Shown one piece after another: positions 1-64,000 of a stretch of DNA of 64,000 nt. Made by a program: the position numbers and the translations under genes. The stretch is from a virus. Below the pieces are notes generated by a model. That model did no database searches, was not told where the DNA came from, and saw nothing but the letters and a program-made list of their open reading frames with translations. Location: the IMG/VR virus record IMGVR_UViG_3300008107_000023, positions 30,912-94,911 of that record, one strand, 5' to 3'. Each line of letters starts with the position of its first letter. Position 1 is the first letter of the stretch.

Positions 1-3000
1 GATGCTAGCAATTCTGGTATCATTACTGCATACAATACCAAAGGTAATTTTATAGTTGGCGAAAAAATTATATTCAATGGTACCGAAAGTATAAGCAGAG
101 TTTCTACAGCAATAACGGATTATTATCCAAATGACATCAAATCTCTGTATGGAGTTGTTGGTTCTGCTTCAACTTTTACTGCAGATGTAAAACAATATCC
201 TTCTATTAATATTGGACAAGTAAATATAACTGCAGGAAGTGGTGGAATAAGCACTGTTTCTTCCTCGTCATTTATATTTTCCGGTATAGCTACAGTAGGA
301 AATATTGTATCTTACTCTAATCCTGGGTTGTCCACAGTCTCATACGCAAGAATAGAGGCAGTATTTCAAAATTCTATCCGAATTAGTGCAGTAAACAAAG
401 TTATTGGTGTATGTGAAGGAGATTTGCCAACAACAATTATTAATCCTAGCGATTTTAATATCTTAACTTCAAGATTCCAGTCTTCAACCGATAATACTTT
501 ATATACAGTATTACCAAATCAAAACATATCTTCTGTAGATTTAGAGAATTCAAATTTAACCATCAGAAAAGAATTTATTGTCAATATCACATCAAATTCA
601 ACGGGAACTATAGTTGCTGGAAGTAATGAAACCTTTTTACCATTTGATGAAGAAAGATACGTATTGATAAGATATGATGGACAAACAGAAAATTTAAGTG
701 CAGATAAATTTGTATTTACTTCCGGATCTACAGAACTTACAATAAATGGATTAGGGTCAAATACAACTGCTAGATTAATAGCAACTCTAAGAAAAGTTAA
801 CATCAAAGAAAAGGTTAAGAATAGAAATAGAGTAAGATCAATTATAATTGACAAATCAAAATACGAAGGATCTGGAATCGGATCAACTACATTTAATGAC
901 GGATTGACATATGGAAATTATCCATATGGCACTAGAGTTCAGGATAGTGACATATGCTTGATGGAACCAGATGTAACCAAAATAATTGGTATTTTTGAGT
1001 CCAATGATACATCTAATCCAGATCTTCCTGCGATTAGTATGATATCTCTTTCCGGTCCAACAAATAAAACTGGCGATTTATTGATTGGAGAAGAAATTGT
1101 AGGAAAAGAAAGTAATGCAGTAGCTATCTATTCTGAAAAACTAAATGATCTAAAAATTTCTTTAATATACTTAAACGAGAATAGATTTAAAGTTGGTGAA
1201 ACCGTAAAATTTAAAGAATCTGGAATACAAGCAATAATAACAGAAGTAGAATCTGGAGATCAGAATATTACAAATAGTTTTACTTTTGAAAATGGTCAGA
1301 CAAATACGATTTATGATTACTCCAGAATAGTAAGAAAGACTACATCTTCAGAGCCAACAAGAAGATTGAAGATATTGTTTGAGTCTGCAAGTTATCTGCC
1401 ATCAGACACTGGGGATATTACAATAATAAATTCATATAACCAATTTGATTATTGTGATTTACCTGCAATTAATGGAGTTAAGTCAAGTGATATTATTGAT
1501 ATTAGACCTAGAGTATCAAATTATTCCGTAACTTCTGGATCCAGATCACCATTTGAGTTTTTGGCAAGATCATTTACTTCTAGCGGAAATTCTGCATCTA
1601 ATATTTTAGCTTCAGATGAGTCAATACTATTAGATTATTCTTATTATTTGCCTAGAATAGATAAAATTTTCTTAACTAAAGAAGGATATTTGCAGTTAAG
1701 TAAAGGAGAACCCTCAGATAATCCTCAACCACCACTACCAGCAGATGATGCTATAGAAGTTGCAACAATGCTACTTCCCGCATATTTGTGTGATCTAAGT
1801 TCCATTAACATAAGCATGATGGAGCATAAGAGATATAGAATGGTTGATATCTCTAGTTTAGAAAATAGAATTAAAAATCTAGAATACTATACTTCATTGT
1901 CTCTTCTGGAAAGTGATACTTCCAATCTACAAATTAGAGACACAAATGGATTGAACCGATTTAAGTGCGGTTTCTTTGTCGATGATTTTTCAGATACTAA
2001 GTCTCAACTAAAGAAAACGATAGTAAAGAATAGTATTGATGTCAAAAACTCAGAACTAAGACCTTCTCCTTATACAACTTCAATTGACTTACTTTTAGGA
2101 TCAACTTCATTTGTTGGAATTGATGGAGTATATGATCCAACAGCAGATCTTGGATATGTGACCGATTTGATTGGAACTGGAATTAAGAGAACTGGCGATG
2201 TAATAACACTAGATTATACTGAGGTTTTAGAAATAGATCAACCTTATGGCACAAGAGTTGAAAGTGTTGCTCCATATAGAGTTGCTTATTACAATGGTAC
2301 CATAGAGTTAACACCTTCTTCTGATATTTGGGTTGATACTGTAAGATTGTCAGCGAATAATATTAATGTACAAGGCAATTATACAGAAACTTTCTCTCAA
2401 ATCAGCATTGCTGATTTAGATAAGCAAACTGGTTTTGGACCCGTAATTTGGGGATCTTGGGAAACTAATTGGACAGGAACCACTAAACAAACTCAAACTG
2501 AAGTTGTTCAAGATGAGTATGGCAATACTTTCCAAGAAACGTATGATATTACATTGGCTAGTGGAACAGCCGCTAGAAAAGGATTAAGAACTAGCACTAA
2601 AGCAGAATTTAGTACAGTTTCTCTTGGCGATAAGATTCTAAGTACGGATATAATTCCATACATGAGATCTAGAAATATTGAATTTGTTGCAAAGAGATTA
2701 AAACCCTCTACAAGAGTATATGCGTTTTTTGACGGAAAGGATATTAATAGATTTATTGTTCCAAAACTAATTGAAGTTTCTATGCAGTTTGGATCATTTG
2801 TAGTTGGAGAAACTGTTAAAGGTTATATCGAAGGTTCTTCACAAGATACTCAAGAAAGTCCTTCAATATCTTTTAGAGTAAGTTCTTCTAATCATAAGTA
2901 TGGTCCATATAATAATCCTTCAGATATCTATGTTTCAAATCCATATAATAGAAACGAATTTTTACCTTCTGAGTATTCTACAACTTCAACTACTCTAAAT

Positions 3001-4431
3001 GTAGACACATATAGTTTAGCATATCAATCACAGGGTTTATATTATGGATATGTTCTTCCAGGAATGAAGTTAAAAGGACAAACTAGCGGAGCTGAAGCAA
3101 CAGTTGCAGATGTCAGATTAATTACTGATAGTATTGGGGTTATAATAGGATCTTTCTATATTCCAAATCCAAACATCAATACAAATCCTTATTTTACAAC
3201 AGGAACAAAATTATTCAGATTGACAAGTAGCAATCTAAATTCTCAAGTACAGGGAAGTATTACTAGTGCAGAAGAAAAATTCTATGCAGAAGGTAAAGTT
3301 AATAAGGCTCAAGAAAATGTTCTTTCTTTAAGAAATGTTAGAGTTGAAAACCAAACAGTCATCGATGCAACTTCGGTTGTTTCTGATGGATATACTGTTG
3401 TAGAAACTACTCCAATCAATGTTCCTTCAATTCCTCCTTCTCCCGCACCAGTTAGTGGTGGTGGAAGAGGTGATAATGATACTCCTCTATCTAAACCAGT
3501 TGATGTTCCCAATCCTCCAGTCGCACCAACAACTGGTGTAGAGTACCTATTGACAACTGCAAGAGGAACTGGAAAAACAGTTGCCGTTGAACTTCAAACC
3601 GTTACATATCAAGGAAAAGAATACAACTATGCTGAACTTGAATCTAAGAAGAGCATTTCCACCCAAGAGGCTAAACAAATATTCGCTCAACAAGGTGTTA
3701 CTCTTACTGCAGCCGATATAAGATTTGAGAGGAAGACCCGAGATAAGGATATTAGACAAGATAAGTTAGATGCTAGAATTGTTAGCGATGAAAAACTGAA
3801 TAATATTTTAAGTCAGTCTGGAGTAAAATCTAGAAATACTGATACTAAAGTTATTGCAAATGTAAGTAGAACTGGAGGAACTAATAGGTCAGTTACTGTA
3901 GGTCAACAAGTTACGACTACTCAAAGATCTAAAGACGGATTTGTTGGCAAAAATAATACTAGATCTGTTGGTACAAGTATTGTTATATCAGGTGGTTCTA
4001 TGGGTGGTGGAAGTAATATGAGTTCTGGTTCTGGTGGATTTGTGACTTCCAATTCAAATTCGAGCAATAGAGGAGGAAATTCTAGTGGTTCTATGAGTGG
4101 TGGTGGTGGTGGAAATAATGGCGGATCTGCTGGCGGAGCTTCTATGAGCGGCGGTGGCGGAGGTAGCAGTGGTGGAGGAATGAGTGGCGGCAGCAGTGGT
4201 GGCAGCAGTGGCGGCGGTAGTAGTGGTGGTAGCAGTGGTGGAGGAATGAGTGGCGGCAGCAGTGGCGGCGGTAGTAGTGGTGGTAGCAGTGGTGGAGGAA
4301 TGAGTGGCGGCAGCAGTGGCGGCGGTAGTAGTGGTGGTGGTGGTATGGGTATGAGTGACATTAATTTAAAAACCAACATTCAACCTATCAATAATGCACT
4401 AAATAGATTGTTTAGTATTAATCTGAAATAA
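1..4431 (+). CDS. DUF4815-type baseplate/tail structural protein, N-terminus outside window
   Basis: The frame is open from base 1, so the gene starts upstream of the window; 1476 codons are visible. The middle part, around codons 540-700, has the DUF4815-type signature seen in very large structural proteins of marine T4-like phages (a YYLPRIDKIFL block, then MMEHKRYRMVDISSLENRIK and a YYTSLSLLE block). A TGTKLFRLTSS/AEGKV region follows, then a proline-rich linker near codon 1145, a basic helical stretch, and a long Gly/Ser/Met tract. The last 25 residues begin with SDINLKTNI, the start of a peptidase-S74 chaperone domain, but the frame stops at NRLFSINLK. The next gene overlaps its stop (TAATG). 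I infer a virion baseplate or tail role; the family is recognised, the exact position in the particle is not. Confidence 0.8.
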   Translation, partial: DASNSGIITAYNTKGNFIVGEKIIFNGTESISRVSTAITDYYPNDIKSLYGVVGSASTFTADVKQYPSINIGQVNITAGSGGISTVSSSSFIFSGIATVGNIVSYSNPGLSTVSYARIEAVFQNSIRISAVNKVIGVCEGDLPTTIINPSDFNILTSRFQSSTDNTLYTVLPNQNISSVDLENSNLTIRKEFIVNITSNSTGTIVAGSNETFLPFDEERYVLIRYDGQTENLSADKFVFTSGSTELTINGLGSNTTARLIATLRKVNIKEKVKNRNRVRSIIIDKSKYEGSGIGSTTFNDGLTYGNYPYGTRVQDSDICLMEPDVTKIIGIFESNDTSNPDLPAISMISLSGPTNKTGDLLIGEEIVGKESNAVAIYSEKLNDLKISLIYLNENRFKVGETVKFKESGIQAIITEVESGDQNITNSFTFENGQTNTIYDYSRIVRKTTSSEPTRRLKILFESASYLPSDTGDITIINSYNQFDYCDLPAINGVKSSDIIDIRPRVSNYSVTSGSRSPFEFLARSFTSSGNSASNILASDESILLDYSYYLPRIDKIFLTKEGYLQLSKGEPSDNPQPPLPADDAIEVATMLLPAYLCDLSSINISMMEHKRYRMVDISSLENRIKNLEYYTSLSLLESDTSNLQIRDTNGLNRFKCGFFVDDFSDTKSQLKKTIVKNSIDVKNSELRPSPYTTSIDLLLGSTSFVGIDGVYDPTADLGYVTDLIGTGIKRTGDVITLDYTEVLEIDQPYGTRVESVAPYRVAYYNGTIELTPSSDIWVDTVRLSANNINVQGNYTETFSQISIADLDKQTGFGPVIWGSWETNWTGTTKQTQTEVVQDEYGNTFQETYDITLASGTAARKGLRTSTKAEFSTVSLGDKILSTDIIPYMRSRNIEFVAKRLKPSTRVYAFFDGKDINRFIVPKLIEVSMQFGSFVVGETVKGYIEGSSQDTQESPSISFRVSSSNHKYGPYNNPSDIYVSNPYNRNEFLPSEYSTTSTTLNVDTYSLAYQSQGLYYGYVLPGMKLKGQTSGAEATVADVRLITDSIGVIIGSFYIPNPNINTNPYFTTGTKLFRLTSSNLNSQVQGSITSAEEKFYAEGKVNKAQENVLSLRNVRVENQTVIDATSVVSDGYTVVETTPINVPSIPPSPAPVSGGGRGDNDTPLSKPVDVPNPPVAPTTGVEYLLTTARGTGKTVAVELQTVTYQGKEYNYAELESKKSISTQEAKQIFAQQGVTLTAADIRFERKTRDKDIRQDKLDARIVSDEKLNNILSQSGVKSRNTDTKVIANVSRTGGTNRSVTVGQQVTTTQRSKDGFVGKNNTRSVGTSIVISGGSMGGGSNMSSGSGGFVTSNSNSSNRGGNSSGSMSGGGGGNNGGSAGGASMSGGGGGSSGGGMSGGSSGGSSGGGSSGGSSGGGMSGGSSGGGSSGGSSGGGMSGGSSGGGSSGGGGMGMSDINLKTNIQPINNALNRLFSINLK
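4171..4350 (+). repeat. Gly/Ser/Met-rich coding tandem repeat, 54-base unit
   Basis: Copies starting at 4171, 4237 and 4291 encode an 18-residue unit with the pattern GGGMSGGSSGGGSSGGSS. The last two are 54 bases apart; the first carries an extra 12 bases (GGSS). The unit uses GGC/GGT/AGC/AGT codons, making this the most GC-rich patch of an otherwise AT-rich gene. It probably forms a flexible linker in front of the S74 remnant. Confidence 0.85.
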
Positions 4432-4700
4432 TGGGATTGTATCTTGATAAAATAACAAGATTAAATGGAAAATATTATGAGTGGAATAATAAAATGAAAG
4501 AAATAACCGGTGTGACAGGAAATTCTTATGGAGTTATAGCACAAGAAGTCCAAAAAGAATTTCCTGAAATGGTCGAAATGCAAGATAATGGATATCTTGC
4601 TGTTGATTACAAACAACTAATTCCTGTTATCATTGAAGCATTAAAGGAAATGAAGCAAGAGATGGATTCATTAAAAAAAATTATTGGTCAAACTATATGA
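4431..4700 (+). CDS. Detached C-terminal part of a peptidase-S74 chaperone domain
   Basis: This 89-residue product matches the body of the S74 intramolecular chaperone domain: LDKITRLNGKYYEWN, then YGVIAQEVQKEFPEMV, then YKQLIPVIIEALKEMKQEMD ending in a helix. The S74 fibre at 28270-30717 shows the same order in one chain. Such domains trimerise fibre ends and then cleave themselves off. Here the N-terminal cleavage segment (SDINLK) sits on the preceding gene and this part starts at its own ATG overlapping that stop (TAATG). The end of the preceding gene (ALNRLFSIN) and the start of this one (YLDKITRLN) occupy the same alignment position, suggesting a small out-of-frame duplication rather than a clean fission. 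Its stop overlaps the next start (ATGA). Whether it still acts in trans is unknown. Confidence 0.75.
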   Translation: MGLYLDKITRLNGKYYEWNNKMKEITGVTGNSYGVIAQEVQKEFPEMVEMQDNGYLAVDYKQLIPVIIEALKEMKQEMDSLKKIIGQTI

Positions 4701-5098
4701 GAAGAAATGTTGAGTCTTTCAAGTCAATGCATTTAAATGATTTGATATTTTCGGAAAAAATGATAGTCCAAAGATCAAATATACATAGATGGGGAGTTTT
4801 TGCAAAAGATTCAATAAAAAAATATGAAATTTTAGAGGAATTTCCTTACTTTAAAGTACCTTTAGAAGAATTAAATAATGCTCCTTCTTGTGTAAGTTAT
4901 AGTTACAATTTAGATAATGAATTTAGTATTATAGGAATGGGTTTTTGTGGATTGTATAATCATAGTTTTGATCCAAATGTAGATTATGAAATAGATAAAG
5001 TAAATGAAGTAATGAGGCATTATGCTATTAGGGATATTGATGCTGGTGAGGAATTGACTTTAAATTATGGAGAAGAAAATGCTGAAAATTTTATTTAA
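4697..5098 (+). CDS. SET-domain protein (putative lysine methyltransferase)
   Basis: The 133 residues contain the core SET signatures in order: a RWGVFA motif (about residues 31-36), NHSFDPN (88-94), which corresponds to the NHSxxPN S-adenosylmethionine-binding/pseudoknot motif, and GEELTLNYG (117-125). There is almost nothing outside the domain, so it is a minimal SET protein without pre- or post-SET zinc sites. Known SET proteins transfer methyl groups from S-adenosylmethionine to protein lysines. The start overlaps the preceding stop (ATGA), so it should be translated together with the structural genes around it. The substrate is unknown; a virion protein or a host protein are both possible. 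Confidence 0.85.
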   Translation: MRRNVESFKSMHLNDLIFSEKMIVQRSNIHRWGVFAKDSIKKYEILEEFPYFKVPLEELNNAPSCVSYSYNLDNEFSIIGMGFCGLYNHSFDPNVDYEIDKVNEVMRHYAIRDIDAGEELTLNYGEENAENFI

Positions 5099-5105
5099 CT
5101 AGAAA

Positions 5106-5113
5106 AATAAATA
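5106..5113 (+). promoter_or_regulatory. T4-type late promoter-like element (AATAAATA)
   Basis: AATAAATA lies in the 57-base gap before the 834-residue structural gene, about 43 bases before its start. It matches 7 of 8 bases of the T4 late consensus TATAAATA used by gp55-programmed RNA polymerase. AT-rich background makes single sites uncertain. Confidence 0.45.
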
Positions 5114-5155
5114 ATTAATAGTAATAAACTTGAGTAAAAATCAACAGATAAAAAA

Positions 5156-7660
5156 ATGAAACTAGTAGATCCATTAGCACAATCTTTTTATGTAGAGCCA
5201 AAGAGTGGAATATTTGTAACTTCTGTTGATCTTTATTTTTTCTCCAAAGATCCGGAACTTCCAGTAACGGTTCAATTGAGACCAATGAATTTGGGGTTTC
5301 CATCGAATAAAGTATATCCATTTAGTGAGATTGTAGTAGATCCTAAAGATGTAAATGTATCCGACGATGGATCAGTGGCCACGCGAGTAACATTCAAGTC
5401 ACCGATTTATCTATCTGGATCAGAATTTCATTGTATATGTTTGTTATCAAACTCAAGTGAGTATCTAGTCTGGTTATCTAGATTGGGAGAGATTGATACC
5501 GAGTCACAAACTCAACTAGAATCTAAACAAATTGTAGTAACAAAACAACCTCTTTCTGGTTCTATTTTTAAATCACAAAATGGAATAACTTGGAATCCAA
5601 GTGATTTTGACGATTTAAAGTTCAAACTTTATAGAGCTAGTTTTGGTGTAATTGGAGATGTAAATTTTTACAATCCAGATTTATCTACAGGAAATGGAGA
5701 AGTAGCAAGATTAGTAAAAAGACCACTATTTTTAAATTCGAGGAAAGTTAAAGTTGGATTGGGGACAACTTTATCGACAAGTGATCTACCAACACTAGGA
5801 AATACAATTGTCCAAAGAAATTCTAGTGTAACTGCTAATTATGTTGGATATGCAGGATCTTGCAGTGGAAATTTAACAATTGTAAATGCTGGAATTGGAT
5901 ATACACCGTCTTCGGGAAATAGAACTTTTGCTGGAGTAGCTTTAACTAGTGTGACTGGTACCGGCAAAAATGCGACAGCAAATATTCATATATCTAATGG
6001 TGTTGCTGTTGCTGCAACAATTCAATCTGGCGGAACAGGATATATTGTTGGTGATATCCTAACCGCAAATCAAATTGGAAATGATACATTAGGAAGAAAT
6101 ATTAGATTATCGGTAAGTTCTCTATCAGGAATTAATGAACTTATCGTAGACCAGGTTCAAGGAGAATTTTTGACTGGTGTAGGAAATACTTTGCAGTATG
6201 TAAATAATTCTGGAATAACTACGGATCTAAAGGCAACGGGATCTAACGTTCTTGCAAGTACAATCGAACTTCAAAGTGATGGTTTACATATTAAAGTAAA
6301 TCACAAAAATCATGGAATGCACTCACCTACAAATACTGTTTCGATTTCAAATGTTTTGCCAGATACAATTCCGTCAAAATTAATGGCAAATTATGATCTA
6401 TCTTCAACTGCAGATATCTTAGTCGAAGATGAATCAGTATTTGGTACATTTGAAAATGTTGGAGTTGGAACATCCAATTTAGGATACGCAAGAATTGGAG
6501 ATGAAATTATTTCATACTCAGGAACTTCTACTGGCGCTTTAACTGGAATAACAAGATCCGTTGACCAAACCGTTGCGTCTTCTTATACAACAGGAACTCA
6601 AATATACAAATATGAACTTGGATCAGTTTCATTGAGGAGGATTAATAAAGATCATAGTCTTGGCGACTCTACTGTTAGTGAATCTATAGGACTTGATCAT
6701 TATCATATAAAAATAGATACTAGTTCTAATGGCATTGATAGATCTACAGGAGCAAGTTTTCCTAAGTTATATTTGAATGAAACAAAATCTGCAGGTGGAT
6801 CTAGAGTTAATGCATCACAAAATATACAATATGAAATTATTAGACCAAATATCGAAACATTAACTCTTAATGGAACTAAAATAAATGCTTCAATAAGAAC
6901 TGTTAGTGGAACAAGTGTAAGCGGAAATGAAGAGTCTTTCTCAGATCAGGGTTTTGAAGAAATTAATTTAAATGCGAACAATTATTTAAATTCGCCAAGA
7001 TTAATATGCTCTAAAGTAAATGAAAATAGTAAACTGTCTACACTGCCAGGCAAAAAATCATTTACTTTAAATATGAGACTATTGACAGCAAATACTTATA
7101 TTTCTCCAGTTATAGATCTTCATAGATCTGGTATGATTTTAACGTCTAATAGAATTAATAATGTCATTGAAGATTATGTAGAAGATGAGAGAGTGTCTAC
7201 TCTTAAAGATGATCCAACCGCATTTGTATATGCAACGAAACCAATTTCACTAGAAACTCCAGCAACTTCCATTAAATTATATGTAAATGCATATGTAAAT
7301 GTGGATAGTGATATAAGGGCTTTATTTGCAATTGCTAACGATCCAAAAGAAGAACTGATTTATTATCCATTCCCAGGATATGACAATCTATCAATAGTCG
7401 GAGAAACTTCAATTTCTCCAAGTCCAGAAACTATCAAAAAAGTTGTCGATACATCAAAAAATAGTGGAAGACCGGACAGAAAAAGACCAAAAAGCACTAA
7501 AAGAGGATTTTTTGCCAATCAACTTGAATTTATTGAGCATGAATTTACTATAGACCAATTACCGGCATTTAGATATTTTAGTGTTAAGTTAATAGGAACT
7601 TCAACAAATCAAACATACCCTCCAAGATTTAGACAATTAAGAGTTATTGCACTTGCCTAA
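5156..7660 (+). CDS. Large baseplate/tail structural protein (DPLAQSF type)
   Basis: The 834-residue protein opens with VDPLAQSFYVE and a GIFVTSVDLYFFSKD block, a signature I know from large structural proteins of marine T4-like phages, followed by SPIYLSGSEF and LLSNSSEYLVWLSRLGE. The middle holds Gly-Tyr modules (AGIGYTPSSG, GGTGYIVGD) and an ADILVEDESVFG/ARIGDEIISYSG module that resemble pieces of gp14, gp15 and the fibres in this window. The C-terminus is beta-rich with TSNRINNVIEDYV and a final FRYFSVKLIGTSTNQTYPPR segment. It ends two bases before the next start. A virion baseplate or tail role is inferred. In relatives this region, as I recall, is continuous with the DUF4815 protein. 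Confidence 0.75.
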   Translation: MKLVDPLAQSFYVEPKSGIFVTSVDLYFFSKDPELPVTVQLRPMNLGFPSNKVYPFSEIVVDPKDVNVSDDGSVATRVTFKSPIYLSGSEFHCICLLSNSSEYLVWLSRLGEIDTESQTQLESKQIVVTKQPLSGSIFKSQNGITWNPSDFDDLKFKLYRASFGVIGDVNFYNPDLSTGNGEVARLVKRPLFLNSRKVKVGLGTTLSTSDLPTLGNTIVQRNSSVTANYVGYAGSCSGNLTIVNAGIGYTPSSGNRTFAGVALTSVTGTGKNATANIHISNGVAVAATIQSGGTGYIVGDILTANQIGNDTLGRNIRLSVSSLSGINELIVDQVQGEFLTGVGNTLQYVNNSGITTDLKATGSNVLASTIELQSDGLHIKVNHKNHGMHSPTNTVSISNVLPDTIPSKLMANYDLSSTADILVEDESVFGTFENVGVGTSNLGYARIGDEIISYSGTSTGALTGITRSVDQTVASSYTTGTQIYKYELGSVSLRRINKDHSLGDSTVSESIGLDHYHIKIDTSSNGIDRSTGASFPKLYLNETKSAGGSRVNASQNIQYEIIRPNIETLTLNGTKINASIRTVSGTSVSGNEESFSDQGFEEINLNANNYLNSPRLICSKVNENSKLSTLPGKKSFTLNMRLLTANTYISPVIDLHRSGMILTSNRINNVIEDYVEDERVSTLKDDPTAFVYATKPISLETPATSIKLYVNAYVNVDSDIRALFAIANDPKEELIYYPFPGYDNLSIVGETSISPSPETIKKVVDTSKNSGRPDRKRPKSTKRGFFANQLEFIEHEFTIDQLPAFRYFSVKLIGTSTNQTYPPRFRQLRVIALA

Positions 7661-7662
7661 TT

Positions 7663-7887
7663 ATGACGCACATAAAAGTAAAAGAAAATGCAAGTTATGT
7701 GAGAGATGAAAATAGTGGCGCTATTCTAAATACAAATATTTCCGAATATCATACTTATTTGCAACAAAAAGCATTAAAAGAGTTAGAATCACAAAAAATA
7801 AAAAATCTTGAGGAGGATGTCAATTCTATAAAAACAGATCTTGAAGAAATTAAAGGTTTATTAAGGAGATTTTTAAATGGATCCTAG
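7663..7887 (+). CDS. Small coiled-coil protein
   Basis: This 74-residue protein follows the structural gene by two bases and overlaps the next start by 11 bases. Residues 25-70 form a charged amphipathic helix with heptad-like leucine/isoleucine spacing (KALKELESQKIKNLEEDV, then IKTDLEEIKGLL), typical of short coiled coils. Similar short helical proteins occur at 16468 and 31203 in this window. No enzymatic motif is visible. It may be a virion-assembly accessory; function is unknown. Confidence 0.7.
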   Translation: MTHIKVKENASYVRDENSGAILNTNISEYHTYLQQKALKELESQKIKNLEEDVNSIKTDLEEIKGLLRRFLNGS

Positions 7888-8041
7888 TACAATTGAATTA
7901 GAAAATATTACCAAGTTGTTTGAATATGAGAAAATGTGTAGAGAGATAGATAGTATAGAGGATATTGAAAAAGTAAAATTAATGCTTAAGTGCTATTTAA
8001 AATTATATCTAAAACAACAAGAGGTCGTTTGTAACTTATAG
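7877..8041 (+). CDS. Small conserved protein upstream of gp13
   Basis: A 54-codon frame begins MDPSTIELENITKLFEYEKM and ends TAG three bases before the gp13 start. A strong ribosome-binding site (AAGGAGAT, 7863-7870) lies seven bases before the ATG, inside the end of the preceding coiled-coil gene. The product is helical and charged (FEYEKMCREIDSIEDIEKV, KCYLKLYLKQQ). Its short length makes it easy to miss, but the tight packing, Shine-Dalgarno and lack of any other gene in this 150-base stretch support it. I recall similar short proteins at this place in cyanomyoviruses; function unknown. Confidence 0.75.
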   Translation: MDPSTIELENITKLFEYEKMCREIDSIEDIEKVKLMLKCYLKLYLKQQEVVCNL

Positions 8042-8044
8042 AAA

Positions 8045-8884
8045 ATGGCACAACCAACCAGCAGACAAGAATTAATTGATTATTGCAAGAGAAAACTAGG
8101 TTATCCTGTTTTGGAAATTAACGTTGCGGATGAACAAATTGAAGACCTAGTAGATGATGCGATACAGTTTTTCCAAGAAAGACATTTTGACGGCGTTTAT
8201 CCTACGTTTTTTAAATATAAAGTCAATCAAAATGATATTGATCGAGGAAGAGCAAAAGTTGGTGGTGTTGGAGTTGCAAGTACAAGTGCAACAACAAATA
8301 TAGTTGGTACTGCAACGACATTTACTTATTATGAAAATAGCAATTATTTACAAATTCCTCCGTCTGTAATAGGTGTCAATAAAATTTTCCATTTTGACGG
8401 TGCCAACACTATAACCCACAATATGTTTAGTGTTAAATATCAATTATTTTTAAATGATATTTATTATTGGGGAACAACAGAACTTTTGAGTTATGCAATG
8501 GTCAAAACTTATCTTGAAGATTTGAATTGGTTATTGACAACTCAAAAACAGATAAGATTTAATAAAAGACAAGACAGATTATATTTGGATATAGATTGGT
8601 CAAGTGTTAGTCCAGATACATTTTTTGTTATTGATTGTTACACCACACTAGATCCTAACGATTATAGTAGGGTTTGGAATGATTCTTTCCTCAAACCATA
8701 TTTGACTTCATTAATTAAAAAGCAGTGGGGGCAGAATTTGATTAAGTTCCAAGGTGTTAAATTGCCAGGTGGAGTAGAATTGAATGGTAGGCAGATATAT
8801 GACGACGCTCAGAGAGAGATTGATGTTCTAATGGATAAAATGTCAAGTACATACGAATTACCTCCTTTAGATATGGTAGGTTAA
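8045..8884 (+). CDS. gp13: gp13 neck protein
   Basis: The 279-residue product starts with a RQELIDYCKRKLGYPVLEIN block and IEDLVDDAIQFFQERHFDG, the recognisable N-terminus of T4-like gp13, and ends with QREIDVLMDKMSSTYELPP. T4 gp13 is about 309 residues. In T4, gp13 and gp14 form the neck that seals the portal vertex after packaging and receives the tail. A short Gly/Val/Thr-rich insertion (about residues 75-97) resembles the beta-linker style of other virion proteins here. gp14 follows after six bases. Confidence 0.92.
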   Translation: MAQPTSRQELIDYCKRKLGYPVLEINVADEQIEDLVDDAIQFFQERHFDGVYPTFFKYKVNQNDIDRGRAKVGGVGVASTSATTNIVGTATTFTYYENSNYLQIPPSVIGVNKIFHFDGANTITHNMFSVKYQLFLNDIYYWGTTELLSYAMVKTYLEDLNWLLTTQKQIRFNKRQDRLYLDIDWSSVSPDTFFVIDCYTTLDPNDYSRVWNDSFLKPYLTSLIKKQWGQNLIKFQGVKLPGGVELNGRQIYDDAQREIDVLMDKMSSTYELPPLDMVG

Positions 8885-8890
8885 TGTTAT

Positions 8891-10279
8891 ATGTTAAATC
8901 CATTTTTTCTTCAAGGTTCGGCAAGTGAGCAAGGTCTAATACAAGATCTCATAAATGAGCAACTAAGAATGTATGGTGTGGAAATATACTATGTTCCCAG
9001 AAAATATATAACAAAAAAATCAATCATAAAGGAATTAATAGAATCAGAATTTACTAGTGCATATCCTTTGGAAGCTTATGTAAATACATATGACGGATAT
9101 GGTGGACCAGGAACTTTATTGTCAAAATTTGGTGTCCAGCCAATTAATGAATTATCCCTCGTAATTTCAAAGGAAAGATTCGAATCTTACATTACACCAT
9201 TAATTAATGGTCAACCAAATATTGAACTTTCAACAAGACCTAAAGAAGGTGATTTAGTTTATTTTCCTTTAGGTGATAGATTATTTGAAATAAAATTTGT
9301 AGAGCATGAAAAGCCATTCTACCAATTACAAAAAAATTATGTCTATGAATTAACTTGTGAACTGTTTATATACGAAGACGAAATTATCGATACTGGCATA
9401 GAAGAATTAGATAATAATATTGTCGAATATGGACAGATTCAAACTTTATCTTTGGTTGGTGTAGGATCAACTCCTGTGGCAACTGCACATATTGTTAATG
9501 GAGGACTAAGATCCATAACTGTGACTAATAGGGGAGAAGGTTATACAAGTGTTCCAATTGTGGCAATATCTTCAGCGGTTCCAGCTGCTCAGGGTGGTGT
9601 CAATGCAACTGGAATTGCAACAATGATAGGAAATATTGTAAATTGCAATGGATCTAAATCATTACGAGTTCAAGGTGTTGATATTATCAATGCAGGTGCA
9701 GGATATACGGTAGCACCAAACGTTGTATTTGTTGGTGGTGGTGGAGTTGGAGCAGCTGCAACCACGACAATAGGAAATGGAATTGTTGGTATTGTGACCT
9801 TAGTTTCTGGTGGATCTGGATATTCTACTGCACCTACGGTTACTATAAGTGGACCAGTTGGTACAGGAGTTACAGCTAAAGCTATTGCAGTAATAGATTC
9901 TTCTGGAAAGATAACCTCAATAAGAATAAGAGACGGAGGTACTGGATATGCTTCAAATCCAACAATAACATTCTCCTCTCCAGATATGGTAGGGGTTGGA
10001 ACTTATACATTTAATGAAGAAATAATTGGCAGTATTAGTGGAACTAAAGCGATAGTTAGGGAATGGAATTCTACTACATCTAAATTAAAAATTTCTAATG
10101 TTACTGGCACATTTAAACTGGGAGAATTGATAGTTGGGTCTACGAGCAATGCTTCATATAAGGTAAGCAATGCACCAATAGATGAATTTAGTGATCCATA
10201 TGCACAGAATGAAGAAATAGAATCCGAATCAGATAATATTTTTGATTTTACTGAAACAAATCCTTTTGGAGAAGCATAA
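8891..10279 (+). CDS. gp14: gp14 neck protein with extended C-terminal beta-modules
   Basis: Residues 1-175 match T4-like gp14 (MLNPFFLQGSASEQGLIQDL, then VPRKYITKKSIIKELIESEF and a DRLFEIKFVEHEKPFYQLQ region). T4 gp14 is only about 256 residues; this protein has 462. The extra part is a string of Gly-Tyr modules at about residues 205-380 (NRGEGYTSVP, NAGAGYTVAP, SGGSGYSTAP, DGGTGYASNP), then a GEEIIG-like module (FNEEIIGSISGTKAIV and FKLGELIVGSTSNASY). Similar modules occur in fibre and baseplate proteins of this window. The N-terminal domain should do the neck job; the C-terminal part may project from the neck as whisker-like decoration, which is inference. Confidence 0.9.
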   Translation: MLNPFFLQGSASEQGLIQDLINEQLRMYGVEIYYVPRKYITKKSIIKELIESEFTSAYPLEAYVNTYDGYGGPGTLLSKFGVQPINELSLVISKERFESYITPLINGQPNIELSTRPKEGDLVYFPLGDRLFEIKFVEHEKPFYQLQKNYVYELTCELFIYEDEIIDTGIEELDNNIVEYGQIQTLSLVGVGSTPVATAHIVNGGLRSITVTNRGEGYTSVPIVAISSAVPAAQGGVNATGIATMIGNIVNCNGSKSLRVQGVDIINAGAGYTVAPNVVFVGGGGVGAAATTTIGNGIVGIVTLVSGGSGYSTAPTVTISGPVGTGVTAKAIAVIDSSGKITSIRIRDGGTGYASNPTITFSSPDMVGVGTYTFNEEIIGSISGTKAIVREWNSTTSKLKISNVTGTFKLGELIVGSTSNASYKVSNAPIDEFSDPYAQNEEIESESDNIFDFTETNPFGEA

Positions 10280-10288
10280 TTTTATTAG

Positions 10289-10296
10289 TATAAATA
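10289..10296 (+). promoter_or_regulatory. T4-type late promoter (TATAAATA)
   Basis: An exact TATAAATA lies in the 66-base gap between gp14 and gp15, 50 bases before the gp15 start. It equals the T4 late promoter consensus; gp55, the cognate sigma factor, is encoded at 47761. Confidence 0.65.
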
Positions 10297-10345
10297 GGTT
10301 ACAATTATAATGATTTCAAATCATTAATAAGTAAGAGAACAAAAA

Positions 10346-11350
10346 ATGTTTGAATATTTTTATCACGAGATTCTAAGAAAAACAATCATCGGATTCGGAT
10401 CAATATTTAACGAAATAAGAATAAAACATAAAAATGACCAAGATCAAACAGTAAGTTTGATTAAAGTACCTCTTGCATATGGTCCGACACAAAAATTCTT
10501 AGCAAGGCTTGAGCAAGTTCCTGATCTAAACAAGCCAATACAAATTACCGTGCCAAGAATGTCATTTGAACTTAATGGCATATCATATGATTCTGCAAGA
10601 AAAGTATCTACGGTTCAAACATTTTTAACAAGTTCCGCTTCAAATCAAAGTGATAAAAGAAAGGCATATATGCCAGTTCCATATAACTTGTATTTTGAAT
10701 TGAGTATATTTACAAGATTAAACGATGATATGTTACAAATAGTGGAACAAATTTTACCATATTTTCAACCTTCATATAATTTGTCTATAGATTTAGTAGA
10801 TGAAATTGGAGAAAAAAGGGATATTCCTATCGTATTCGAAGGAATTCAAATGCAAGATAATTATGAAGGCGATTACTCTTCAAGAAGGGTTTTGATCTAT
10901 ACGTTAAGATTTACTGCAAAAACTTATTTGTTTGGACCAGTTTCTACTTCAGTTTCTTCAGATATTATCAAAAAAGTTTCTATTGGATATGTTGCAGGAG
11001 ATACTACAAAAACTCCTACAAGAGAAATTACTTATGCGGTTGAACCTAGAGCAACACAGAGTTATACAAACAATAGTATAACCAATTTGTCCCAGGATAT
11101 TACATCAGATCAAACTTCCATAAATGTTGAGAGTTCTTCTTCCATATCCGAAGGAGATTACATAACAATTGATCAAGAAGAGATGTATGTAAAATCTATT
11201 ACTGGAAATACATTAAAAGTTGTACGTGGATCAGATTCAACAATTGCATCTCCACATGTTCTTGGATCTGTTATAAACAAAATTACTCAAGCAGATAATG
11301 CTTTAATTGAAGTTGGAGATGATTTTGGATTTAGCGATTCGATAGCATAA
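10346..11350 (+). CDS. gp15: gp15 tail sheath stabiliser/completion protein
   Basis: The N-terminal two thirds match T4-like gp15: MFEYFYHEILRKTIIGFGSI, then KVPLAYGPTQKFLARLEQVP and PRMSFELNGISYDSARK, then YMPVPYNLYFELSIF. gp15 caps the tail tube and sheath and joins the tail to the neck. At 334 residues it is longer than T4 gp15 (272). The extra C-terminus, from about residue 240, is a small beta-module (SSSSISEGDYITIDQEEMYV, then LKVVRGSDSTIASPH) of a type repeated in other virion proteins here. gp16 starts one base after its stop. Confidence 0.92.
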   Translation: MFEYFYHEILRKTIIGFGSIFNEIRIKHKNDQDQTVSLIKVPLAYGPTQKFLARLEQVPDLNKPIQITVPRMSFELNGISYDSARKVSTVQTFLTSSASNQSDKRKAYMPVPYNLYFELSIFTRLNDDMLQIVEQILPYFQPSYNLSIDLVDEIGEKRDIPIVFEGIQMQDNYEGDYSSRRVLIYTLRFTAKTYLFGPVSTSVSSDIIKKVSIGYVAGDTTKTPTREITYAVEPRATQSYTNNSITNLSQDITSDQTSINVESSSSISEGDYITIDQEEMYVKSITGNTLKVVRGSDSTIASPHVLGSVINKITQADNALIEVGDDFGFSDSIA

Positions 11351-11351
11351 A

Positions 11352-11801
11352 ATGAAAATGACAAAAAAATTTGAAGATTTAAATAATACATTCAACGTTT
11401 CGGACGAAATTGTACATGTTGATGTAGAAGTTGATAATTCAATACAAATTGATAAGGAAAAGAAGATAGAATCCTTTTCCAATGATGTAAAAAAAGATTA
11501 TGAATATACTAGAGGAAATTTGTATTCTATTATTGAAAAAGGACAAGAAGCAATAAATGGAATTTTAGAATTAGCTCAAGAAACTGAACAAGCACGAGCA
11601 TATGAAGTTGCTGGTCAATTGATAAAAAATGTTGCGGACGCAACAGACAAATTAATGGATTTGCAAAAGAAATTAAAAGATATAGAACAGGTTAAACAAC
11701 CAAATGGACCAACAAATGTCACAAACGCATTGTTTGTTGGATCTACCGCAGAGTTATCAAAGTTGTTAAAGAAAAGATCCAAAGAAGATGATGATAAATA
11801 A
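11352..11801 (+). CDS. gp16: gp16 small terminase subunit
   Basis: The 149-residue, mostly helical product has the gp16 core (DYEYTRGNLYSIIEKGQEAI, then LELAQETEQARAYEVAGQLI and VADATDKLMDLQKKLKDIE), the region that forms the coiled-coil ring of T4-like small terminases. It recognises DNA and stimulates the gp17 motor. T4 gp16 is 164 residues. The charged tail SKLLKKRSKEDDDK closes it. ATG codons at 11352 and 11358 are both possible starts; neither has a clear Shine-Dalgarno. As in other marine T4-like phages it is far (over 22 kb) from gp17, with the fibre genes between. Confidence 0.88.
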   Translation: MKMTKKFEDLNNTFNVSDEIVHVDVEVDNSIQIDKEKKIESFSNDVKKDYEYTRGNLYSIIEKGQEAINGILELAQETEQARAYEVAGQLIKNVADATDKLMDLQKKLKDIEQVKQPNGPTNVTNALFVGSTAELSKLLKKRSKEDDDK

Positions 11802-11813
11802 TTAAAAAAACAA

Positions 11814-12149
11814 ATGGCAGTACCAGCAGTCAATATTACAATAGAAAAAGGTGTTGACTTTGAAAATTCATTCACAATATCAAATCCAGACGGATCTGCA
11901 TTCAATTTATCTGGATATACTGCCGTGGCAAAAATAAAAAAATTTCCTTCATCAACAATTTCAAAGTCCTTTTCAGTTTCTATTACACCTGCAATTGGTA
12001 AAATACTCATATCCATGGGCAGTACAATAACTAGCGAGTTATCTGAGGGAAGAAACTATTATGATATTGTAATTATATCTACTGGATATGGACAAAAAAC
12101 AAGAGTTATTGAAGGAATGGCCCTAGTATCACCAACGGTATCTGCATAA
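11814..12149 (+). CDS. Small virion protein, beta-rich
   Basis: The 111-residue product has a KGVDFENSFTISNPDGSAF segment, LSGYTAVAKIKKFPSS and a YYDIVIISTGYGQKTRVIEG end. This layout resembles the N-terminal domains of phage baseplate upper proteins that fix receptor-binding parts to the baseplate; I base that on the pattern only. It sits directly before another small virion-type gene (the start of that one overlaps its TAA) and the fibre locus, which fits an adaptor role. Confidence 0.65.
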   Translation: MAVPAVNITIEKGVDFENSFTISNPDGSAFNLSGYTAVAKIKKFPSSTISKSFSVSITPAIGKILISMGSTITSELSEGRNYYDIVIISTGYGQKTRVIEGMALVSPTVSA

Positions 12150-12481
12150 TGACTATAGGAAGCATGTCATATAATGTAAAATTTAATAAAACATCCGGGT
12201 TTAAGGTAACCAGAGAAAAAGCCATGGCTTCAAATTACTTTCAGGAATTGTTGGATGTATCTTTTCCAGGAATATCTAAGGACAATCCAAATTCAAACAA
12301 AAATAGTTATGTAGTAGTATATGATAGTGTATTGAATAAATTTACAATTGTTGACCCCGATGGAGTTCTTTCTGCAGCTTCAACTACAGCAAGTGTGCAA
12401 CCCGGTTTACCAGAAGATTTCTTAAACACTTTAGATGCAGATCTCGATAATCGCATTGATGTAGATGGTGGAGTATTCTAG
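12149..12481 (+). CDS. Small conserved protein before the fibre locus
   Basis: The 110-residue product starts at an ATG overlapping the preceding TAA (TAATG). It contains SMSYNVKFNKTSGFKVTREK, a VVVYDSVLNKFTIVDPDGVL stretch and an acidic end (NTLDADLDNRIDVDGG). I recognise the pattern as typical of small proteins next to gp16 in marine T4-like phages, but no function is known to me. The LNKFTIVDPDG part suggests a beta-sandwich. Position implies a virion or fibre-adaptor role. Confidence 0.65.
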   Translation: MTIGSMSYNVKFNKTSGFKVTREKAMASNYFQELLDVSFPGISKDNPNSNKNSYVVVYDSVLNKFTIVDPDGVLSAASTTASVQPGLPEDFLNTLDADLDNRIDVDGGVF

Positions 12482-12483
12482 TC

Positions 12484-12491
12484 AATAAATA
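12484..12491 (+). promoter_or_regulatory. T4-type late promoter-like element (AATAAATA)
   Basis: AATAAATA lies three bases after the preceding stop and 19 bases before the start of the first fibre gene. It matches the T4 late consensus at 7 of 8 positions. If it is used, the leader is very short. Confidence 0.45.
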
Positions 12492-12509
12492 TTTAAAAGA
12501 TAGAATAAT

Positions 12510-15500
12510 ATGGCCTCATCACTACTTCGGTTTAAAAGGGGCAATGCTGGGATTGGTGGCACAGTTCCCGCATTAAAGCCCGGTGAACCAGCTTTCTCTC
12601 TTAATAACTTTGATCTTTTTGTAGGTTTTAATACCACTGTATCTGGAAATAAATTCTTTGGATCTCATAGATATTGGACAAGAGAAGACGAAAGCACACG
12701 CGGCAGTGGAATTAATCTTGTAGAGGCTTCAACAAACGGTTCAAATTACATAACTCTCGCTGCACCTTCTGCTGTTGGTTCTGCAGTAACATATTATTTT
12801 CCAGCTGATCAAGGAACAGCAAATAGCGTTTTACTTAATGATGGAAGCGGATCATTATCTTGGGTAACAAATATTCCAATTTTAAGTGGAATTGTAACAT
12901 TCACAAATCCAGCAGATTCTTATAGCAAAGATACTGGAGCTGTAATAATTGAGGGTGGATTGGGTGTAGAGAAAAGTGTAAATATAGGCACAAATTTAAA
13001 TGTAGGTAATAATTTTACTGTTGCTGGAATAGGAACTATTCCATTATTTAATAGTGAATATTCAACAATTCAACATGTAAGAGGATTAAATTTAAATTAT
13101 TCTGGTATTGGCACTATTGCTTCATTTAACTCAACATATTCAAACATTAATACAGGTATTGTAACTAATTTAAGTGGAACTTATATAAGTTATAGTGGAA
13201 TTGGTACTATAGAAACTTTATATTCTACAGTTTCAAATGTTTCCACTTTATACAACACAAATTTATTTGTAAATACTGGTATCATAACTACATTAACTGG
13301 TACTAATTTAAATTATTCTGGTGTAGGTACAATTTCAAATGTTAGAGGTACCAATTTAAATTATTCTGGAATAGGAACGGTTCAAGGTTCGTTTAATGTT
13401 GGTGTTGGCGGAACCATAATTTCTGCGTCTTCAAATGGATTTGTAGGAATTTCTACAAATAATCCAAGCGATTCTATAACTTTATATAAAGACACAAGAA
13501 TTGCAAGTTATGGATCCGTTGCAAAATTAAGCGTAGGTCGAATAACTGATGGATCAGATTCGATTCCTGGAAGTTTATTTTATCCAGAATCGGGCACAGT
13601 AATTACAAATTCCACAACTGGTGGTTACTATTTAAATAATGTAGGTTCACCATCTTGGTATGTTGATTACAATGGAAATCAATACAATAAAGGATTTGTT
13701 AGAGTTGGTCCATCAACATCTATAACTAATATAAGATTAGATCCTAATGGAAATATTTCTGCTACAGGAATACTGACAGCATTTTCTGTAAGCATTGGAT
13801 CTACTCAGGTAATTAGTAACGAAAGACAATTACAAAATATATTATCTTTAGATGCTATTACAATCAATACAATTGAAACGGCAGTTTCAAATGCACCAAA
13901 TACATTTACTGATTTAAAAATAAGTGGAATATCTACATTTATTGGAATAGCAACTTTTGCTTCTGGAATACATGTAGTTTCGGGTATATCCACATTAGGT
14001 GTAGTTACAGCTACAGATTTGACATTAGTGAATCTCAAAGTAAGTGGATTGGGGACAATCACAACTTTAGATAGCACAACTTCAAATATAACCAATGCAA
14101 ATATTGTAAGCGGAGTAGTCACAACTTTATCTGGTACCACAGCGACGTATAATACTGGTAACTTAACCACATTAAATGCCACTACAGGCAATATTGTTAC
14201 TGGTGTGGTTACTACCATATCAGGAACTACCGCAAACTATAATACCGGTAATTTTACAACCGGTAACATTGTCACTGGAGTAGTCACAACACTATCAGGA
14301 ACTACCGCAAACTATAATACTGGTAACTTAACTACATTAAATGCCACTACCGGTAACATTGTCACTGGAGTAGTCACAACACTATCAGGAACTACGGCAA
14401 CATATAATACTGGTAACTTAACTACATTAAATGCAACTACTGGCAACATTGTTACTGGTGTAGTTACAACTTTATCTGGTACCACAGCGACCTATAATAC
14501 CGGCAATCTAACTACACTAAATGCCACTACAGGTAATATTGTCACTGGCGTAGTTACCACAATATCAGGAACTACCGCAAACTATAATACCGGCAATCTA
14601 ACCACATTAAATGCCACTACAGGCAATATTGTTACTGGTGTAGTTACAACTTTATCTGGCACCACGGCGACCTATAATACAGGCAATTTTACAACCGGTA
14701 ATATTGTTACTGGTGTGGTTACTACAATATCAGGAACTACAGCTACTTACACAAATTCAAATATTACAAATCTGAATGTTTCTGGAATTACTACAGTCAC
14801 AACTCTTACTGGTACTAATTTAAATTATTCTGGAATAGCAACTTTACCAACTATTGATGGTACAACAGCAGACTTTGTTAATCTATATTCAAATACTGGC
14901 ATAGTAACTACATTAAGAGGAACTAATTTAAATTATTCTGGTGTAGGAACTGTATCAAACTTGGTAGGTACCAATTTAAATTATTCTGGTGTGGGCACAA
15001 TTCCAACTCTTACTGGTACTAATTTAAATTATTCTGGAATAGCAACTTTACCAACTATTGATGGTACAACAGCAGACTTTACGACTGTTTACTCTAACGT
15101 TGGAATTGTAACTACATTAACTGGTACCAATTTAAATTATTCTGGTGTAGGAACTGTATCAAACTTGGTAGGTACCAATTTAAATTATTCTGGTGTAGGA
15201 ACTGTAGCAAACTTGGTAGGTACTAATTTAAATTATTCAGGAATAGCAACTTTACCAACTATTGATGGTACAACTGCCGATTTTACAACTGTCTATTCTA
15301 ATGTTGGAATCATAACAACATTAACTGGTACTAATTTAAATTATTCGGGAATAGCAACTTTACCAACTATTGATGGAACAACAGCAGACTTTGTTAATCT
15401 ATATTCCAATATTGGTATTGTAACTACATTAAGAGGAACTAATTACAGTTTTATTGGTGTAGGTACAATTTCTACACTAAATGGTACAACTTTAAATTTT

Positions 15501-16466
15501 GACTTAGGAAACATTTATGCCGCAACTGGAGACAATTTACTATACACTGGCGTAAGTACGATTTCAAATATTAGAGGATCTAATCTAAATTATTCTGGAA
15601 TTGGGACAATAGAAACTCTAACTGGGACTACTTTAAATTATACAGTTGCAGATATTACATCACTAAGAGGAACTAATTTAAATTATTCCGGAATTTCTAC
15701 TGCAACTAACTTAAGTGGAACGACTTTAAATTATACAGTTGCAGATATTACATCACTAAGAGGAACCAATTTAAATTATACTGGAGTTTCTACAGCAACC
15801 AACTTAAGTGGAACGACTTTAAATTATACAAATTCAACCATTACAAATGCAACTGCAACAAATTTAAATGTAAGTGGAATTGCAACGGTTCAAAATCTAT
15901 TCAGTACTGTAGGAGTTGTAACTAATCTATCTGGAACAAATATATCTTATAGTGGAATAGGCACCTTTGGAGAGGTAAGATCTCAATATCTAAAAGCCAG
16001 TGATGGAACTTCTGCAATTAGCATATCCAATTCTACAGGAAATGTACAAACCACTTCAGACCTTACTGTTAGTGGAAATCTATACGTTAATGGTTCAACT
16101 ACTCAAGTAAATACAACATCAATCACAGTAGAGGACCGCACAATTGAACTTGGGGTAGTTGATGGATCTGCTCCATCCACAACTACTACTTGGGATTTGG
16201 GGATTTTATTCAACTATTATCAAACTTCATCTAAAAAGTCAGCATTTATTTGGGAACAAACAGATTCTAGATTTAAATTTGGATCTCAAATATCAGAAAG
16301 TGTTGGAGTTGGAACAACAAGTCCACAAATAACAGTTTCCTCCTATGCACCAATAGAGGTTTCTACTATATGGATTAATGATTGTGCTGGACAATCAGCA
16401 ATAATAAATTGTTCAGGCACAGAAAGATTATTAGAAAATATTACAGTTGACTGCGGAACTTACTAA
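12510..16466 (+). CDS. Repeat-rich tail fibre-like protein, 1318 residues
   Basis: The N-terminus (SSLLRFKRGNAGIGG, then LKPGEPAFSLNNFDLFVG) is of the kind that begins fibre proteins in marine T4-like phages; the 526-residue protein at 16711 starts in the same style. From about residue 185 to 1155 the chain is built of short repeats: a 16-residue unit around GTNLNYSGVGT, and a block of eight longer units around GVVTTLSGTTA. The C-terminal part has an NLYVNGSTTQVNTTSITVED segment and ELGVVDGS, also familiar from such fibres, ending in a Cys-containing ITVDCGTY. It is probably an elongated trimeric solenoid at the baseplate, with no S74 or chaperone domain of its own. Receptor and exact place are unknown. 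Confidence 0.8.
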   Translation: MASSLLRFKRGNAGIGGTVPALKPGEPAFSLNNFDLFVGFNTTVSGNKFFGSHRYWTREDESTRGSGINLVEASTNGSNYITLAAPSAVGSAVTYYFPADQGTANSVLLNDGSGSLSWVTNIPILSGIVTFTNPADSYSKDTGAVIIEGGLGVEKSVNIGTNLNVGNNFTVAGIGTIPLFNSEYSTIQHVRGLNLNYSGIGTIASFNSTYSNINTGIVTNLSGTYISYSGIGTIETLYSTVSNVSTLYNTNLFVNTGIITTLTGTNLNYSGVGTISNVRGTNLNYSGIGTVQGSFNVGVGGTIISASSNGFVGISTNNPSDSITLYKDTRIASYGSVAKLSVGRITDGSDSIPGSLFYPESGTVITNSTTGGYYLNNVGSPSWYVDYNGNQYNKGFVRVGPSTSITNIRLDPNGNISATGILTAFSVSIGSTQVISNERQLQNILSLDAITINTIETAVSNAPNTFTDLKISGISTFIGIATFASGIHVVSGISTLGVVTATDLTLVNLKVSGLGTITTLDSTTSNITNANIVSGVVTTLSGTTATYNTGNLTTLNATTGNIVTGVVTTISGTTANYNTGNFTTGNIVTGVVTTLSGTTANYNTGNLTTLNATTGNIVTGVVTTLSGTTATYNTGNLTTLNATTGNIVTGVVTTLSGTTATYNTGNLTTLNATTGNIVTGVVTTISGTTANYNTGNLTTLNATTGNIVTGVVTTLSGTTATYNTGNFTTGNIVTGVVTTISGTTATYTNSNITNLNVSGITTVTTLTGTNLNYSGIATLPTIDGTTADFVNLYSNTGIVTTLRGTNLNYSGVGTVSNLVGTNLNYSGVGTIPTLTGTNLNYSGIATLPTIDGTTADFTTVYSNVGIVTTLTGTNLNYSGVGTVSNLVGTNLNYSGVGTVANLVGTNLNYSGIATLPTIDGTTADFTTVYSNVGIITTLTGTNLNYSGIATLPTIDGTTADFVNLYSNIGIVTTLRGTNYSFIGVGTISTLNGTTLNFDLGNIYAATGDNLLYTGVSTISNIRGSNLNYSGIGTIETLTGTTLNYTVADITSLRGTNLNYSGISTATNLSGTTLNYTVADITSLRGTNLNYTGVSTATNLSGTTLNYTNSTITNATATNLNVSGIATVQNLFSTVGVVTNLSGTNISYSGIGTFGEVRSQYLKASDGTSAISISNSTGNVQTTSDLTVSGNLYVNGSTTQVNTTSITVEDRTIELGVVDGSAPSTTTTWDLGILFNYYQTSSKKSAFIWEQTDSRFKFGSQISESVGVGTTSPQITVSSYAPIEVSTIWINDCAGQSAIINCSGTERLLENITVDCGTY
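13080..15970 (+). repeat. Degenerate 48-base coding repeats (GTNLNYSG unit)
   Basis: Imperfect 48-base units encode 16 residues with the core GTNLNYSGVGT, in clusters around 13080-13380, 14806-15470 and 15560-15960, with 20-residue variants (DGTTADFVNLYSN) between some of them. Many copies share near-identical DNA (ggtaccaatttaaattattc). The same unit fills the 3179-residue protein, so these tracts are potential recombination partners. Confidence 0.85.
14100..14750 (+). repeat. Eight tandem 90/75-base coding repeats
   Basis: Eight copies of a unit around GVVTTLSGTTATYNTG occur. Full copies are 30 residues (90 bases) and end NLTTLNATTG; two copies lack five residues (15 bases) and end NFTTG. 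Copies alternate TTL/TTI and TAT/TAN but stay close in DNA, indicating recent expansion or gene-conversion-like homogenisation. Confidence 0.85.
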
Positions 16467-16467
16467 T

Positions 16468-16653
16468 ATGAATGAAAATGACCTGAAAGAAGTTATTAAT
16501 GTTTATCAACAAAAAACTTTTGAACTTTTGACTAAAAACGTTGTTTTAGAGGCACAGATAAATCAATTAAAAACTATTATAGAAAGTATAACGGAAGAAA
16601 ATAGGGCTTTAAAATCTTTAATTGAAGATTCTCAGCAGACTGAAGATTATTGA
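16468..16653 (+). CDS. Small coiled-coil protein
   Basis: The ATG at 16468 lies one base after the fibre stop and gives a 61-residue protein. A TTG 21 bases upstream would also be in frame but lies inside the fibre gene. Almost the whole protein is a predicted coiled coil (LLTKNVVLEAQINQLKTIIE, then SITEENRALKSLIEDSQQ). It is similar in size and style to the proteins at 7663 and 31203. A role in fibre assembly or trimerisation is possible but only inferred from position. Confidence 0.7.
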   Translation: MNENDLKEVINVYQQKTFELLTKNVVLEAQINQLKTIIESITEENRALKSLIEDSQQTEDY

Positions 16654-16659
16654 TAAATA
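16652..16659 (+). promoter_or_regulatory. T4-type late promoter-like element (GATAAATA)
   Basis: GATAAATA overlaps the preceding stop codon and lies about 52 bases before the beta-helix gene. The same TGATAAATA arrangement at a stop codon recurs at 31154 and 38865. Confidence 0.5.
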
Positions 16660-16710
16660 TATAAAAGTTCATTTATACTGAACTTTGAGGTATATACCGA
16701 TTTGCATTAA

Positions 16711-18291
16711 ATGGCATCCCCTATAATTAGAATTAAAAGATCCGCAGTTCCCGGTAAATCACCGCAGATAAGTGATTTGCCTTTGGGAGAACTTGGACTT
16801 AATACATATGATGCAGAGTTATATGCCCGCAGAGAAAGAACAGGAATTGGCACCGATATTGTAAGACTTGGTGCTGGAGCAACAGTTACTAATATTCTTT
16901 ATGTCACACAAGACGGAAGCGATACAAACACAGGAAAAAAACTTGGAGACGCGAAAAGAACAATCGGAGCAGCACTCACAGCAGCAACAACAGGAACAGT
17001 TATTAAAGTTAGTGCTGGATCTTATCTAGAGAATAACCCTCTTTCAATTCCAGAACAAGTATCAATAATTGGAGATAGTTTAAGAGAAGTATCAGTATCT
17101 CCACAAAATGCAACTTCTGATTTATTTTATGTGACAAATGGAAACTATGTTGCAGAGATGTCTTATACAGGCACTCTAAATTCTGGAAAAGCAATATTTG
17201 CATTTAATCCAGTAGGTGCAGGAACAATTACACAATCACCATATATTCAAAATTGTACTAATTTCATTCCAAATAGCATTGGAATGAAAATTGATGGAAA
17301 TCATGCAAGTGGCAATTTAAAATCAATGGTCCTTGATAGCTATACTCAGTACAATCAAGGTGGAATAGGTGTCTCTATTACTAACAGTGGTTATGCACAA
17401 TTAGTTTCTCTATTCACTATTTGTAACGATATTGCAGTCTATTGTGGATCGGGTGGAGCATGTGATCTGACAAACTCAAACTCTTCGTTTGGGAACTATG
17501 CATTGGTTGCAGATGGAGTAAGTTCTACTCAATTTACTGGTATTGTAACTTCATATGCATCCGCAAACAGCAATGAATTTGTTATTTCAGGACTTAGTAA
17601 TACGAGACCATATGATGGTCAAGTAGTTTATTTCGATAAATTGTACAGTACCGTCGAAAAAGTTACTGTTTCGGCAGGTGGTACAGGTTATACTTCTGCA
17701 CCAACAGTAACAATTTCTCCACCATCAACTTCTTGGGGAATACAAGCACAGGCAGTAGCAGAAATTGATAATGGTAGTGTTATTAATATTCAAGTCGTCT
17801 CCAGTGGCAGAGGATATGAATCTGTTCCAACGATAACAATATCTTCACCAGATGTTGGGATCAATACCGCAACAGCAATTGCATCTATATTACCGACGTA
17901 TTATGTGATCGAAAGTTCCACGCCAATTTCTTCAGGAATTTCGACAATTACATTAAGTGATAATGTTCCATATTCTGTTGGTGTTGGATCAACAGTCCCA
18001 TTCTTTAAACAAAGTAGAATATTGGCTTCTGGTCACTCATTTGAATATGTAGGTTCTGGCATAACAATTTCTAGTGCTCTTCCTTCAGCAGGAGGAATAC
18101 CAATACAAGAAAATGAAACAGATGCGAGAAATGGTGGATTAGTTGTATACACGTCTACTGATCAGTCTGGAAACTTTAGAATAGGTGATGGGGTTACGGT
18201 AAATCAACAAACCGGAACAATATCAGGAAACTTCTATTCAAAGAGTTTATTTACTACAATGACTCCATTTATTTTAGCACTAGGAGGATAA
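16711..18291 (+). CDS. Beta-helix (pectate-lyase-like) tail fibre/spike protein
   Basis: The 526-residue product begins SPIIRIKRSAVPGKSPQI with LPLGELGLNTYDAELYARR, a fibre-type N-terminus. Residues 70-275 read like a right-handed parallel beta-helix: ILYVTQDGSDTNTGKKLGDA, TVIKVSAGSYLENNPLSIPE, VSIIGDSLREV and SPYIQNCTNF. The 3179-residue protein contains a close cousin (YVSTANGNDANDGK, VFVEAGEYVEDNPI-like). Two Gly-Tyr modules follow (AGGTGYTSAPTVTISPP, SSGRGYESVPTITISSP). The C-terminus GNFYSKSLFTTMTPFILALGG closes the gene three bases before the next start. No catalytic residues can be assigned, so depolymerase activity is not claimed. Confidence 0.78.
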   Translation: MASPIIRIKRSAVPGKSPQISDLPLGELGLNTYDAELYARRERTGIGTDIVRLGAGATVTNILYVTQDGSDTNTGKKLGDAKRTIGAALTAATTGTVIKVSAGSYLENNPLSIPEQVSIIGDSLREVSVSPQNATSDLFYVTNGNYVAEMSYTGTLNSGKAIFAFNPVGAGTITQSPYIQNCTNFIPNSIGMKIDGNHASGNLKSMVLDSYTQYNQGGIGVSITNSGYAQLVSLFTICNDIAVYCGSGGACDLTNSNSSFGNYALVADGVSSTQFTGIVTSYASANSNEFVISGLSNTRPYDGQVVYFDKLYSTVEKVTVSAGGTGYTSAPTVTISPPSTSWGIQAQAVAEIDNGSVINIQVVSSGRGYESVPTITISSPDVGINTATAIASILPTYYVIESSTPISSGISTITLSDNVPYSVGVGSTVPFFKQSRILASGHSFEYVGSGITISSALPSAGGIPIQENETDARNGGLVVYTSTDQSGNFRIGDGVTVNQQTGTISGNFYSKSLFTTMTPFILALGG

Positions 18292-18294
18292 AAA

Positions 18295-18639
18295 ATGGCA
18301 TTAGCTTTAAACGTATTCAAAACAGTAACACACGCAGTTACTCCAAATAAAGTTGGGATATATACTGCACCTGTAGGATACTCTGGTGTTGTTCTTCTTG
18401 CACAGGTTGCAAATGTTGACACCGAATCACATACGATCACATTTTCGCACGAAAGATCTGTTTCAGGAACTGCAGTAACAACTGAGATTGTAAAGGATTT
18501 TGCAATTCCTTCAAATGATTCTGCAAATTTAATATCCGGAAAACTAGTACTTGAATCCGGAGATAAGTTAAATATAACAGGTGTAGGATCCACAGGAAAT
18601 TTAAAATTTATAGCAAGTGTTTTAGAAACACTCAACTAA
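18295..18639 (+). CDS. Small beta-rich virion protein
   Basis: The 114-residue product (ALALNVFKTVTHAVTPNKVG, then YTAPVGYSGVVLLAQVANV) has alternating hydrophobic strands throughout, no charged helix and no motif I can tie to an enzyme. A strong Shine-Dalgarno, AGGAGG, overlaps the end of the beta-helix gene seven bases before the ATG. Small proteins of this pattern recur in fibre operons of marine T4-like phages. I infer a virion decoration or fibre-associated part. Confidence 0.7.
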   Translation: MALALNVFKTVTHAVTPNKVGIYTAPVGYSGVVLLAQVANVDTESHTITFSHERSVSGTAVTTEIVKDFAIPSNDSANLISGKLVLESGDKLNITGVGSTGNLKFIASVLETLN

Positions 18640-18680
18640 TAATTAACAAACTATTATTAAAGTAGGACTTTATATAAAAA

Positions 18681-21600
18681 ATGGACAAATTTCTAAGCGG
18701 AAGAAAATCTCAGTTAAATGTTGGTGTAAGTTCTTTTACAGAGAATAACACTGTAATTACAACTATTGGTAGGGTTGGTATAAAAACCAATAATGCTTCT
18801 TCTGATTTAGAAGTTTTTGGTACAGCAAAGGTTTCTGGAATAGCGACTTTTGGTTCTGGGAATACAGTTACTCTTGACGGAGATGGTGGAGAGATAAGAA
18901 TTGGTTCTGGTATAACCATTACCAATACAACATATAAAACTGGTAGCAGTTATTTGGACCCATCAGCTCTTGCTGCAAATACTGTACTCACAAATTTAGT
19001 TGAAACAACTTCAGTACAATCGACAAATATTGTTGCTACTGGTGTTGGTACTATTGGTACTCTTTCTGTAGATACTTTAACATATGGTGTTGGTATTGCA
19101 AATACCTTACAAGGATATGAATTAAATTATTCGGTCGGAATTATAACTTCTTTATCTGGATCAGGATTAGAATATAACGTAGGAATTATTACAAACTTAA
19201 CTGGAGTAAATGCAAATTATTCTGGTATTTCTACTTTACAAAATCTAAGGTCCGCTGTTGGTGTAGTTACCAATATTTCAGGAACGTTTTTAACCTATAG
19301 TGGAGTTGGAACTTTTGGAAGTATAAATGCAACTTCCGTTGGACTTAGTTCGGATATTTATGCATCTATTGGTAATTTTGGTGTTGGTATAATTACAACA
19401 ATAAGTGGCATAGGATTGTCATATTCAGATGGATATATTGGTAAAATAAATGGACAAAACCTAAATTATTCAGGTATTTCCACAATTAATACTCTAACTG
19501 GAGAAAATCTAAACTATTCTGGAATTGGAACAATTGATACCTTATCTGGTACAAATATCAATTATTCTGGTGTTGGAAGTGTTACAACGTTAATTGGAGA
19601 GAACCTAAATTACTCTGGTGTAGGAACAATATCCAGATTAATAGGTACAGATTTGTATTATTCTGGGGTAAGCACATTATCAGATTTAAGAGGATCTAAT
19701 CTATCTTATACTGGTATAGGAACAATATCCTCACTAAATGGTGTAGATATAAACTACAGTGGAATAGCGACATTTGCAAGCGCAGATATACCAACTCTTA
19801 GTGGAGATCAAATAACCTATAATAATGCAAACTTTACATCTGTTGCTTCGACAGATATTGTAATAAGTGGAATTGCAACAATTTCTACACTTGAAGGATC
19901 AACATTAAATTATACTGGATTAAGTACAGTATCAAATCTTAAAGGATCTGACATAGAGTATGTTGGAGTAAGCACATTAGCATATTTAAATGGAACAAAT
20001 CTAAATTATTCTGGTGTTGGTACTGTCGCAGATTTAAATGGCACTAACATAAACTACAGTGGAATAAGTAGTTTTGCAACGATAAATGGTACAAATTTAA
20101 ATTATTCTGGTGTTGGTACAATATCTCAATTAAAAACAACTGATATTGAAAATGTTGGCATTTCTTCACTAGATACTTTAAGAGGAACAAATCTAAACTA
20201 TTCTGGAATTGGAACAATCGATACCTTATCTGGTACCAATATCAATTATTCTGGAATAAGCACACTCCAATACTTAGAAGGAACTAACATAAATTATTCT
20301 GGTATTGGTACTATTGCAACTCTTAACAGTACCACAGCAAATATTTCTGACATTAGCGGAAGTACTTTAAATTATTCTAGTGGAACAGTAACCACATTAG
20401 ATGGAGATACTGCAACATTTTTAGAAGGATCCTTTGACGACGTAACGACAATAAATTTAAATTCCTCTGGAATTGGAACTATTCCAGAACTTAAAGGTAC
20501 AAATTTAGAATATGCTGGAATTGGATCTATTGCAAATATAATTGGGACTAACTTAAATTATTCTGGTATAGGTACAATTTCTAGCATATCCGGTACAGAT
20601 ATTAACTATTCTGGTGTTGGAACATTTACAACATTAAATTCGTCAGATATTAATGTTTCTGGATTTGGAACTATTCCAAACCTAACAGGTACTAACATTA
20701 GTTACTCCGGAATTGGAACGATTTCCAATTTAAATTCCGATGATTCAAATATTGCATATGTGAGGGGAACCAACTTAAATTATTCTGGTGTAGGAACTGT
20801 TTCAACTCTATTAGGAACAAATGTTAAGTACACTGGTATCGGAACTATAGATTCCTTGTATGGAACGAATATTGACTATTCTGGAAATGGAAGTATCCAA
20901 AATCTAAATGGTACAAATTTAAACTATTCTGGAATTTCAACGGTCAATGAATTGTTTGCTACAGACTTCACACTATCTGGAGTTGCAAGTATTAGTAGTT
21001 TGAGAGGAAATACTTTATATTATGATAACACATTTTCTAATGTTGGTCTAATTACCGAAATTTCAGGTACTAATTTAGAGTATATTGGTGTTGGTACTAT
21101 AATCAATTTCAACGCAACAGACGCTAATATACAGGCTCTAAGGGGAACTGATATTAATTACTCTGGAATATCAACACTAACAAACCTGAATGGTACAAAT
21201 ATCAACTATTCTGGTGTAGGTACAATAACAAATTTAAGTGGCACTAATTTAAATTATTCTGGAATTGCTACGGCAACAATTATTAATTCTGTCACAGGAA
21301 TAATTACAACCGCACAAATTCAAACCATATCTGGAACAGACTTAAATTATTCTGGAGTGGGCACAATTGGTAACGTTAAAGTTGGATTTGGCAATACAAC
21401 TTTAATTGTTACTGGAGATGCTAGAATAAGTGGAGTCTTAACAGTTGGATCAGGATCAGTAACAATAAATGGCATTTCAAACGTTTTAAGTGGTGTATCA
21501 ACATTTAATGCAAATTCTGGAATTATAACAACATTAAGTGGTATACAAGCAACTTACGACAATTTAATCTTAAACAATGACTTAAAATTTATTGGAATTA

Positions 21601-24600
21601 ACACTCAAACAAGTGGAATTAATACTTATAGATTTGTTGGATCTGCAGCAACTAATTCACAATCATACACATTAACTCTGCCTCCAAACTTAGGAATTCC
21701 TGGACAAGTTTTAACACTAAATCCTGGAGGAAGATTATCATTTGAAAATACTGGTCTTTATGAAAATAGAATTTATGTTTCGACTGCAAACGGTAATGAT
21801 GCAAACGACGGTAAAGCAGCTCCAGTTGCTACACTCAAGAGAGCGGCACAATTAGCATCGTTTGAGTCATTTGTATTACCTGGCGGAAGATATTTAGATG
21901 CTGCAAATTTACTTGAGGCAAATAAAGAATTCATTAAAGCAGAGGTTATTGGGTTCACAACAACTACATACCCAGCTCTTCTTACAGATCCACAATATGA
22001 TGAAACTACTTGCAAAAGAGATATTGGATATATTGTAGACGCAATAGTTTATGACCTATCATATGGAGGTAATTCAAAGACCGTTCAGGCAGGTTTAGCA
22101 TATTGGAATGCTGGAACTAGTTATGTTGCTGGAGAAACAACAGAAACAGTGGCGGCATATCGCTATATTATCGACATTTCAAAATATATCATTAATAATG
22201 TTGGAATACCAACAACTTATCAAAATACAATATCCCAATCATTTGATTTAACTCTTGCATATGATGATTCATGCAATCCAAATGCATATAGTGAAAATTG
22301 TTGTGCAGATGTTTGGAGTGCAATTGGATCTTATGTTGGTATTGTTACTAGCATTATTGGTATTGGAACAACAGCTGCTCCTTCTGTTACTTTACCTACG
22401 GTAAAATCAAATCCAGTATGCATTTTTGTTGAAGCTGGAGAGTATGTAGAGGACAACCCAATTCTTCTTTATGAAGACGTAGCAGTTGTTGGAGACAACT
22501 TAAGAAATACTATTATACGACCATTAAATGCCGGAAAAGATTTATTTAGAGTTAGAAATGGTTGCTATGTGACAGGATTCGCAATGAAAGATTATGTGGA
22601 TGCCGCTGGTATTCCACAATATACTTTTGATTATGCTGTTGCATTTGACGATCCTGCAGACTCAACTGCTTCAAGAACTGGATACGCAGTCAAAACAACA
22701 AAACCAATTATTACAAGATCTCCATACATCCAAAACTGCTCTATCTTATCATTCTTAGGTGGAAATGGTATTTTAGTTGATGGATCTAAAGTATTAACTC
22801 CAAATACAGCAATTATACCTGAAGAAGCTGAAAATCCTGTAATTGGTCCACAACCAGAATTTGGTAAGTCCATGGTTGCTAATGCATTTACCATGGTTTC
22901 GTTTGGTGGAATTGGTTGGCGTGTTATTAATGATGGATATTCTCAGGTTGTTTCTTGCTTCCAAATCTTCTGTCGTTATGGATCACTAGCTCAGTCTGGT
23001 GGATACTTGTCAATCACAAACTCTGCGACTAACTTTGGATATTATGCCCTCAAATCAACAGGATTCAATCAAAGATCCTATGTGTTTGATAGAGGTATAG
23101 CTGCTGCAACAGGTACAAGTGGTGGTCTTCAGACCTTGAAAGTTATTGGTTTAGGAAGAACAGATCAAGAACTTTATGTTCTAAGATTCTTTGACGGAAA
23201 TAATATAGATCAAACATCCGCATTTAAACAAGCAGTAGTCTCAAAAACTGTTAATATTGCAGTTGGTGTTAACACAACAACAGATACTATAGGTATTGCA
23301 AGTCATGGATTTACGCAAGGAGATAAAGTAGTATATCTAGGACATGAAGGTGTAATACCTGCTCAAGTAATTGGTGGACTCACAAACCAAAACGAATACT
23401 ATGTAAGGTTTGTTGATATTGATAACTTCCAACTATGTGAAGACGAGAGCTTAACAAGGTTAGTAGATTTAACTTCTGTCACAACAGGTATTAATACTTT
23501 CCAAAAAGGAAATCAAGAATTCTTTAATTATGAAACAATTGACACACATAGATCATATCAAAGAATTGGTATTGCTTCTACATCGAGCACTTTAAATTTT
23601 GTTCCAGGAAGACAAGTAACTCAGTCTGTTAATGGTGGAACAGCAGTAGGATATGCATATACCTACAATAGTTCTTCAAGAGAACTGATAGTTTCTGTTG
23701 AAAAGGTTGGAGGAATAAGAAATAATTTTGGTGTTACTGGAATTGGAACCAATTCTACTATTTTAGATCATAGTGGATCTCCAGTATCAATTGCAATAAC
23801 CTCAGTAACGGGAATAACTACATTCTGCACCATAGAATTTAAGGTCGATTCTACAGAAACAGGGAATCAAATATTGAATATTGCAAACCTTGTAGAAGAT
23901 TATAAAATTCATTTCCATAGACCCTCTATTGTCAACTCTTCTTCTCACACCTGGGAATTTTCGGGATCAGGAATTGATTATAATGCATTACCACAAAATG
24001 GTGGCAAAACAGATCCAGCATCTGAGCAAGTTTATTCTCTTGGAGGAAGAGTTTATACTTCAGGAACAAATGAACTCGGAGACTTTAAGATTGGTCAGTT
24101 TATTGTTGCATATAACAGAACTGGAAATATTGTATTCAATAATAAAGTCTCTATTGGTCAGTTAGATTCTCTTAGATTAAGTCTTTCTGGTGGCGTTGCT
24201 ATTGAAGAATTCTCTACAGATGTGGGACTGGGAGATAATGAAATTGGAGGTCCATTAGACAGTCGTGTTTCAACACAAAAAGCAGTTCGTTCTTTCCTGA
24301 ACAATAGACTTGGCGACTTTATCGATAAGTCAGTTTCAACTAATGCTGTCCCAAGTTCTATTGTTCAACTAAATTCTATTGGTCAAATTAATCCGGATCT
24401 TATACCACCTAAGGTTGTTAACTACTATAGGGCAAATGTTTCTGGCGGAAGAACTACTTTAGTTGATCAAATTCCAGCAATTAATTTGGCAAATGGTGAT
24501 ACTGTAATTGAACCCGATAGTGGATATGTTCTCATATCCGACGTATATGGTCAGTATTTAATTTTAAATAACAACACAAGAAATTATAACTTCCAAAATG

Positions 24601-27600
24601 GAGATATAGTTACGAGTACAACATCTGCGGGTGGTGCCATTGGTATTGTTACCACACCAACTTCGGTTGGATATGGAACAACTGGACTTGTTAAAGGTGT
24701 GTTGTTAACAACAACCAGTTTGGTTGGAGGATCTGGATATACAAATCCAGGAATTTATACTGGCGTAACACTGAATAGTATTACTGGAATTGGAACAAGT
24801 GCAAGAGCGACGATTACAGTTGGTGGTGGAGGAACTGTCACAAGTGTCGATATTGATTATGGTGGAAGAGGATATGTTCAGGGAGATAGTCTAACTGTAA
24901 ATAATCCGGTTTTAATTGGTGGTAGAAGTGGTGGATCTGATTTTACAGTTTCTGTCAATACTGTAGAAACTAGACTTTATTTGAAGTTAACAAATAATCA
25001 GAAATTCCCAGGTTCGAATTTAATTACAGATTATATTGAAGATAGAGATGCTGTTGGTATAGCAACTACTGTAGCAGCAAATTATTCAGTGACATTTGAT
25101 CCAACCGATTTTTCTACTGGTGGCGATATAGACTTTGCAAATGACAGGATTATTGTTGGTGTTACAAGTTTTGCCGATGGAGATCCAGTTGTTTATTCTA
25201 CAGGAGGTGGAAATCTTTTAGGAGATCTGATTAATGGTACGACATATTATGTCAAAAAGGTTGGAATCAGTTCTGTTGAACTTTATACAACTTATGCACT
25301 TTCTACTAAGAAAGACCTAGCTACTAGCGGAACAGGAACTCATTCCCTAACGAGAAGAGGAGTCAATGTTGATACTGATCAGATAGTATTTGTAAATCAT
25401 GGGTTTAGTGTTGGTGATGCAGTAAGAGCTAGTGGTGCAACCCCAACAGGAATCAATACAAATAGTTTCTACTTTGTCGGATCTGCAACAACCAACTCAT
25501 TTACACTACATACAACACAAGCAGCATCTTTAGTATCGATTAATGGACTTCTTTATAATCCAGTTAATATTACTGCAGTTCCTTCTTCTGGATTTGTAAC
25601 ATTCACAAAACAAAATGTTGCATATGAGTCAACCGTAAATACTTCTTCTGCTGATCCAAATAACTGGAGTATTCTGGCATCGGGTAGTATTGACGCTGCA
25701 AACATAACCAGTGGTACAATCTCACCAACAAGATTGGGTAGTGGAAGTGCAAACTCAGATACATTCTTGTCCGGAGACTCTAGTTACAGAAAAGTAGTAA
25801 AATCCGTAGGAATTGCAACGACCGAACCAGTAACCATTGTTGGTTCTAGTTTTGAATCCGCTTCTGGAGTTACAACACACTATGGAGATTTAAATTTGAA
25901 ACTAAACAGAGTAGAGCAAACTCTAGATAGTTTCTCAACTCTTGGTGTATCTAAGTTTAAAACTTCAACTTTCAGTATAGGTGACGACGGACAAGTTTCT
26001 ATTAAAAATTCTGCAACGGGTGATGTTGATGCTGCAACTTTAGGTGGACAATCTGGATCATATTATCTCGACACGAACAATTTAGTTGGAAATATTCCTA
26101 TCACAAAGGGTGGAACTGGATTATCAGCTCTTCCATCAGACGGCGCAATTCTTGTTGGAAATGGTTCTGCATATGAATTAACAACGAATCCTTCAATTGG
26201 TGGAACCGTAACTGCGTCTTTTGCAGTTCCTGCAAACAAAGATATTATATTTACATCAGGAACTTGGACAGGTGAAAAGGCAGCAAAAATTCAGTATTCT
26301 TCAAATAACCTATACTTACAGTTTACTAGCAACTTAATTGCAAGAAACTCTGTTGGAACAAACAGACTTACATTAGATTCTTCTGGAAACGTTTCTATTG
26401 GTGGTTCAATATCAGCAACAACTATACATTCCACAGTTTCTACTGGAACTGCCCCATTAGTTGTTAGCTCAACAACACAGGTTACAAATTTAAATACACA
26501 ATATCTTAATGGGTATTCTTCTTCGGCATCAGCAACTTCAAATACTATTGCACTAAGAAATGCAACTGGAGGATTAGTTGCTGCTGATATCACTGGAACT
26601 ACAGGAGCATTTACTGACAACGTTACCATATCTAATCCTGCATCATTGTCGTTTGGATCTGCCACTAGACAGATGCTTAATCTTTGGAGCACCGATTATG
26701 GATTGGGTGTACAAAGCAGTACATTATACTTTAGATCTGCTTCTAGATTCTCTTGGCATCGTGGCGGATCGCATAGTGATAGTCAGAATGATCCAGGATC
26801 TGGTGGTTCCGTAGCAATGACACTAGACAATTCCAGCAATCTCACGATAACTGGAACTGTTGAAGGTACAAGATTAATTTCTAATATAGCATCGGGAACT
26901 GCTCCACTTACAGTAACTTCAACTACACAAGTTACAAATCTGAATGCTTCATATCTTGAAGGATACGTGACAGATACTGCAAATACAGCAAATAGAATTG
27001 TTAGAAGAGACTCTAATGGAGATTTTGCTGCAAGAACAGTAACTGCAACTTTATCAGGAAATGCTACTGGTGTTGGAGCAACATTTACTAATGGAAACTT
27101 TACCAATGTTTATACAAATAATGCATATGCCAACGTTGGTATAATAACTGCAGTTAGTGGAACAAACTCAAATTATTCTGGCATATCAACAGCATCTCAG
27201 TTTGTGTCTACAGTTTCCACAGGAACTGCTCCACTAGTTGTTAGCTCAACAACACAGGTTACTAACCTAAATGCTTCTCAGTTAGAGGGGTATGTTACTG
27301 ATACTGCAAATACTGCAAATAGAATTGTTAGAAGAGACGGTTCGGGCAACTTTAGTGCTGGATCTGTTACAGCATCTGGTTTAACTTTAAATGGTTCTGG
27401 ATCAACCAGTTCTGCTCAGTTAACATTTAGTGGAGCAACAAACAATTGGATAAACTTTGGTACAACTGGTGTTGCTGCTCCTGCATTTACAACAAGAAGT
27501 GCCGGCACTAAGATCGTTCTTTATAACAATATTGCAGCTTCTGCAGTAGATTATGCATTGGGTATTGAAGGATCCACATTGTGGAATTCTGTTCCAACAA

Positions 27601-28220
27601 CTTCTGAACAATTTAAGTGGTATGGTGGCACTACTTTAGCAGCAACTTTGACTGGTGCTGGTGCATTTAGTGTGGCAGCATCGATAACTGTTCCTTCAAC
27701 AGATAGAGCTTTTGAAGTTAATGCTTCCGGTGGCGTTTCTCTATTCTCTAATGAGATTAATGCAGGTGCTTTGGGTGGAACTGGAAGCTTGTACTTTGGA
27801 TATAGAAGAACCAGCAATCTTTATTTTGGTGCAAGTGGAAATTGGGGAACATGGCAATCTAGTGGTCTAACAATCACTGGAGCATTAAATGCAACCACAA
27901 AATCTTTCGTAATTCCACACCCAACTAAAGAGGGAATGACTCTACGTTATGGATCTCTTGAAGGTCCAGAAAACGGAGTATATGTAAGAGGAAAATCAAC
28001 AGAAACCGTGATTGAACTTCCAGATTATTGGACAGAACTTGTACATGACGATAGTATAACAGTATCTTTAACCCCAATCGGTAACAGTCCGACTCCAAGA
28101 GTCTTAAAGATTGATAACAATAAAGTTTACGTATTTTCAAAAGAAAATGGTCCAATTGAATATTTCTTTGTTGTTTATGGTGAAAGAAAAGACGTTGAAA
28201 GACTAATAGTTGAATATTAA
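18681..28220 (+). CDS. Giant tail fibre-like protein, 3179 residues
   Basis: Parts in order: an N-terminus with GRVGIKTNNASSDLEVFG; residues about 115-900 made of some 45-50 copies of a 16-residue unit (core GTNLNYSGIGT); a beta-helix domain at about 1030-1480 (RIYVSTANGNDANDGK, YVEDNPILLYEDVAVVGDNL, RSPYIQNCSILSFLGGNG); beta-rich linkers with GITSG/Gly-Tyr modules (GGSGYTNPGIYTG, GGRGYVQGDSL) near 2000-2100; three copies of GTAPLVVSSTTQVTNLN near 2590-2880, each followed by a QYLNGY or LEGY-like motif; and a C-terminal domain PHPTKEGMTLRYGSLEGPEN with ELPDYWTEL, seen in other cyanophage fibres. It spans 9.5 kb and is the largest gene here. It likely forms long trimeric fibres. No chaperone domain is present, so folding may need another protein. 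Confidence 0.82.
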   Translation: MDKFLSGRKSQLNVGVSSFTENNTVITTIGRVGIKTNNASSDLEVFGTAKVSGIATFGSGNTVTLDGDGGEIRIGSGITITNTTYKTGSSYLDPSALAANTVLTNLVETTSVQSTNIVATGVGTIGTLSVDTLTYGVGIANTLQGYELNYSVGIITSLSGSGLEYNVGIITNLTGVNANYSGISTLQNLRSAVGVVTNISGTFLTYSGVGTFGSINATSVGLSSDIYASIGNFGVGIITTISGIGLSYSDGYIGKINGQNLNYSGISTINTLTGENLNYSGIGTIDTLSGTNINYSGVGSVTTLIGENLNYSGVGTISRLIGTDLYYSGVSTLSDLRGSNLSYTGIGTISSLNGVDINYSGIATFASADIPTLSGDQITYNNANFTSVASTDIVISGIATISTLEGSTLNYTGLSTVSNLKGSDIEYVGVSTLAYLNGTNLNYSGVGTVADLNGTNINYSGISSFATINGTNLNYSGVGTISQLKTTDIENVGISSLDTLRGTNLNYSGIGTIDTLSGTNINYSGISTLQYLEGTNINYSGIGTIATLNSTTANISDISGSTLNYSSGTVTTLDGDTATFLEGSFDDVTTINLNSSGIGTIPELKGTNLEYAGIGSIANIIGTNLNYSGIGTISSISGTDINYSGVGTFTTLNSSDINVSGFGTIPNLTGTNISYSGIGTISNLNSDDSNIAYVRGTNLNYSGVGTVSTLLGTNVKYTGIGTIDSLYGTNIDYSGNGSIQNLNGTNLNYSGISTVNELFATDFTLSGVASISSLRGNTLYYDNTFSNVGLITEISGTNLEYIGVGTIINFNATDANIQALRGTDINYSGISTLTNLNGTNINYSGVGTITNLSGTNLNYSGIATATIINSVTGIITTAQIQTISGTDLNYSGVGTIGNVKVGFGNTTLIVTGDARISGVLTVGSGSVTINGISNVLSGVSTFNANSGIITTLSGIQATYDNLILNNDLKFIGINTQTSGINTYRFVGSAATNSQSYTLTLPPNLGIPGQVLTLNPGGRLSFENTGLYENRIYVSTANGNDANDGKAAPVATLKRAAQLASFESFVLPGGRYLDAANLLEANKEFIKAEVIGFTTTTYPALLTDPQYDETTCKRDIGYIVDAIVYDLSYGGNSKTVQAGLAYWNAGTSYVAGETTETVAAYRYIIDISKYIINNVGIPTTYQNTISQSFDLTLAYDDSCNPNAYSENCCADVWSAIGSYVGIVTSIIGIGTTAAPSVTLPTVKSNPVCIFVEAGEYVEDNPILLYEDVAVVGDNLRNTIIRPLNAGKDLFRVRNGCYVTGFAMKDYVDAAGIPQYTFDYAVAFDDPADSTASRTGYAVKTTKPIITRSPYIQNCSILSFLGGNGILVDGSKVLTPNTAIIPEEAENPVIGPQPEFGKSMVANAFTMVSFGGIGWRVINDGYSQVVSCFQIFCRYGSLAQSGGYLSITNSATNFGYYALKSTGFNQRSYVFDRGIAAATGTSGGLQTLKVIGLGRTDQELYVLRFFDGNNIDQTSAFKQAVVSKTVNIAVGVNTTTDTIGIASHGFTQGDKVVYLGHEGVIPAQVIGGLTNQNEYYVRFVDIDNFQLCEDESLTRLVDLTSVTTGINTFQKGNQEFFNYETIDTHRSYQRIGIASTSSTLNFVPGRQVTQSVNGGTAVGYAYTYNSSSRELIVSVEKVGGIRNNFGVTGIGTNSTILDHSGSPVSIAITSVTGITTFCTIEFKVDSTETGNQILNIANLVEDYKIHFHRPSIVNSSSHTWEFSGSGIDYNALPQNGGKTDPASEQVYSLGGRVYTSGTNELGDFKIGQFIVAYNRTGNIVFNNKVSIGQLDSLRLSLSGGVAIEEFSTDVGLGDNEIGGPLDSRVSTQKAVRSFLNNRLGDFIDKSVSTNAVPSSIVQLNSIGQINPDLIPPKVVNYYRANVSGGRTTLVDQIPAINLANGDTVIEPDSGYVLISDVYGQYLILNNNTRNYNFQNGDIVTSTTSAGGAIGIVTTPTSVGYGTTGLVKGVLLTTTSLVGGSGYTNPGIYTGVTLNSITGIGTSARATITVGGGGTVTSVDIDYGGRGYVQGDSLTVNNPVLIGGRSGGSDFTVSVNTVETRLYLKLTNNQKFPGSNLITDYIEDRDAVGIATTVAANYSVTFDPTDFSTGGDIDFANDRIIVGVTSFADGDPVVYSTGGGNLLGDLINGTTYYVKKVGISSVELYTTYALSTKKDLATSGTGTHSLTRRGVNVDTDQIVFVNHGFSVGDAVRASGATPTGINTNSFYFVGSATTNSFTLHTTQAASLVSINGLLYNPVNITAVPSSGFVTFTKQNVAYESTVNTSSADPNNWSILASGSIDAANITSGTISPTRLGSGSANSDTFLSGDSSYRKVVKSVGIATTEPVTIVGSSFESASGVTTHYGDLNLKLNRVEQTLDSFSTLGVSKFKTSTFSIGDDGQVSIKNSATGDVDAATLGGQSGSYYLDTNNLVGNIPITKGGTGLSALPSDGAILVGNGSAYELTTNPSIGGTVTASFAVPANKDIIFTSGTWTGEKAAKIQYSSNNLYLQFTSNLIARNSVGTNRLTLDSSGNVSIGGSISATTIHSTVSTGTAPLVVSSTTQVTNLNTQYLNGYSSSASATSNTIALRNATGGLVAADITGTTGAFTDNVTISNPASLSFGSATRQMLNLWSTDYGLGVQSSTLYFRSASRFSWHRGGSHSDSQNDPGSGGSVAMTLDNSSNLTITGTVEGTRLISNIASGTAPLTVTSTTQVTNLNASYLEGYVTDTANTANRIVRRDSNGDFAARTVTATLSGNATGVGATFTNGNFTNVYTNNAYANVGIITAVSGTNSNYSGISTASQFVSTVSTGTAPLVVSSTTQVTNLNASQLEGYVTDTANTANRIVRRDGSGNFSAGSVTASGLTLNGSGSTSSAQLTFSGATNNWINFGTTGVAAPAFTTRSAGTKIVLYNNIAASAVDYALGIEGSTLWNSVPTTSEQFKWYGGTTLAATLTGAGAFSVAASITVPSTDRAFEVNASGGVSLFSNEINAGALGGTGSLYFGYRRTSNLYFGASGNWGTWQSSGLTITGALNATTKSFVIPHPTKEGMTLRYGSLEGPENGVYVRGKSTETVIELPDYWTELVHDDSITVSLTPIGNSPTPRVLKIDNNKVYVFSKENGPIEYFFVVYGERKDVERLIVEY
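19020..21370 (+). repeat. Long array of degenerate 48-base coding repeats
   Basis: Roughly 45-50 imperfect units of 48 bases encode x-L-x-G-T-N-L-N-Y-S-G-I-G-T-I-x, with the TNLNYSG core best kept and the two positions around it most variable. The strict 16-residue period points to one solenoid turn, or one strand-turn pair of a trimeric fibre, per unit. The count is by eye. Confidence 0.85.
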
Positions 28221-28240
28221 TTCCAGCATCAAACACAATC

Positions 28241-28248
28241 CATAAATA
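28241..28248 (+). promoter_or_regulatory. T4-type late promoter-like element (CATAAATA)
   Basis: CATAAATA lies in the 49-base gap between the giant fibre gene and the S74 fibre gene, 21 bases before the latter's start. It differs from the T4 late consensus only at the first base. Confidence 0.5.
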
Positions 28249-28269
28249 AATTTAGGAAAGTATTAAAAA

Positions 28270-30717
28270 ATGGCTAATTCTGATAAAAATATAGTCATAA
28301 CTCCGAATAAAAATCAATCTGCTCAACCAGAAATTGATTTTACTGGATTTGGCAATACTACAATTTCTCTTAAAGTCTTAGACGATTCATACGGAACTTT
28401 AAGTTTTGAAGGATCTGCTGGTCAATTATTTTCTATAAGTAACAACCTTACCGCAGGAAGCATTTTTTCTGTAAATGATGTTTCCGGTATTCCCAGTATT
28501 GATGTAAATGCAAATGGAAATGTAAGTCTTGGTGCATATAGTTCGAATGTAGCAATAGGTCACACTAGAGCAACCTCAAAACTTCATGTTTTGGGTAATA
28601 GTTTATTTACTTCTGGAATAACCACCATTTCAAACTTATCAAGTACAAATGGTGTATTTTCCAACATAAACTCTTCAGGAATAACTACTGCTGCAGTTTT
28701 AGTTGCTGGTAACGGAACTGCTTTGGGATCTTCACCATTAGTTGTTAATGGTACTGTTGGAGATAATGATTCTCAACTTTTAATTAAAAAGCCATCACAA
28801 TCTTCATTTGGAGTTCTTGCTTGGAATGGAGAAATATATTTAAGCTCCAATACTTATTATCAGGATGGTTCTTGGGTACAATCTGCTCCTTCCGGAGATA
28901 ATGATAACCAATTATTTGCATTAAGTCCAGGTAGTGGCGTAAAATGGTATGCGTCAAATAATGGAACTTCATCTTGGAACGTTGCTAGTGATTTACTACT
29001 TTGGAATGATTCTGGAGTATGGCAAAGGCCGCTAGCAAATACTTTAACAATATCTTCACCATTAACTGGAACTTCATATAATAATTCGTCAGCAGTTACT
29101 ATTGGTATCAATGCAACTAGTGCAAATACTGCAAATTTTGTTGTTCAGCGTGATGGATCTGGGAATTTTAGTGCAGGAACAATTACAGCTACTTTAAGTG
29201 GAAACTCAACAACTGCAACAACTGCTTCCAACTTATCTGGATTTACAAATTCTAACAGTTCAAATCCAGTAGCAGCAGATAGTGTAACAAATAATGGTCT
29301 TGCTTACGTCAATACCAATATTTCACTATACAGCCAAACTGATGGAGCACTATACTCACAGGCATATAGTTCGAACTGGATTCATCAAATTTATGGAGAC
29401 TATAGAACTGGTCAAATTGCAATACGAGGAAAAAATAATGGAACTTGGCAATCTTGGAGAGCTGTCCTAGATTCTTCAAATTATACATCATACGCTATTG
29501 CAGCATCAAGTGGAACTGGTAATGACATTTATAATAATGGTTGGTTCCGAAATAATGATTCAGGTGAAGGATTATATAATCAAGCAACTGCCCTTCATTG
29601 GTATTCAGATTCTGCAAATTATTGGAACAGCGCAACTAGTAGCAGTACTACTGGTGGTATTAGATTTAGAGCTGGATATGGAAGCACAATTTATGGTTAT
29701 GTCTATCATGACACTAGTGGTTTTGGTTTATTAGATTCTGCCGGTAACTGGTCTTACAGAACAACAACATCATCAGCAGAAATTTACAAAACTCTTTATA
29801 CAAGAGAACTTCAACTTCAAAATTATCAAATTGTCAATACTGGGCCAATAACACCTTATGTGCCTGGTGGTAACAGTGGGTGGACAAGATCTTCATATCC
29901 ATATAGTCTTGGATTCCAAGAAACTGGTGGATGGTCATATCCATATCCAGATCTCATAGTCCAGTATCATACTGGAGTTACTATGGCAGCAAACTCTGGA
30001 TATGATGGCATAAGGTTTAAGAGAGATTATAATGATGATACTTTGGTCTTCCAAATTAATGGGGGTTCAAACTACATGTACAAGTATAATTGGTTGTATA
30101 CCAATACTACTGGATTTTATTCGGATACCAATAGTGCTCACATTTATCCCAACACTGGTAGTAGTTATGCCGCATGGAGAGTTGACGGAAATAGGAATGG
30201 ATATACCGGTATTTGGTATAGCCATGGTGGCGTTGCTGATATGTGGGATAGTGGTGGAAATGGTGGTTGGTATAGAGAAGGAAGTGGGAGATGGTATGCA
30301 TATTACCTCCTATCCAATGTTTGTATGGGAATCAATACTTCCACAACTTCATCTTCATATGGATTATATGTAGATAAAGGAATTTATTCAACAGCAAATA
30401 TTGTTGCATATTCTGATGTAAGAAAGAAAGAAAATATAGTTACTGTTGATAATGCATTAGACACTATATCCAAATTAAGAGGTGTATTTTATAATAAAAT
30501 CGACGATGAAACAAAAACACGTCAAATTGGAGTTATTGCACAAGAAGTTGAAATGGTTCTTCCCGAAGTAGTAACTCATGCAAAAGATATTGACGAATAT
30601 GGCGTTTCTTATGGAAACTTTGCAGGTCTATTCATAGAAGCATTTAAAGAACAGACTGAAATAATAAATACATTGAAGGAAGAAATTGAAATTTTAAAAA
30701 GCAAACTAGGAGAATAA
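28270..30717 (+). CDS. Tail fibre with C-terminal peptidase-S74 chaperone domain
   Basis: The 815-residue fibre has an N-terminal ENIVITPNK-like segment, repeat linkers, a receptor-tip-type region (YSSNWIHQIYGDYRTGQIAI, then GKNNGTWQSWRAVLDSSNY, resembling pyocin-knob modules, and SYAAWRVDGNRNGYTGIWYS) and an intact S74 domain: AYSDVRKKENIVTVDNALDT, YNKIDDETKTRQIGVIAQEV and a terminal coiled coil. S74 domains fold the fibre trimer and then cut themselves off just before the Ser-Asp at their start, here near residue 715. Gene 5 bases after it is a small virion protein. Of the fibres in this window it is the best candidate for the receptor-binding tip, which is inference. Confidence 0.85.
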   Translation: MANSDKNIVITPNKNQSAQPEIDFTGFGNTTISLKVLDDSYGTLSFEGSAGQLFSISNNLTAGSIFSVNDVSGIPSIDVNANGNVSLGAYSSNVAIGHTRATSKLHVLGNSLFTSGITTISNLSSTNGVFSNINSSGITTAAVLVAGNGTALGSSPLVVNGTVGDNDSQLLIKKPSQSSFGVLAWNGEIYLSSNTYYQDGSWVQSAPSGDNDNQLFALSPGSGVKWYASNNGTSSWNVASDLLLWNDSGVWQRPLANTLTISSPLTGTSYNNSSAVTIGINATSANTANFVVQRDGSGNFSAGTITATLSGNSTTATTASNLSGFTNSNSSNPVAADSVTNNGLAYVNTNISLYSQTDGALYSQAYSSNWIHQIYGDYRTGQIAIRGKNNGTWQSWRAVLDSSNYTSYAIAASSGTGNDIYNNGWFRNNDSGEGLYNQATALHWYSDSANYWNSATSSSTTGGIRFRAGYGSTIYGYVYHDTSGFGLLDSAGNWSYRTTTSSAEIYKTLYTRELQLQNYQIVNTGPITPYVPGGNSGWTRSSYPYSLGFQETGGWSYPYPDLIVQYHTGVTMAANSGYDGIRFKRDYNDDTLVFQINGGSNYMYKYNWLYTNTTGFYSDTNSAHIYPNTGSSYAAWRVDGNRNGYTGIWYSHGGVADMWDSGGNGGWYREGSGRWYAYYLLSNVCMGINTSTTSSSYGLYVDKGIYSTANIVAYSDVRKKENIVTVDNALDTISKLRGVFYNKIDDETKTRQIGVIAQEVEMVLPEVVTHAKDIDEYGVSYGNFAGLFIEAFKEQTEIINTLKEEIEILKSKLGE

Positions 30718-30721
30718 TAAA

Positions 30722-31156
30722 ATGGCATTGATTAGAGACTTTGAAATTCCTGGAAGTGGACTTGTTGTAAATGATGCATATCATATTATAGTAAATGTTG
30801 CCACAGAAAAAAGACTTAGTGATATTTTACCACCACCAGATCCCACCCAACCAAGTGGTCTGAGTGTTAGAGACGATACGGATGAATCTCAATTTGTTTA
30901 TTGGAAATCTGGATACATTGGAAGAATTGCAATTGAGGTTTATTCTTCAAAGCAAGCAAGAACTGATGGAAAAAAACCAATAGGAGCCTTGGCAACTTCA
31001 CCAACTGAAGTGAACGTTGATTGTCAATTTGCAACGTCTGGCAAAGACTTTAAGGTTTTATTCTTCATAGATCCGGATAGTCCCGATTCTATTTTAACCC
31101 AGGCATATAATCACCTGAAAACTACAGAATATTATAAGGATGCTATAGAAGACTGA
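30722..31156 (+). CDS. Conserved small protein of the fibre operon
   Basis: The 144-residue product begins ALIRDFEIPGSGLVVNDAYH with IIVNVATEKR, followed by a proline-rich loop (DILPPPDPTQPSG), YWKSGYIGRIAIEVYSSK and DFKVLFFIDPDSPDSI. It starts four bases after the S74 fibre stop. I have seen similar proteins beside fibre genes of marine T4-like phages, without assigned function. The beta-rich middle and its position suggest a fibre- or baseplate-associated virion protein. Confidence 0.65.
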   Translation: MALIRDFEIPGSGLVVNDAYHIIVNVATEKRLSDILPPPDPTQPSGLSVRDDTDESQFVYWKSGYIGRIAIEVYSSKQARTDGKKPIGALATSPTEVNVDCQFATSGKDFKVLFFIDPDSPDSILTQAYNHLKTTEYYKDAIED

Positions 31157-31162
31157 TAAATA
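31155..31162 (+). promoter_or_regulatory. T4-type late promoter-like element (GATAAATA)
   Basis: GATAAATA overlaps the stop codon of the 144-residue gene and precedes the next gene by about 41 bases. Same stop-codon arrangement as at 16652 and 38866. Confidence 0.5.
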
Positions 31163-31202
31163 GTATTGAATTTTAATTATTATTAATTAATAGGTAAACG
31201 AC

Positions 31203-31421
31203 ATGGAACAAAATCATCAACAACTTTTTGATACTGTTCAACAACAACTAGAAGAACTTCAAAAAGAAATCACTTTAGAAGAGCAGAAACTATCTTCACT
31301 AAAAGAAAGGTTTGTACGTCTTTTAGGATCTAGAGACGTTTTGAGTATGCTTGTTCAAGATACCTCTGGCTCTGGAGATGCAAAGGAAGCAACTAATACT
31401 CAAGAAAATTCTAAAAAATAA
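31203..31421 (+). CDS. Small coiled-coil protein
   Basis: A 72-residue protein whose first 50 residues form a glutamate/glutamine-rich coiled coil (QQQLEELQKEITLEEQKL, then SSLKERFVRLLGSRDVL), followed by a polar Ser/Gly/Thr tail. It has its own upstream late-type element. Third protein of this kind in the structural region; function unknown. Confidence 0.65.
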   Translation: MEQNHQQLFDTVQQQLEELQKEITLEEQKLSSLKERFVRLLGSRDVLSMLVQDTSGSGDAKEATNTQENSKK

Positions 31422-31447
31422 ACTACAATTTCTATATTATTGAAATT

Positions 31448-32260
31448 ATGAAGAAAACTTATTTTTTTATGGCAGGATTGCCAAGGAGTGGATCAACACT
31501 TCTTGCTGCAATTTTAAATCAGAATCCAAACATTTATGCGAGCAATGACTCTCCTGTTTGTGATTTAATGTTTAATACTCACAAAACATTCGAATCTTCT
31601 GAGCAATATGCTGCCGATGAAAATTTTTTAGGATATAAAAAGGTATGTTCCTCTATTATAGAAAATTATTATTCTCATATTGACAAAAAATATATTATTG
31701 ATAAGCAAAGATCTTGGGGAACACCTTTTAATTTGCAAATGATTGAAAGGTTTATTACTGAAGATGTGAAAATTTTATGTCCAGTAAGGGATATATTAGA
31801 AATCTTATCTTCTTTCATTAGTTTAGTACACAAAAATCCAAGTTTACAATCAGTAATTGACAGAGACATTTCTAAAGCAGAAATGTTTTTTTATAGACCG
31901 GTAGATGATGTTAGATGTGATTTTTTAATGTCTCCAAAAAATCCAATGGATCAAGAATTATTTTCTTTGAGTCAATCTTTGCTTCCGGAAAATAAAAATA
32001 AATTTCATTTGATAGAATACAACGATTTAACTAGCGATCCAGAATCTACTATAAAAGGTGTATATGATTTTTTGGGATTAGAATACTTTAAACATGACTT
32101 TAATAATATACGTCAAAAAAATAAACCAAATGATTTGATTTACGGCATAGAAGGTTTACATGATGTTAGAAAAAAATTAGAAAAAAAGTCAGTAGATCCA
32201 AAATCTATTTTATCTCCATATATTTTAAGCAAATATAAAGGATATGAATTTTGGCGTTAA
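31448..32260 (+). CDS. Sulfotransferase family protein
   Basis: The 270-residue product has the 5'-phosphosulfate-binding loop GLPRSGSTLL (residues 10-19) at the usual place right after a hydrophobic strand (TYFFMA), and a 3'-phosphate-binding region CPVRDILEILSSF (111-123) with the expected Arg and Ser. The C-terminal half carries LIEYNDLTSDPESTIKGVYD and FLGLEYF, a standard sulfotransferase feature. Such enzymes move sulfate from PAPS to hydroxyl or amino groups of sugars, proteins or small molecules. It sits between fibre and head genes, so a virion glycan or a host surface molecule may be the target; this is a guess. Its base composition is at least as AT-rich as its neighbours. Confidence 0.85.
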   Translation: MKKTYFFMAGLPRSGSTLLAAILNQNPNIYASNDSPVCDLMFNTHKTFESSEQYAADENFLGYKKVCSSIIENYYSHIDKKYIIDKQRSWGTPFNLQMIERFITEDVKILCPVRDILEILSSFISLVHKNPSLQSVIDRDISKAEMFFYRPVDDVRCDFLMSPKNPMDQELFSLSQSLLPENKNKFHLIEYNDLTSDPESTIKGVYDFLGLEYFKHDFNNIRQKNKPNDLIYGIEGLHDVRKKLEKKSVDPKSILSPYILSKYKGYEFWR

Positions 32261-32272
32261 GTAAGATCTATC

Positions 32273-32280
32273 TATAAATA
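32273..32280 (+). promoter_or_regulatory. T4-type late promoter (TATAAATA)
   Basis: Exact TATAAATA, 22 bases before the start of the 582-residue mosaic protein, in a 41-base intergenic gap. Confidence 0.6.
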
Positions 32281-32301
32281 ATAATGGTCGATTTTGTTTA
32301 A

Positions 32302-34050
32302 ATGCCTACTAAATTAAAGTCCCATAAAACAGTTGAACAGATTGCTAAGAAACATCGGTTAGATGTAAGTTTTATAGAAAAGCAATTGAAAATGGGAGAG
32401 CCTATTGAGCATGAGCATACAAAAGACCATGATCTTGCAAGAGATATTGCTTTGCAACATCTTGATGAAATTCCAGATTATTACACTCGTTTGAAAAAAA
32501 TGGAAGCGGATGCCAAGAAACACCACAAAAAGTTTAAAGATGTAAAAGAAGAAACTAAATCCGGTGATGATGGTCTTCATGATTGGTTTAATAAATCAAA
32601 ATCTTCAGATGGAAAAAGTGGGTGGGTTCAACTTGGTGGAAAATGGGCAGGAAAACCATGCGCTCGTCAACCAGGACAAACTTCTACACCAAAGTGTGGT
32701 AGTTCTAAAATGAAAAGAGCACTTTCTAAGGATGAAGAAGAAGCAGCAAGAAGAAGAAAGAATAGACTAGATCCTAATCAGCCAGAAAAAACTGGCGGAT
32801 CTAAACCAACCAATGTCAAAACCGAAGAAATGAACTTACAAGAAGTAAAAGATAAACCAAGCAAAGGTAGTGGCAAAAAGGATGCTTGTTATCATAAAGT
32901 AAAGTCACGTTATGACGTTTGGCCAAGTGCATATGCATCTGGAGCACTTGTCAAATGTCGTAAAGTTGGCGCTTCAAACTGGGGAACTAAATCGGAAGAA
33001 ACCATGCAAGAAGAAGAAAGATATTGTCCTCTGTGCAATAAAAGAGAAACAAGATCCGAATGCTCTTATGGAGAAAAAGCATGGGACAAAGTTTCTGTTA
33101 AAGATGAAGAATATTCAATGGTTAGATCAGAACTTGAAACACTTATGAATGCAGCAAAGAGACTAAATGCAAAAGTGGGAAAAGGTGAAGGAAATCTTGA
33201 AGCATGGGTACAGTCCAAGATTACAAAAGCAGCAGATTATATTGATACTGCAGCAGATTATGTTGCCAGCGGAGAAATGGAAGAACAAACACTGGTAAAT
33301 AAAATACTCGATGAAATGAAATGTTGGTCTGGATATGAAAAGAAAGGAACTCAAAAACTATTTGGCAAAAAATATAATAAATGCGTCAAAAAAGAAAACG
33401 TAACAATTGAAGATGCTGATGGAAATACATTTGCTGAGATTATAGATTTAATAACTCCAGATCCTATTGTTTCCGATGAAAATAAATTAGAGGAAGCTAC
33501 AAGATTGGCACCACAATCAGGAAATGTTGTTGAAGTTACTCTTACTTGGAGAGGAAAATATTATTCTATAAAAATATTTTTTCCACAAATAAAATTACCA
33601 ACGAGAAAAGAAATAAATATCGAGCTTCAAAAGATATATCCGGGTTCTTCTATACTTTATTATTCGGTTTCTGAAATCTCTTCAAATCAACCCCTAATAC
33701 AAACAATTGCACCAAATGGGGCAAGTTATGCAAAATTAGGTCCAAATAAAAATTATGTAAAACCTATGGGGGAAGAAGTTGAACTTGGAGAAGATTGGCA
33801 ATCAGTCAACCGTAAAGATAAAACTGACGGTTTAAGTCAAAAAGCAGTCAATGCATATCGCAAAGAAAATCCAGGTTCAAAGTTACAAACTGCAGTAACT
33901 GAAAAAAATCCCACAGGAAAAAGAGCTGATCGTCGTAAGTCTTTTTGCCGCAGAATGAAGGGTATGAAGTCAAAATTAACTTCTGCAGAAACTTCAAGAG
34001 ATCCAGATTCAAGAATCAATAAAGCATTAAGACGTTGGAATTGTAATTAA
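32302..34050 (+). CDS. Mosaic multi-DUF phage protein, possible internal virion protein
   Basis: The 582-residue product is a string of small domains. Residues 5-70 (HKTVEQIAKKHRLDVSFIEK, then EHTKDHDLARDIALQHLDEI) fit DUF5661. Residues 88-175 (GLHDWFNKSKSSDGKSGW, CARQPGQTSTPKCGSS, then GGSKPTNVKTEE) fit DUF5872. A Cys-rich segment YCPLCNKRETRSEC (about 242-255) could bind zinc. A helical part (AWVQSKITKAADYIDTAADY) and CWSGYEKKGTQKLFGKKYNK follow, then VEVTLTWRGKYYSIKIFFPQ. The basic C-terminus (KRADRRKSFCRRMKGMKSKL) is a further small domain known from phages and large viruses. Family names are from memory. It lies directly upstream of terminase. High charge and patchwork design suggest a virion-packaged protein, not proven. 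Confidence 0.7.
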   Translation: MPTKLKSHKTVEQIAKKHRLDVSFIEKQLKMGEPIEHEHTKDHDLARDIALQHLDEIPDYYTRLKKMEADAKKHHKKFKDVKEETKSGDDGLHDWFNKSKSSDGKSGWVQLGGKWAGKPCARQPGQTSTPKCGSSKMKRALSKDEEEAARRRKNRLDPNQPEKTGGSKPTNVKTEEMNLQEVKDKPSKGSGKKDACYHKVKSRYDVWPSAYASGALVKCRKVGASNWGTKSEETMQEEERYCPLCNKRETRSECSYGEKAWDKVSVKDEEYSMVRSELETLMNAAKRLNAKVGKGEGNLEAWVQSKITKAADYIDTAADYVASGEMEEQTLVNKILDEMKCWSGYEKKGTQKLFGKKYNKCVKKENVTIEDADGNTFAEIIDLITPDPIVSDENKLEEATRLAPQSGNVVEVTLTWRGKYYSIKIFFPQIKLPTRKEINIELQKIYPGSSILYYSVSEISSNQPLIQTIAPNGASYAKLGPNKNYVKPMGEEVELGEDWQSVNRKDKTDGLSQKAVNAYRKENPGSKLQTAVTEKNPTGKRADRRKSFCRRMKGMKSKLTSAETSRDPDSRINKALRRWNCN

Positions 34051-34065
34051 AAAATAGGTTTTATT

Positions 34066-35709
34066 ATGGCTGAACATTATCTTGGCAATCCGCTTTTAAA
34101 AAAAGCAAATACTATTGTCGAATTTACTGAAGATCAGGTTTTAGAATTTGCTAGATGTCAGAATGATCCATTATATTTTGCTAAGAATTATATTCAAATT
34201 GTAACTTTGGATCATGGATTGCAGCCCTTTAGGCCATATCCATTCCAAGAAAATATGATTGAGAGGTTTCACAACTATAGATTTAATGTATGTAAACTAC
34301 CTCGTCAGTCAGGAAAATCGACGATTGTTGTATCTTATTTACTTTATTATGCGATCTTCAATGACAACGTTAACATTGCAATACTTGCTAACAAGGCATC
34401 TACCGCAAAAGATCTCTTAGACCGCCTTCAGACCGCTTACGAGAACCTCCCAAAGTGGTTACAACAGGGTGTTATGACATGGAACAAAGCGTCTTTGGAG
34501 TTAGAAAATGGATCAAAAATTATTGCTGCTTCTACATCAGCATCCGCAGTTCGTGGTGGATCATATAACATTATCTTCCTCGACGAATTTGCTTTTATTC
34601 CCAATCATATTGCTGATCAGTTTTTCAGTTCAGTTTATCCTACTATTTCTTCTGGTAAGAATACTAAAGTAATTATTGTTTCTACCCCTCACGGGATGAA
34701 TCATTTTTATAAAATTTGGCATGATGCAGAAAGAAAGAAAAATGAATACATTCCTACCGACGTTCATTGGTCTGAGGTACCCGGAAGGGATGAAAAATGG
34801 AAGCAACAAACAATTGCTAACACTTCAGAACAACAATTTAAAGTTGAATTTGAATGCGAATTTCTAGGATCTGTCGATACTCTAATCGCACCAAGTAAAC
34901 TTAGAAATATGGTTTATGAGAGTGCTATTACAAAAAGTGCAGGTTTAGATATATACGAAGATGTTATTGAAGATCATGAATACTTGATAACGGTTGACGT
35001 TGCCAGAGGAGTTGGTAATGATTATTCCGCTTTCGTTGTCGTTGACATTACAACATTTCCGCATAAAGTAGTTGCAAAATATAAAAACAACGAAATAAAG
35101 CCAATGTTATTTCCTAGCATTATACATGAAATTGCCAAGAATTATAATAAGGCATTTATATTGTGTGAAGTTAATGACGTTGGTGATCAAGTAGCTTCAA
35201 TTTTAAACTATGATTTAGAATATCAAAATGTTCTCATGTGCTCCATGAGGGGAAGAGCTGGTCAAATTGTTGGTCAAGGATTTTCCGGTAAAAAGACTCA
35301 ACTTGGAGTCAAAATGTCTAAGACTGTAAAAAAAGTTGGTTGTTTAAATCTTAAGACTCTTATAGAAGAAGATAAACTACTAATAAAAGATTATGATATT
35401 ATTAGCGAGTTAACAACTTTTATTCAAAAACATAATTCATTTGAAGCTGAGGAAGGATGTAATGACGACTTGGCAATGTGTTTAGTCATATATGCATGGT
35501 TAGTTTTACAAGACTATTTCAAAGAATTGACAGATCAAGATGTTCGAAAAAGGCTTTACGAAGAACAAAAAAACCAAATAGAACAAGATATGGCACCATT
35601 TGGATTTGTTTCTACTGGAATAGATTCTGAAAGTTTTGTTGATGTTGATGGCGATAGATGGTTTACTGATGAATATGGAGATAGATCTTATATGTGGGAA
35701 TACCTATAA
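34066..35709 (+). CDS. gp17: gp17 large terminase subunit
   Basis: This 547-residue ATPase-nuclease pumps DNA into the prohead and cuts concatemers. The packaging Walker A is LPRQSGKST (residues 78-86), Walker B is IIFLDEFAF (169-177), with the ATP-coupling Ser/Thr stretch SAVRGGSYN before it. The nuclease domain shows ITVDVARGVGNDYSAFVVVD, LCEVNDVGDQV and CNDDLAMCLVIYAW, whose acidic residues form the metal site. T4 gp17 is 610 residues. The next gene starts within its stop codon (TAATG). Confidence 0.95.
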   Translation: MAEHYLGNPLLKKANTIVEFTEDQVLEFARCQNDPLYFAKNYIQIVTLDHGLQPFRPYPFQENMIERFHNYRFNVCKLPRQSGKSTIVVSYLLYYAIFNDNVNIAILANKASTAKDLLDRLQTAYENLPKWLQQGVMTWNKASLELENGSKIIAASTSASAVRGGSYNIIFLDEFAFIPNHIADQFFSSVYPTISSGKNTKVIIVSTPHGMNHFYKIWHDAERKKNEYIPTDVHWSEVPGRDEKWKQQTIANTSEQQFKVEFECEFLGSVDTLIAPSKLRNMVYESAITKSAGLDIYEDVIEDHEYLITVDVARGVGNDYSAFVVVDITTFPHKVVAKYKNNEIKPMLFPSIIHEIAKNYNKAFILCEVNDVGDQVASILNYDLEYQNVLMCSMRGRAGQIVGQGFSGKKTQLGVKMSKTVKKVGCLNLKTLIEEDKLLIKDYDIISELTTFIQKHNSFEAEEGCNDDLAMCLVIYAWLVLQDYFKELTDQDVRKRLYEEQKNQIEQDMAPFGFVSTGIDSESFVDVDGDRWFTDEYGDRSYMWEYL

Positions 35710-35939
35710 TGGATTTAGATAAGCAAATTAGATTAGGTCACTTATTGCTTACTGATAGAAAATGCAGAACATGTGGAGAGATAAAAAATTTAATAGAAAA
35801 TTTTTACAGAACAAGAAAAGATAAAGGTCCTGTGGTATCTTCATATTCTTATGAATGCAAGGAATGTTCAATTAAAAGGGTTATAAGTTCTAAAAAGAAA
35901 AAATATTCTCCAGATACTTATGAATATCCAGATTGGTAA
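35709..35939 (+). CDS. Small zinc-ribbon-like protein coupled to gp17
   Basis: The ATG at 35709 overlaps the gp17 stop (TAATG) and gives 76 residues; an upstream in-frame ATG at 35694 lies inside gp17 and is less likely. Two CxxC pairs (KCRTCGEIKN and YECKECSIKR) about 30 residues apart indicate a four-cysteine zinc site. This pattern is common in small phage proteins with a KxCxxCGExKxxxxFY layout, often next to endonucleases, but no HNH catalytic part is seen. Coupling to terminase suggests a packaging or DNA-binding accessory. Confidence 0.7.
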   Translation: MDLDKQIRLGHLLLTDRKCRTCGEIKNLIENFYRTRKDKGPVVSSYSYECKECSIKRVISSKKKKYSPDTYEYPDW

Positions 35940-35980
35940 GTAGTTCACGTCACGTTTTCTTCCTTGTAAAGTATCTTTTT

Positions 35981-35988
35981 AATAAATA
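35981..35988 (+). promoter_or_regulatory. T4-type late promoter-like element (AATAAATA)
   Basis: AATAAATA lies in the 84-base gap before the sheath gene, 35 bases upstream of its start, following a T-rich stretch. Sheath is a high-output virion gene, which supports a promoter here. Confidence 0.55.
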
Positions 35989-36023
35989 TTTTGTAGATAA
36001 ACTGAGATTTTACGGAGAAAAAC

Positions 36024-38210
36024 ATGGCGACTCCTCAATTATCTCCCGGTGTACTTACGAGGGAAGTTGATTTAACAGTTGGGAGAGCTGATAATGTTTT
36101 AGATAACATCGGAGCTATTGCGGGTCCTTTCGTTCAAGGTCCAGTAGAACAACCTATTGATATCAGCACAGAGCAAGAGTTAGTAAATGTTTTTGGAAAA
36201 CCAAAGACAACAGATGCTCAATATGAATATTGGATGAGTGCTTCTACATATCTTTCTTATGGTGGTGTTCTAAAAGTAGTTAGAACTAATGGTGCAACAC
36301 TAAATTGTGCAAATGCTGGTGTTGGTTCTGCATATTCCACTACTTTAAATATAAAGAATTTTGACGACTACAACACAAATCACTCTTCAGATGCTGTAGG
36401 ATATACATTTTCTTCTAAGAATGCTGGAACTTGGGCGAACGATTTAAAAGTTTGTTTTATTGACGACAAAGCAGACCAAACTATCGGAATTGCAACAACA
36501 AATCCCGGAGCATTGGGTGCTATTGTTGGATATGGTGTTACCACTGCAATAACCAATGCAATTGTTGCTGGTGCGGGATCAACCTCGTCATTTAATGGAT
36601 ATTTAAAAGCAATTATTACTGGTGTAAGTACAGATGCCGTCAATGGTTCAAGTACTATCGATATAAAAATCGTTTCTAGAGTTTCTTCTGCAGGTACAGA
36701 ATCTTTAATTAACTACAGCAGAGGAAATTCTCTGTCTGCATTTGAAGCAAATGACACTCTTACTTTTGTCAATAATTCAGGAATAACTACAGGATCATCC
36801 ACAGCAACTTCAATTGCTGATTGGTACGATAACCAAACTCTTGGATTGACAAATAGTACTGTATATTGGTCCTCTATTGCACCAAAACCAGTATCAAATA
36901 ACTATTCTCTCGAAAGAAATGGAAAAAATGACGCGATGCATATCGTTGTCGTTGACGATTCTGGAGCAATAACTGGAGTTAGAGGAAATATTCTAGAGAA
37001 GCATATTGGACTTTCAAAAGCTGCTGATTCGGTCTCGCAAGTAAATTCCCCACAAAAAATTTGGTATAAGAATTATCTTGCCGGATTCTCTTCTTATGTT
37101 TATGCTGGAAAAAATCCGTCTTCCGCATACGATGCATACCACGGAACAAATCCAGTAGCTACTGGATTCTATAGTGGATTTACTCCATATACCACAAATC
37201 AAGGTCTTTGGGGTTCAAATGCACAAGGAGTTGTTTTCAGTGCAATTGGAAATAAAACATACACTCTAATTGGCGGTAAAGATTATTCATCATTGAATGG
37301 TCTTAAGACAACTCTAGGAGATCTTTCAACCGCATACGATCTTTTCTCAAATAAAGATCAAGTTGCAGTAGATTATCTAATTTGTGGTCCTGGATTAGAT
37401 TCAGAATTCGAGTCTCAAGCAAAAGCAAACAAACTGATTGCAATTGCCGAATTGAGAAAAGATTGCATGGCAGTCATTTCTCCACACAGAGCAAATGTTG
37501 TAGATTTGACAAATACAACTACACAAACAAATAATATCATTAATTTCTTTAGTTCATTGAGTTCTTCATCATATGCTGTATTTGACAGTGGATATAAGTA
37601 TACTTATGACAGATTCAACAATCTATTCAGATACATACCATGCAATGCTGACATTGCTGGTTTAATGATGAGAACAAATATTGTTGCATATCCTTGGTTC
37701 TCTCCTGCAGGACAGCAAAGAGGAATTCTTAATAATGCAATCAAGCTTGCATACAATCCTTCAAAATCACAAAGAGATCAACTCTATACTGCAAGAGTTA
37801 ACTCCATTGTAACTCAACCAGGAGTGGGAACACTTCTATTTGGTGATAAAACTGGTCTTGCATATGCTTCTGCATTCGATAGAATTAACGTTCGTCGTTT
37901 ATTCCTCACAATCGAACAAGCACTGGAAAGAGCTGCTCAAGCACAGTTGTTTGAATTAAACGATCAAATTACTAGAGCAAACTTTGTCAATATCATTGAG
38001 CCATATTTACGTGATATTCAAGCAAAGAGAGGTCTTTATGACTTCTTGGTTATCTGCGATGAAACTAATAATACTCCTGATGTTATTGATAACAATGAAT
38101 TTAGAGCAGATATATTCCTGAAGCCAACCAAATCAATTAATTATGTAACATTGACATTCGTAGCTACTCGTACTGGTGTCAGCTTTGAAGAAGTTGCTGG
38201 TAGGGTTTGA
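36024..38210 (+). CDS. gp18: gp18 tail sheath protein
   Basis: The 728-residue protein starts TPQLSPGVLTREVDLTVG, the N-terminal arm that links sheath rings, with GAIAGPFVQGPVEQPI and LVNVFGKP behind it. The C-terminal domain is typical of contractile sheaths (RINVRRLFLTIEQALERAAQ, then NDQITRANFVNIIEPYLRDI, then FLKPTKSINYVTLTFVATRT). Many copies polymerise around the gp19 tube and contract at infection. T4 gp18 is 659 residues; the extra length is in a middle surface insertion rich in Gly/Ser/Thr. A GGAG Shine-Dalgarno precedes the ATG. Confidence 0.95.
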   Translation: MATPQLSPGVLTREVDLTVGRADNVLDNIGAIAGPFVQGPVEQPIDISTEQELVNVFGKPKTTDAQYEYWMSASTYLSYGGVLKVVRTNGATLNCANAGVGSAYSTTLNIKNFDDYNTNHSSDAVGYTFSSKNAGTWANDLKVCFIDDKADQTIGIATTNPGALGAIVGYGVTTAITNAIVAGAGSTSSFNGYLKAIITGVSTDAVNGSSTIDIKIVSRVSSAGTESLINYSRGNSLSAFEANDTLTFVNNSGITTGSSTATSIADWYDNQTLGLTNSTVYWSSIAPKPVSNNYSLERNGKNDAMHIVVVDDSGAITGVRGNILEKHIGLSKAADSVSQVNSPQKIWYKNYLAGFSSYVYAGKNPSSAYDAYHGTNPVATGFYSGFTPYTTNQGLWGSNAQGVVFSAIGNKTYTLIGGKDYSSLNGLKTTLGDLSTAYDLFSNKDQVAVDYLICGPGLDSEFESQAKANKLIAIAELRKDCMAVISPHRANVVDLTNTTTQTNNIINFFSSLSSSSYAVFDSGYKYTYDRFNNLFRYIPCNADIAGLMMRTNIVAYPWFSPAGQQRGILNNAIKLAYNPSKSQRDQLYTARVNSIVTQPGVGTLLFGDKTGLAYASAFDRINVRRLFLTIEQALERAAQAQLFELNDQITRANFVNIIEPYLRDIQAKRGLYDFLVICDETNNTPDVIDNNEFRADIFLKPTKSINYVTLTFVATRTGVSFEEVAGRV

Positions 38211-38231
38211 TTTAAACTTTAATTAACCACA

Positions 38232-38238
38232 AAGGAGG
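38232..38238 (+). promoter_or_regulatory. Strong Shine-Dalgarno of tail tube gene
   Basis: AAGGAGG, nearly perfect anti-16S complement, lies eight bases before the gp19 ATG. It is one of the strongest ribosome-binding sites in the window and fits the high copy number of tube subunits. Confidence 0.8.
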
Positions 38239-38246
38239 AAAGTAAA

Positions 38247-38867
38247 ATGGCAACTATCCCAGCAAGAGGAATCTCAGCAATGAAGGGGGCACTGATTGGT
38301 GGCGGTGCCCGCCCTAACTTATTCGAAGTTCAAGTAGCATTTCCAAACTCTCTACCAACAAACATTCAGGGTGATGGATCTGGTGGGTTTGACGCAAATA
38401 ATTTTAGATTTTTGTGTAAAGCAGCGGCTTTACCAGCTTCTAATGTAGCACCTATCGATGTACCTTTTAGAGGTAGAATCCTAAAAGTTGCAGGTGATCG
38501 TACATTTGATACTTGGACAGTAACTATTATCAATGACGAAAACTTTTCCCATAGAAGATCATTTGAATCTTGGATGCAAAGTGTTGCCCAATATTCAAAT
38601 CATACTGGATTAACAAATCCTAATGACTATATGGGTCAAGCAACTGTCTATCAGCTTGGAAGAGGAGCTGTTACAAAAGAAGGACCTTCAAATGCATCTG
38701 CTGGCGGAAATGCAAACATTCTTGCACAGTACAAGTTTGTAGACATTTTCCCAACAAATGTTTCTCAAATTGATCTCTCATATGATTCCACAGATACTAT
38801 TGAAGAATTCACAGTAGAGTTCCAAGTACAATACTTCTACCCAGAAAAAGCGGGTAGTGGTGCCTGA
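38247..38867 (+). CDS. gp19: gp19 tail tube protein
   Basis: The 206-residue tube subunit has RPNLFEVQVAFPNSLP near its N-terminus, FLCKAAALPASNVAPIDVPF, GDRTFDTWTVTIINDENFSH and the end KFVDIFPTNVSQIDLSYDST followed by a beta strand. T4 gp19 has 163 residues. Hexamer rings of this protein make the DNA channel inside the sheath. Gene order 18-19-20 is that of T4. The protein at 44792 shares its core pattern. Confidence 0.94.
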   Translation: MATIPARGISAMKGALIGGGARPNLFEVQVAFPNSLPTNIQGDGSGGFDANNFRFLCKAAALPASNVAPIDVPFRGRILKVAGDRTFDTWTVTIINDENFSHRRSFESWMQSVAQYSNHTGLTNPNDYMGQATVYQLGRGAVTKEGPSNASAGGNANILAQYKFVDIFPTNVSQIDLSYDSTDTIEEFTVEFQVQYFYPEKAGSGA

Positions 38868-38873
38868 TAAATA
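38866..38873 (+). promoter_or_regulatory. T4-type late promoter-like element (GATAAATA)
   Basis: GATAAATA overlaps the gp19 stop codon and precedes the portal gene by 30 bases. Third case of the TGATAAATA stop/promoter overlap. Confidence 0.5.
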
Positions 38874-38903
38874 GTACAAGTCTGTAGGGTTTAATATTTA
38901 ATT

Positions 38904-40592
38904 ATGTCGAAGTTATTCGGTTTTTCTATTGAAGATAGCTCTAATAATTTAACACCTTCAACTTTGTCCCCCGTTCCACCAAATAACGAGGACGAAGTTG
39001 ATCATTATTTAAGTTCTGGTTTTTTTGGATCTTATGTAGATATTGAAGGTGTTTATAGAACTGAATTTGATTTGATAAAAAGATATCGAGAAATGGCACT
39101 TCACCCAGAGTGTGATAGTGCCATTGAAGATATAGTAAATGAGGCTATAGTCTCAGATTCAAATGATTCTCCTGTAGAGATTGAACTTTCAAATCTCAAT
39201 GCAAGTGATGGAATCAAGAAAAAAATAAGAGAAGAGTTTAAGTATATACTAGAATTATTGGATTTTGATAGGAAATCTCATGAGATTTATAGAAATTGGT
39301 ACATCGATGGAAGACTTTACTACCACAAAGTAATTGATTTAAAAAATCCTCAGGCAGGAATTCAAGAACTTAGATACATAGACGCAATGAAAATGCGATA
39401 TGTAAGGCAACAAAAGAAAAAAGAAGAAGATAAAAAATTATATCGACTTGCAAATGTGAACGTCGATGATCCAATGGATTATGAATTCCCAGAAATTCAG
39501 GAATATTTCATTTATAATCCAAAAATGAACTATCCTGCCAACAATCCATCTAGCCTTGGTGGCATTGGTGGAATCAAATTTTCTAGAGATTCCATTGCAT
39601 ACTGCACTTCTGGATTGGTTGATAGAAATAAAGGATCAACACTTTCATATCTTCACAAGGCAATCAAATCTCTCAATCAGTTAAGAATGATTGAAGATTC
39701 GTTAGTTATCTACCGTTTGTCACGCGCACCAGAACGTCGTATTTTTTATATTGACGTTGGCAATCTACCAAAAGTAAAAGCAGAGCAATACCTCCGTGAC
39801 GTTATGATGAGATATCGTAATAAACTGGTATATGATGCTTCCACTGGAGAAATCAGAGATGATAAGAAATTTGTGAGTATGCTTGAAGATTTTTGGCTTC
39901 CTCGTCGTGAAGGTGGTAGAGGAACTGAAATTACTACACTTCCAGGTGGACAAAATCTTGGAGAAATTACTGACATTAAGTATTTCCAAGAAAAATTATA
40001 TCGTTCATTGAACGTTCCCCCAACAAGAATTGGTGGAGAAAGTGGATTTAATTTGGGACGTTCTTCTGAAATATTAAGAGATGAACTCAAATTTACAAAA
40101 TTTGTAGCGAGATTGAGAAAGAGATTCTCTTATTTGTTCAATGATATGCTCAAAACTCAATTAATATTAAAGAATATTATTACTCCAAGCGATTGGGATA
40201 AAATGGGTGAGCATATTCAATACAATTTCCTATATGACAATCATTTCTCTGAATTAAAGGATGCAGAACTACTTACGGAAAGATTGAATTTGGTTGCTAC
40301 AGCAGAACCATATGTCGGAAAATATTTCTCACAAGATTATGTAAGAAGAAAAATTCTTAGACAAACTGATTTGGAAATTATTGAAGAAGATAAAATTATC
40401 CAAAAAGAAATCGAATCAGGAATAATTCCGGATCCAAATGCACCCGTAGATCCCGCTACAGGAATGCCAATGGATCAAGGCATGGATGCAAATCTAGGAG
40501 AACCAGTTATGGAACCAGATTTGAACGCAGATGCTGCTCAAGTTGAAGTATCTGATAAAGGAATGGAACCACCTAAAGGTGGAAAGATCTAA
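38904..40592 (+). CDS. gp20: gp20 portal vertex protein
   Basis: The 562-residue product has the portal core: VYRTEFDLIKRYREMALHPE, CDSAIEDIVNEAIV, LDFDRKSHEIYRNWYIDGRL, SYLHKAIKSLNQLRMIEDSL, RAPERRIFYIDVGNLPK and LGRSSEILRDELKFTKFVAR. T4 gp20 is 524 residues. Twelve copies form the ring through which DNA enters and leaves, and on which the prohead is nucleated. The acidic, Pro/Met-rich tail after residue 505 is extra. This is the gene commonly used as a marker for cyanomyoviruses. Confidence 0.95.
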   Translation: MSKLFGFSIEDSSNNLTPSTLSPVPPNNEDEVDHYLSSGFFGSYVDIEGVYRTEFDLIKRYREMALHPECDSAIEDIVNEAIVSDSNDSPVEIELSNLNASDGIKKKIREEFKYILELLDFDRKSHEIYRNWYIDGRLYYHKVIDLKNPQAGIQELRYIDAMKMRYVRQQKKKEEDKKLYRLANVNVDDPMDYEFPEIQEYFIYNPKMNYPANNPSSLGGIGGIKFSRDSIAYCTSGLVDRNKGSTLSYLHKAIKSLNQLRMIEDSLVIYRLSRAPERRIFYIDVGNLPKVKAEQYLRDVMMRYRNKLVYDASTGEIRDDKKFVSMLEDFWLPRREGGRGTEITTLPGGQNLGEITDIKYFQEKLYRSLNVPPTRIGGESGFNLGRSSEILRDELKFTKFVARLRKRFSYLFNDMLKTQLILKNIITPSDWDKMGEHIQYNFLYDNHFSELKDAELLTERLNLVATAEPYVGKYFSQDYVRRKILRQTDLEIIEEDKIIQKEIESGIIPDPNAPVDPATGMPMDQGMDANLGEPVMEPDLNADAAQVEVSDKGMEPPKGGKI

Positions 40593-40597
40593 TCAAA

Positions 40598-40605
40598 TAT
40601 AAATA
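40598..40605 (+). promoter_or_regulatory. T4-type late promoter (TATAAATA)
   Basis: Exact TATAAATA in the short gap between portal and the gp67-like gene, 25 bases before the latter's start. Confidence 0.6.
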
Positions 40606-40629
40606 TAAAAAATTTCAAATTTAATTAAA

Positions 40630-40806
40630 ATGGAAGAACTTCTTGACATGATTGCTGCGGATGAATCACCATCTCAAATTAGCGATAAAATTAAAGATCT
40701 GTTATTTGCAAAATCAACAGAAAAAATAGAAGCTATACGCCCATCAATTTCCAATTCATTGTTTGGATTTAATGATTCGAATAATGAAACCTCAGAAGAT
40801 CAATAG
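40630..40806 (+). CDS. gp67: gp67-like prohead core protein
   Basis: A 58-codon frame starts MEELLDMIAADESPSQIS and continues with KIKDLLFAKSTEKIEAIRPS and a SNSLFGF motif. It sits between portal gp20 and protease gp21, where T4 has gene 67, a small acidic core protein that is cut by gp21 during head maturation. Size, acidity and position all agree, and I recall very similar sequences at this place in cyanomyoviruses. An upstream exact late element (40598) supports expression. Confidence 0.75.
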   Translation: MEELLDMIAADESPSQISDKIKDLLFAKSTEKIEAIRPSISNSLFGFNDSNNETSEDQ

Positions 40807-40831
40807 ATATTTTATCTTAATTTGATCAAAT

Positions 40832-40839
40832 AATAAATA
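40832..40839 (+). promoter_or_regulatory. T4-type late promoter-like element (AATAAATA)
   Basis: AATAAATA, 24 bases before the 181-residue structural gene, in a 56-base intergenic gap. Confidence 0.5.
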
Positions 40840-40862
40840 ACTAAAAATGTATTATAAAAATA

Positions 40863-41408
40863 ATGGCTCATAGACCAATAGGTGCGGGAATTTCATTAAC
40901 AACTGGTGCAGCATCATCAATGACAACTTCTTTTACTGCACAAACAAATGTGGTAAGAGTTGTTGCCGTAACTGCAGGGGCATTTGTTGCAATAGGAACA
41001 AATCCATCAGCTACAACTTCAGACTATTATATCCCAGCAGGATCTTCATCAACTTTAGCAATTACAAAAGCATCGAATAGAGTTGTTGGTGTAACTACTG
41101 GAACTACAACAATTATTGATTGTCCGGAAGGTACCCAAGCACCTTTTGGTGTTGGCGATTTTGTAACTCTTTCTGGATCACAATATCATAACTTTACTCA
41201 TGCCGAAGTTATTTCTGTGAATACATCTTCTAGTGTTGATGGATATTATCAGAGAAGGTTTACTGTAAATTATAACTCTAGTGGCATATTAACGGCATTT
41301 ACTTCACCAGATGCAACTGTATCATTGTCATATAGATTGGCTGCAAGAACAGAAGGTGGTGCTGGTACATTATACGCACAACAAGTACAAATTTCAGGAC
41401 AAGCATGA
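40863..41408 (+). CDS. Beta-rich structural protein between gp67 and gp21
   Basis: The 181-residue product is rich in Ser/Thr/Gly/Val with alternating hydrophobicity (NVVRVVAVTAGAFVAIGTNP, then DYYIPAGSSSTLAIT and FGVGDFVTLSGSQYHN), and has no catalytic motif. It is flanked by head-assembly genes; the protease start overlaps its stop (ATGA). A head decoration or vertex protein is a reasonable guess. The AGAFVAIG...YYIPAG layout is that of small beta-sandwich proteins found in many phages. Confidence 0.65.
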   Translation: MAHRPIGAGISLTTGAASSMTTSFTAQTNVVRVVAVTAGAFVAIGTNPSATTSDYYIPAGSSSTLAITKASNRVVGVTTGTTTIIDCPEGTQAPFGVGDFVTLSGSQYHNFTHAEVISVNTSSSVDGYYQRRFTVNYNSSGILTAFTSPDATVSLSYRLAARTEGGAGTLYAQQVQISGQA

Positions 41409-42058
41409 TGAAACTAATCACCGAAGAAATCGAACAGGTAGAAGTTCTTACAGAAACAGTTAATGGTAAAAAGACACTTTACATTCAAGGTCCTTTCCTT
41501 CAAACTGAAGTAGTAAACAGAAATGGTAGAATGTATCGTCTACCTGTTATGGAAAGAGAGGTAAAGCGTTACACTGAGCAGTATGTGAATAAAGGTCGTG
41601 CTCTTGGAGAACTTGGTCACCCAGACGGACCAACTGTAAATCTTGATCGTGTTTCTCACAAGATTGTTTCGCTTCAACGTGAAGGAAATAATTTCATTGG
41701 TAAAGCACAGATTCTTTCCACTCCAATGGGTAAGATTGCAGAATCATTACTCAAAGAAGGAGTAACTCTTGGCGTTTCTTCTCGTGGTATTGGTTCAGTA
41801 AAACCAAATAACGAAGGTTATACTGAAGTCGGTGAAGATTTTATGCTTGCGACCGCTGCTGATATTGTAGCGGATCCTTCTGCCCCCGATGCCTTTGTTC
41901 AAGGAATTATGGAAGGAAAAGAGTGGATTTGGGATGGTGGAATGCTTAGGGAGAGGTCTGCAGAGAATACAAAACGCAGAATTAACACTCTTGTAGACCA
42001 AAGACGTTTACAGGAAAATAAAATTAAGTTATTTAATGATTTTTTAAATTCATTGTAA
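41405..42058 (+). CDS. gp21: gp21 prohead core protease
   Basis: The 217-residue protein matches the T4 gp21 (S21) serine protease: FLQTEVVNRNGRMYRLPVME, GELGHPDGPTVNLDRVSHKI with the candidate catalytic His, and EGVTLGVSSRGIGSV with the Ser (about residue 125). It digests the scaffold and trims gp23 once the shell is built, so that DNA can enter. T4 gp21 is 212 residues. ATG codons at 41405 and 41408 are both possible; the first overlaps the preceding stop. Confidence 0.94.
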   Translation: MMKLITEEIEQVEVLTETVNGKKTLYIQGPFLQTEVVNRNGRMYRLPVMEREVKRYTEQYVNKGRALGELGHPDGPTVNLDRVSHKIVSLQREGNNFIGKAQILSTPMGKIAESLLKEGVTLGVSSRGIGSVKPNNEGYTEVGEDFMLATAADIVADPSAPDAFVQGIMEGKEWIWDGGMLRERSAENTKRRINTLVDQRRLQENKIKLFNDFLNSL

Positions 42059-42068
42059 TTTCTTAATT

Positions 42069-42076
42069 TATAAATA
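42069..42076 (+). promoter_or_regulatory. T4-type late promoter (TATAAATA)
   Basis: Exact TATAAATA followed by a second AATAAATA-like step, 41 bases before the scaffold gene gp22. Confidence 0.65.
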
Positions 42077-42116
42077 AATATAGATTAAATTACTAAAGGT
42101 TAATCGGAGAGTTCAA

Positions 42117-43259
42117 ATGTCTCGTGGAGATTTACAAGAAATGGAAGTAGGCACAAAGCAATCCAAAACCGCTGTAAATGCCAATGCCAAAGCAGCGGAC
42201 GCAATGCCACATTTGTCAGGAAATATTCCCCCTGGACAAACTACAGGATGGGAAGATCTTGGCGGACCAGATCCTTCAAACTATCGTCCAGATGATGATT
42301 CAGCGAAATTAAAAACCCCCGGAGCAACCCTTAAGCAAGTTAAGGATGTTGTAAATAAGGGTGCTAAGCCTGCTGAGGCAATGAAGGGAATGAAAGAGGA
42401 CGAAGAGTTTGAGTATGATGAAGACGAAGAACTCTTAGAAGCCGCTGAGGAAGAAGAAAAAGAAGAAGAAGAGGACGGAAAGAAGAAAGGCAAAAAAGAA
42501 GAAGAAGACGAAGATGAAGACGAAATGAAAGAAGAGTATGACATCGAAGAAGATGTCAATGCTCTTTTAGAAGGTGAAGAACTATCTGAAGAGTTCCAAG
42601 AGAAGGCACGTACCATTTTCGAGGCTGCTCTTCGCTCCAAGGTTTCTCAAATTCAAGAGGCAATGGAAGAGCAGTATGCAGATGCACTTGCAGAAGAAGT
42701 TGAAGAAATTAAATCTACACTTTCTGAGCGTGTAGATTCATATCTTGAGTATGTTGCCGATGAATGGATGCAAGAAAATGCGCTTGCAGTTGAAAACGGT
42801 CTTAAGACCGAAATGACCGAATCATTCCTACAAGGAATGAAGGGTCTTTTTGAAGATCATTATGTATCAATCCCTGAAGATAAATATGATGTGCTAGAGA
42901 GCATGGTAGAAAAACTTGATGAAATGGAAACAAAACTCAACGAGCAGATTGAGAAAAACGTTTCACTCAACAAGCGTCTCGCAGAGTCGGTTGCTGATGG
43001 AATCTTTGAACAGGTCGCTGATGGTCTAGCAGACACTCAGAAAGACAAGCTCGCTTCACTTGCCGAAAGTGTTGAGTTTGAAAGTGAAGAAGAATATCGT
43101 GACAAGCTGGAGACACTGAGGGAATCATATTTCCCAACAAATAGAACTCCAAAGGCAAAATCTGAAACTCTCTCTGAGGGAGTAGACTCTGCTCCAGAAT
43201 CAATGTCTGGAACAATGGCTTCATACCTGAAGACTATTTCAGCATTCGCCAAAAACTGA
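42117..43259 (+). CDS. gp22: gp22 prohead scaffold core protein
   Basis: The 380-residue protein is mostly helical and very acidic. Residues 90-150 are almost only Glu/Asp/Lys; the rest is coiled coil (EFQEKARTIFEAALRSKVSQ, then LESMVEKLDEMETKLNEQIE). Position between the protease gp21 and capsid gp23 is that of T4 gene 22, whose product forms the inner core of the prohead and is destroyed by gp21. T4 gp22 is 269 residues; the N-terminal 85 residues with GQTTGWEDLGGPDPSNYRPD are an addition typical of marine relatives. Many LxE sites suit gp21 cleavage. Confidence 0.9.
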   Translation: MSRGDLQEMEVGTKQSKTAVNANAKAADAMPHLSGNIPPGQTTGWEDLGGPDPSNYRPDDDSAKLKTPGATLKQVKDVVNKGAKPAEAMKGMKEDEEFEYDEDEELLEAAEEEEKEEEEDGKKKGKKEEEDEDEDEMKEEYDIEEDVNALLEGEELSEEFQEKARTIFEAALRSKVSQIQEAMEEQYADALAEEVEEIKSTLSERVDSYLEYVADEWMQENALAVENGLKTEMTESFLQGMKGLFEDHYVSIPEDKYDVLESMVEKLDEMETKLNEQIEKNVSLNKRLAESVADGIFEQVADGLADTQKDKLASLAESVEFESEEEYRDKLETLRESYFPTNRTPKAKSETLSEGVDSAPESMSGTMASYLKTISAFAKN

Positions 43260-43304
43260 ATTTAATATTAATCAAACGTAAACAATCACACAAGGTAAAC
43301 GCAA

Positions 43305-44726
43305 ATGTTCCAATCCGAGCATCTGCAGGAAAAGTGGGCACCACTTCTCGATTATCAGGGTCTTGACGCAATCAAAGATTCACATCGTAGAGCTGTAACC
43401 GCTGTCCTGCTCGAAAACCAAGAAAAATTCCTTCGCGAGCAATCTGCTTTCGAAACCGCAGGTTCATTCCTAACTGAAGCACCAACCAATGCTGTAGGCA
43501 ATGGTGGATTTACTGGTTCAGCTACTGCTGCAGGTCCTACTGCAGGTTTTGATCCTGTTCTAATTTCACTCATTCGTCGTTCAATGCCTAACCTGGTCGC
43601 TTATGACCTCGCAGGCGTTCAACCAATGAGCGGTCCTACTGGACTTATCTTCGCAATGCGTTCCCGCTACACCAATCAGAGCGGAACCGAAACATTCTTC
43701 AACGAAGTTGATTCAGCATTCTCTGGTCAACCAGCTGGACGCGATGACGCTGCTGGATTTAGTGACGGTGCTGTTGGTTTCGGTACAACTGCACAGAGTG
43801 GTAGCAATCCTGCCCTTCTGAACCCAGTTGGAACTGCAACCACTAACCCTTCACCATATAACGTAGGTCAAGGTCTCCGTACAGATTCTGCTGAGAATCT
43901 TGACGGCACTGGTGCAGATGCTTTCAACCAGATGGCATTCTCGATCGAGAAAGTCACTGTTACTGCAAAGTCACGCGCTCTGAAAGCTGAGTACTCACTA
44001 GAACTCGCTCAAGACCTTAAGGCAATCCATGGTCTGAATGCTGAGGCTGAACTCGCAAACATTCTCTCAACTGAGATTCTTGCTGAGATCAACCGTGAAG
44101 TCATTCGTACCATCTACAAGGTTGCTGAGCAAGGTGCTGTTCAGAACGTTGCAACCCCAGGTATCTTCGACCTAGACGTTGATTCAAACGGTCGTTGGTC
44201 TGTTGAGAAGTTCAAGGGTCTTCTGTTCCAAATCGAGCGTGATGCAAACGCAATTGCACAAAGAACTCGTCGCGGAAAGGGCAACATCATCATGTGCTCT
44301 GCTGACGTTGCTTCAGCACTGACCATGGCTGGTGTTCTTGACTACACCCCTGCACTCAACGCTAACCTCAACGTTGATGAAACCGGCAACACCTTTGCTG
44401 GTACTCTGATGGGCAAATTCCGTGTCTATATTGACCCATATGCTGCTAACCTGACCTCAGGTAATGCTACCCCAGGCAACCAGTATTATGTTGTTGGTTA
44501 TAAGGGTTCTTCACCTTATGACGCTGGACTCTTCTATTGCCCATATGTTCCTCTCCAAATGGTTCGTGCCGTTGGTGAGAACTCCTTCCAGCCTAAGATT
44601 GGCTTTAAGACCCGTTATGGTCTTGTTGCTAACCCATTCGCAGAAGGAACCAATCAGGGTCTTGGCGCTCTTAACCTTAACGCAAACCGCTACTATCGTA
44701 GAGTTGCTGTTAAGAACCTTATGTGA
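43305..44726 (+). CDS. gp23: gp23 major capsid protein
   Basis: The 473-residue protein has the T4-like major capsid pattern: RRAVTAVLLENQEKFLREQS, LISLIRRSMPNLVAYDLAGV, QPMSGPTGLIFAMRSRYTNQ, the KSRALKAEYSLELAQDLKAI region and NRYYRRVAVKNL at the end. T4 gp23 has 521 residues and is trimmed near its N-terminus by gp21; the LTEAPT stretch (about residues 51-56) is a plausible cleavage site. It folds as an HK97-type shell protein. Third positions are richer in C and G (CTC, CGT, GTC, AAC) than in neighbouring genes, as expected for a very highly expressed gene. A strong terminator follows. Confidence 0.96.
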   Translation: MFQSEHLQEKWAPLLDYQGLDAIKDSHRRAVTAVLLENQEKFLREQSAFETAGSFLTEAPTNAVGNGGFTGSATAAGPTAGFDPVLISLIRRSMPNLVAYDLAGVQPMSGPTGLIFAMRSRYTNQSGTETFFNEVDSAFSGQPAGRDDAAGFSDGAVGFGTTAQSGSNPALLNPVGTATTNPSPYNVGQGLRTDSAENLDGTGADAFNQMAFSIEKVTVTAKSRALKAEYSLELAQDLKAIHGLNAEAELANILSTEILAEINREVIRTIYKVAEQGAVQNVATPGIFDLDVDSNGRWSVEKFKGLLFQIERDANAIAQRTRRGKGNIIMCSADVASALTMAGVLDYTPALNANLNVDETGNTFAGTLMGKFRVYIDPYAANLTSGNATPGNQYYVVGYKGSSPYDAGLFYCPYVPLQMVRAVGENSFQPKIGFKTRYGLVANPFAEGTNQGLGALNLNANRYYRRVAVKNLM

Positions 44727-44747
44727 TCCATTTCACATAAAATTCCA

Positions 44748-44771
44748 GGGGGTCCTAAGACCCCCTTTTTT
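44748..44771 (+). terminator. Intrinsic terminator after gp23
   Basis: A perfect seven-base stem (GGGGGTC / GACCCCC) with a four-base loop CTAA is followed by six T. It lies 22 bases after the capsid stop and is the only strong terminator in the whole virion region, insulating capsid expression from the recombination genes. Confidence 0.92.
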
Positions 44772-44791
44772 ATTCTAAATAATTAGAAAAA

Positions 44792-45364
44792 ATGGCAAAC
44801 ATATCTAATAATCAGATAGAAAATAGAAATTTTCTATCTCCTGTAGGATTTAAATTTACATTAAATAGAGCGCCGAAAGTTGCATTTTTTTGCAATTCAG
44901 CAAATATACCAAGAATAACTTTAGGGATTGCAAATCAACCTTCATACCTAAAAGACATTGATACACCTGGCGATAAAATTCAATTCGAAGATCTCACTAT
45001 AAGATTTCTTGTAGATGAAAACTTAGAAAATTATATGGAGATTTATAATTGGATAAGAGGTCTAGGATATCCTGAAAGTTTGGAAGAAATATATGATTTG
45101 CAAAAAAGCAATAGAAATTTGGAGCAGCCAAATAAAAGTCAGTTGAATTTATACTCAGATGGAACTCTACAAGTTTTGACGAGTAAAATGAATCCAAATT
45201 TCAAATTAAAATTTTTTGATTTATTTCCCTACGATCTATCAACATTGCAATTTGATTCTACTGACACTGATATTCAATACTTTACAGCAGAGGTATCTTT
45301 CAAGTATACTATTTACAATATAACCGATTTATCTGGAAATAAATTGTATTATGGCGAGTCTTGA
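44792..45364 (+). CDS. Tail-tube-fold protein at the gp3 position
   Basis: The 190-residue product shares the gp19 tube pattern: VAFFCNSANIPRITLG against FLCKAAALP, GDKIQFEDLTIRFLVDENLE against GDRTFDTWTVTIINDEN, and KFFDLFPYDLSTLQFDSTDT against KFVDIFPTNVSQIDLSYDST. In relatives the gene between gp23 and uvsY is usually labelled gp3 (tail completion). The similarity seen here places it in the tail-tube family, so it may be a tube terminator or an initiator such as gp54. Its last 14 bases overlap uvsY. A TCTAAATA element precedes it (44774-44781). Confidence 0.75.
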   Translation: MANISNNQIENRNFLSPVGFKFTLNRAPKVAFFCNSANIPRITLGIANQPSYLKDIDTPGDKIQFEDLTIRFLVDENLENYMEIYNWIRGLGYPESLEEIYDLQKSNRNLEQPNKSQLNLYSDGTLQVLTSKMNPNFKLKFFDLFPYDLSTLQFDSTDTDIQYFTAEVSFKYTIYNITDLSGNKLYYGES

Positions 45365-45791
45365 TCTTGAAACAATTCAGTCTATGTGGGAAAAAGATTC
45401 CAAAATAGACATTGATAATTTGCATACAGAATCTTTAAATATCCCAATTCTTCATGCAAAATATTTTGATTTATACAATAATATAAATTTACTGAAAAAG
45501 AGAGCTGAGCAACAGAAAAAAAGAATTCGCCATGAAAGGTATGAATACTTCACAGGAAAGGCAGATCCAGAAATTTACATAGAAAATCCCTTTCCCAAAA
45601 AAATTCGCGATAAAGAAACGCTTCAGGGTTATCTAGATTCTGACGAAAAATTATCCAATGTCGCCATGAAAATTGAGTACTACGAAACTCTCCTAAATTA
45701 TATTGAGAGCATTCTTAAAGTTATTCAAAATAGAACTTATCAAATAAAGAATGCCATTGAATTTATAAAGTTCCAGGCAGGATATGGTTGA
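45351..45791 (+). CDS. uvsY: UvsY recombination mediator
   Basis: The 146-residue helical protein has the UvsY layout: LETIQSMWEKDSKIDIDNLH, then LHAKYFDLYNNINLLKKRAE, RIRHERYEYFTGKADPEIY and a C-terminal oligomerising helix (IESILKVIQNRTYQIKNAIE). T4 UvsY is 137 residues. It loads UvsX recombinase onto single-stranded DNA coated by gp32. It overlaps the preceding gene by 14 bases and uvsW by 8, so the three are translationally linked. Confidence 0.93.
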   Translation: MASLDLETIQSMWEKDSKIDIDNLHTESLNIPILHAKYFDLYNNINLLKKRAEQQKKRIRHERYEYFTGKADPEIYIENPFPKKIRDKETLQGYLDSDEKLSNVAMKIEYYETLLNYIESILKVIQNRTYQIKNAIEFIKFQAGYG

Positions 45792-47256
45792 TTCAGCAAA
45801 TCTAGTTATTTCAAAATCGAACGAAGTTTTTCTTAAGATAAAAACAGAACCACATATTGAGTATGAATTAAGAGACCGATTCACTTTTCAGGTAGAGTCT
45901 GCAAAATTCATGCCTCAATATAGGAAAAGAAATTGGAATGGAGAAATACATCTATTCGATATGAGGACCAAACAAATTTATGTTGGACTCTTGGATAAGA
46001 TTGTAAATTTTTGTGAGCAATACGGATATACTTACAAATTTGAAGATAACAAATTTTATGGACAGCCATTTGAAGTCAATGATGGCATATCTTTTGAAGG
46101 CGTTAAAGATTACATGAAATCTATTTGTGCCCATTCTCCGAGGCAATATCAAATTGAGGGAGTATATGATGCTCTAAGGCATAATAGAAAATTATTGATA
46201 AGTCCCACTGCCAGCGGTAAATCACTAATGATTTATTCGCTTGTAAGATACTATGTGGAAAAAAAGCAAAAAATTCTTCTAGTTGTTCCAACGACATCTC
46301 TTGTAGAGCAAATGTACAAGGATTTTTTAGATTATGGTTGGGATGCTGAGTCATACTGTCACCGTATTTATTCTGGTAGAGAAAAAACTAACGAATACCC
46401 AGTAACAATTACTACTTGGCAATCTGTTTATAAACTGGATCGTTCATTTTTCGAAGACTATAGCGTAATTATAGGAGATGAAGCTCATCTATTCAAGAGC
46501 AAATCTCTAATTGAAATTATGACTAAATTGCATCACGCAAAGTATCGTTTTGGATTTACTGGAACTTTAGACGGAACACAAACTCATAAATGGGTTCTAG
46601 AGGGATTATTTGGTCCTTCATATAAGGTAACAAGAACTGACGAGTTGATGAAGCAGGGACATCTTTCTCAATTAGATATTCGCTGTATTGTATTAAAACA
46701 TCCACCACAAAAATTCGAGACCTATGAAGATGAGATTCAATATCTAATCGGTCATGAGCAAAGAAATAAATTCATATCAAATTTAGCTCTAGATTTAAAA
46801 GGAAACACTTTGGTTCTTTATAGTAGGGTTTCTACACATGGAGAACCACTATTCAATTTAATAAATAGCAATAAGAAAGATACCCGTAAGGTATTTTTTG
46901 TACATGGTGGAGTTGATGCTGAAGAAAGAGAATTGGTTCGAGAAATTACTGAAAGAGAAAATAATGCAATTATTGTTGCTTCTTACGGAACTTTTTCTAC
47001 CGGAATTAACATTCGAAATTTGCATAATGTTATCTTTGCTTCACCAAGCAAATCAAGAATAAGAAATCTCCAATCAATTGGAAGAGTTCTTAGAAAAGGA
47101 AAAGATAAGACAAAAGCTTTTTTATACGACATATCAGATGATTGTACAGTTAATTCCAGAAAAAACTATACTCTAAATCATATGATTGAAAGAATTAAAA
47201 TTTATAATGAAGAAAATTTTAATTATGAAATAATTACAATTCAATTAAAGAAATGA
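45784..47256 (+). CDS. uvsW: UvsW superfamily 2 helicase
   Basis: The 490-residue helicase has Walker A ISPTASGKS (139-147), DEAH box (232-235), motif III GFTGTLDG, and motif VI IGRVLRKGKD near residue 438. T4 UvsW (503 residues) unwinds R-loops and branched DNA and shifts replication from origin- to recombination-dependent. The N-terminal 110 residues carry the substrate-binding region (MPQYRKRNWNGEIHLFD). The next gene overlaps its stop by four bases. Confidence 0.95.
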   Translation: MVDSANLVISKSNEVFLKIKTEPHIEYELRDRFTFQVESAKFMPQYRKRNWNGEIHLFDMRTKQIYVGLLDKIVNFCEQYGYTYKFEDNKFYGQPFEVNDGISFEGVKDYMKSICAHSPRQYQIEGVYDALRHNRKLLISPTASGKSLMIYSLVRYYVEKKQKILLVVPTTSLVEQMYKDFLDYGWDAESYCHRIYSGREKTNEYPVTITTWQSVYKLDRSFFEDYSVIIGDEAHLFKSKSLIEIMTKLHHAKYRFGFTGTLDGTQTHKWVLEGLFGPSYKVTRTDELMKQGHLSQLDIRCIVLKHPPQKFETYEDEIQYLIGHEQRNKFISNLALDLKGNTLVLYSRVSTHGEPLFNLINSNKKDTRKVFFVHGGVDAEERELVREITERENNAIIVASYGTFSTGINIRNLHNVIFASPSKSRIRNLQSIGRVLRKGKDKTKAFLYDISDDCTVNSRKNYTLNHMIERIKIYNEENFNYEIITIQLKK

Positions 47257-47654
47257 TAGAAGAAGATTTTTATGCAACAATTAAATTAAAGTCTGGGGAA
47301 GAAATATTCGCAAAAGTTGCTGCAAGTGAAGAGGAAGATAGAACTCTACTGATCCTATCAAATCCGATTGTAATTACAGAAGTTACAACAAGATTTGGAT
47401 TTGGTGGATATAAAGTAGAACCATGGATTAAAACAAGTAAAGAAGATATGTATATTATCAACTTTGATGATGTTCTAACAATATCCGAATCTTCAGATAT
47501 TGAAATAATAATAATGTACCAATCCTATGTAAGAGAATCTCAAAACGGATCGTCTAAAAAAGATAGGAAAACAAATATTAGCAAAAAAATGGGATATATT
47601 TCTAGTGTTAATGATGCTAAAGAAATATTAGAGAAGCTTTATAGAAATAGCTAA
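47253..47654 (+). CDS. Small beta-barrel-like protein, paralogue of the 60.6-61.1 kb pair
   Basis: The 133-residue product begins ATIKLKSGEEIFAKVAASEE, followed by LSNPIVITEV, a VEPWIKTS turn and MYIINFDDVLTISE. The same skeleton (SGExI, then xPxxI, then W, then DxVxTI, then a helix ending MY) is found in the genes at 60581 and 60879. The pattern resembles Sm/SH3-type five-strand barrels, but that is inferred. A lysine-rich loop (SSKKDRKTNISKKMG) and a C-terminal helix are specific to this copy. Function unknown. Confidence 0.65.
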   Translation: MIEEDFYATIKLKSGEEIFAKVAASEEEDRTLLILSNPIVITEVTTRFGFGGYKVEPWIKTSKEDMYIINFDDVLTISESSDIEIIIMYQSYVRESQNGSSKKDRKTNISKKMGYISSVNDAKEILEKLYRNS

Positions 47655-47705
47655 TATTAACTTATTAACCCAGACAAAGGTTATTATATCCAGTTTACGG
47701 GGGTC

Positions 47706-47734
47706 TTGTCAAGCATTTTTCTAAATGTTATAAT
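47706..47734 (+). promoter_or_regulatory. Sigma70-type promoter upstream of gp55
   Basis: TTGTCA (47706-47711) and TATAAT (47729-47734) are separated by exactly 17 bases, about 27 bases before the gp55 start in a 106-base gap. This is a near-ideal host promoter and implies early, host-polymerase transcription of the gp55-gp47-gp46 group. Confidence 0.85.
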
Positions 47735-47760
47735 ATCTACATAATTAATGAGAAAAACTA

Positions 47761-48255
47761 ATGATAACGACGACTGTAATGACAAAAAGAAAAAGGTCTG
47801 AGCATTATGTCAATAATAAAGAGTTTTTGGCAGCCCTTATTGAGCACCGAGAAAAGGTTGCCATAGCAGAATTAAAAGGATTGCCAAAACCAAGAATTAG
47901 CAATTATCTTGGTGAATGCTTTTTGAAAATTGCAACACACTTGTCTTTTAAACCAAATTTTGTAAATTATATGTTTAAAGACGACATGATTTGTGACGGC
48001 ATTGAAAATTGTGTTCAGTATATTCATAACTTTAATCCAGAGAAATCACAAAATCCCTTTGCATATTTCACGCAAATTATTCATTTTGCTTTCCTGCGTA
48101 GAATCCAAAGAGAAAAGCGTCAATTAGAAATTAAAAATAAAATTTTAGAAAGAACAGGATATTCGGAAGTATTCGAAGACAACACTATTGACGGATCCAA
48201 CTATAGCGATTATAATTCTATCAAAGACGCTGTACACTCCAAACTTCGTTATTGA
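47761..48255 (+). CDS. gp55: gp55 late transcription sigma factor
   Basis: The 164-residue product matches T4-like gp55: LAALIEHREKVAIAELKGLP, ISNYLGECFLKIATHLSF, FNPEKSQNPFAYFTQIIHFA and FLRRIQREKRQLEIKNKI, which corresponds to sigma region 2 contacts with the promoter -10 and RNA polymerase. T4 gp55 has 185 residues. It directs host polymerase to TATAAATA late promoters together with the gp45 clamp (gene at 56335). No gp33 co-activator was recognised in this window. Alternative start at the ATG 18 bases downstream (MTKRKRS) is possible. Confidence 0.92.
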   Translation: MITTTVMTKRKRSEHYVNNKEFLAALIEHREKVAIAELKGLPKPRISNYLGECFLKIATHLSFKPNFVNYMFKDDMICDGIENCVQYIHNFNPEKSQNPFAYFTQIIHFAFLRRIQREKRQLEIKNKILERTGYSEVFEDNTIDGSNYSDYNSIKDAVHSKLRY

Positions 48256-49296
48256 ATGAAAGTAGCAATTATTACAGACCAACACTTTGGAGCACGAAAG
48301 AATTCCAAACTCTTTCATGATTATTTCTTAAAGTTCTACAATGATGTATTTTTCCCTACACTCGAAGAGCAAGGGATTACCACTGTTGTAGATATGGGAG
48401 ATACTTTTGATAGTCGTAAAGGAATCGATTTCTCCGCTTTATCTTGGGCTAAGAATAATTACTACGACCGTCTACAAGAAATGGGGGTAAAAGTTCATAC
48501 AATCGTAGGAAACCATACTGCATATTACAAGAACACAAATCAGGTAAATGCGGTCGATCTTCTTCTGCGTGAATATGATAACGTAACCGTTTATTCTGAA
48601 CCAACTGAAGTAATGTTGGGTCAGTTGCCTACACTTTTTATACCATGGATTAATCAAGAAAATGAAGAACGCACTCTCAAACTTATTCAAAAGACAACTT
48701 GCCCGTGTGCGATGGGGCACCTTGAACTCCAAGGATTTAGAGTTAATCGACAAATCACAATGGAGCACGGTTTGGAGAGCAAACTATTTGGTAAGTTCCA
48801 GAGTGTCTACTCGGGACACTATCACACTAGATCGGATAATGGAACAGTCTTCTATCTAGGAAATCCTTACGAAATGTTTTGGACTGATGTTGGAGATACA
48901 AGAGGATTTCATATTTTTGACACAGAAACAATAACACACGAACCAATCAATAATCCTTTCCGGTTATTTTATAACATATATTATGAGGATAACGACTATC
49001 AAACGTTTGATAGTCGTGAATATGAAAATAAAATTGTAAAGGTAATAGTTAGAAAAAAATCAAATACTAAAAAGTTTGAAAAGTTCATTGACAAATTATA
49101 TGCCTCCAATATTGCAGAACTTAAAGTAATTGAAAATTTTGATATACAAGATCCACAGGAGTTTGAAATAACTGAAAGTGAAGATACTATTACTATATTG
49201 AATAGATATATTGAGGAGGCAGAAATTTCTCTTGATAAATTTGTAATTAAACAAATGATACAAGAAATATATCAAGAGGCATGTGAAATGGTATGA
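48256..49296 (+). CDS. gp47: gp47 recombination nuclease subunit (Mre11-like)
   Basis: The 346-residue metallophosphoesterase has the five metal motifs in order: TDQHFG (residues 7-12), DMGDTFD (about 46-52), GNHTAY, GHLELQG and SGHYHTRSDNG. T4 gp47 has 339 residues. With gp46 it resects DNA ends for recombination-dependent replication and host DNA breakdown. It starts directly after the gp55 stop. Confidence 0.95.
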   Translation: MKVAIITDQHFGARKNSKLFHDYFLKFYNDVFFPTLEEQGITTVVDMGDTFDSRKGIDFSALSWAKNNYYDRLQEMGVKVHTIVGNHTAYYKNTNQVNAVDLLLREYDNVTVYSEPTEVMLGQLPTLFIPWINQENEERTLKLIQKTTCPCAMGHLELQGFRVNRQITMEHGLESKLFGKFQSVYSGHYHTRSDNGTVFYLGNPYEMFWTDVGDTRGFHIFDTETITHEPINNPFRLFYNIYYEDNDYQTFDSREYENKIVKVIVRKKSNTKKFEKFIDKLYASNIAELKVIENFDIQDPQEFEITESEDTITILNRYIEEAEISLDKFVIKQMIQEIYQEACEMV

Positions 49297-49297
49297 T

Positions 49298-49558
49298 ATG
49301 TATATATTAACTGTTAACGGCAAAGAATCTGAAGGCGCTTATTCTGTATCTAATGAGAATGGAGATCATGTTCTATATCTCTTTGAAGAAGAAGACGATG
49401 CCGTTAGATATGCTATTATGTTGGAACAAAAAGATTATCCAGAAATGCATGTTATTGAAGTTGATGACGAACTAATAATAAAAACATGTGAAATGAATGA
49501 TTGTCATTATACGATTATTACTCCAAATGATATTGTGATTCCTCCAGAAATTAAATGA
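49298..49558 (+). CDS. Small acidic protein between gp47 and gp46
   Basis: Start at the ATG one base after the gp47 stop gives 86 residues; an in-frame GTG at 49283 lies inside gp47. The sequence YILTVNGKESEGAYSVSNEN, then VLYLFEEEDDAVRYAIMLEQ, then MHVIEVDDELIIKTCEMND resembles DUF3110-type proteins of cyanobacteria and their phages. It overlaps gp46 by four bases (ATGA). Sandwiched between the two nuclease subunits, it may modulate them; this is inference. Confidence 0.7.
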   Translation: MYILTVNGKESEGAYSVSNENGDHVLYLFEEEDDAVRYAIMLEQKDYPEMHVIEVDDELIIKTCEMNDCHYTIITPNDIVIPPEIK

Positions 49559-51267
49559 TTATTTTTAAAACTATCAAGTGGCAGAATTTTTTGAGTACAG
49601 GAAATCAATTTACCAAAATTGATTTTACCAAAAACTCAACAAATTTAATAATTGGATCTAATGGAGCAGGAAAAAGCACCGTTCTTGATGCACTTACTTT
49701 TTCTTTGTTTGGAAAACCATTTCGCAAAATTAATAAACCACAACTTATCAATTCTACAAATGATAAAGATTGTAGAGTAGAGGTTGAGTTTGATATTGGA
49801 AATATTTCTTGGAAAGTTGTAAGAGGAATCAAACCAAATATTTTTGAAGTTTATAGAGACGACCTTTTGCTGGATCAATCTGCCGCTGCTTTGGATCAGC
49901 AGAAGTGGTTGGAGCAAAATGTTCTTAAAATGAACTACAAGTCCTTTACCCAAATTGTTATTTTGGGGTCAAGTACTTTTGTTCCCTTTATGCAACTTCC
50001 AGCATCTCACCGCCGTGAAGTGATTGAGGATCTTTTAGATATTAAGATTTTTTCTTCTATGAATCTTGTGATTAAAGAAAAGATCCGATCTATTAAGGAA
50101 GAAATTAAAACTCTTGAACTTAAAAAAGAATCTCTTAATGATAAAGTTAAAATGCAAGAAGACTTTATTGAAGAGTTGGAAAATCGTGGTAATGCCAATA
50201 TAAACGCTAATAAAGAGAAGATTGCCAATCTTGATAGGGAAGTTGGTGTTTATATGGTCGATAATGCTGTAGTAGAAGATGGATTGTGTACTCTACAAAA
50301 AGAACTTGAAGATTATGTAGGTGCTACAGATAAACTCCGTAAGTTGGGAAATCTAAAAGGTAAGATATCGCAAAAAGTATCTACTATTACTAAAGAGCAT
50401 AAGTTCTTCACCGAAAATACGGTATGCCCTACTTGTACACAGTCTATTGAGGAGACCTTCAGAATAAATAGAATTAAGGACGCTCAAGATAAAGCAAAAG
50501 AGTTGCAATCTGGTTATAAAGAACTAGAGGAGGCAATTAAAGAGGAAGAAGAGAGAGAGCGTCAATTTAATACTCTATCGAAGGAGATTTTAAACTTAAC
50601 GAATGGCATTTCTCAAAACAATATTAAGATTAATGGATTGCGAAAGCAAATCAGAAATCTTGAACAAGAAATTCAAGTTCTTACCGAGAACCTTGCAAAC
50701 AGAAATTCTGAACATGAGAAGTTAGAATCCTTCAAAGACAATTTAAAAACTACATACGACGAACTCTCTTCTAAAAAAGACGCAATTAACTATTACGATT
50801 TTTCGTATAGTCTACTTAAAGACGGTGGAGTAAAATCCAAAATCATTAAGAAGTATTTGCCACTCATCAATCAGCAAGTTAATCGCTATTTGCAAATGAT
50901 GGACTTTTATATTAACTTTACTCTTGATGAGGAATTTAACGAAACCGTTCAGTCTCCTATTCATGAAGATTTCTCATATGCTTCTTTTAGTGAAGGAGAA
51001 AAAATGAGAATTGACCTAGCACTTCTTTTCACATGGAGAGAAGTTGCAAGAATGAAGAATTCTGTTAATACAAATCTTCTGATTATGGATGAGGTTTTTG
51101 ATTCTTCACTTGATGGATTTGGGACTGAGGAGTTCCTTAAGATTATTCGTTACGTTATTAAAGACGCAAATATTTTTGTTATTTCTCACAAGACAGGACT
51201 TGAGGACAAATTTGAAAGTGTAATAAAGTTTGAGAAAATTAAAGGATTTAGTAGGATGGTTGTATGA
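49555..51267 (+). CDS. gp46: gp46 recombination nuclease subunit (Rad50-like)
   Basis: The 570-residue SMC-type ATPase has Walker A IIGSNGAGKST (32-42), long coiled coils from about 170 to 400 with a zinc hook CPTCTQS near residue 294, the ABC signature FSEGEKMRIDLALLF and Walker B LLIMDEVFDSSLDG. T4 gp46 has 560 residues. It works as a complex with gp47. Translation is coupled on both sides (ATGA overlaps). Confidence 0.96.
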   Translation: MIIFKTIKWQNFLSTGNQFTKIDFTKNSTNLIIGSNGAGKSTVLDALTFSLFGKPFRKINKPQLINSTNDKDCRVEVEFDIGNISWKVVRGIKPNIFEVYRDDLLLDQSAAALDQQKWLEQNVLKMNYKSFTQIVILGSSTFVPFMQLPASHRREVIEDLLDIKIFSSMNLVIKEKIRSIKEEIKTLELKKESLNDKVKMQEDFIEELENRGNANINANKEKIANLDREVGVYMVDNAVVEDGLCTLQKELEDYVGATDKLRKLGNLKGKISQKVSTITKEHKFFTENTVCPTCTQSIEETFRINRIKDAQDKAKELQSGYKELEEAIKEEEERERQFNTLSKEILNLTNGISQNNIKINGLRKQIRNLEQEIQVLTENLANRNSEHEKLESFKDNLKTTYDELSSKKDAINYYDFSYSLLKDGGVKSKIIKKYLPLINQQVNRYLQMMDFYINFTLDEEFNETVQSPIHEDFSYASFSEGEKMRIDLALLFTWREVARMKNSVNTNLLIMDEVFDSSLDGFGTEEFLKIIRYVIKDANIFVISHKTGLEDKFESVIKFEKIKGFSRMVV

Positions 51268-52052
51268 TCGGAATTATTGGAAATGGGTTTGTTGGTAACG
51301 CAGTATATCAAAATTTGAAGGATAAAGTTTCCTGTAAAGTATACGATATTGATATTCGCAAATCCCCAAACACTCTTGATGAAGTTTTAGAGCAAAATTT
51401 TATTTTTGTTTGTTTGCCAACTCCTATGAAATCTACGGGAGAGTGTGATCTTTCAATATTAGATAATTTTTTTAATTGCCTACCAAAAAATATTGAGAGT
51501 ACATTTATTGTAAAATCTACAGTTCCTGTTGGAACAACTAAAAAATATTCGCAAAAATATAATGTTATCCATAATCCAGAATTTTTAACTGCAAGAAATG
51601 CTGTAGAAGATTTTAAAAATTCCGAAAGAAATATTGTTGGGGGCAAAAAAGAATTGTGTGAAAATTTTGTAAAATTATTTGAAAGTCTATTTCCACATAT
51701 TCCAAGTATCATAACAACTTCCGACGAAAGTGAATCTATTAAGTATTTTTCTAATACCTTTTTGTCGCTTAAAGTGGCATATTTTAATAAAATGTATGAT
51801 TTTTGTGAAAAGCATGGTATGAATTATGACGTTGTTTGTGGTGGTGTTATTTCCGATAGTAGGATAGGTAAATCTCATTCTAAGGTTCCTGGTATTGACG
51901 GAGATAGAGGTTTTGGAGGAACCTGTTTTCCTAAAGATCTTAATTCCCTCATAATTCAAATGGAATCGGTCGGTCTTGACGCCAGTATGCTAAAATCGGT
52001 ATGGTCCTACAATCAGCAGATTCGTCAGGTCATAGACTGGCCTGTTACTTAA
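51264..52052 (+). CDS. Short UDP-glucose 6-dehydrogenase-like protein
   Basis: The 262-residue product has the Rossmann motif GNGFVG (6-11), a CLPTP motif, KSTVPVGTT, NPEFL, the catalytic-type Lys (about 170, FLSLKVAYFN) and the active-site Cys in GFGGTCFPKD (Cys221). UDP-glucose/GDP-mannose dehydrogenases oxidise the sugar nucleotide to the uronic acid. Bacterial enzymes have around 390-450 residues; this one lacks the C-terminal UDP-sugar-binding domain but keeps the catalytic Cys. Similar short forms occur in marine myoviruses. It is coupled to gp46 by ATGA. The substrate is uncertain without the third domain. Confidence 0.85.
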   Translation: MIGIIGNGFVGNAVYQNLKDKVSCKVYDIDIRKSPNTLDEVLEQNFIFVCLPTPMKSTGECDLSILDNFFNCLPKNIESTFIVKSTVPVGTTKKYSQKYNVIHNPEFLTARNAVEDFKNSERNIVGGKKELCENFVKLFESLFPHIPSIITTSDESESIKYFSNTFLSLKVAYFNKMYDFCEKHGMNYDVVCGGVISDSRIGKSHSKVPGIDGDRGFGGTCFPKDLNSLIIQMESVGLDASMLKSVWSYNQQIRQVIDWPVT

Positions 52053-52274
52053 ATGAACACTCCAAATTGGCAGCATCACTCCAAGAAAGAACAGAAACGA
52101 AAACTTAAACCGCAAGCACTGAGGCAAGCGAAAGCACGACTCGCCCAGTTCAAAAAGCGTCACATGGGTCGCCCAAAAGGCGACCTTTCGTTTTATTGTA
52201 GGTCCATACGAAACAAAACTGATGCCTGTTCGCCACGAAATCAAGTCTCAACTTGCAAAACTACTTGCTACTGA
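52053..52274 (+). CDS. Possible small basic protein
   Basis: The ATG follows the dehydrogenase stop directly; 73 codons. The first 42 residues are strongly basic (KKEQKRKLKPQALRQAKARL, then AQFKKRHMGRPKG). The later part runs through a terminator-like hairpin and overlaps the start of the VWA gene by 53 bases in another frame, with a Cys-rich, low-quality end. Either a short nucleic-acid-binding protein or an incidental frame; I lean slightly to a real gene because of the N-terminal composition and junction. Confidence 0.4.
   Translation: MNTPNWQHHSKKEQKRKLKPQALRQAKARLAQFKKRHMGRPKGDLSFYCRSIRNKTDACSPRNQVSTCKTTCY
52166..52194 (+). terminator. Hairpin with interrupted T tract
   Basis: A seven-base stem GGTCGCC / GGCGACC with loop CAAAA is followed by TTTCGTTTT. 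It lies between the dehydrogenase and the VWA gene, inside the possible basic ORF. It probably ends the gp55-gp46 transcript. Confidence 0.65.
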
Positions 52275-54411
52275 AGATCTAGTAGTTGAGCACAAAAAAG
52301 TTTCTACTGCTTGCTTCAATGTTCATACTCGTGTTCTGACTCTTCCCTTGTGGGAGAAAGCAAGTGGTCTTGTGTATGACCTTCTAGTGGGACATGAAGT
52401 TGGACATGCTCTTTTTACTCCAGATGAAGACTGGTTGGAGAAAGTGAAAGTCCCTCAGCAGTTTGTCAATGTTGTTGAGGATGCTCGCATTGAGAAACTA
52501 ATGAAGCGCAAGTATGCTGGACTTGCAAAGACCTTCTACAATGGATATAAAGAACTAAATGATGAGGATTTCTTCCAGATCAAAGAAGAAGATATTTCCA
52601 AGTTCAATCTTGCAGATCGTGTGAACTTGTGGTTCAAAATTGGCAACTATACGTATGTGCCAATTGAACGTGGTGAAGAGACTGAGATTATCAATCTAAT
52701 TGCCGATACAGAAACTTTTGCTGATGTTCTGATTGCTGCAGAGACACTTTATAATTATTGTAAAAAAGAAAAAGAACAGCAGCAAAAAGTTGCTGACTTT
52801 GATTCTCATGAGCAGCAAGGAAATTCCCAGTCTCCTTCCAATGAGATTGTAGAAACTAATGACTCTTCTTCTGAGCAAGATGGGGAGAGTGATAACTCAC
52901 AACCTAAACAGGATGATGGGTCCTACGGTGGAACTGCTCAGGGAGACCAAACTCAAGTAAAATCTTCTGGTGAAGAAAGTGAACCAGAAGTTCGTACTGC
53001 AGATTCATTGGAAGAAAAAATTCGTGATCTTGTTGGAAATGATGTATATGAGAATACTTATGTAGAAGTTCCTCAACTCAATCTGGATACTGTTATTGGT
53101 AAAAATTCTGAGGTTCATAAGGATATTGATAATTCATTTAATCACCAGCAAAAACTCCACAATGAGTGGGCTGTTGAGAAAAAAATTATTCCAACAAATC
53201 TTTATAATGAATCTGATATTGAGTTTCGCAAGTTCAAATCTTCCGCTCAAAAGGAAGTCAATTATCTTGTAAAAGAGTTTGAGTGCCGTAAGGCAGCAGA
53301 TCAGTATGCTCGCGCATCAACTGCTCGCACTGGTGTTCTCGATACTGCTCGTCTCCACACTTACAAATACAATGAAGACTTGTTCAAAAAAGTTTCTGTG
53401 ATTCCCGATGGAAAGAATCATGGTCTGGTATTTGTATTGGATTGGAGTGGTTCTATGGCAGAAGTAATGCTTGATACTTGCAAGCAACTCTTCAATCTTG
53501 TTTGGTTCTGTAAGAAAGTTTCCATTCCCTTTGAAGTGTATGCTTTCACTAATGAATGGCGTCGTGGTGAGTATGATTACGAGAAAGATCGTTATGTTGC
53601 AGCTGATAGAACTCCTCATTATGAAAAGAAAGAAAGTCTCTTAATCGTAGATGAAACTTTTTCTATGATGAATATTCTTACTAGCAAAGTTTCTGGTAAA
53701 GAAATGGAGCACCAACTTCTCAATATTTGGCGTCTTGCATATTGTTTCGCACGGCAATATCATTCTCATTATACTTATCCCAATCGCATGTGTCTTTCTG
53801 GCACTCCATTGAATGAGGCATTGATTTCTCTTCACCAAATTCTCCCTAAGTTTCAGAAGGAAAATAAACTGCAAAAAGTTCAGTGCATTGTCCTGACTGA
53901 TGGTGAGGCAAATCAACTTACTTATCATAGAGAAGTAAAGCGTGATTGGGAAAAAACTCCTTATCTTGGTAGTGGGTATGTAAATCCCCATAGCACTTTT
54001 CTTCGAGATCGTAAGCTTGGAACTACATATCAAATTGATTATGGGTACCATACTTTTACTGATACTCTTCTCAAAAATTTAAAGGATAAGTTTTCCTCTA
54101 CTAATTTTATTGGTATTCGGGTTCTTGGAGCTGGTTCTGCTAATCGTTTTATTAGTCTTTATCACTCTCAACTGGATAAGCAATATGAAAAAATCCAGAA
54201 TGACTGGAAGAAACTGAAGAGTTTTACTATTACAAATTCTGGATATGATGCTTACTTTGGAATCTCTGCAAATGCACTATCTCAAGATAGTGAATTTGAA
54301 GTTGCAGAATCTGCTACAAAATCTCAAATCAAATCTGCTTTTGTTAAATCTTTTAAGACCAAAAAACTAAATAAGAAAGTTCTTGGTGAATTTATTTCTT
54401 TGGTGGCATGA
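52222..54411 (+). CDS. VWA-domain protein with HExxH site, CobT-like partner of the AAA+ ATPase
   Basis: The 729-residue product has a zinc-peptidase-type HEVGH (58-62) in LLVGHEVGHALF, followed about 20 residues later by VVEDARIEKLMKRK, the layout of CobT-like/VWA metallopeptidases. The middle (200-270) is acidic and low-complexity. The C-terminal half is a von Willebrand A domain with an intact MIDAS motif DWSGS (407-411), and a later CIVLTDGEAN strand. In the cobaltochelatase pattern, a VWA subunit works with an AAA+ subunit; here the CobS-like gene lies 250 bases downstream. A MoxR/CobS-type remodelling pair is a better reading than cobalamin synthesis because no chelatase large subunit is near. 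Whether the HExxH site is catalytic is unknown. Confidence 0.82.
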   Translation: MPVRHEIKSQLAKLLATEDLVVEHKKVSTACFNVHTRVLTLPLWEKASGLVYDLLVGHEVGHALFTPDEDWLEKVKVPQQFVNVVEDARIEKLMKRKYAGLAKTFYNGYKELNDEDFFQIKEEDISKFNLADRVNLWFKIGNYTYVPIERGEETEIINLIADTETFADVLIAAETLYNYCKKEKEQQQKVADFDSHEQQGNSQSPSNEIVETNDSSSEQDGESDNSQPKQDDGSYGGTAQGDQTQVKSSGEESEPEVRTADSLEEKIRDLVGNDVYENTYVEVPQLNLDTVIGKNSEVHKDIDNSFNHQQKLHNEWAVEKKIIPTNLYNESDIEFRKFKSSAQKEVNYLVKEFECRKAADQYARASTARTGVLDTARLHTYKYNEDLFKKVSVIPDGKNHGLVFVLDWSGSMAEVMLDTCKQLFNLVWFCKKVSIPFEVYAFTNEWRRGEYDYEKDRYVAADRTPHYEKKESLLIVDETFSMMNILTSKVSGKEMEHQLLNIWRLAYCFARQYHSHYTYPNRMCLSGTPLNEALISLHQILPKFQKENKLQKVQCIVLTDGEANQLTYHREVKRDWEKTPYLGSGYVNPHSTFLRDRKLGTTYQIDYGYHTFTDTLLKNLKDKFSSTNFIGIRVLGAGSANRFISLYHSQLDKQYEKIQNDWKKLKSFTITNSGYDAYFGISANALSQDSEFEVAESATKSQIKSAFVKSFKTKKLNKKVLGEFISLVA

Positions 54412-54593
54412 AACAAAAATTTCCATTTGAACACGTATTAAAATACGATACTAAAGAAGTGTGGGTTAAATGCTCTAGTAGCATAACTGCTATGGGCATT
54501 CCCGCATTGGTTAAAAAGTATTATCCAGGATATGTTGGGAGAATTGCTACACAGGAGTACTTGGATCAACTGAGGAACCAGTTGGCGAACTGA
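54408..54593 (+). CDS. Small protein between the VWA and CobS-like genes
   Basis: The 61-residue product starts in the VWA stop (ATGA). It has a beta-type N-terminus (FEHVLKYDTKEVWVKCSSS) and a helical part (GIPALVKKYYPGYVG, then TQEYLDQLRNQLAN). No family recognised. Its position in the same transcript suggests a helper of the VWA/AAA+ pair. Confidence 0.6.
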   Translation: MKQKFPFEHVLKYDTKEVWVKCSSSITAMGIPALVKKYYPGYVGRIATQEYLDQLRNQLAN

Positions 54594-54598
54594 CCACT

Positions 54599-54622
54599 GG
54601 GGGGTTTAGATCCCCCCTTTTT
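54599..54622 (+). terminator. Intrinsic terminator after the VWA operon
   Basis: A six-base GGGGGG/CCCCCC stem with a seven-base loop TTTAGAT and a T5 tail, five bases after the preceding stop. Confidence 0.85.
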
Positions 54623-54632
54623 GCCCTATAAT
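54605..54632 (+). promoter_or_regulatory. Sigma70-like promoter before the CobS-like gene, overlapping a terminator
   Basis: TATAAT at 54627-54632 follows the terminator; the best -35 is TTTAGA (54605-54610) in the hairpin loop, spacer 16. The -10 is perfect, the -35 is poor, so strength is uncertain. Distance to the ATG is 25 bases. Confidence 0.6.
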
Positions 54633-54657
54633 AACAGAGTCAAAACAAAACAAATCA

Positions 54658-55779
54658 ATGTCTCTTTCCTCTGATTACATTCGCACTTCTCTCCAAGCAC
54701 TTTATGGAAATAATGTTACTAGTGCAGATATTCGTGCTTGGTGTAATATGAATGATGCAAACTATCAGACTGTAACTAAGAAAATTGATAATTTTAAAAC
54801 TTCTCGTGGTAAATGGAATCTTGAAGTAACCCAACAAAAAGTGGAAGAAATCGAACGTTCTTATCAAGCTCCTGCCGTCCTCCCTACTGTAGAACAGAGT
54901 CTTATTCCTACTAAAGATGATACCTTCGTCAAGTTTGGTAATTTTAACGATATTAAAAAAATTATTCAGTCCCGTCTTTTTTATCCTACGTTCATTACGG
55001 GTCTTTCGGGTAACGGTAAAACGTTCAGTGTTGAGCAAGTTTGTGCTCAACTGAAACGTGAACTGATCCGTGTAAACATTACTATTGAAACTGATGAGGA
55101 TGACCTGATTGGTGGGTTCCGTCTCGTCAACGGCGAGACTGTGTGGCATAATGGTCCAGTGATTGAAGCACTAGAGCGAGGAGCAATTCTCCTTCTTGAC
55201 GAAATTGACCTTGCCTCTAACAAAATCCTTTGTCTTCAATCTGTACTTGAAGGTAAAGGTGTATTCCTTAAAAAGATTGGTAAATATGTCAGTCCTTCTG
55301 CTGGTTTCAATGTGGTTGCTACTGCTAACACTAAGGGAAAGGGTAGTGATGACGGACGCTTTATCGGAACCAATGTCCTCAACGAAGCATTCCTTGAGCG
55401 GTTCCCTGTGACCTTTGAGCAGTCCTATCCTTCTCCAGCAACTGAGCAGAAGATCCTTGAGGGTGTCGCTCTGGACCTTGGCGTGGAGGATCGTGACTTC
55501 TGCAAGCGCCTGGTGGACTGGGCAGACATTATTCGTAAGACCTTCTATGACGGTGGTATTGAGGAAATCATTAGCACTCGCCGCCTTGTGCATATCATTC
55601 GCGCTTACAGTATTTTTGCTGACAAAGCAAAGGCAATCCAAGTGTGTGTGAACCGATTTGACGACGAAACCAAGCAAGCATTCCTTGAACTTTACGATAA
55701 AGTGGATGCCGACTTCCAAATGCCTTCTACTAGTCCCGAACTGACTGTAGAATACGTTGACCAACCTACCTCTTTCTGA
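54658..55779 (+). CDS. cobS: CobS-like AAA+ ATPase
   Basis: The 373-residue MoxR/CobS-type ATPase has an N-terminal helical domain (1-70; SADIRAWCNMNDANYQTVTK), Walker A GLSGNGKT (115-122), an ETDEDDLIGGFRLVNGET loop, Walker B GAILLLDEIDLA (175-186), a sensor-1-like VVATANTKGKG and an arginine-finger region LERFPVTFEQSYP. Genes of this kind are usually annotated cobS in marine T4-like phages and assumed to help cobalamin synthesis. The VWA/HExxH partner just upstream makes a general protein-remodelling complex equally likely. Confidence 0.88.
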   Translation: MSLSSDYIRTSLQALYGNNVTSADIRAWCNMNDANYQTVTKKIDNFKTSRGKWNLEVTQQKVEEIERSYQAPAVLPTVEQSLIPTKDDTFVKFGNFNDIKKIIQSRLFYPTFITGLSGNGKTFSVEQVCAQLKRELIRVNITIETDEDDLIGGFRLVNGETVWHNGPVIEALERGAILLLDEIDLASNKILCLQSVLEGKGVFLKKIGKYVSPSAGFNVVATANTKGKGSDDGRFIGTNVLNEAFLERFPVTFEQSYPSPATEQKILEGVALDLGVEDRDFCKRLVDWADIIRKTFYDGGIEEIISTRRLVHIIRAYSIFADKAKAIQVCVNRFDDETKQAFLELYDKVDADFQMPSTSPELTVEYVDQPTSF

Positions 55780-55785
55780 TATAAT
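55757..55785 (+). promoter_or_regulatory. Sigma70-type promoter at the end of cobS
   Basis: TTGACC (55757-55762) and TATAAT (55780-55785) with a 17-base spacer lie within the last codons and stop of the CobS-like gene, just before a terminator hairpin. The predicted start point falls at the hairpin's left arm, so new transcripts would lack the complete stem and escape it. Confidence 0.8.
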
Positions 55786-55786
55786 T

Positions 55787-55816
55787 GGGGAAGGTTAATT
55801 ATGACTTCCCCTTTTT
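55787..55816 (+). terminator. Intrinsic terminator after cobS
   Basis: Seven-base stem GGGGAAG / CTTCCCC, loop of 11 bases, T5 tail, starting seven bases after the CobS-like stop and ending just before the next gene at 55820. Confidence 0.85.
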
Positions 55817-55819
55817 ATT

Positions 55820-56329
55820 ATGGACGAGTATCCTTATTCCAATAACTTTGGAATTAATCATGCAAAAACTTCTAATCCCGAGATGGTAGAACACACTCCA
55901 GAATATTATGATAGGGATCGTAATCTTCCCTATAATCAATTTACTATGTCTCTAAATGAAGAGACTGGAATGCTTAATCTAACAAAAAATCCTGTGAACA
56001 TGAGCGAAACTAAAAACCACCTTTGGAAATATAATGAGGATAAAATTCTGAAAGATATTCAGGATTATGTGACTAGCACGTATGGTAGTCATTATTGTGG
56101 ACATAATGAAGCGTATAAGAATACGCAAACTATCGACCTGATGGCAGCGAAGGATCTGGCAACACATTTTTGTCAAGCAAATATCCTTAAGTATGGCAGT
56201 CGTTATGGTGATAAGGATGGACGTAATAAGCGCGATTTGATGAAAGTCATTCATTACGCTATGCTTCTTCTCCATTTCGATGGGCACTACACTCGTAAAG
56301 ATAATGGTTTTACTGAATTTACTCGCTGA
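55820..56329 (+). CDS. Hypothetical protein, DUF3310-like C-terminus
   Basis: The 169-residue product has a polar N-terminal half (INHAKTSNPEMVEHTPEYYD) and a C-terminal part QANILKYGSRYGDKDGRNKR with DLMKVIHYAMLLLHFDGHY. The last portion resembles DUF3310-type small phage proteins (nucleotide-kinase-like, xIKYxxRxxxKxxxxDLxKAxxYL). I would not go beyond that. It lies directly before the clamp gene and behind its own promoter, suggesting a DNA-metabolism role. Confidence 0.6.
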   Translation: MDEYPYSNNFGINHAKTSNPEMVEHTPEYYDRDRNLPYNQFTMSLNEETGMLNLTKNPVNMSETKNHLWKYNEDKILKDIQDYVTSTYGSHYCGHNEAYKNTQTIDLMAAKDLATHFCQANILKYGSRYGDKDGRNKRDLMKVIHYAMLLLHFDGHYTRKDNGFTEFTR

Positions 56330-56334
56330 TTATT

Positions 56335-57000
56335 ATGAAACTCTCTGATAAAACTCTTACCCTCCTCAAGAACTTCTCTTCTATCAATCAGTCCATTCTG
56401 TTTAAGGAAGGAAACAATCTTCGCACAATTTCGGTGATGAAGAACATTCTTGCGGAAGCAACAATTGAAGAAGAACTCCCCAAAGATTTTGGTATCTATG
56501 ATTTGAACCAGTTTCTGAACGGACTTAATCTGCACCAGAATGCAGAACTTGATTTCCAGAATGATGGATATGTTGTCATTAAGGAAGGTAAAACACGATC
56601 AAAATATTTCTTTGCAGATCCTAACGTAATTGTTACCCCACCAGATAAATCTATTTCGTTGCCAAGCGAAGACGTTTGTTTCTTGCTTGATACCAAAGAA
56701 CTTGATAAACTGCTTAAAGCTGCTGCTGTTTATCAACTTCCTGACTTGTCTGTGGTTGGTGAAGCAGGTGTGGTGAAACTGGTTGTTCGTGATAAGAAGA
56801 ACGATACTTCTAACGACTTCTCTGTGGTTGTTGGTGAAACTGATGAAGTATTCACTTTCAACTTCAAGGTAGAAAACATCAAGATTATCCCTGGTAACTA
56901 TGAGGTGGTCATCTCAAGTAAACTTTTGTCGCGATTTAAGAATACTGGATTTGATGTAACGTATTATATTGCACTTGAGCCAGATTCAACATTTGGATAA
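56335..57000 (+). CDS. gp45: gp45 sliding clamp
   Basis: The 221-residue product matches T4-like gp45: KLSDKTLTLLKNFSSINQSI, FKEGNNLRTISVMKNILAEA, PKDFGIYDLNQFLNGLNL and a C-terminal VISSKLLSRFKNTGFDVTYY. T4 gp45 has 228 residues. The trimeric ring tethers gp43 to DNA and is also the moving enhancer for gp55-dependent late transcription, linking replication to the TATAAATA promoters of this window. Confidence 0.94.
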   Translation: MKLSDKTLTLLKNFSSINQSILFKEGNNLRTISVMKNILAEATIEEELPKDFGIYDLNQFLNGLNLHQNAELDFQNDGYVVIKEGKTRSKYFFADPNVIVTPPDKSISLPSEDVCFLLDTKELDKLLKAAAVYQLPDLSVVGEAGVVKLVVRDKKNDTSNDFSVVVGETDEVFTFNFKVENIKIIPGNYEVVISSKLLSRFKNTGFDVTYYIALEPDSTFG

Positions 57001-57009
57001 TTCATTATT

Positions 57010-57174
57010 ATGTACAGGCAAAAATCTAATTTAATAACTAGCATATCTATAAAACAGAAAGACGAATCTGATTTTTTAGATCTCAAAGAATATCTAAAAG
57101 ATAATAGATATTCTTTGTCTGATTATATTGTCTATTGTTGGAAAAAAGGGGTAAGGTTTGATTGTGACAAGTGA
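57010..57174 (+). CDS. Small protein between gp45 and gp44
   Basis: A 54-codon frame (YRQKSNLITSISIKQKDES, then FLDLKEYLKDNRYSLSDYIV) ends with WKKGVRFDCDK and overlaps the gp44 start by 11 bases. It contains the putative Shine-Dalgarno for gp44. The gap would otherwise be 160 bases without a gene, and the compact helical composition suggests it is real. Function unknown. Confidence 0.55.
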   Translation: MYRQKSNLITSISIKQKDESDFLDLKEYLKDNRYSLSDYIVYCWKKGVRFDCDK

Positions 57175-58108
57175 ATTTCTTTTTGTGGAGAAATACCGCC
57201 CTCAAGTGATTGAGGATTGTATTCTTCCTGATGATACTAAAAAAACATTTAAGGAGTTTGTAGAGAAAGGTGAGATTCCAAATCTCCTTCTCGCAGGACC
57301 TCCTGGTATTGGTAAAACTACCATTGCAAAAGCATTGTGCAATGAACTGGGAGCAGACTATTATGTTATCAACGGATCCGACGAAGGGCGTTTCCTGGAT
57401 ACTGTACGGAACCAAGCGAAGAACTTCGCTTCGACCGTCTCACTTACAGGATCTTCTAAACATAAAGTCATCATCATCGATGAGGCTGATAACACAGGCA
57501 ACGACGTACAACTCTTACTACGGGCGAATATTGAGGCATTTTATAACAACTGCCGATTCATCTTCACCTGTAACTACAAAAATAAAATCATTGAACCCCT
57601 CCACTCCCGATGTGCAGTCATTGATTTCACAATCAAAGGAAAGCAAAGGGTCCAACTCGCAGGAAGTTTCTTCCAACGTCTCCAAACGATCTTGGATCAA
57701 GAAAAGATTGAGTATGATCAAAAAGTCGTTGCAGAACTCGTATCGAAACACTTTCCCGATTTTCGACGTGTTCTAAATGAAATCCAAAGATATTCTACTG
57801 GTGGCAAAATTGACTCTGGTATTCTTGCCTCTTTCTCTGACGTATCTGTAAATGAACTTGTTAAAAATCTCAAAACTAAAAACTTTACTGAAGTCCGAAA
57901 GTGGGTGGTCAGCAACTTGGACAACGACGCTTCTCATCTACTTCGCAGGGTTTATGACGCCGCTTTTGATCACCTTCTACCCCAATCTATTCCCGCTGCT
58001 GTTCTTGTTATTGCTAAGTATCAATACCAATGTGCATTCGTGGCTGATCAGGAAATAAATCTTCTTGCTGCCCTTACTGAAATCATGGTGGAGTGTGAAT
58101 TCAAATGA
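57164..58108 (+). CDS. gp44: gp44 clamp loader large subunit
   Basis: The AAA+ clamp loader begins TSEFLFVEKYRPQVIEDCIL; a GTG at 57164 eight bases after GTAAGG is the likely start (314 residues; a TTG at 57158 would add two). Motifs: Walker A AGPPGIGKTT, Walker B KVIIIDEADN, sensor 1 FIFTCNYKNK and the SRC arginine finger LHSRCAVIDF. T4 gp44 has 319 residues. It loads gp45 with gp62. The next gene overlaps by four bases. Confidence 0.94.
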   Translation: MTSEFLFVEKYRPQVIEDCILPDDTKKTFKEFVEKGEIPNLLLAGPPGIGKTTIAKALCNELGADYYVINGSDEGRFLDTVRNQAKNFASTVSLTGSSKHKVIIIDEADNTGNDVQLLLRANIEAFYNNCRFIFTCNYKNKIIEPLHSRCAVIDFTIKGKQRVQLAGSFFQRLQTILDQEKIEYDQKVVAELVSKHFPDFRRVLNEIQRYSTGGKIDSGILASFSDVSVNELVKNLKTKNFTEVRKWVVSNLDNDASHLLRRVYDAAFDHLLPQSIPAAVLVIAKYQYQCAFVADQEINLLAALTEIMVECEFK

Positions 58109-58913
58109 AATCTCTCAAAACTCCTTTACGTTATCCTGGAGGTAAATCTCGTGCTTGTGAAAAGATGGGACCTTATTTTCCAGATCTTCGCAACTATGAA
58201 GAGTTTCGTGAACCGTTTCTTGGTGGGGGAAGTGTTGCGATTTATATCACAAAGAAGTATCCTGGGTTAAATATTTGGGTAAATGATTTATATGAACCTC
58301 TTGTAAACTTCTGGCAGCAACTCCAGATGTTTGGAAATGATTTGAAAAATGAACTGGTGGATTGTAAACTTGCTTACAACACTCCAGATTTAGCGAAAGA
58401 ATTGTTTCTCAAATCAAAGGAGCATGTTAATGACCAAAGTTTGCCTAGCATTGACCGTGCTGTGGCTTTCTATGTTGTCAATAAGTGCAGTTTCAGTGGT
58501 CTCACAGAGAGTTCATCATTTTCTCAGCAAGCGTCCAATTCCAACTTCAGTTTGCGGGGGATCGAAAAGTTGCCTGCGTATTCTGCGTTGATTGCAAACT
58601 GGCGTATAACTAATTACTCCTATGATTATCTGATGGATGGAAACATGGGTGCTTTTATGTATCTTGATCCTCCTTATGATATTAAGGATAATCTCTATGG
58701 GCGTAAGGGATCAATGCACAAAGGATTTGATCACAACTAATAAGTTATAACTCCGATCAACTGGTTAAAGATCGATTCAAGAACAAGAAATGGAAGACGG
58801 GTGAGTTTGATTTGACTTACACAATGCGTTCTGTTGGTGAATATATGAGAGAGCAAAAAGAAAGAAAAGAACTTTTGTTGTTTAATTATAATAAAGATTT
58901 GTTATGGAATTGA
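58105..58913 (+). pseudogene. D12-class DNA adenine methylase, frameshifted with an internal gap
   Basis: The first frame (58105-58740, 211 residues) has LRYPGGKSRACEKM with the S-adenosylmethionine motif, EPFLGGGSVAIYI, and the catalytic motif YLDPPYD near residue 192, and stops after KGSMHKGFDHN. Directly after, in another frame (58737-58913), the rest of the enzyme continues: LISYNSDQLVKDRF, then WKTGEFDLTYTMRSVGEYM, ending LLLFNYNKDLLWN. In intact D12 methylases roughly 12-18 residues separate these blocks, so a short out-of-frame deletion is likely. The catalytic motif remains but the C-terminal part of the fold is cut off. It lies between the two clamp-loader genes; gp62 starts inside the remnant. 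Confidence 0.75.
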
Positions 58914-59272
58914 AGGACTGGTTGAATTCGGTAAATTTTACGAAAGAGGATTTGTCAGAAGATATTGGTGAGTATCCTCCATATATTGTCAATAAATGTT
59001 TGTCTGGACATATTGATTGCATCATGTATGCAAATGAGATGAATATTAATTGTCGCTTAGATAAAGACATGCAATATTCATTTTATCTAAATAGTCTTAG
59101 GAAAAAGAAGAGATTTTCTCCCTGGCTCCGAAAAGATAAAGTTACAGACTTAGAATGTATTAAAAGTTACTATGGATATAGTAATGAAAAAGCATTGCAA
59201 GCTCTAAAAATCTTATCGAAAGAACAAATTGCTTTTATTAAACAAAGACTTGATATTGGAGGAAAAAAATGA
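58904..59272 (+). CDS. gp62: gp62 clamp loader small subunit
   Basis: The 122-residue product (LKDWLNSVNFTKEDLSEDIG, EYPPYIVNKCLSGHIDCIMY, then FYLNSLRKKKRFSPWLRKDK) has the T4-like gp62 pattern, including YPPYIVN and the RFSPWLRK motif. T4 gp62 is longer (187 residues); short forms are usual in marine relatives. It couples gp44 to the clamp. It starts in the methylase remnant and overlaps regA by four bases, behind a GGAGGA ribosome-binding site for regA. Confidence 0.9.
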   Translation: MELKDWLNSVNFTKEDLSEDIGEYPPYIVNKCLSGHIDCIMYANEMNINCRLDKDMQYSFYLNSLRKKKRFSPWLRKDKVTDLECIKSYYGYSNEKALQALKILSKEQIAFIKQRLDIGGKK

Positions 59273-59715
59273 CTACTGCAACAAATACAGTAGAACCTGA
59301 AGTTCATTGGTCTCAGGATCAAATGGTTGAGGTTATTCTTAATGAACCTGATGATTTTTTGAAAGTTCGTGAAACTTTGACACGTATCGGAGTTGCATCG
59401 AGAAAGGAGAAAAAACTTTACCAATCTTGCCACATTCTTCATAAGCAAGGTAGATATTATATTGTTCACTTCAAAGAACTTTTTGCTCTTGACGGAAAGC
59501 ACGCAAACCTTACTGTTAATGATATTCAAAGACGTAATAGAATTGTAAGACTTCTTGCTGATTGGGGACTTATTACGGTAGTAAAACCAGACTCTGTAAT
59601 TGATATTGCACCACTCAATCAAATCAAAGTACTTTCCTATAAGGATAAGGGTGATTGGATTCTTGAGCAAAAATATAATATTGGTAAAAAGGCAAAATCT
59701 GTAGAAGCAGAATAA
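59269..59715 (+). CDS. regA: RegA translational repressor
   Basis: The 148-residue protein has LNEPDDFLKVRETLTRIGVA, a KKLYQSCHILHKQGRYYIVH stretch and RRNRIVRLLADWGLITVVKP, all characteristic of RegA. T4 RegA has 122 residues; the extra part is N-terminal (about 18) and C-terminal. It binds the start region of early phage mRNAs and blocks translation. Order gp45-gp44-gp62-regA-gp43 is that of T4. A terminator follows. Confidence 0.92.
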   Translation: MTTATNTVEPEVHWSQDQMVEVILNEPDDFLKVRETLTRIGVASRKEKKLYQSCHILHKQGRYYIVHFKELFALDGKHANLTVNDIQRRNRIVRLLADWGLITVVKPDSVIDIAPLNQIKVLSYKDKGDWILEQKYNIGKKAKSVEAE

Positions 59716-59718
59716 ATA
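59711..59718 (+). promoter_or_regulatory. Late promoter-like element (AATAAATA) at the regA stop
   Basis: AATAAATA overlaps the regA stop, but a terminator follows 50 bases later. It may be fortuitous, or serve late hsp20 expression with read-through. Confidence 0.3.
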
Positions 59719-59767
59719 AGACTGAGACCTTTCGTGCGGTCTCTACAAAAGTCGGAACACCCTAAAA

Positions 59768-59799
59768 AGAGGTTCGGTTTTACCGATACCTCTTTTTTT
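59768..59799 (+). terminator. Intrinsic terminator after regA
   Basis: A long stem AGAGGT-TCGGT / ACCGA-ACCTCT with one bulged base and a TTT loop, followed by seven T. A second hairpin (GAGACC / GGTCTC, 59724-59743) lies just upstream without a T tract. Confidence 0.9.
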
Positions 59800-59808
59800 C
59801 GTTTCTTG

Positions 59809-59814
59809 TATAAT
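59809..59814 (+). promoter_or_regulatory. Sigma70-like -10 element before hsp20
   Basis: TATAAT ten bases after the terminator T tract, 61 bases before hsp20. No good -35 is seen at 16-18 bases, so this rests on the -10 only. Confidence 0.45.
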
Positions 59815-59875
59815 TAGTAATGGATGCCGAAAGGGTCCACACAACACAAACTCGCTTTAAAAAGGAGCTACCATA

Positions 59876-60310
59876 ATGACTAACCTTGCACGTTATACTG
59901 CTGCGGATCTTCCTGCATTAATGGAAAGAATTAACAAGTATAGTATTGGAATGGATGAATATTTTGATCGCATTTTCCATCTCCATGAAACTACCACTAA
60001 CTATCCTCCATATAACTTAGTTCAGGTAAATAATGTAGAATCCCGACTAGAACTTGCTCTTGCAGGATTTAAAAAGAAGGAGGTATATGTTTATACGCAA
60101 GACGGAAAACTCTTTGTAGAAGGTCAGAAGGAGGATAAAGAAACGGAGTCCAATTATCTTCACAAAGGTTTGGCTCAACGGAGTTTTAAAAGAGCATGGA
60201 CACTTTCCGATGATACGGAAGTTAGATCAGTTGATTTTGAGGATGGTCTTCTGACAATCACTCTTGGTAGGATTGTTCCTGAGCATCACAGGAGGAAAGA
60301 TTACCTCTAA
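59876..60310 (+). CDS. hsp20: Hsp20-type small heat-shock protein
   Basis: The 144-residue chaperone has an alpha-crystallin domain: NLVQVNNVESRLELALAGFK (start of the domain), VYVYTQDGKLFVEGQKEDKE, and FKRAWTLSDDTEVRSVDFED with GLLTITLGRIVPE at the end. Hsp20 proteins hold unfolded proteins; cyanomyoviruses and other marine T4-like phages carry one at this location near gp43. An AAGGAG site lies eight bases before the start. The N-terminal arm is short and the C-terminal IxI-like tail is replaced by VPEHHRRKDYL. Confidence 0.92.
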   Translation: MTNLARYTAADLPALMERINKYSIGMDEYFDRIFHLHETTTNYPPYNLVQVNNVESRLELALAGFKKKEVYVYTQDGKLFVEGQKEDKETESNYLHKGLAQRSFKRAWTLSDDTEVRSVDFEDGLLTITLGRIVPEHHRRKDYL

Positions 60311-60323
60311 ATAAAAATAAAAA

Positions 60324-60482
60324 ATGAAATCATTCGACGAATTCAAAACAATTGCGTATAAGAACGCGGTTCCACACACTGTCTATTCTGGAGGAAGATC
60401 AAAACAAATTCCAAAAGAAAAGGCAGTTCCAGTAAGAAGTCGTTCAAGTGCTGGTGGTGATGGTGGTGATGGAGGGGAATAA
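60324..60482 (+). CDS. Small protein between hsp20 and a terminator
   Basis: A 52-codon frame MKSFDEFKTIAYKNAVPHTV ends in a glycine-rich tail (SSAGGDGGDGGE). It starts 13 bases after the hsp20 stop and ends 24 bases before a terminator, a position with no other candidate. The MKSFDEF opening recurs in short marine phage proteins I have seen. Function unknown. Confidence 0.6.
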   Translation: MKSFDEFKTIAYKNAVPHTVYSGGRSKQIPKEKAVPVRSRSSAGGDGGDGGE

Positions 60483-60485
60483 ATA
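60478..60485 (+). promoter_or_regulatory. Late promoter-like element (AATAAATA)
   Basis: AATAAATA overlaps the stop of the 52-residue gene. A terminator follows at 60507, so it may be fortuitous. Confidence 0.3.
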
Positions 60486-60506
60486 GAATTGAATATCGTC
60501 GGCGCA

Positions 60507-60547
60507 GGGGAACGACTGGCAAAATCCAGTTGACTTCCCCCTTTTTT
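60507..60547 (+). terminator. Long-stem terminator before the gp43 cluster
   Basis: GGGGAA / TTCCCC outer stem and CGACTGG / CCAGTTG inner stem (one G-U pair, two unpaired bases), loop CAAAAT, then a C and six T. Its right arm contains the -35 of the next promoter. Confidence 0.88.
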
Positions 60548-60558
60548 CTTGCTAAAAT
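60530..60558 (+). promoter_or_regulatory. Sigma70-type promoter embedded in the terminator
   Basis: TTGACT (60530-60535) lies in the right arm of the hairpin and TAAAAT (60553-60558) just after the T tract, spacer exactly 17. It should drive the two small paralogues and gp43. Confidence 0.78.
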
Positions 60559-60580
60559 AATCAGGGGTAATGAGAACAAA

Positions 60581-60886
60581 ATGTCTATAAAAATTGCATT
60601 AATGAAATCTGGAGAACAGATTATATCCGACATTCAAGAAATGGTTCTTGGGGATGAAGGAAATCAAAGAGTTGTTGGATATTTTTTTATTAAACCTTGT
60701 TTGATTGGTATTAAAAAACCAACCTCAGCAGAAACAAATTCTTCATTGGAAATTAAATTATCCTCTTGGATACCTCTGAGTAAAAATGATAAAATTCCAG
60801 TTTCTTTGGATTCTGTCATTACTATTTTAGATCCAATTGATAAACTAACAGAAATGTACGAAAAGGATGTTATTAGAAATGGATGA
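60581..60886 (+). CDS. Small beta-barrel-like protein, paralogue 2
   Basis: The start at 60581 gives 101 residues; an in-frame upstream ATG at 60530 would lie before the promoter's -10 and is rejected. Pattern: KIALMKSGEQIISDIQEM, FFIKPCLIGIKKP, LSSWIPLSKNDKIPVSLDSV and ITILDPIDKLTEMYEK. It shares its skeleton with the genes at 47253 and 60879. Function unknown; proximity to the polymerase gene suggests DNA or RNA metabolism. Confidence 0.7.
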   Translation: MSIKIALMKSGEQIISDIQEMVLGDEGNQRVVGYFFIKPCLIGIKKPTSAETNSSLEIKLSSWIPLSKNDKIPVSLDSVITILDPIDKLTEMYEKDVIRNG

Positions 60887-61139
60887 ATCTAATATTTTTG
60901 CTTTGTTGCTTGCTAATGGCACAACGCTAATTGCTCAAATTGAGGAACTATCGACAGAACTTGGAGAACCAGATTGTTTACTTAAAGATCCTTACCAAAT
61001 AATGCCAGATAAAACAATACAACCCTGGTTAATAGAATATTCCACTCAACAATCATTTAAAATACATTCTGATAAAATTATTACTTTGATGATACCAAAT
61101 CAAAAAATAAAAGAATTGTATTTGGGCATGTTTAAGTAA
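60879..61139 (+). CDS. Small beta-barrel-like protein, paralogue 3
   Basis: The ATG at 60879 overlaps the previous gene by eight bases and has AAGGA upstream; an ATG at 60867 is also possible. 86 residues: IFALLLANGTTLIAQIEEL, LKDPYQIMPD, IQPWLIEYSTQQSFKIHSDK and IITLMIPNQKIKELYLGMF. Same order of motifs as paralogue 2, but with NG in place of SG and more degenerate loops. Confidence 0.7.
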   Translation: MDESNIFALLLANGTTLIAQIEELSTELGEPDCLLKDPYQIMPDKTIQPWLIEYSTQQSFKIHSDKIITLMIPNQKIKELYLGMFK

Positions 61140-61183
61140 TATTGGTACCTTTATAAATCAATCCCTCTACACTATTTCGATAA

Positions 61184-63679
61184 ATGAGATTCTATACTAA
61201 TGTTCAATTGATTGGCGATCAGTTTCTTGTTCGTGGATACGAAAATGGAAACAATTTTATGATAAGGGATAAATTTAATCCAACTCTATATGTTCCTACA
61301 AAAAAGGAGTCGAAATATCAAACTTTAGAAGGTGATTCTGTAGACCCAATTAAACCAGGGACAGTAAAAGATTGTAGAGAATTTTATAGTAAATATGATG
61401 GAGTAGAAGGTTTTAAGATATATGGTAATGATAGGTATATCTATCAGTATATTTCTGACAAGTACCCAGAAGATGAAATAAAGTTTGATATTAACAAAAT
61501 AAAATTAATTACTCTTGATATTGAGGTTGCTTCTGAAGAAGGATTCCCTGACGTAGAATCCTGCTCTGAAGAAATACTTTCTATCACAATTCAGGATTAT
61601 TCTAGTAAACATATTATTACTTGGGGTGTAAAACCTTTTTCAAATAAAAGAAAAGATGTTACTTATAATTATTGTGATTCTGAGTATAACTTATTGAATT
61701 CATTTATTAATTACTGGATTGAATTTACTCCCGAAGTAATTACTGGTTGGAATATTCAACTATATGATATTCCTTATATTGCCAAGAGAATTAATAGAGT
61801 TCTTGGTGAAAAGTTGATGAAAAGACTGTCTCCTTGGGGATTAGTTACTGAGGGGGAAGTTTATATTAATGGAAGAAAGCACACCAACTTTGATGTTGGT
61901 GGCGTTACTCAATTGGACTATCTAGATCTTTATAAAAAGTTTACTTATAAGGCTCAGGAATCTTATAGATTGGATTATATTACAGAAGTTGAATTGGGAG
62001 TAAAAAAACTTGATCACTCTGAATATGATACCTTTAAAGATTTTTATACTAAAGATTGGCAAAAGTTTATTGAGTATAATATTCGGGACGTAGAACTTGT
62101 TGATCAACTTGAAGATAAAATGAAGTTGATTGAACTTGCTATTACTATGGCATATGATGCTAAAGTAAATTTTGCGGACGTTTTCTACCAAGTTCGTATG
62201 TGGGATAACATTATTTACAATTATCTCAAGAAGCGCAATATTGTTATTCCACCAAAGAATAAATCTCAGAAGAATGAAAAGTATGCTGGAGCATATGTGA
62301 AGGAACCAATTCCAGGTAAGTATGATTGGGTTGTGAACTTTGACCTTAACTCACTGTATCCACACTTGATTATGCAATATAATATTTCACCAGAAACAAT
62401 TATGGATGAAAGGCATCCCACAGTTTCGGTCGATAAGATTCTCAATCAGTCTATAAATTTTGAGATGTATAAGGACTATGCGGTATGTGCAAATGGTGCA
62501 ATGTATAGGAAGGATATTCGGGGATTTCTTCCAGAGTTAATGGAAAAAATGTATGGAGACCGAGTTATCTATAAGAAAAAAATGATCCAGGCAAAAAAGG
62601 AGTATGAAAAGAATCCTACTAAACAATTAGAGAAGGAAATTGCAAGGTTTAATAATATCCAAATGGCAAAGAAAATTTCACTTAACTCTGCCTATGGGGC
62701 CATTGGAAATCAGTACTTTCGTTACTATAAACTTGAGAATGCAGAAGCAATTACTCTTAGTGGACAGGTCTCAATCCGTTGGATTGAAGGTAAAATGAAT
62801 TCATATTTAAACAGAATTTTAAAAACTGAAGGTGAGGATTATGTTATTGCTTCAGATACTGATTCCATTTATCTTAATATGGGTCCTTTGGTTGAAACTG
62901 TATTCAAGGGAAGAGAGAAAACTACTGAAAGCATTGTTTCGTTCCTTGATAAGGTCGCTTCATTGGAACTTGAAAAGTATATTGAAAATTCATACCAAGA
63001 ATTGGCCGACTATGTGAATGCCTATGACCAAAAAATGCAGATGAAACGAGAGAATATTGCTGATCGTGGAATTTGGACTGCTAAGAAACGATACATTCTT
63101 AATGTGTGGGATAGTGAGGGAGTTCGATATGAAGAACCTAAACTAAAAATCATGGGAATTGAAGCAATCAAATCTTCAACTCCAGCACCTTGTCGTAAAA
63201 TGATTAAAGATGCACTTAAACTAATGATGAGTGGCACAGAAGATAATGTTATAGATTTTATTAGTGAATGTAAGACTAAGTTCAAAAAACTCTCTCCTGA
63301 AGAAATTTCATTCCCTCGTTCTGTTTCAGACGTTCAAAAATATTTTTCTTCTTCGACAATATATTTGAAAGGAACTCCAATCCATGTTCGTGGAGCATTA
63401 CTATTCAACTATTATATTAAACAGAATAAATTATCAAATAAGTATTCTTTAATTCAAAATGGAGAAAAAATTAAATTTATATATCTAAAAAAACCAAATA
63501 GTATTCATGAAAATGTAATTTCTTTTATCCAAGAGTTTCCTAAAGAGTTGAATCTTGACAGATACATTGATTATGAACTACAATTTGAAAAGGCTTTTTT
63601 AGAACCACTAAAAAATATTTTAGATTCTATTGGTTGGAGAATAGAAAAGACTACAAACCTAGATGCATTTTTTACTTGA
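61184..63679 (+). CDS. gp43: gp43 DNA polymerase
   Basis: The 831-residue family B polymerase has the 3'-5' exonuclease motif LITLDIEVASEEG (Asp112, Glu114), Exo II-type ITGWNIQLYDIPYI, and polymerase motifs A (FDLNSLYPHLIMQYNISPET, near 387), B (KKISLNSAYGAIGNQYFRYY) and C (ASDTDSIYLN, near 557). T4 gp43 is 898 residues. The C-terminus (LEPLKNILDSIGWRIEKTTN, then LDAFF) should contain the clamp-binding peptide. No intein or intron interrupts it. The next small gene overlaps its stop (TGATG). Confidence 0.97.
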   Translation: MRFYTNVQLIGDQFLVRGYENGNNFMIRDKFNPTLYVPTKKESKYQTLEGDSVDPIKPGTVKDCREFYSKYDGVEGFKIYGNDRYIYQYISDKYPEDEIKFDINKIKLITLDIEVASEEGFPDVESCSEEILSITIQDYSSKHIITWGVKPFSNKRKDVTYNYCDSEYNLLNSFINYWIEFTPEVITGWNIQLYDIPYIAKRINRVLGEKLMKRLSPWGLVTEGEVYINGRKHTNFDVGGVTQLDYLDLYKKFTYKAQESYRLDYITEVELGVKKLDHSEYDTFKDFYTKDWQKFIEYNIRDVELVDQLEDKMKLIELAITMAYDAKVNFADVFYQVRMWDNIIYNYLKKRNIVIPPKNKSQKNEKYAGAYVKEPIPGKYDWVVNFDLNSLYPHLIMQYNISPETIMDERHPTVSVDKILNQSINFEMYKDYAVCANGAMYRKDIRGFLPELMEKMYGDRVIYKKKMIQAKKEYEKNPTKQLEKEIARFNNIQMAKKISLNSAYGAIGNQYFRYYKLENAEAITLSGQVSIRWIEGKMNSYLNRILKTEGEDYVIASDTDSIYLNMGPLVETVFKGREKTTESIVSFLDKVASLELEKYIENSYQELADYVNAYDQKMQMKRENIADRGIWTAKKRYILNVWDSEGVRYEEPKLKIMGIEAIKSSTPAPCRKMIKDALKLMMSGTEDNVIDFISECKTKFKKLSPEEISFPRSVSDVQKYFSSSTIYLKGTPIHVRGALLFNYYIKQNKLSNKYSLIQNGEKIKFIYLKKPNSIHENVISFIQEFPKELNLDRYIDYELQFEKAFLEPLKNILDSIGWRIEKTTNLDAFFT

Positions 63680-63804
63680 TGGAATTGCCTATTACAGAAA
63701 AAGAATTTGAGATCATTGTTGAGGTTTTAAAAAATAGATATCCTCAACTTTATGGTAAATTGTGGTCTTATAAATTAAATAAAAAAAACTATGAGAAAAA
63801 GTAA
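63679..63804 (+). CDS. Small protein between gp43 and uvsX
   Basis: A 41-codon frame starts in the gp43 stop (TGATG): MELPITEKEFEIIVEVLKNR, then YPQLYGKLWSYKLNKKNYEK. It ends two bases before uvsX. I recall a similarly short LWSYK-containing protein at this place in cyanomyoviruses. Function unknown. Confidence 0.65.
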   Translation: MELPITEKEFEIIVEVLKNRYPQLYGKLWSYKLNKKNYEKK

Positions 63805-63806
63805 TT

Positions 63807-64000
63807 ATGGACTTTCTTAAAGATATTGTAAAAGAAATTGGTGGTGAGTATACACAACTTGCCTCTGACATTGATGAAACTGAGAGTTATGTTGATACGG
63901 GTTCATACATTTTTAATGCACTGGTTTCAGGTAGCATATTTGGTGGTGTATCTGGGAATAAGATTACTGCTATTGCTGGAGAGTCTTCTACTGGAAAGAC
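63807..64000 (+). CDS. uvsX: UvsX recombinase, N-terminal part only
   Basis: The visible 64 codons start MDFLKDIVKEIGGEYTQLAS and reach AIAGESSTGKT, the Walker A of the RecA/UvsX family. The gene runs out of the window. UvsX catalyses strand exchange in recombination-dependent replication with UvsY (45351) and gp46/gp47. Confidence 0.92.
   Translation, partial: MDFLKDIVKEIGGEYTQLASDIDETESYVDTGSYIFNALVSGSIFGGVSGNKITAIAGESSTGK

Follow-up and report, generated by a model that had tools for sequence, protein, structure and literature searches.

A universal AAA+ ATPase and HExxH/VWA protein pair of T4-like cyanophages and pelagiphages as a candidate protein-remodelling machine

Results and discussion

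In T4-like cyanophages and pelagiphages, the gene known as cobS is universally paired with a gene for a VWA protein that carries an HExxH site. We analyzed one such pair in a window of 64,000 nucleotides of viral DNA (positions 30,912 to 94,911 of IMG/VR record IMGVR_UViG_3300008107_000023). With a probability of roughly 0.6, we take the two proteins to be an ATP-driven remodelling or cutting machine that acts on a protein complex linked to replication or recombination. The data lead us to favour a remodelling or protease machine over a role in vitamin B12 synthesis, and they lean away from virion assembly. A reading of this kind is not new: Iyer et al. 2021 (PMC7824862) described a MoxR-vWA-peptidase architecture for other phages and proposed a role in virion assembly. 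The kind of system is known, whereas this particular member, and the setting in which it occurs, have received too little recognition.

Architecture of the two proteins

The preliminary description of this DNA had placed all three open reading frames of the region correctly (Table 1), and its account of the first as a VWA protein with an intact MIDAS and an HExxH site was confirmed. The MIDAS is complete, with DWSGS at residues 407-411 contributing D407, S409 and S411, joined by T528 and D560. These five residues are invariant in an alignment of 35 diverse copies, 28-85% identical to the window protein, as are H58, E59, H62, N83, E86, D87 and R89 in the N-terminal domain. HExxH is present in every copy that is complete at its N-terminus (138 of 138), and the motif is therefore not due to chance. 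Together with the downstream acidic residue E86, it makes up a zincin signature, and from the alignment we propose E86 as the third metal ligand.

The AlphaFold model of the N-terminal domain is confident (pLDDT 90). Its top nine fold matches in the PDB, which comprise ArdC, selecase, abylysin and PprI, are all of zincin type, and are weak (best E 0.11, probability 0.80). For the VWA model the best PDB fold match is the NorD VWA in the NorQD complex; PDB sequence searches with the VWA and N-terminal profiles gave no usable match.

The ATPase has the Walker A, Walker B and sensor 1 features of the MoxR clade of AAA+ proteins, and Walker A and sensor 1 were found in all 125 ATPase copies. Its nearest solved relatives are the AAA domains of midasin (E 1e-46), CobS, NorQ and CbbQ. 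Both genes are already catalogued in PHROGs, where the VWA protein matches phrog_459 'peptidase' at 880 bits and the AAA+ protein phrog_249 'porphyrin biosynthesis' at 464 bits. PADLOC returned no match for either protein or for the 61-aa ORF.

Table 1. Features of the paired genes and the sequence between them, in window coordinates
Feature	Position	Strand	Remarks
HExxH/VWA protein, 729 aa	52222-54411	+	phrog_459 'peptidase'; overall layout CobT-like, not canonical CobT
N-terminal zincin-like domain, residues 1-195	52222-52806	+	Predicted; pLDDT 90.3, pTM 0.85
HExxH (HEVGH), residues 58-62, on helix 49-65	52393-52407	+	
NVVEDAR, residues 83-89, on next helix after HExxH	52468-52488	+	E86 proposed as third metal ligand
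Acidic linker, residues ~195-252	52804-52977	+	Low confidence, predicted disordered
VWA domain region	53413-54408	+	DxSxS 53440-53454; T528 53803-53805; D560 53899-53901
61-aa ORF between the pair genes	54408-54593	+	Not a conserved component
Terminator-like hairpin overlapping TATAAT promoter-like site	54599-54617 (hairpin); 54605-54632 (promoter-like site)	+	Directly upstream of cobS; consensus matches only
CobS/MoxR-type AAA+ ATPase, 373 aa	54658-55779	+	phrog_249; Walker A GLSGNGKT 55000-55023; Walker B LLLDE 55189-55203

Pairing across phages

The preliminary description had asked whether cobS always has a VWA partner. Both genes are present at each of the 120 testable loci from T4-like cyanophages and pelagiphages, and at 119 of these they lie on the same strand, at most about 2.4 kb apart. 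The remaining locus, L145, was rejected as an exception, because its contig does carry cobS, some 30 kb from the VWA gene. Record counts for the two genes also agree by phage group.

No conserved third gene was found beside the MoxR-vWA pair; the intervening gene varies or is absent. The 61-residue gene had been taken as part of the cluster, but we rejected it as a third component, since relatives occur in only three phage records and the copy in S-IOM18 is about 20 kb from the pair. The pair differs from the VMAP/iSTAND/FtsH ternary conflict systems (Kaur et al. 2020) in lacking their third conserved component. The 'CobS-like' ATPases of Staphylococcus Kayvirus, which have no VWA neighbour, were dropped as relatives.

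Gene context

The pair lies within a replication/recombination block, with gp47-gp46 upstream and gp45-gp44 downstream, away from the head and tail genes. Pairs of an HExxH-VWA protein with a CobS-type AAA+ protein turn up repeatedly elsewhere, in unrelated phages, on conjugative plasmids and in genomic islands, so the supposed rarity of the combination does not hold. These pairs usually adjoin DNA replication or recombination genes, in E. coli as elsewhere: the neighbours are ssb-bet-exo on an IncC plasmid and on an island, and in other cases RecT-exo, DNA ligase/DNA polymerase or polymerase/primase. Many genes in early phage regions have neighbours of this sort, which tempers the argument from context.

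A scan of the window found no late-promoter motif near the pair; the motif precedes a tail gene and a scaffold gene. With 4 occurrences in the window against 9.1 expected, the motif shows no enrichment, and we used it by position only, as weak evidence. We found no transcript data for the pair in the main texts of the expression studies on cyanophages that we consulted.

Relationship to cobaltochelatase

The window pair resembles CobS/CobT (TIGR01650/TIGR01651, PF06213/PF11775) in that an AAA_5 motor is joined by a partner protein, and the VWA protein shares with CobT an N-terminal helix motif, an acidic linker and a MIDAS VWA. A whole-protein hhalign comparison with canonical CobT was discarded because the acidic linker dominated it, and we instead compared the proteins part by part, N-terminal with N-terminal and VWA with VWA. 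The N-terminal profiles align (hhalign E 4e-5, probability 69), and in a tree of VWA sequences the window clade is far from canonical CobT. HExxH, in contrast, was found in none of 30 canonical CobTs examined. The VWA protein has no match to the CobT equivalog TIGR01651 and reaches PF06213 only at E 0.49, while the ATPase scores 68.3 bits against TIGR01650, far under the CobS equivalog cut-off of 558.55 bits.

CobN was found in none of 11 phage records, a set that includes four complete T4-like genomes; the record that holds the window is a fragment of 95 kb. CobN is also absent from the E. coli control genome. Among 121 picocyanobacterial genomes, 117 encode CobN and none has a CobS above the cut-off. 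The lack of CobN pointed out in the preliminary description holds for these phage records but not for most picocyanobacteria.

These results bear on the proposal of Liu et al. 2021 (PMC8651126) that a viral CobST hijacks host CobN. On their view the pair would replace or supplement the ATPase and VWA subunits of the host cobaltochelatase, and two enzymes, ribonucleotide reductase and methionine synthase, would be supplied with more cobalamin or pseudocobalamin. The homology to CobS and CobT, the host genomes with CobN and without an above-cut-off CobS, and the earlier publication all speak for it, and because picocyanobacterial hosts encode CobN, such a role keeps some probability there. Overall we judge it quite improbable, given the low family scores and the remote position of the window clade relative to canonical CobT among VWA sequences. 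A relative also occurs in a phage of Pelagibacter, which is not known to make cobalamin. An AAA+/VWA remodelling or proteolytic system, as the preliminary description had suggested, is better supported, because the metal-site residues are invariant in the phage copies and missing as HExxH from canonical CobT, because the ATPase falls so far under the cut-off in phages that have no CobN, and because related pairs exist in a host species, E. coli, that lacks CobN.

Proposed mechanism and alternatives

In CbbQ-CbbO, NorQ-NorD and RavA-ViaA, as in the window, a MoxR AAA+ ring is matched with a VWA adaptor, and here too a VWA partner with a complete MIDAS is encoded nearby. NorD is the best fold match to the window VWA. 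The known substrates of the three systems are enzymes or membrane complexes, and CbbO binds its target via its MIDAS (PMC4660213). We suggest that the 'CobS' protein would form a MoxR-clade ring and serve as motor, in a complex with the VWA protein as substrate adaptor, which would grip the target via its MIDAS. The N-terminal domain, of zinc metallopeptidase type and probably zinc-binding, would be held beside the motor by the flexible acidic linker. Powered by ATP hydrolysis, the motor would then either remodel the target held in this way or make a stretch of it accessible to the metallopeptidase domain, which may cut there. Its expression probably coincides with that of the early or middle genes, and the target of the machine would most likely be a phage or host protein complex linked to how the element replicates or recombines its DNA, rather than cobalamin or, probably, the virion.

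Two alternatives keep the machine and change its target. It might dismantle or cleave a host complex that attacks incoming DNA, such as a nuclease or restriction complex; this would be one form of the remodelling/protease mechanism, aimed at the host. The pair is found on conjugative plasmids and islands as well as in phages and phage-plasmids, and the same host barriers confront them all; bet/exo-type recombination genes are among the neighbours, and there is the weak fold match to the anti-restriction protein ArdC. That match is shared with other zincins, however, and whereas most counter-defence genes are not core genes, this pair is core in the T4-like cyanophages; we regard this alternative as unlikely. 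The machine might instead assemble or trim structural proteins during virion assembly or maturation. Group 2.2 jumbo phages have the same domain architecture, a MoxR AAA+ gene and, paired with it, one for a vWA protein that has a metallopeptidase domain at its N-terminus, by a likeness drawn from the description of Iyer et al. 2021 (PMC7824862), who place cyanophages and an Ochrobactrum phage in group 2.1 and give an archaeal virus precedent in the tail system of Acidianus two-tailed virus. A virion target, which the preliminary description had also allowed, gets no support from gene context: the pair is apart from head and tail genes, the late-promoter motif is absent nearby, and equivalent pairs sit on conjugative plasmids, which form no virions. 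We hold this to be decidedly unlikely.

Significance and related pairs

For twenty years cobS has been read as a vitamin B12 gene in cyanophages; ocean surveys count it as such, and it also serves as a core marker. Should the two proteins instead form an ATP-driven remodeller or protease that major conjugative plasmids share, ecological inferences based on cobS would need revising, and two core genes that are abundant among marine viruses would gain a testable function.

The AAA+/DUF3150/HExxH-VWA genes of IncC, IncHI2 and related plasmids and islands likewise unite a CobS-type AAA+ and an HExxH-VWA protein in one cluster, but they differ from the window pair in an additional DUF3150 gene, in having ssb/bet/exo or toprim genes within the cluster, and in sequence, which is very distant. 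A tentative extension, with odds well short of even, is that conjugative plasmids, islands and phages widely share a mobile-element machine in which an AAA+ motor works with a VWA-zincin subunit to extract or cleave proteins associated with DNA while the element replicates and recombines; canonical CobT would then be a later derivative without the protease site, which it lost. If the remodelling reading is true, related pairs in E. coli would provide a tractable laboratory model; an SSU5-type pair is carried by 34 E. coli genomes.

Conservation of the pair in cyanophages

The window belongs to a 94,911-base virus record, the contig of a T4-like cyanophage. Its HExxH/VWA gene is preceded by the late sigma factor gp55, gp47, an ORF, gp46 and a short UDP-glucose dehydrogenase-like ORF, and is followed by a 61-aa ORF, the CobS-type ATPase, a DUF3310 ORF, gp45 and gp44. 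The preliminary description of a VWA protein with an intact MIDAS and an HExxH site beside a CobS/MoxR-type ATPase was borne out by the motifs listed in the table.

Features of the window and of retrieved loci carrying VWA-type genes (L-numbers)
Feature	Location	Remarks
HExxH/VWA gene	52222-54411	HEVGH at residues 58-62; MIDAS complete
CobS-type ATPase	54658-55779	Walker A GLSGNGKT; Walker B LLLDE
61-aa ORF	54408-54593	overlaps stop codon of VWA gene
UDP-glucose/GDP-mannose dehydrogenase-like ORF, 262 aa	51264-52052	inserted between gp46 and VWA gene; NAD-binding and central domains matched, no C-terminal domain match
ORF, 3179 aa	18681-28220	longest in the window by far
AAA+/DUF3150/HExxH-VWA cluster with ssb/bet/RecT/exonuclease or toprim	L242:1798-9791, L244:3067-7711, L245:728-7753, L246:3324-9860	IncC, IncHI2, other plasmids
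ORF, 645 aa	L145:1294-3231	by visual inspection resembles a class II ribonucleotide reductase

We found the VWA protein in 463 annotated phage records and the ATPase in 462 when coverage of at least 80% was required; the numbers for the two proteins agree exactly by phage group (Synechococcus 365, 'Cyanophage' 61, Prochlorococcus 24). Of the VWA loci, 120 have 2 kb or more of downstream sequence; at 119 of these, cobS lies downstream on the same strand, and at the remaining locus, L145, it is on the same contig, approximately 30 kb from the VWA gene. The pairing described for the window is the rule in T4-like cyanophages and pelagiphages. The distance matrices of the two proteins are correlated (r 0.93, 29 phages). 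The shared phylogeny of the phages would produce such a correlation anyway, so it does not count as independent support. The 61-residue gene, given as part of the cluster in the preliminary description, is present but incidental, because the intervening sequence varies: no gene in Syn19, a methylase in S-BM3 and three ORFs in P-SSM2. Its relatives occur in only three phage records, in one of which (S-IOM18) it is about 20 kb away from the pair; it is a small mobile or drifting gene.

The N-terminal domain and canonical CobT

All 138 N-terminally complete copies contain HExxH. Across 35 diverse copies H58, E59, H62, N83, E86, D87 and R89 are invariant, as are the MIDAS residues. When bacterial homologues (about 20% identity) were added, only those seven positions and G100 remained invariant; because this set was fetched with a pattern including N83/E86/D87/R89, HExxH alone is unbiased in it. 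A confident model of the isolated domain (pLDDT 90.3, pTM 0.85) has HExxH and E86 on successive helices. The top nine hits of the model in the PDB, with weak E-values of 0.11 and up, are zincin-type proteins throughout (ArdC, selecase, abylysin and PprI); in a search of predicted viral structures, the domain hits phage 'CobT' and VWA proteins. The domain is likely to be zincin-type, with putative activity.

The phage proteins differ from their canonical namesakes. With 68 bits, the ATPase is far below the CobS cut-off of 558; the VWA protein gives no TIGR01651 match, and its PF06213 match is below threshold. None of 30 retrieved canonical CobTs has HExxH and, where the region is recognised, they carry an EQARVE-type motif in place of the phage EDARIE. 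In a VWA-domain tree, canonical CobTs form one supported clade, distant from a separate clade of cyanophage, pelagiphage and Ochrobactrum proteins. With midpoint rooting, CobT is nested among HExxH-bearing proteins, which would mean that the site was lost once on the way to CobT; the rooting is uncertain, as are several long branches.

Relatives in other phages and plasmids

HExxH-VWA genes adjoin CobS-type ATPases in SSU5, ICP2, Ochrobactrum phage OC, Microcystis phage Mae-Yong1326-1, CRP-810, a Cobavirinae phage, Haloarcula virus HCTV-16, Rhizobium phage RHph_Y2_11 and, apparently, Bacteroides phage BS162P1. With a Methylobacter homologue as query, hits came from 3,190 plasmid records, of which 2,724 are conjugative, though not every hit covers the HExxH domain. 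At the plasmid loci inspected, AAA+, DUF3150 and HExxH-VWA genes lie near ssb, bet or RecT, lambda-type exonuclease or toprim genes. HExxH was present in 17 of 17 mobile-element proteins checked and absent from the canonical CobT control. The combination of HExxH and VWA, initially regarded as unusual, is instead a recurring design.

Possible function

Among proteins of solved structure, the ATPase is most closely related to midasin, CobS, NorQ and CbbQ, and the VWA model resembles NorD in complex with NorQ. In CbbQO, the MIDAS of the VWA partner binds substrate and the force comes from the AAA+ ring (PMC4660213). The parsimonious reading is that the ATPase would serve as motor and the VWA protein as adaptor with a tethered protease-type domain. 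Gene neighbours suggest a target linked to DNA replication and recombination. The pair neighbours gp47/46 and gp45/44 in T4-like phages, and lies near DNA ligase and polymerase in SSU5 and RHph_Y2_11, primase/polymerase in ICP2 and the Cobavirinae phage, and ssb-bet-exo in an IncC plasmid. By consensus search of the window, a sigma-70-like site lies upstream of cobS, and the late motif TATAAATA, absent at the pair, stands before the genes for the tail sheath stabiliser and the head scaffold.

Sullivan et al. 2010 (PMC3037559) listed cobS in the cyanophage core, and papers on pelagimyophages and roseophages name cobT alongside cobS. Iyer et al. 2021 (PMC7824862) described a MoxR-vWA pair with an N-terminal metallopeptidase in group 2.2 jumbo phages and proposed a role in virion assembly; they place cyanophages in a different group (2.1) and, as far as the available portion goes, do not recognise the cobS pair of cyanophages as one of these. 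The idea in the preliminary description is therefore close to a published one; what is new here is that the site is invariant across cyanophages and missing from canonical CobT, that relatives exist on plasmids and islands, and that the context is one of replication and recombination.

Liu et al. 2021 proposed that viral CobST hijacks host CobN, and 117 of 121 picocyanobacterial genomes do encode CobN. In eleven phage records, the complete genomes of HTVC008M, P-SSM2, Syn19 and S-BM3 among them, CobN was not found, as the preliminary reading anticipated. None of the 121 genomes has CobS over the cut-off; the sole CobS-type and VWA matches adjoin on one Prochlorococcus contig, and with similarity at the cyanophage level they appear to be phage DNA, so the phage genes are not host copies. 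For cyanobacteria, presence and absence alone do not decide on hijacking. Outside them the proposal is contradicted by the SSU5-type pair on plasmids of 34 E. coli genomes, CobN not being found in the E. coli control genome. The same pair also occurs in HTVC008M, whose host, Pelagibacter, is not known to produce cobalamin.

In a survey of 142 alphaproteobacterial genomes, whose completeness was not established, 36 of the 77 with canonical CobT over the cut-off had no CobN/BchH-type match; in the control set, Caulobacter vibrioides has CobT and lacks CobN. Canonical CobST may have a CobN-independent role. Cyanophage-type VWA genes (L152-L165) also turn up on contigs in bins assigned to Bacteriovorax, Euryarchaeota, Rhodopirellula, Chloroflexi and others; these contigs are apparently of phage origin and misbinned.
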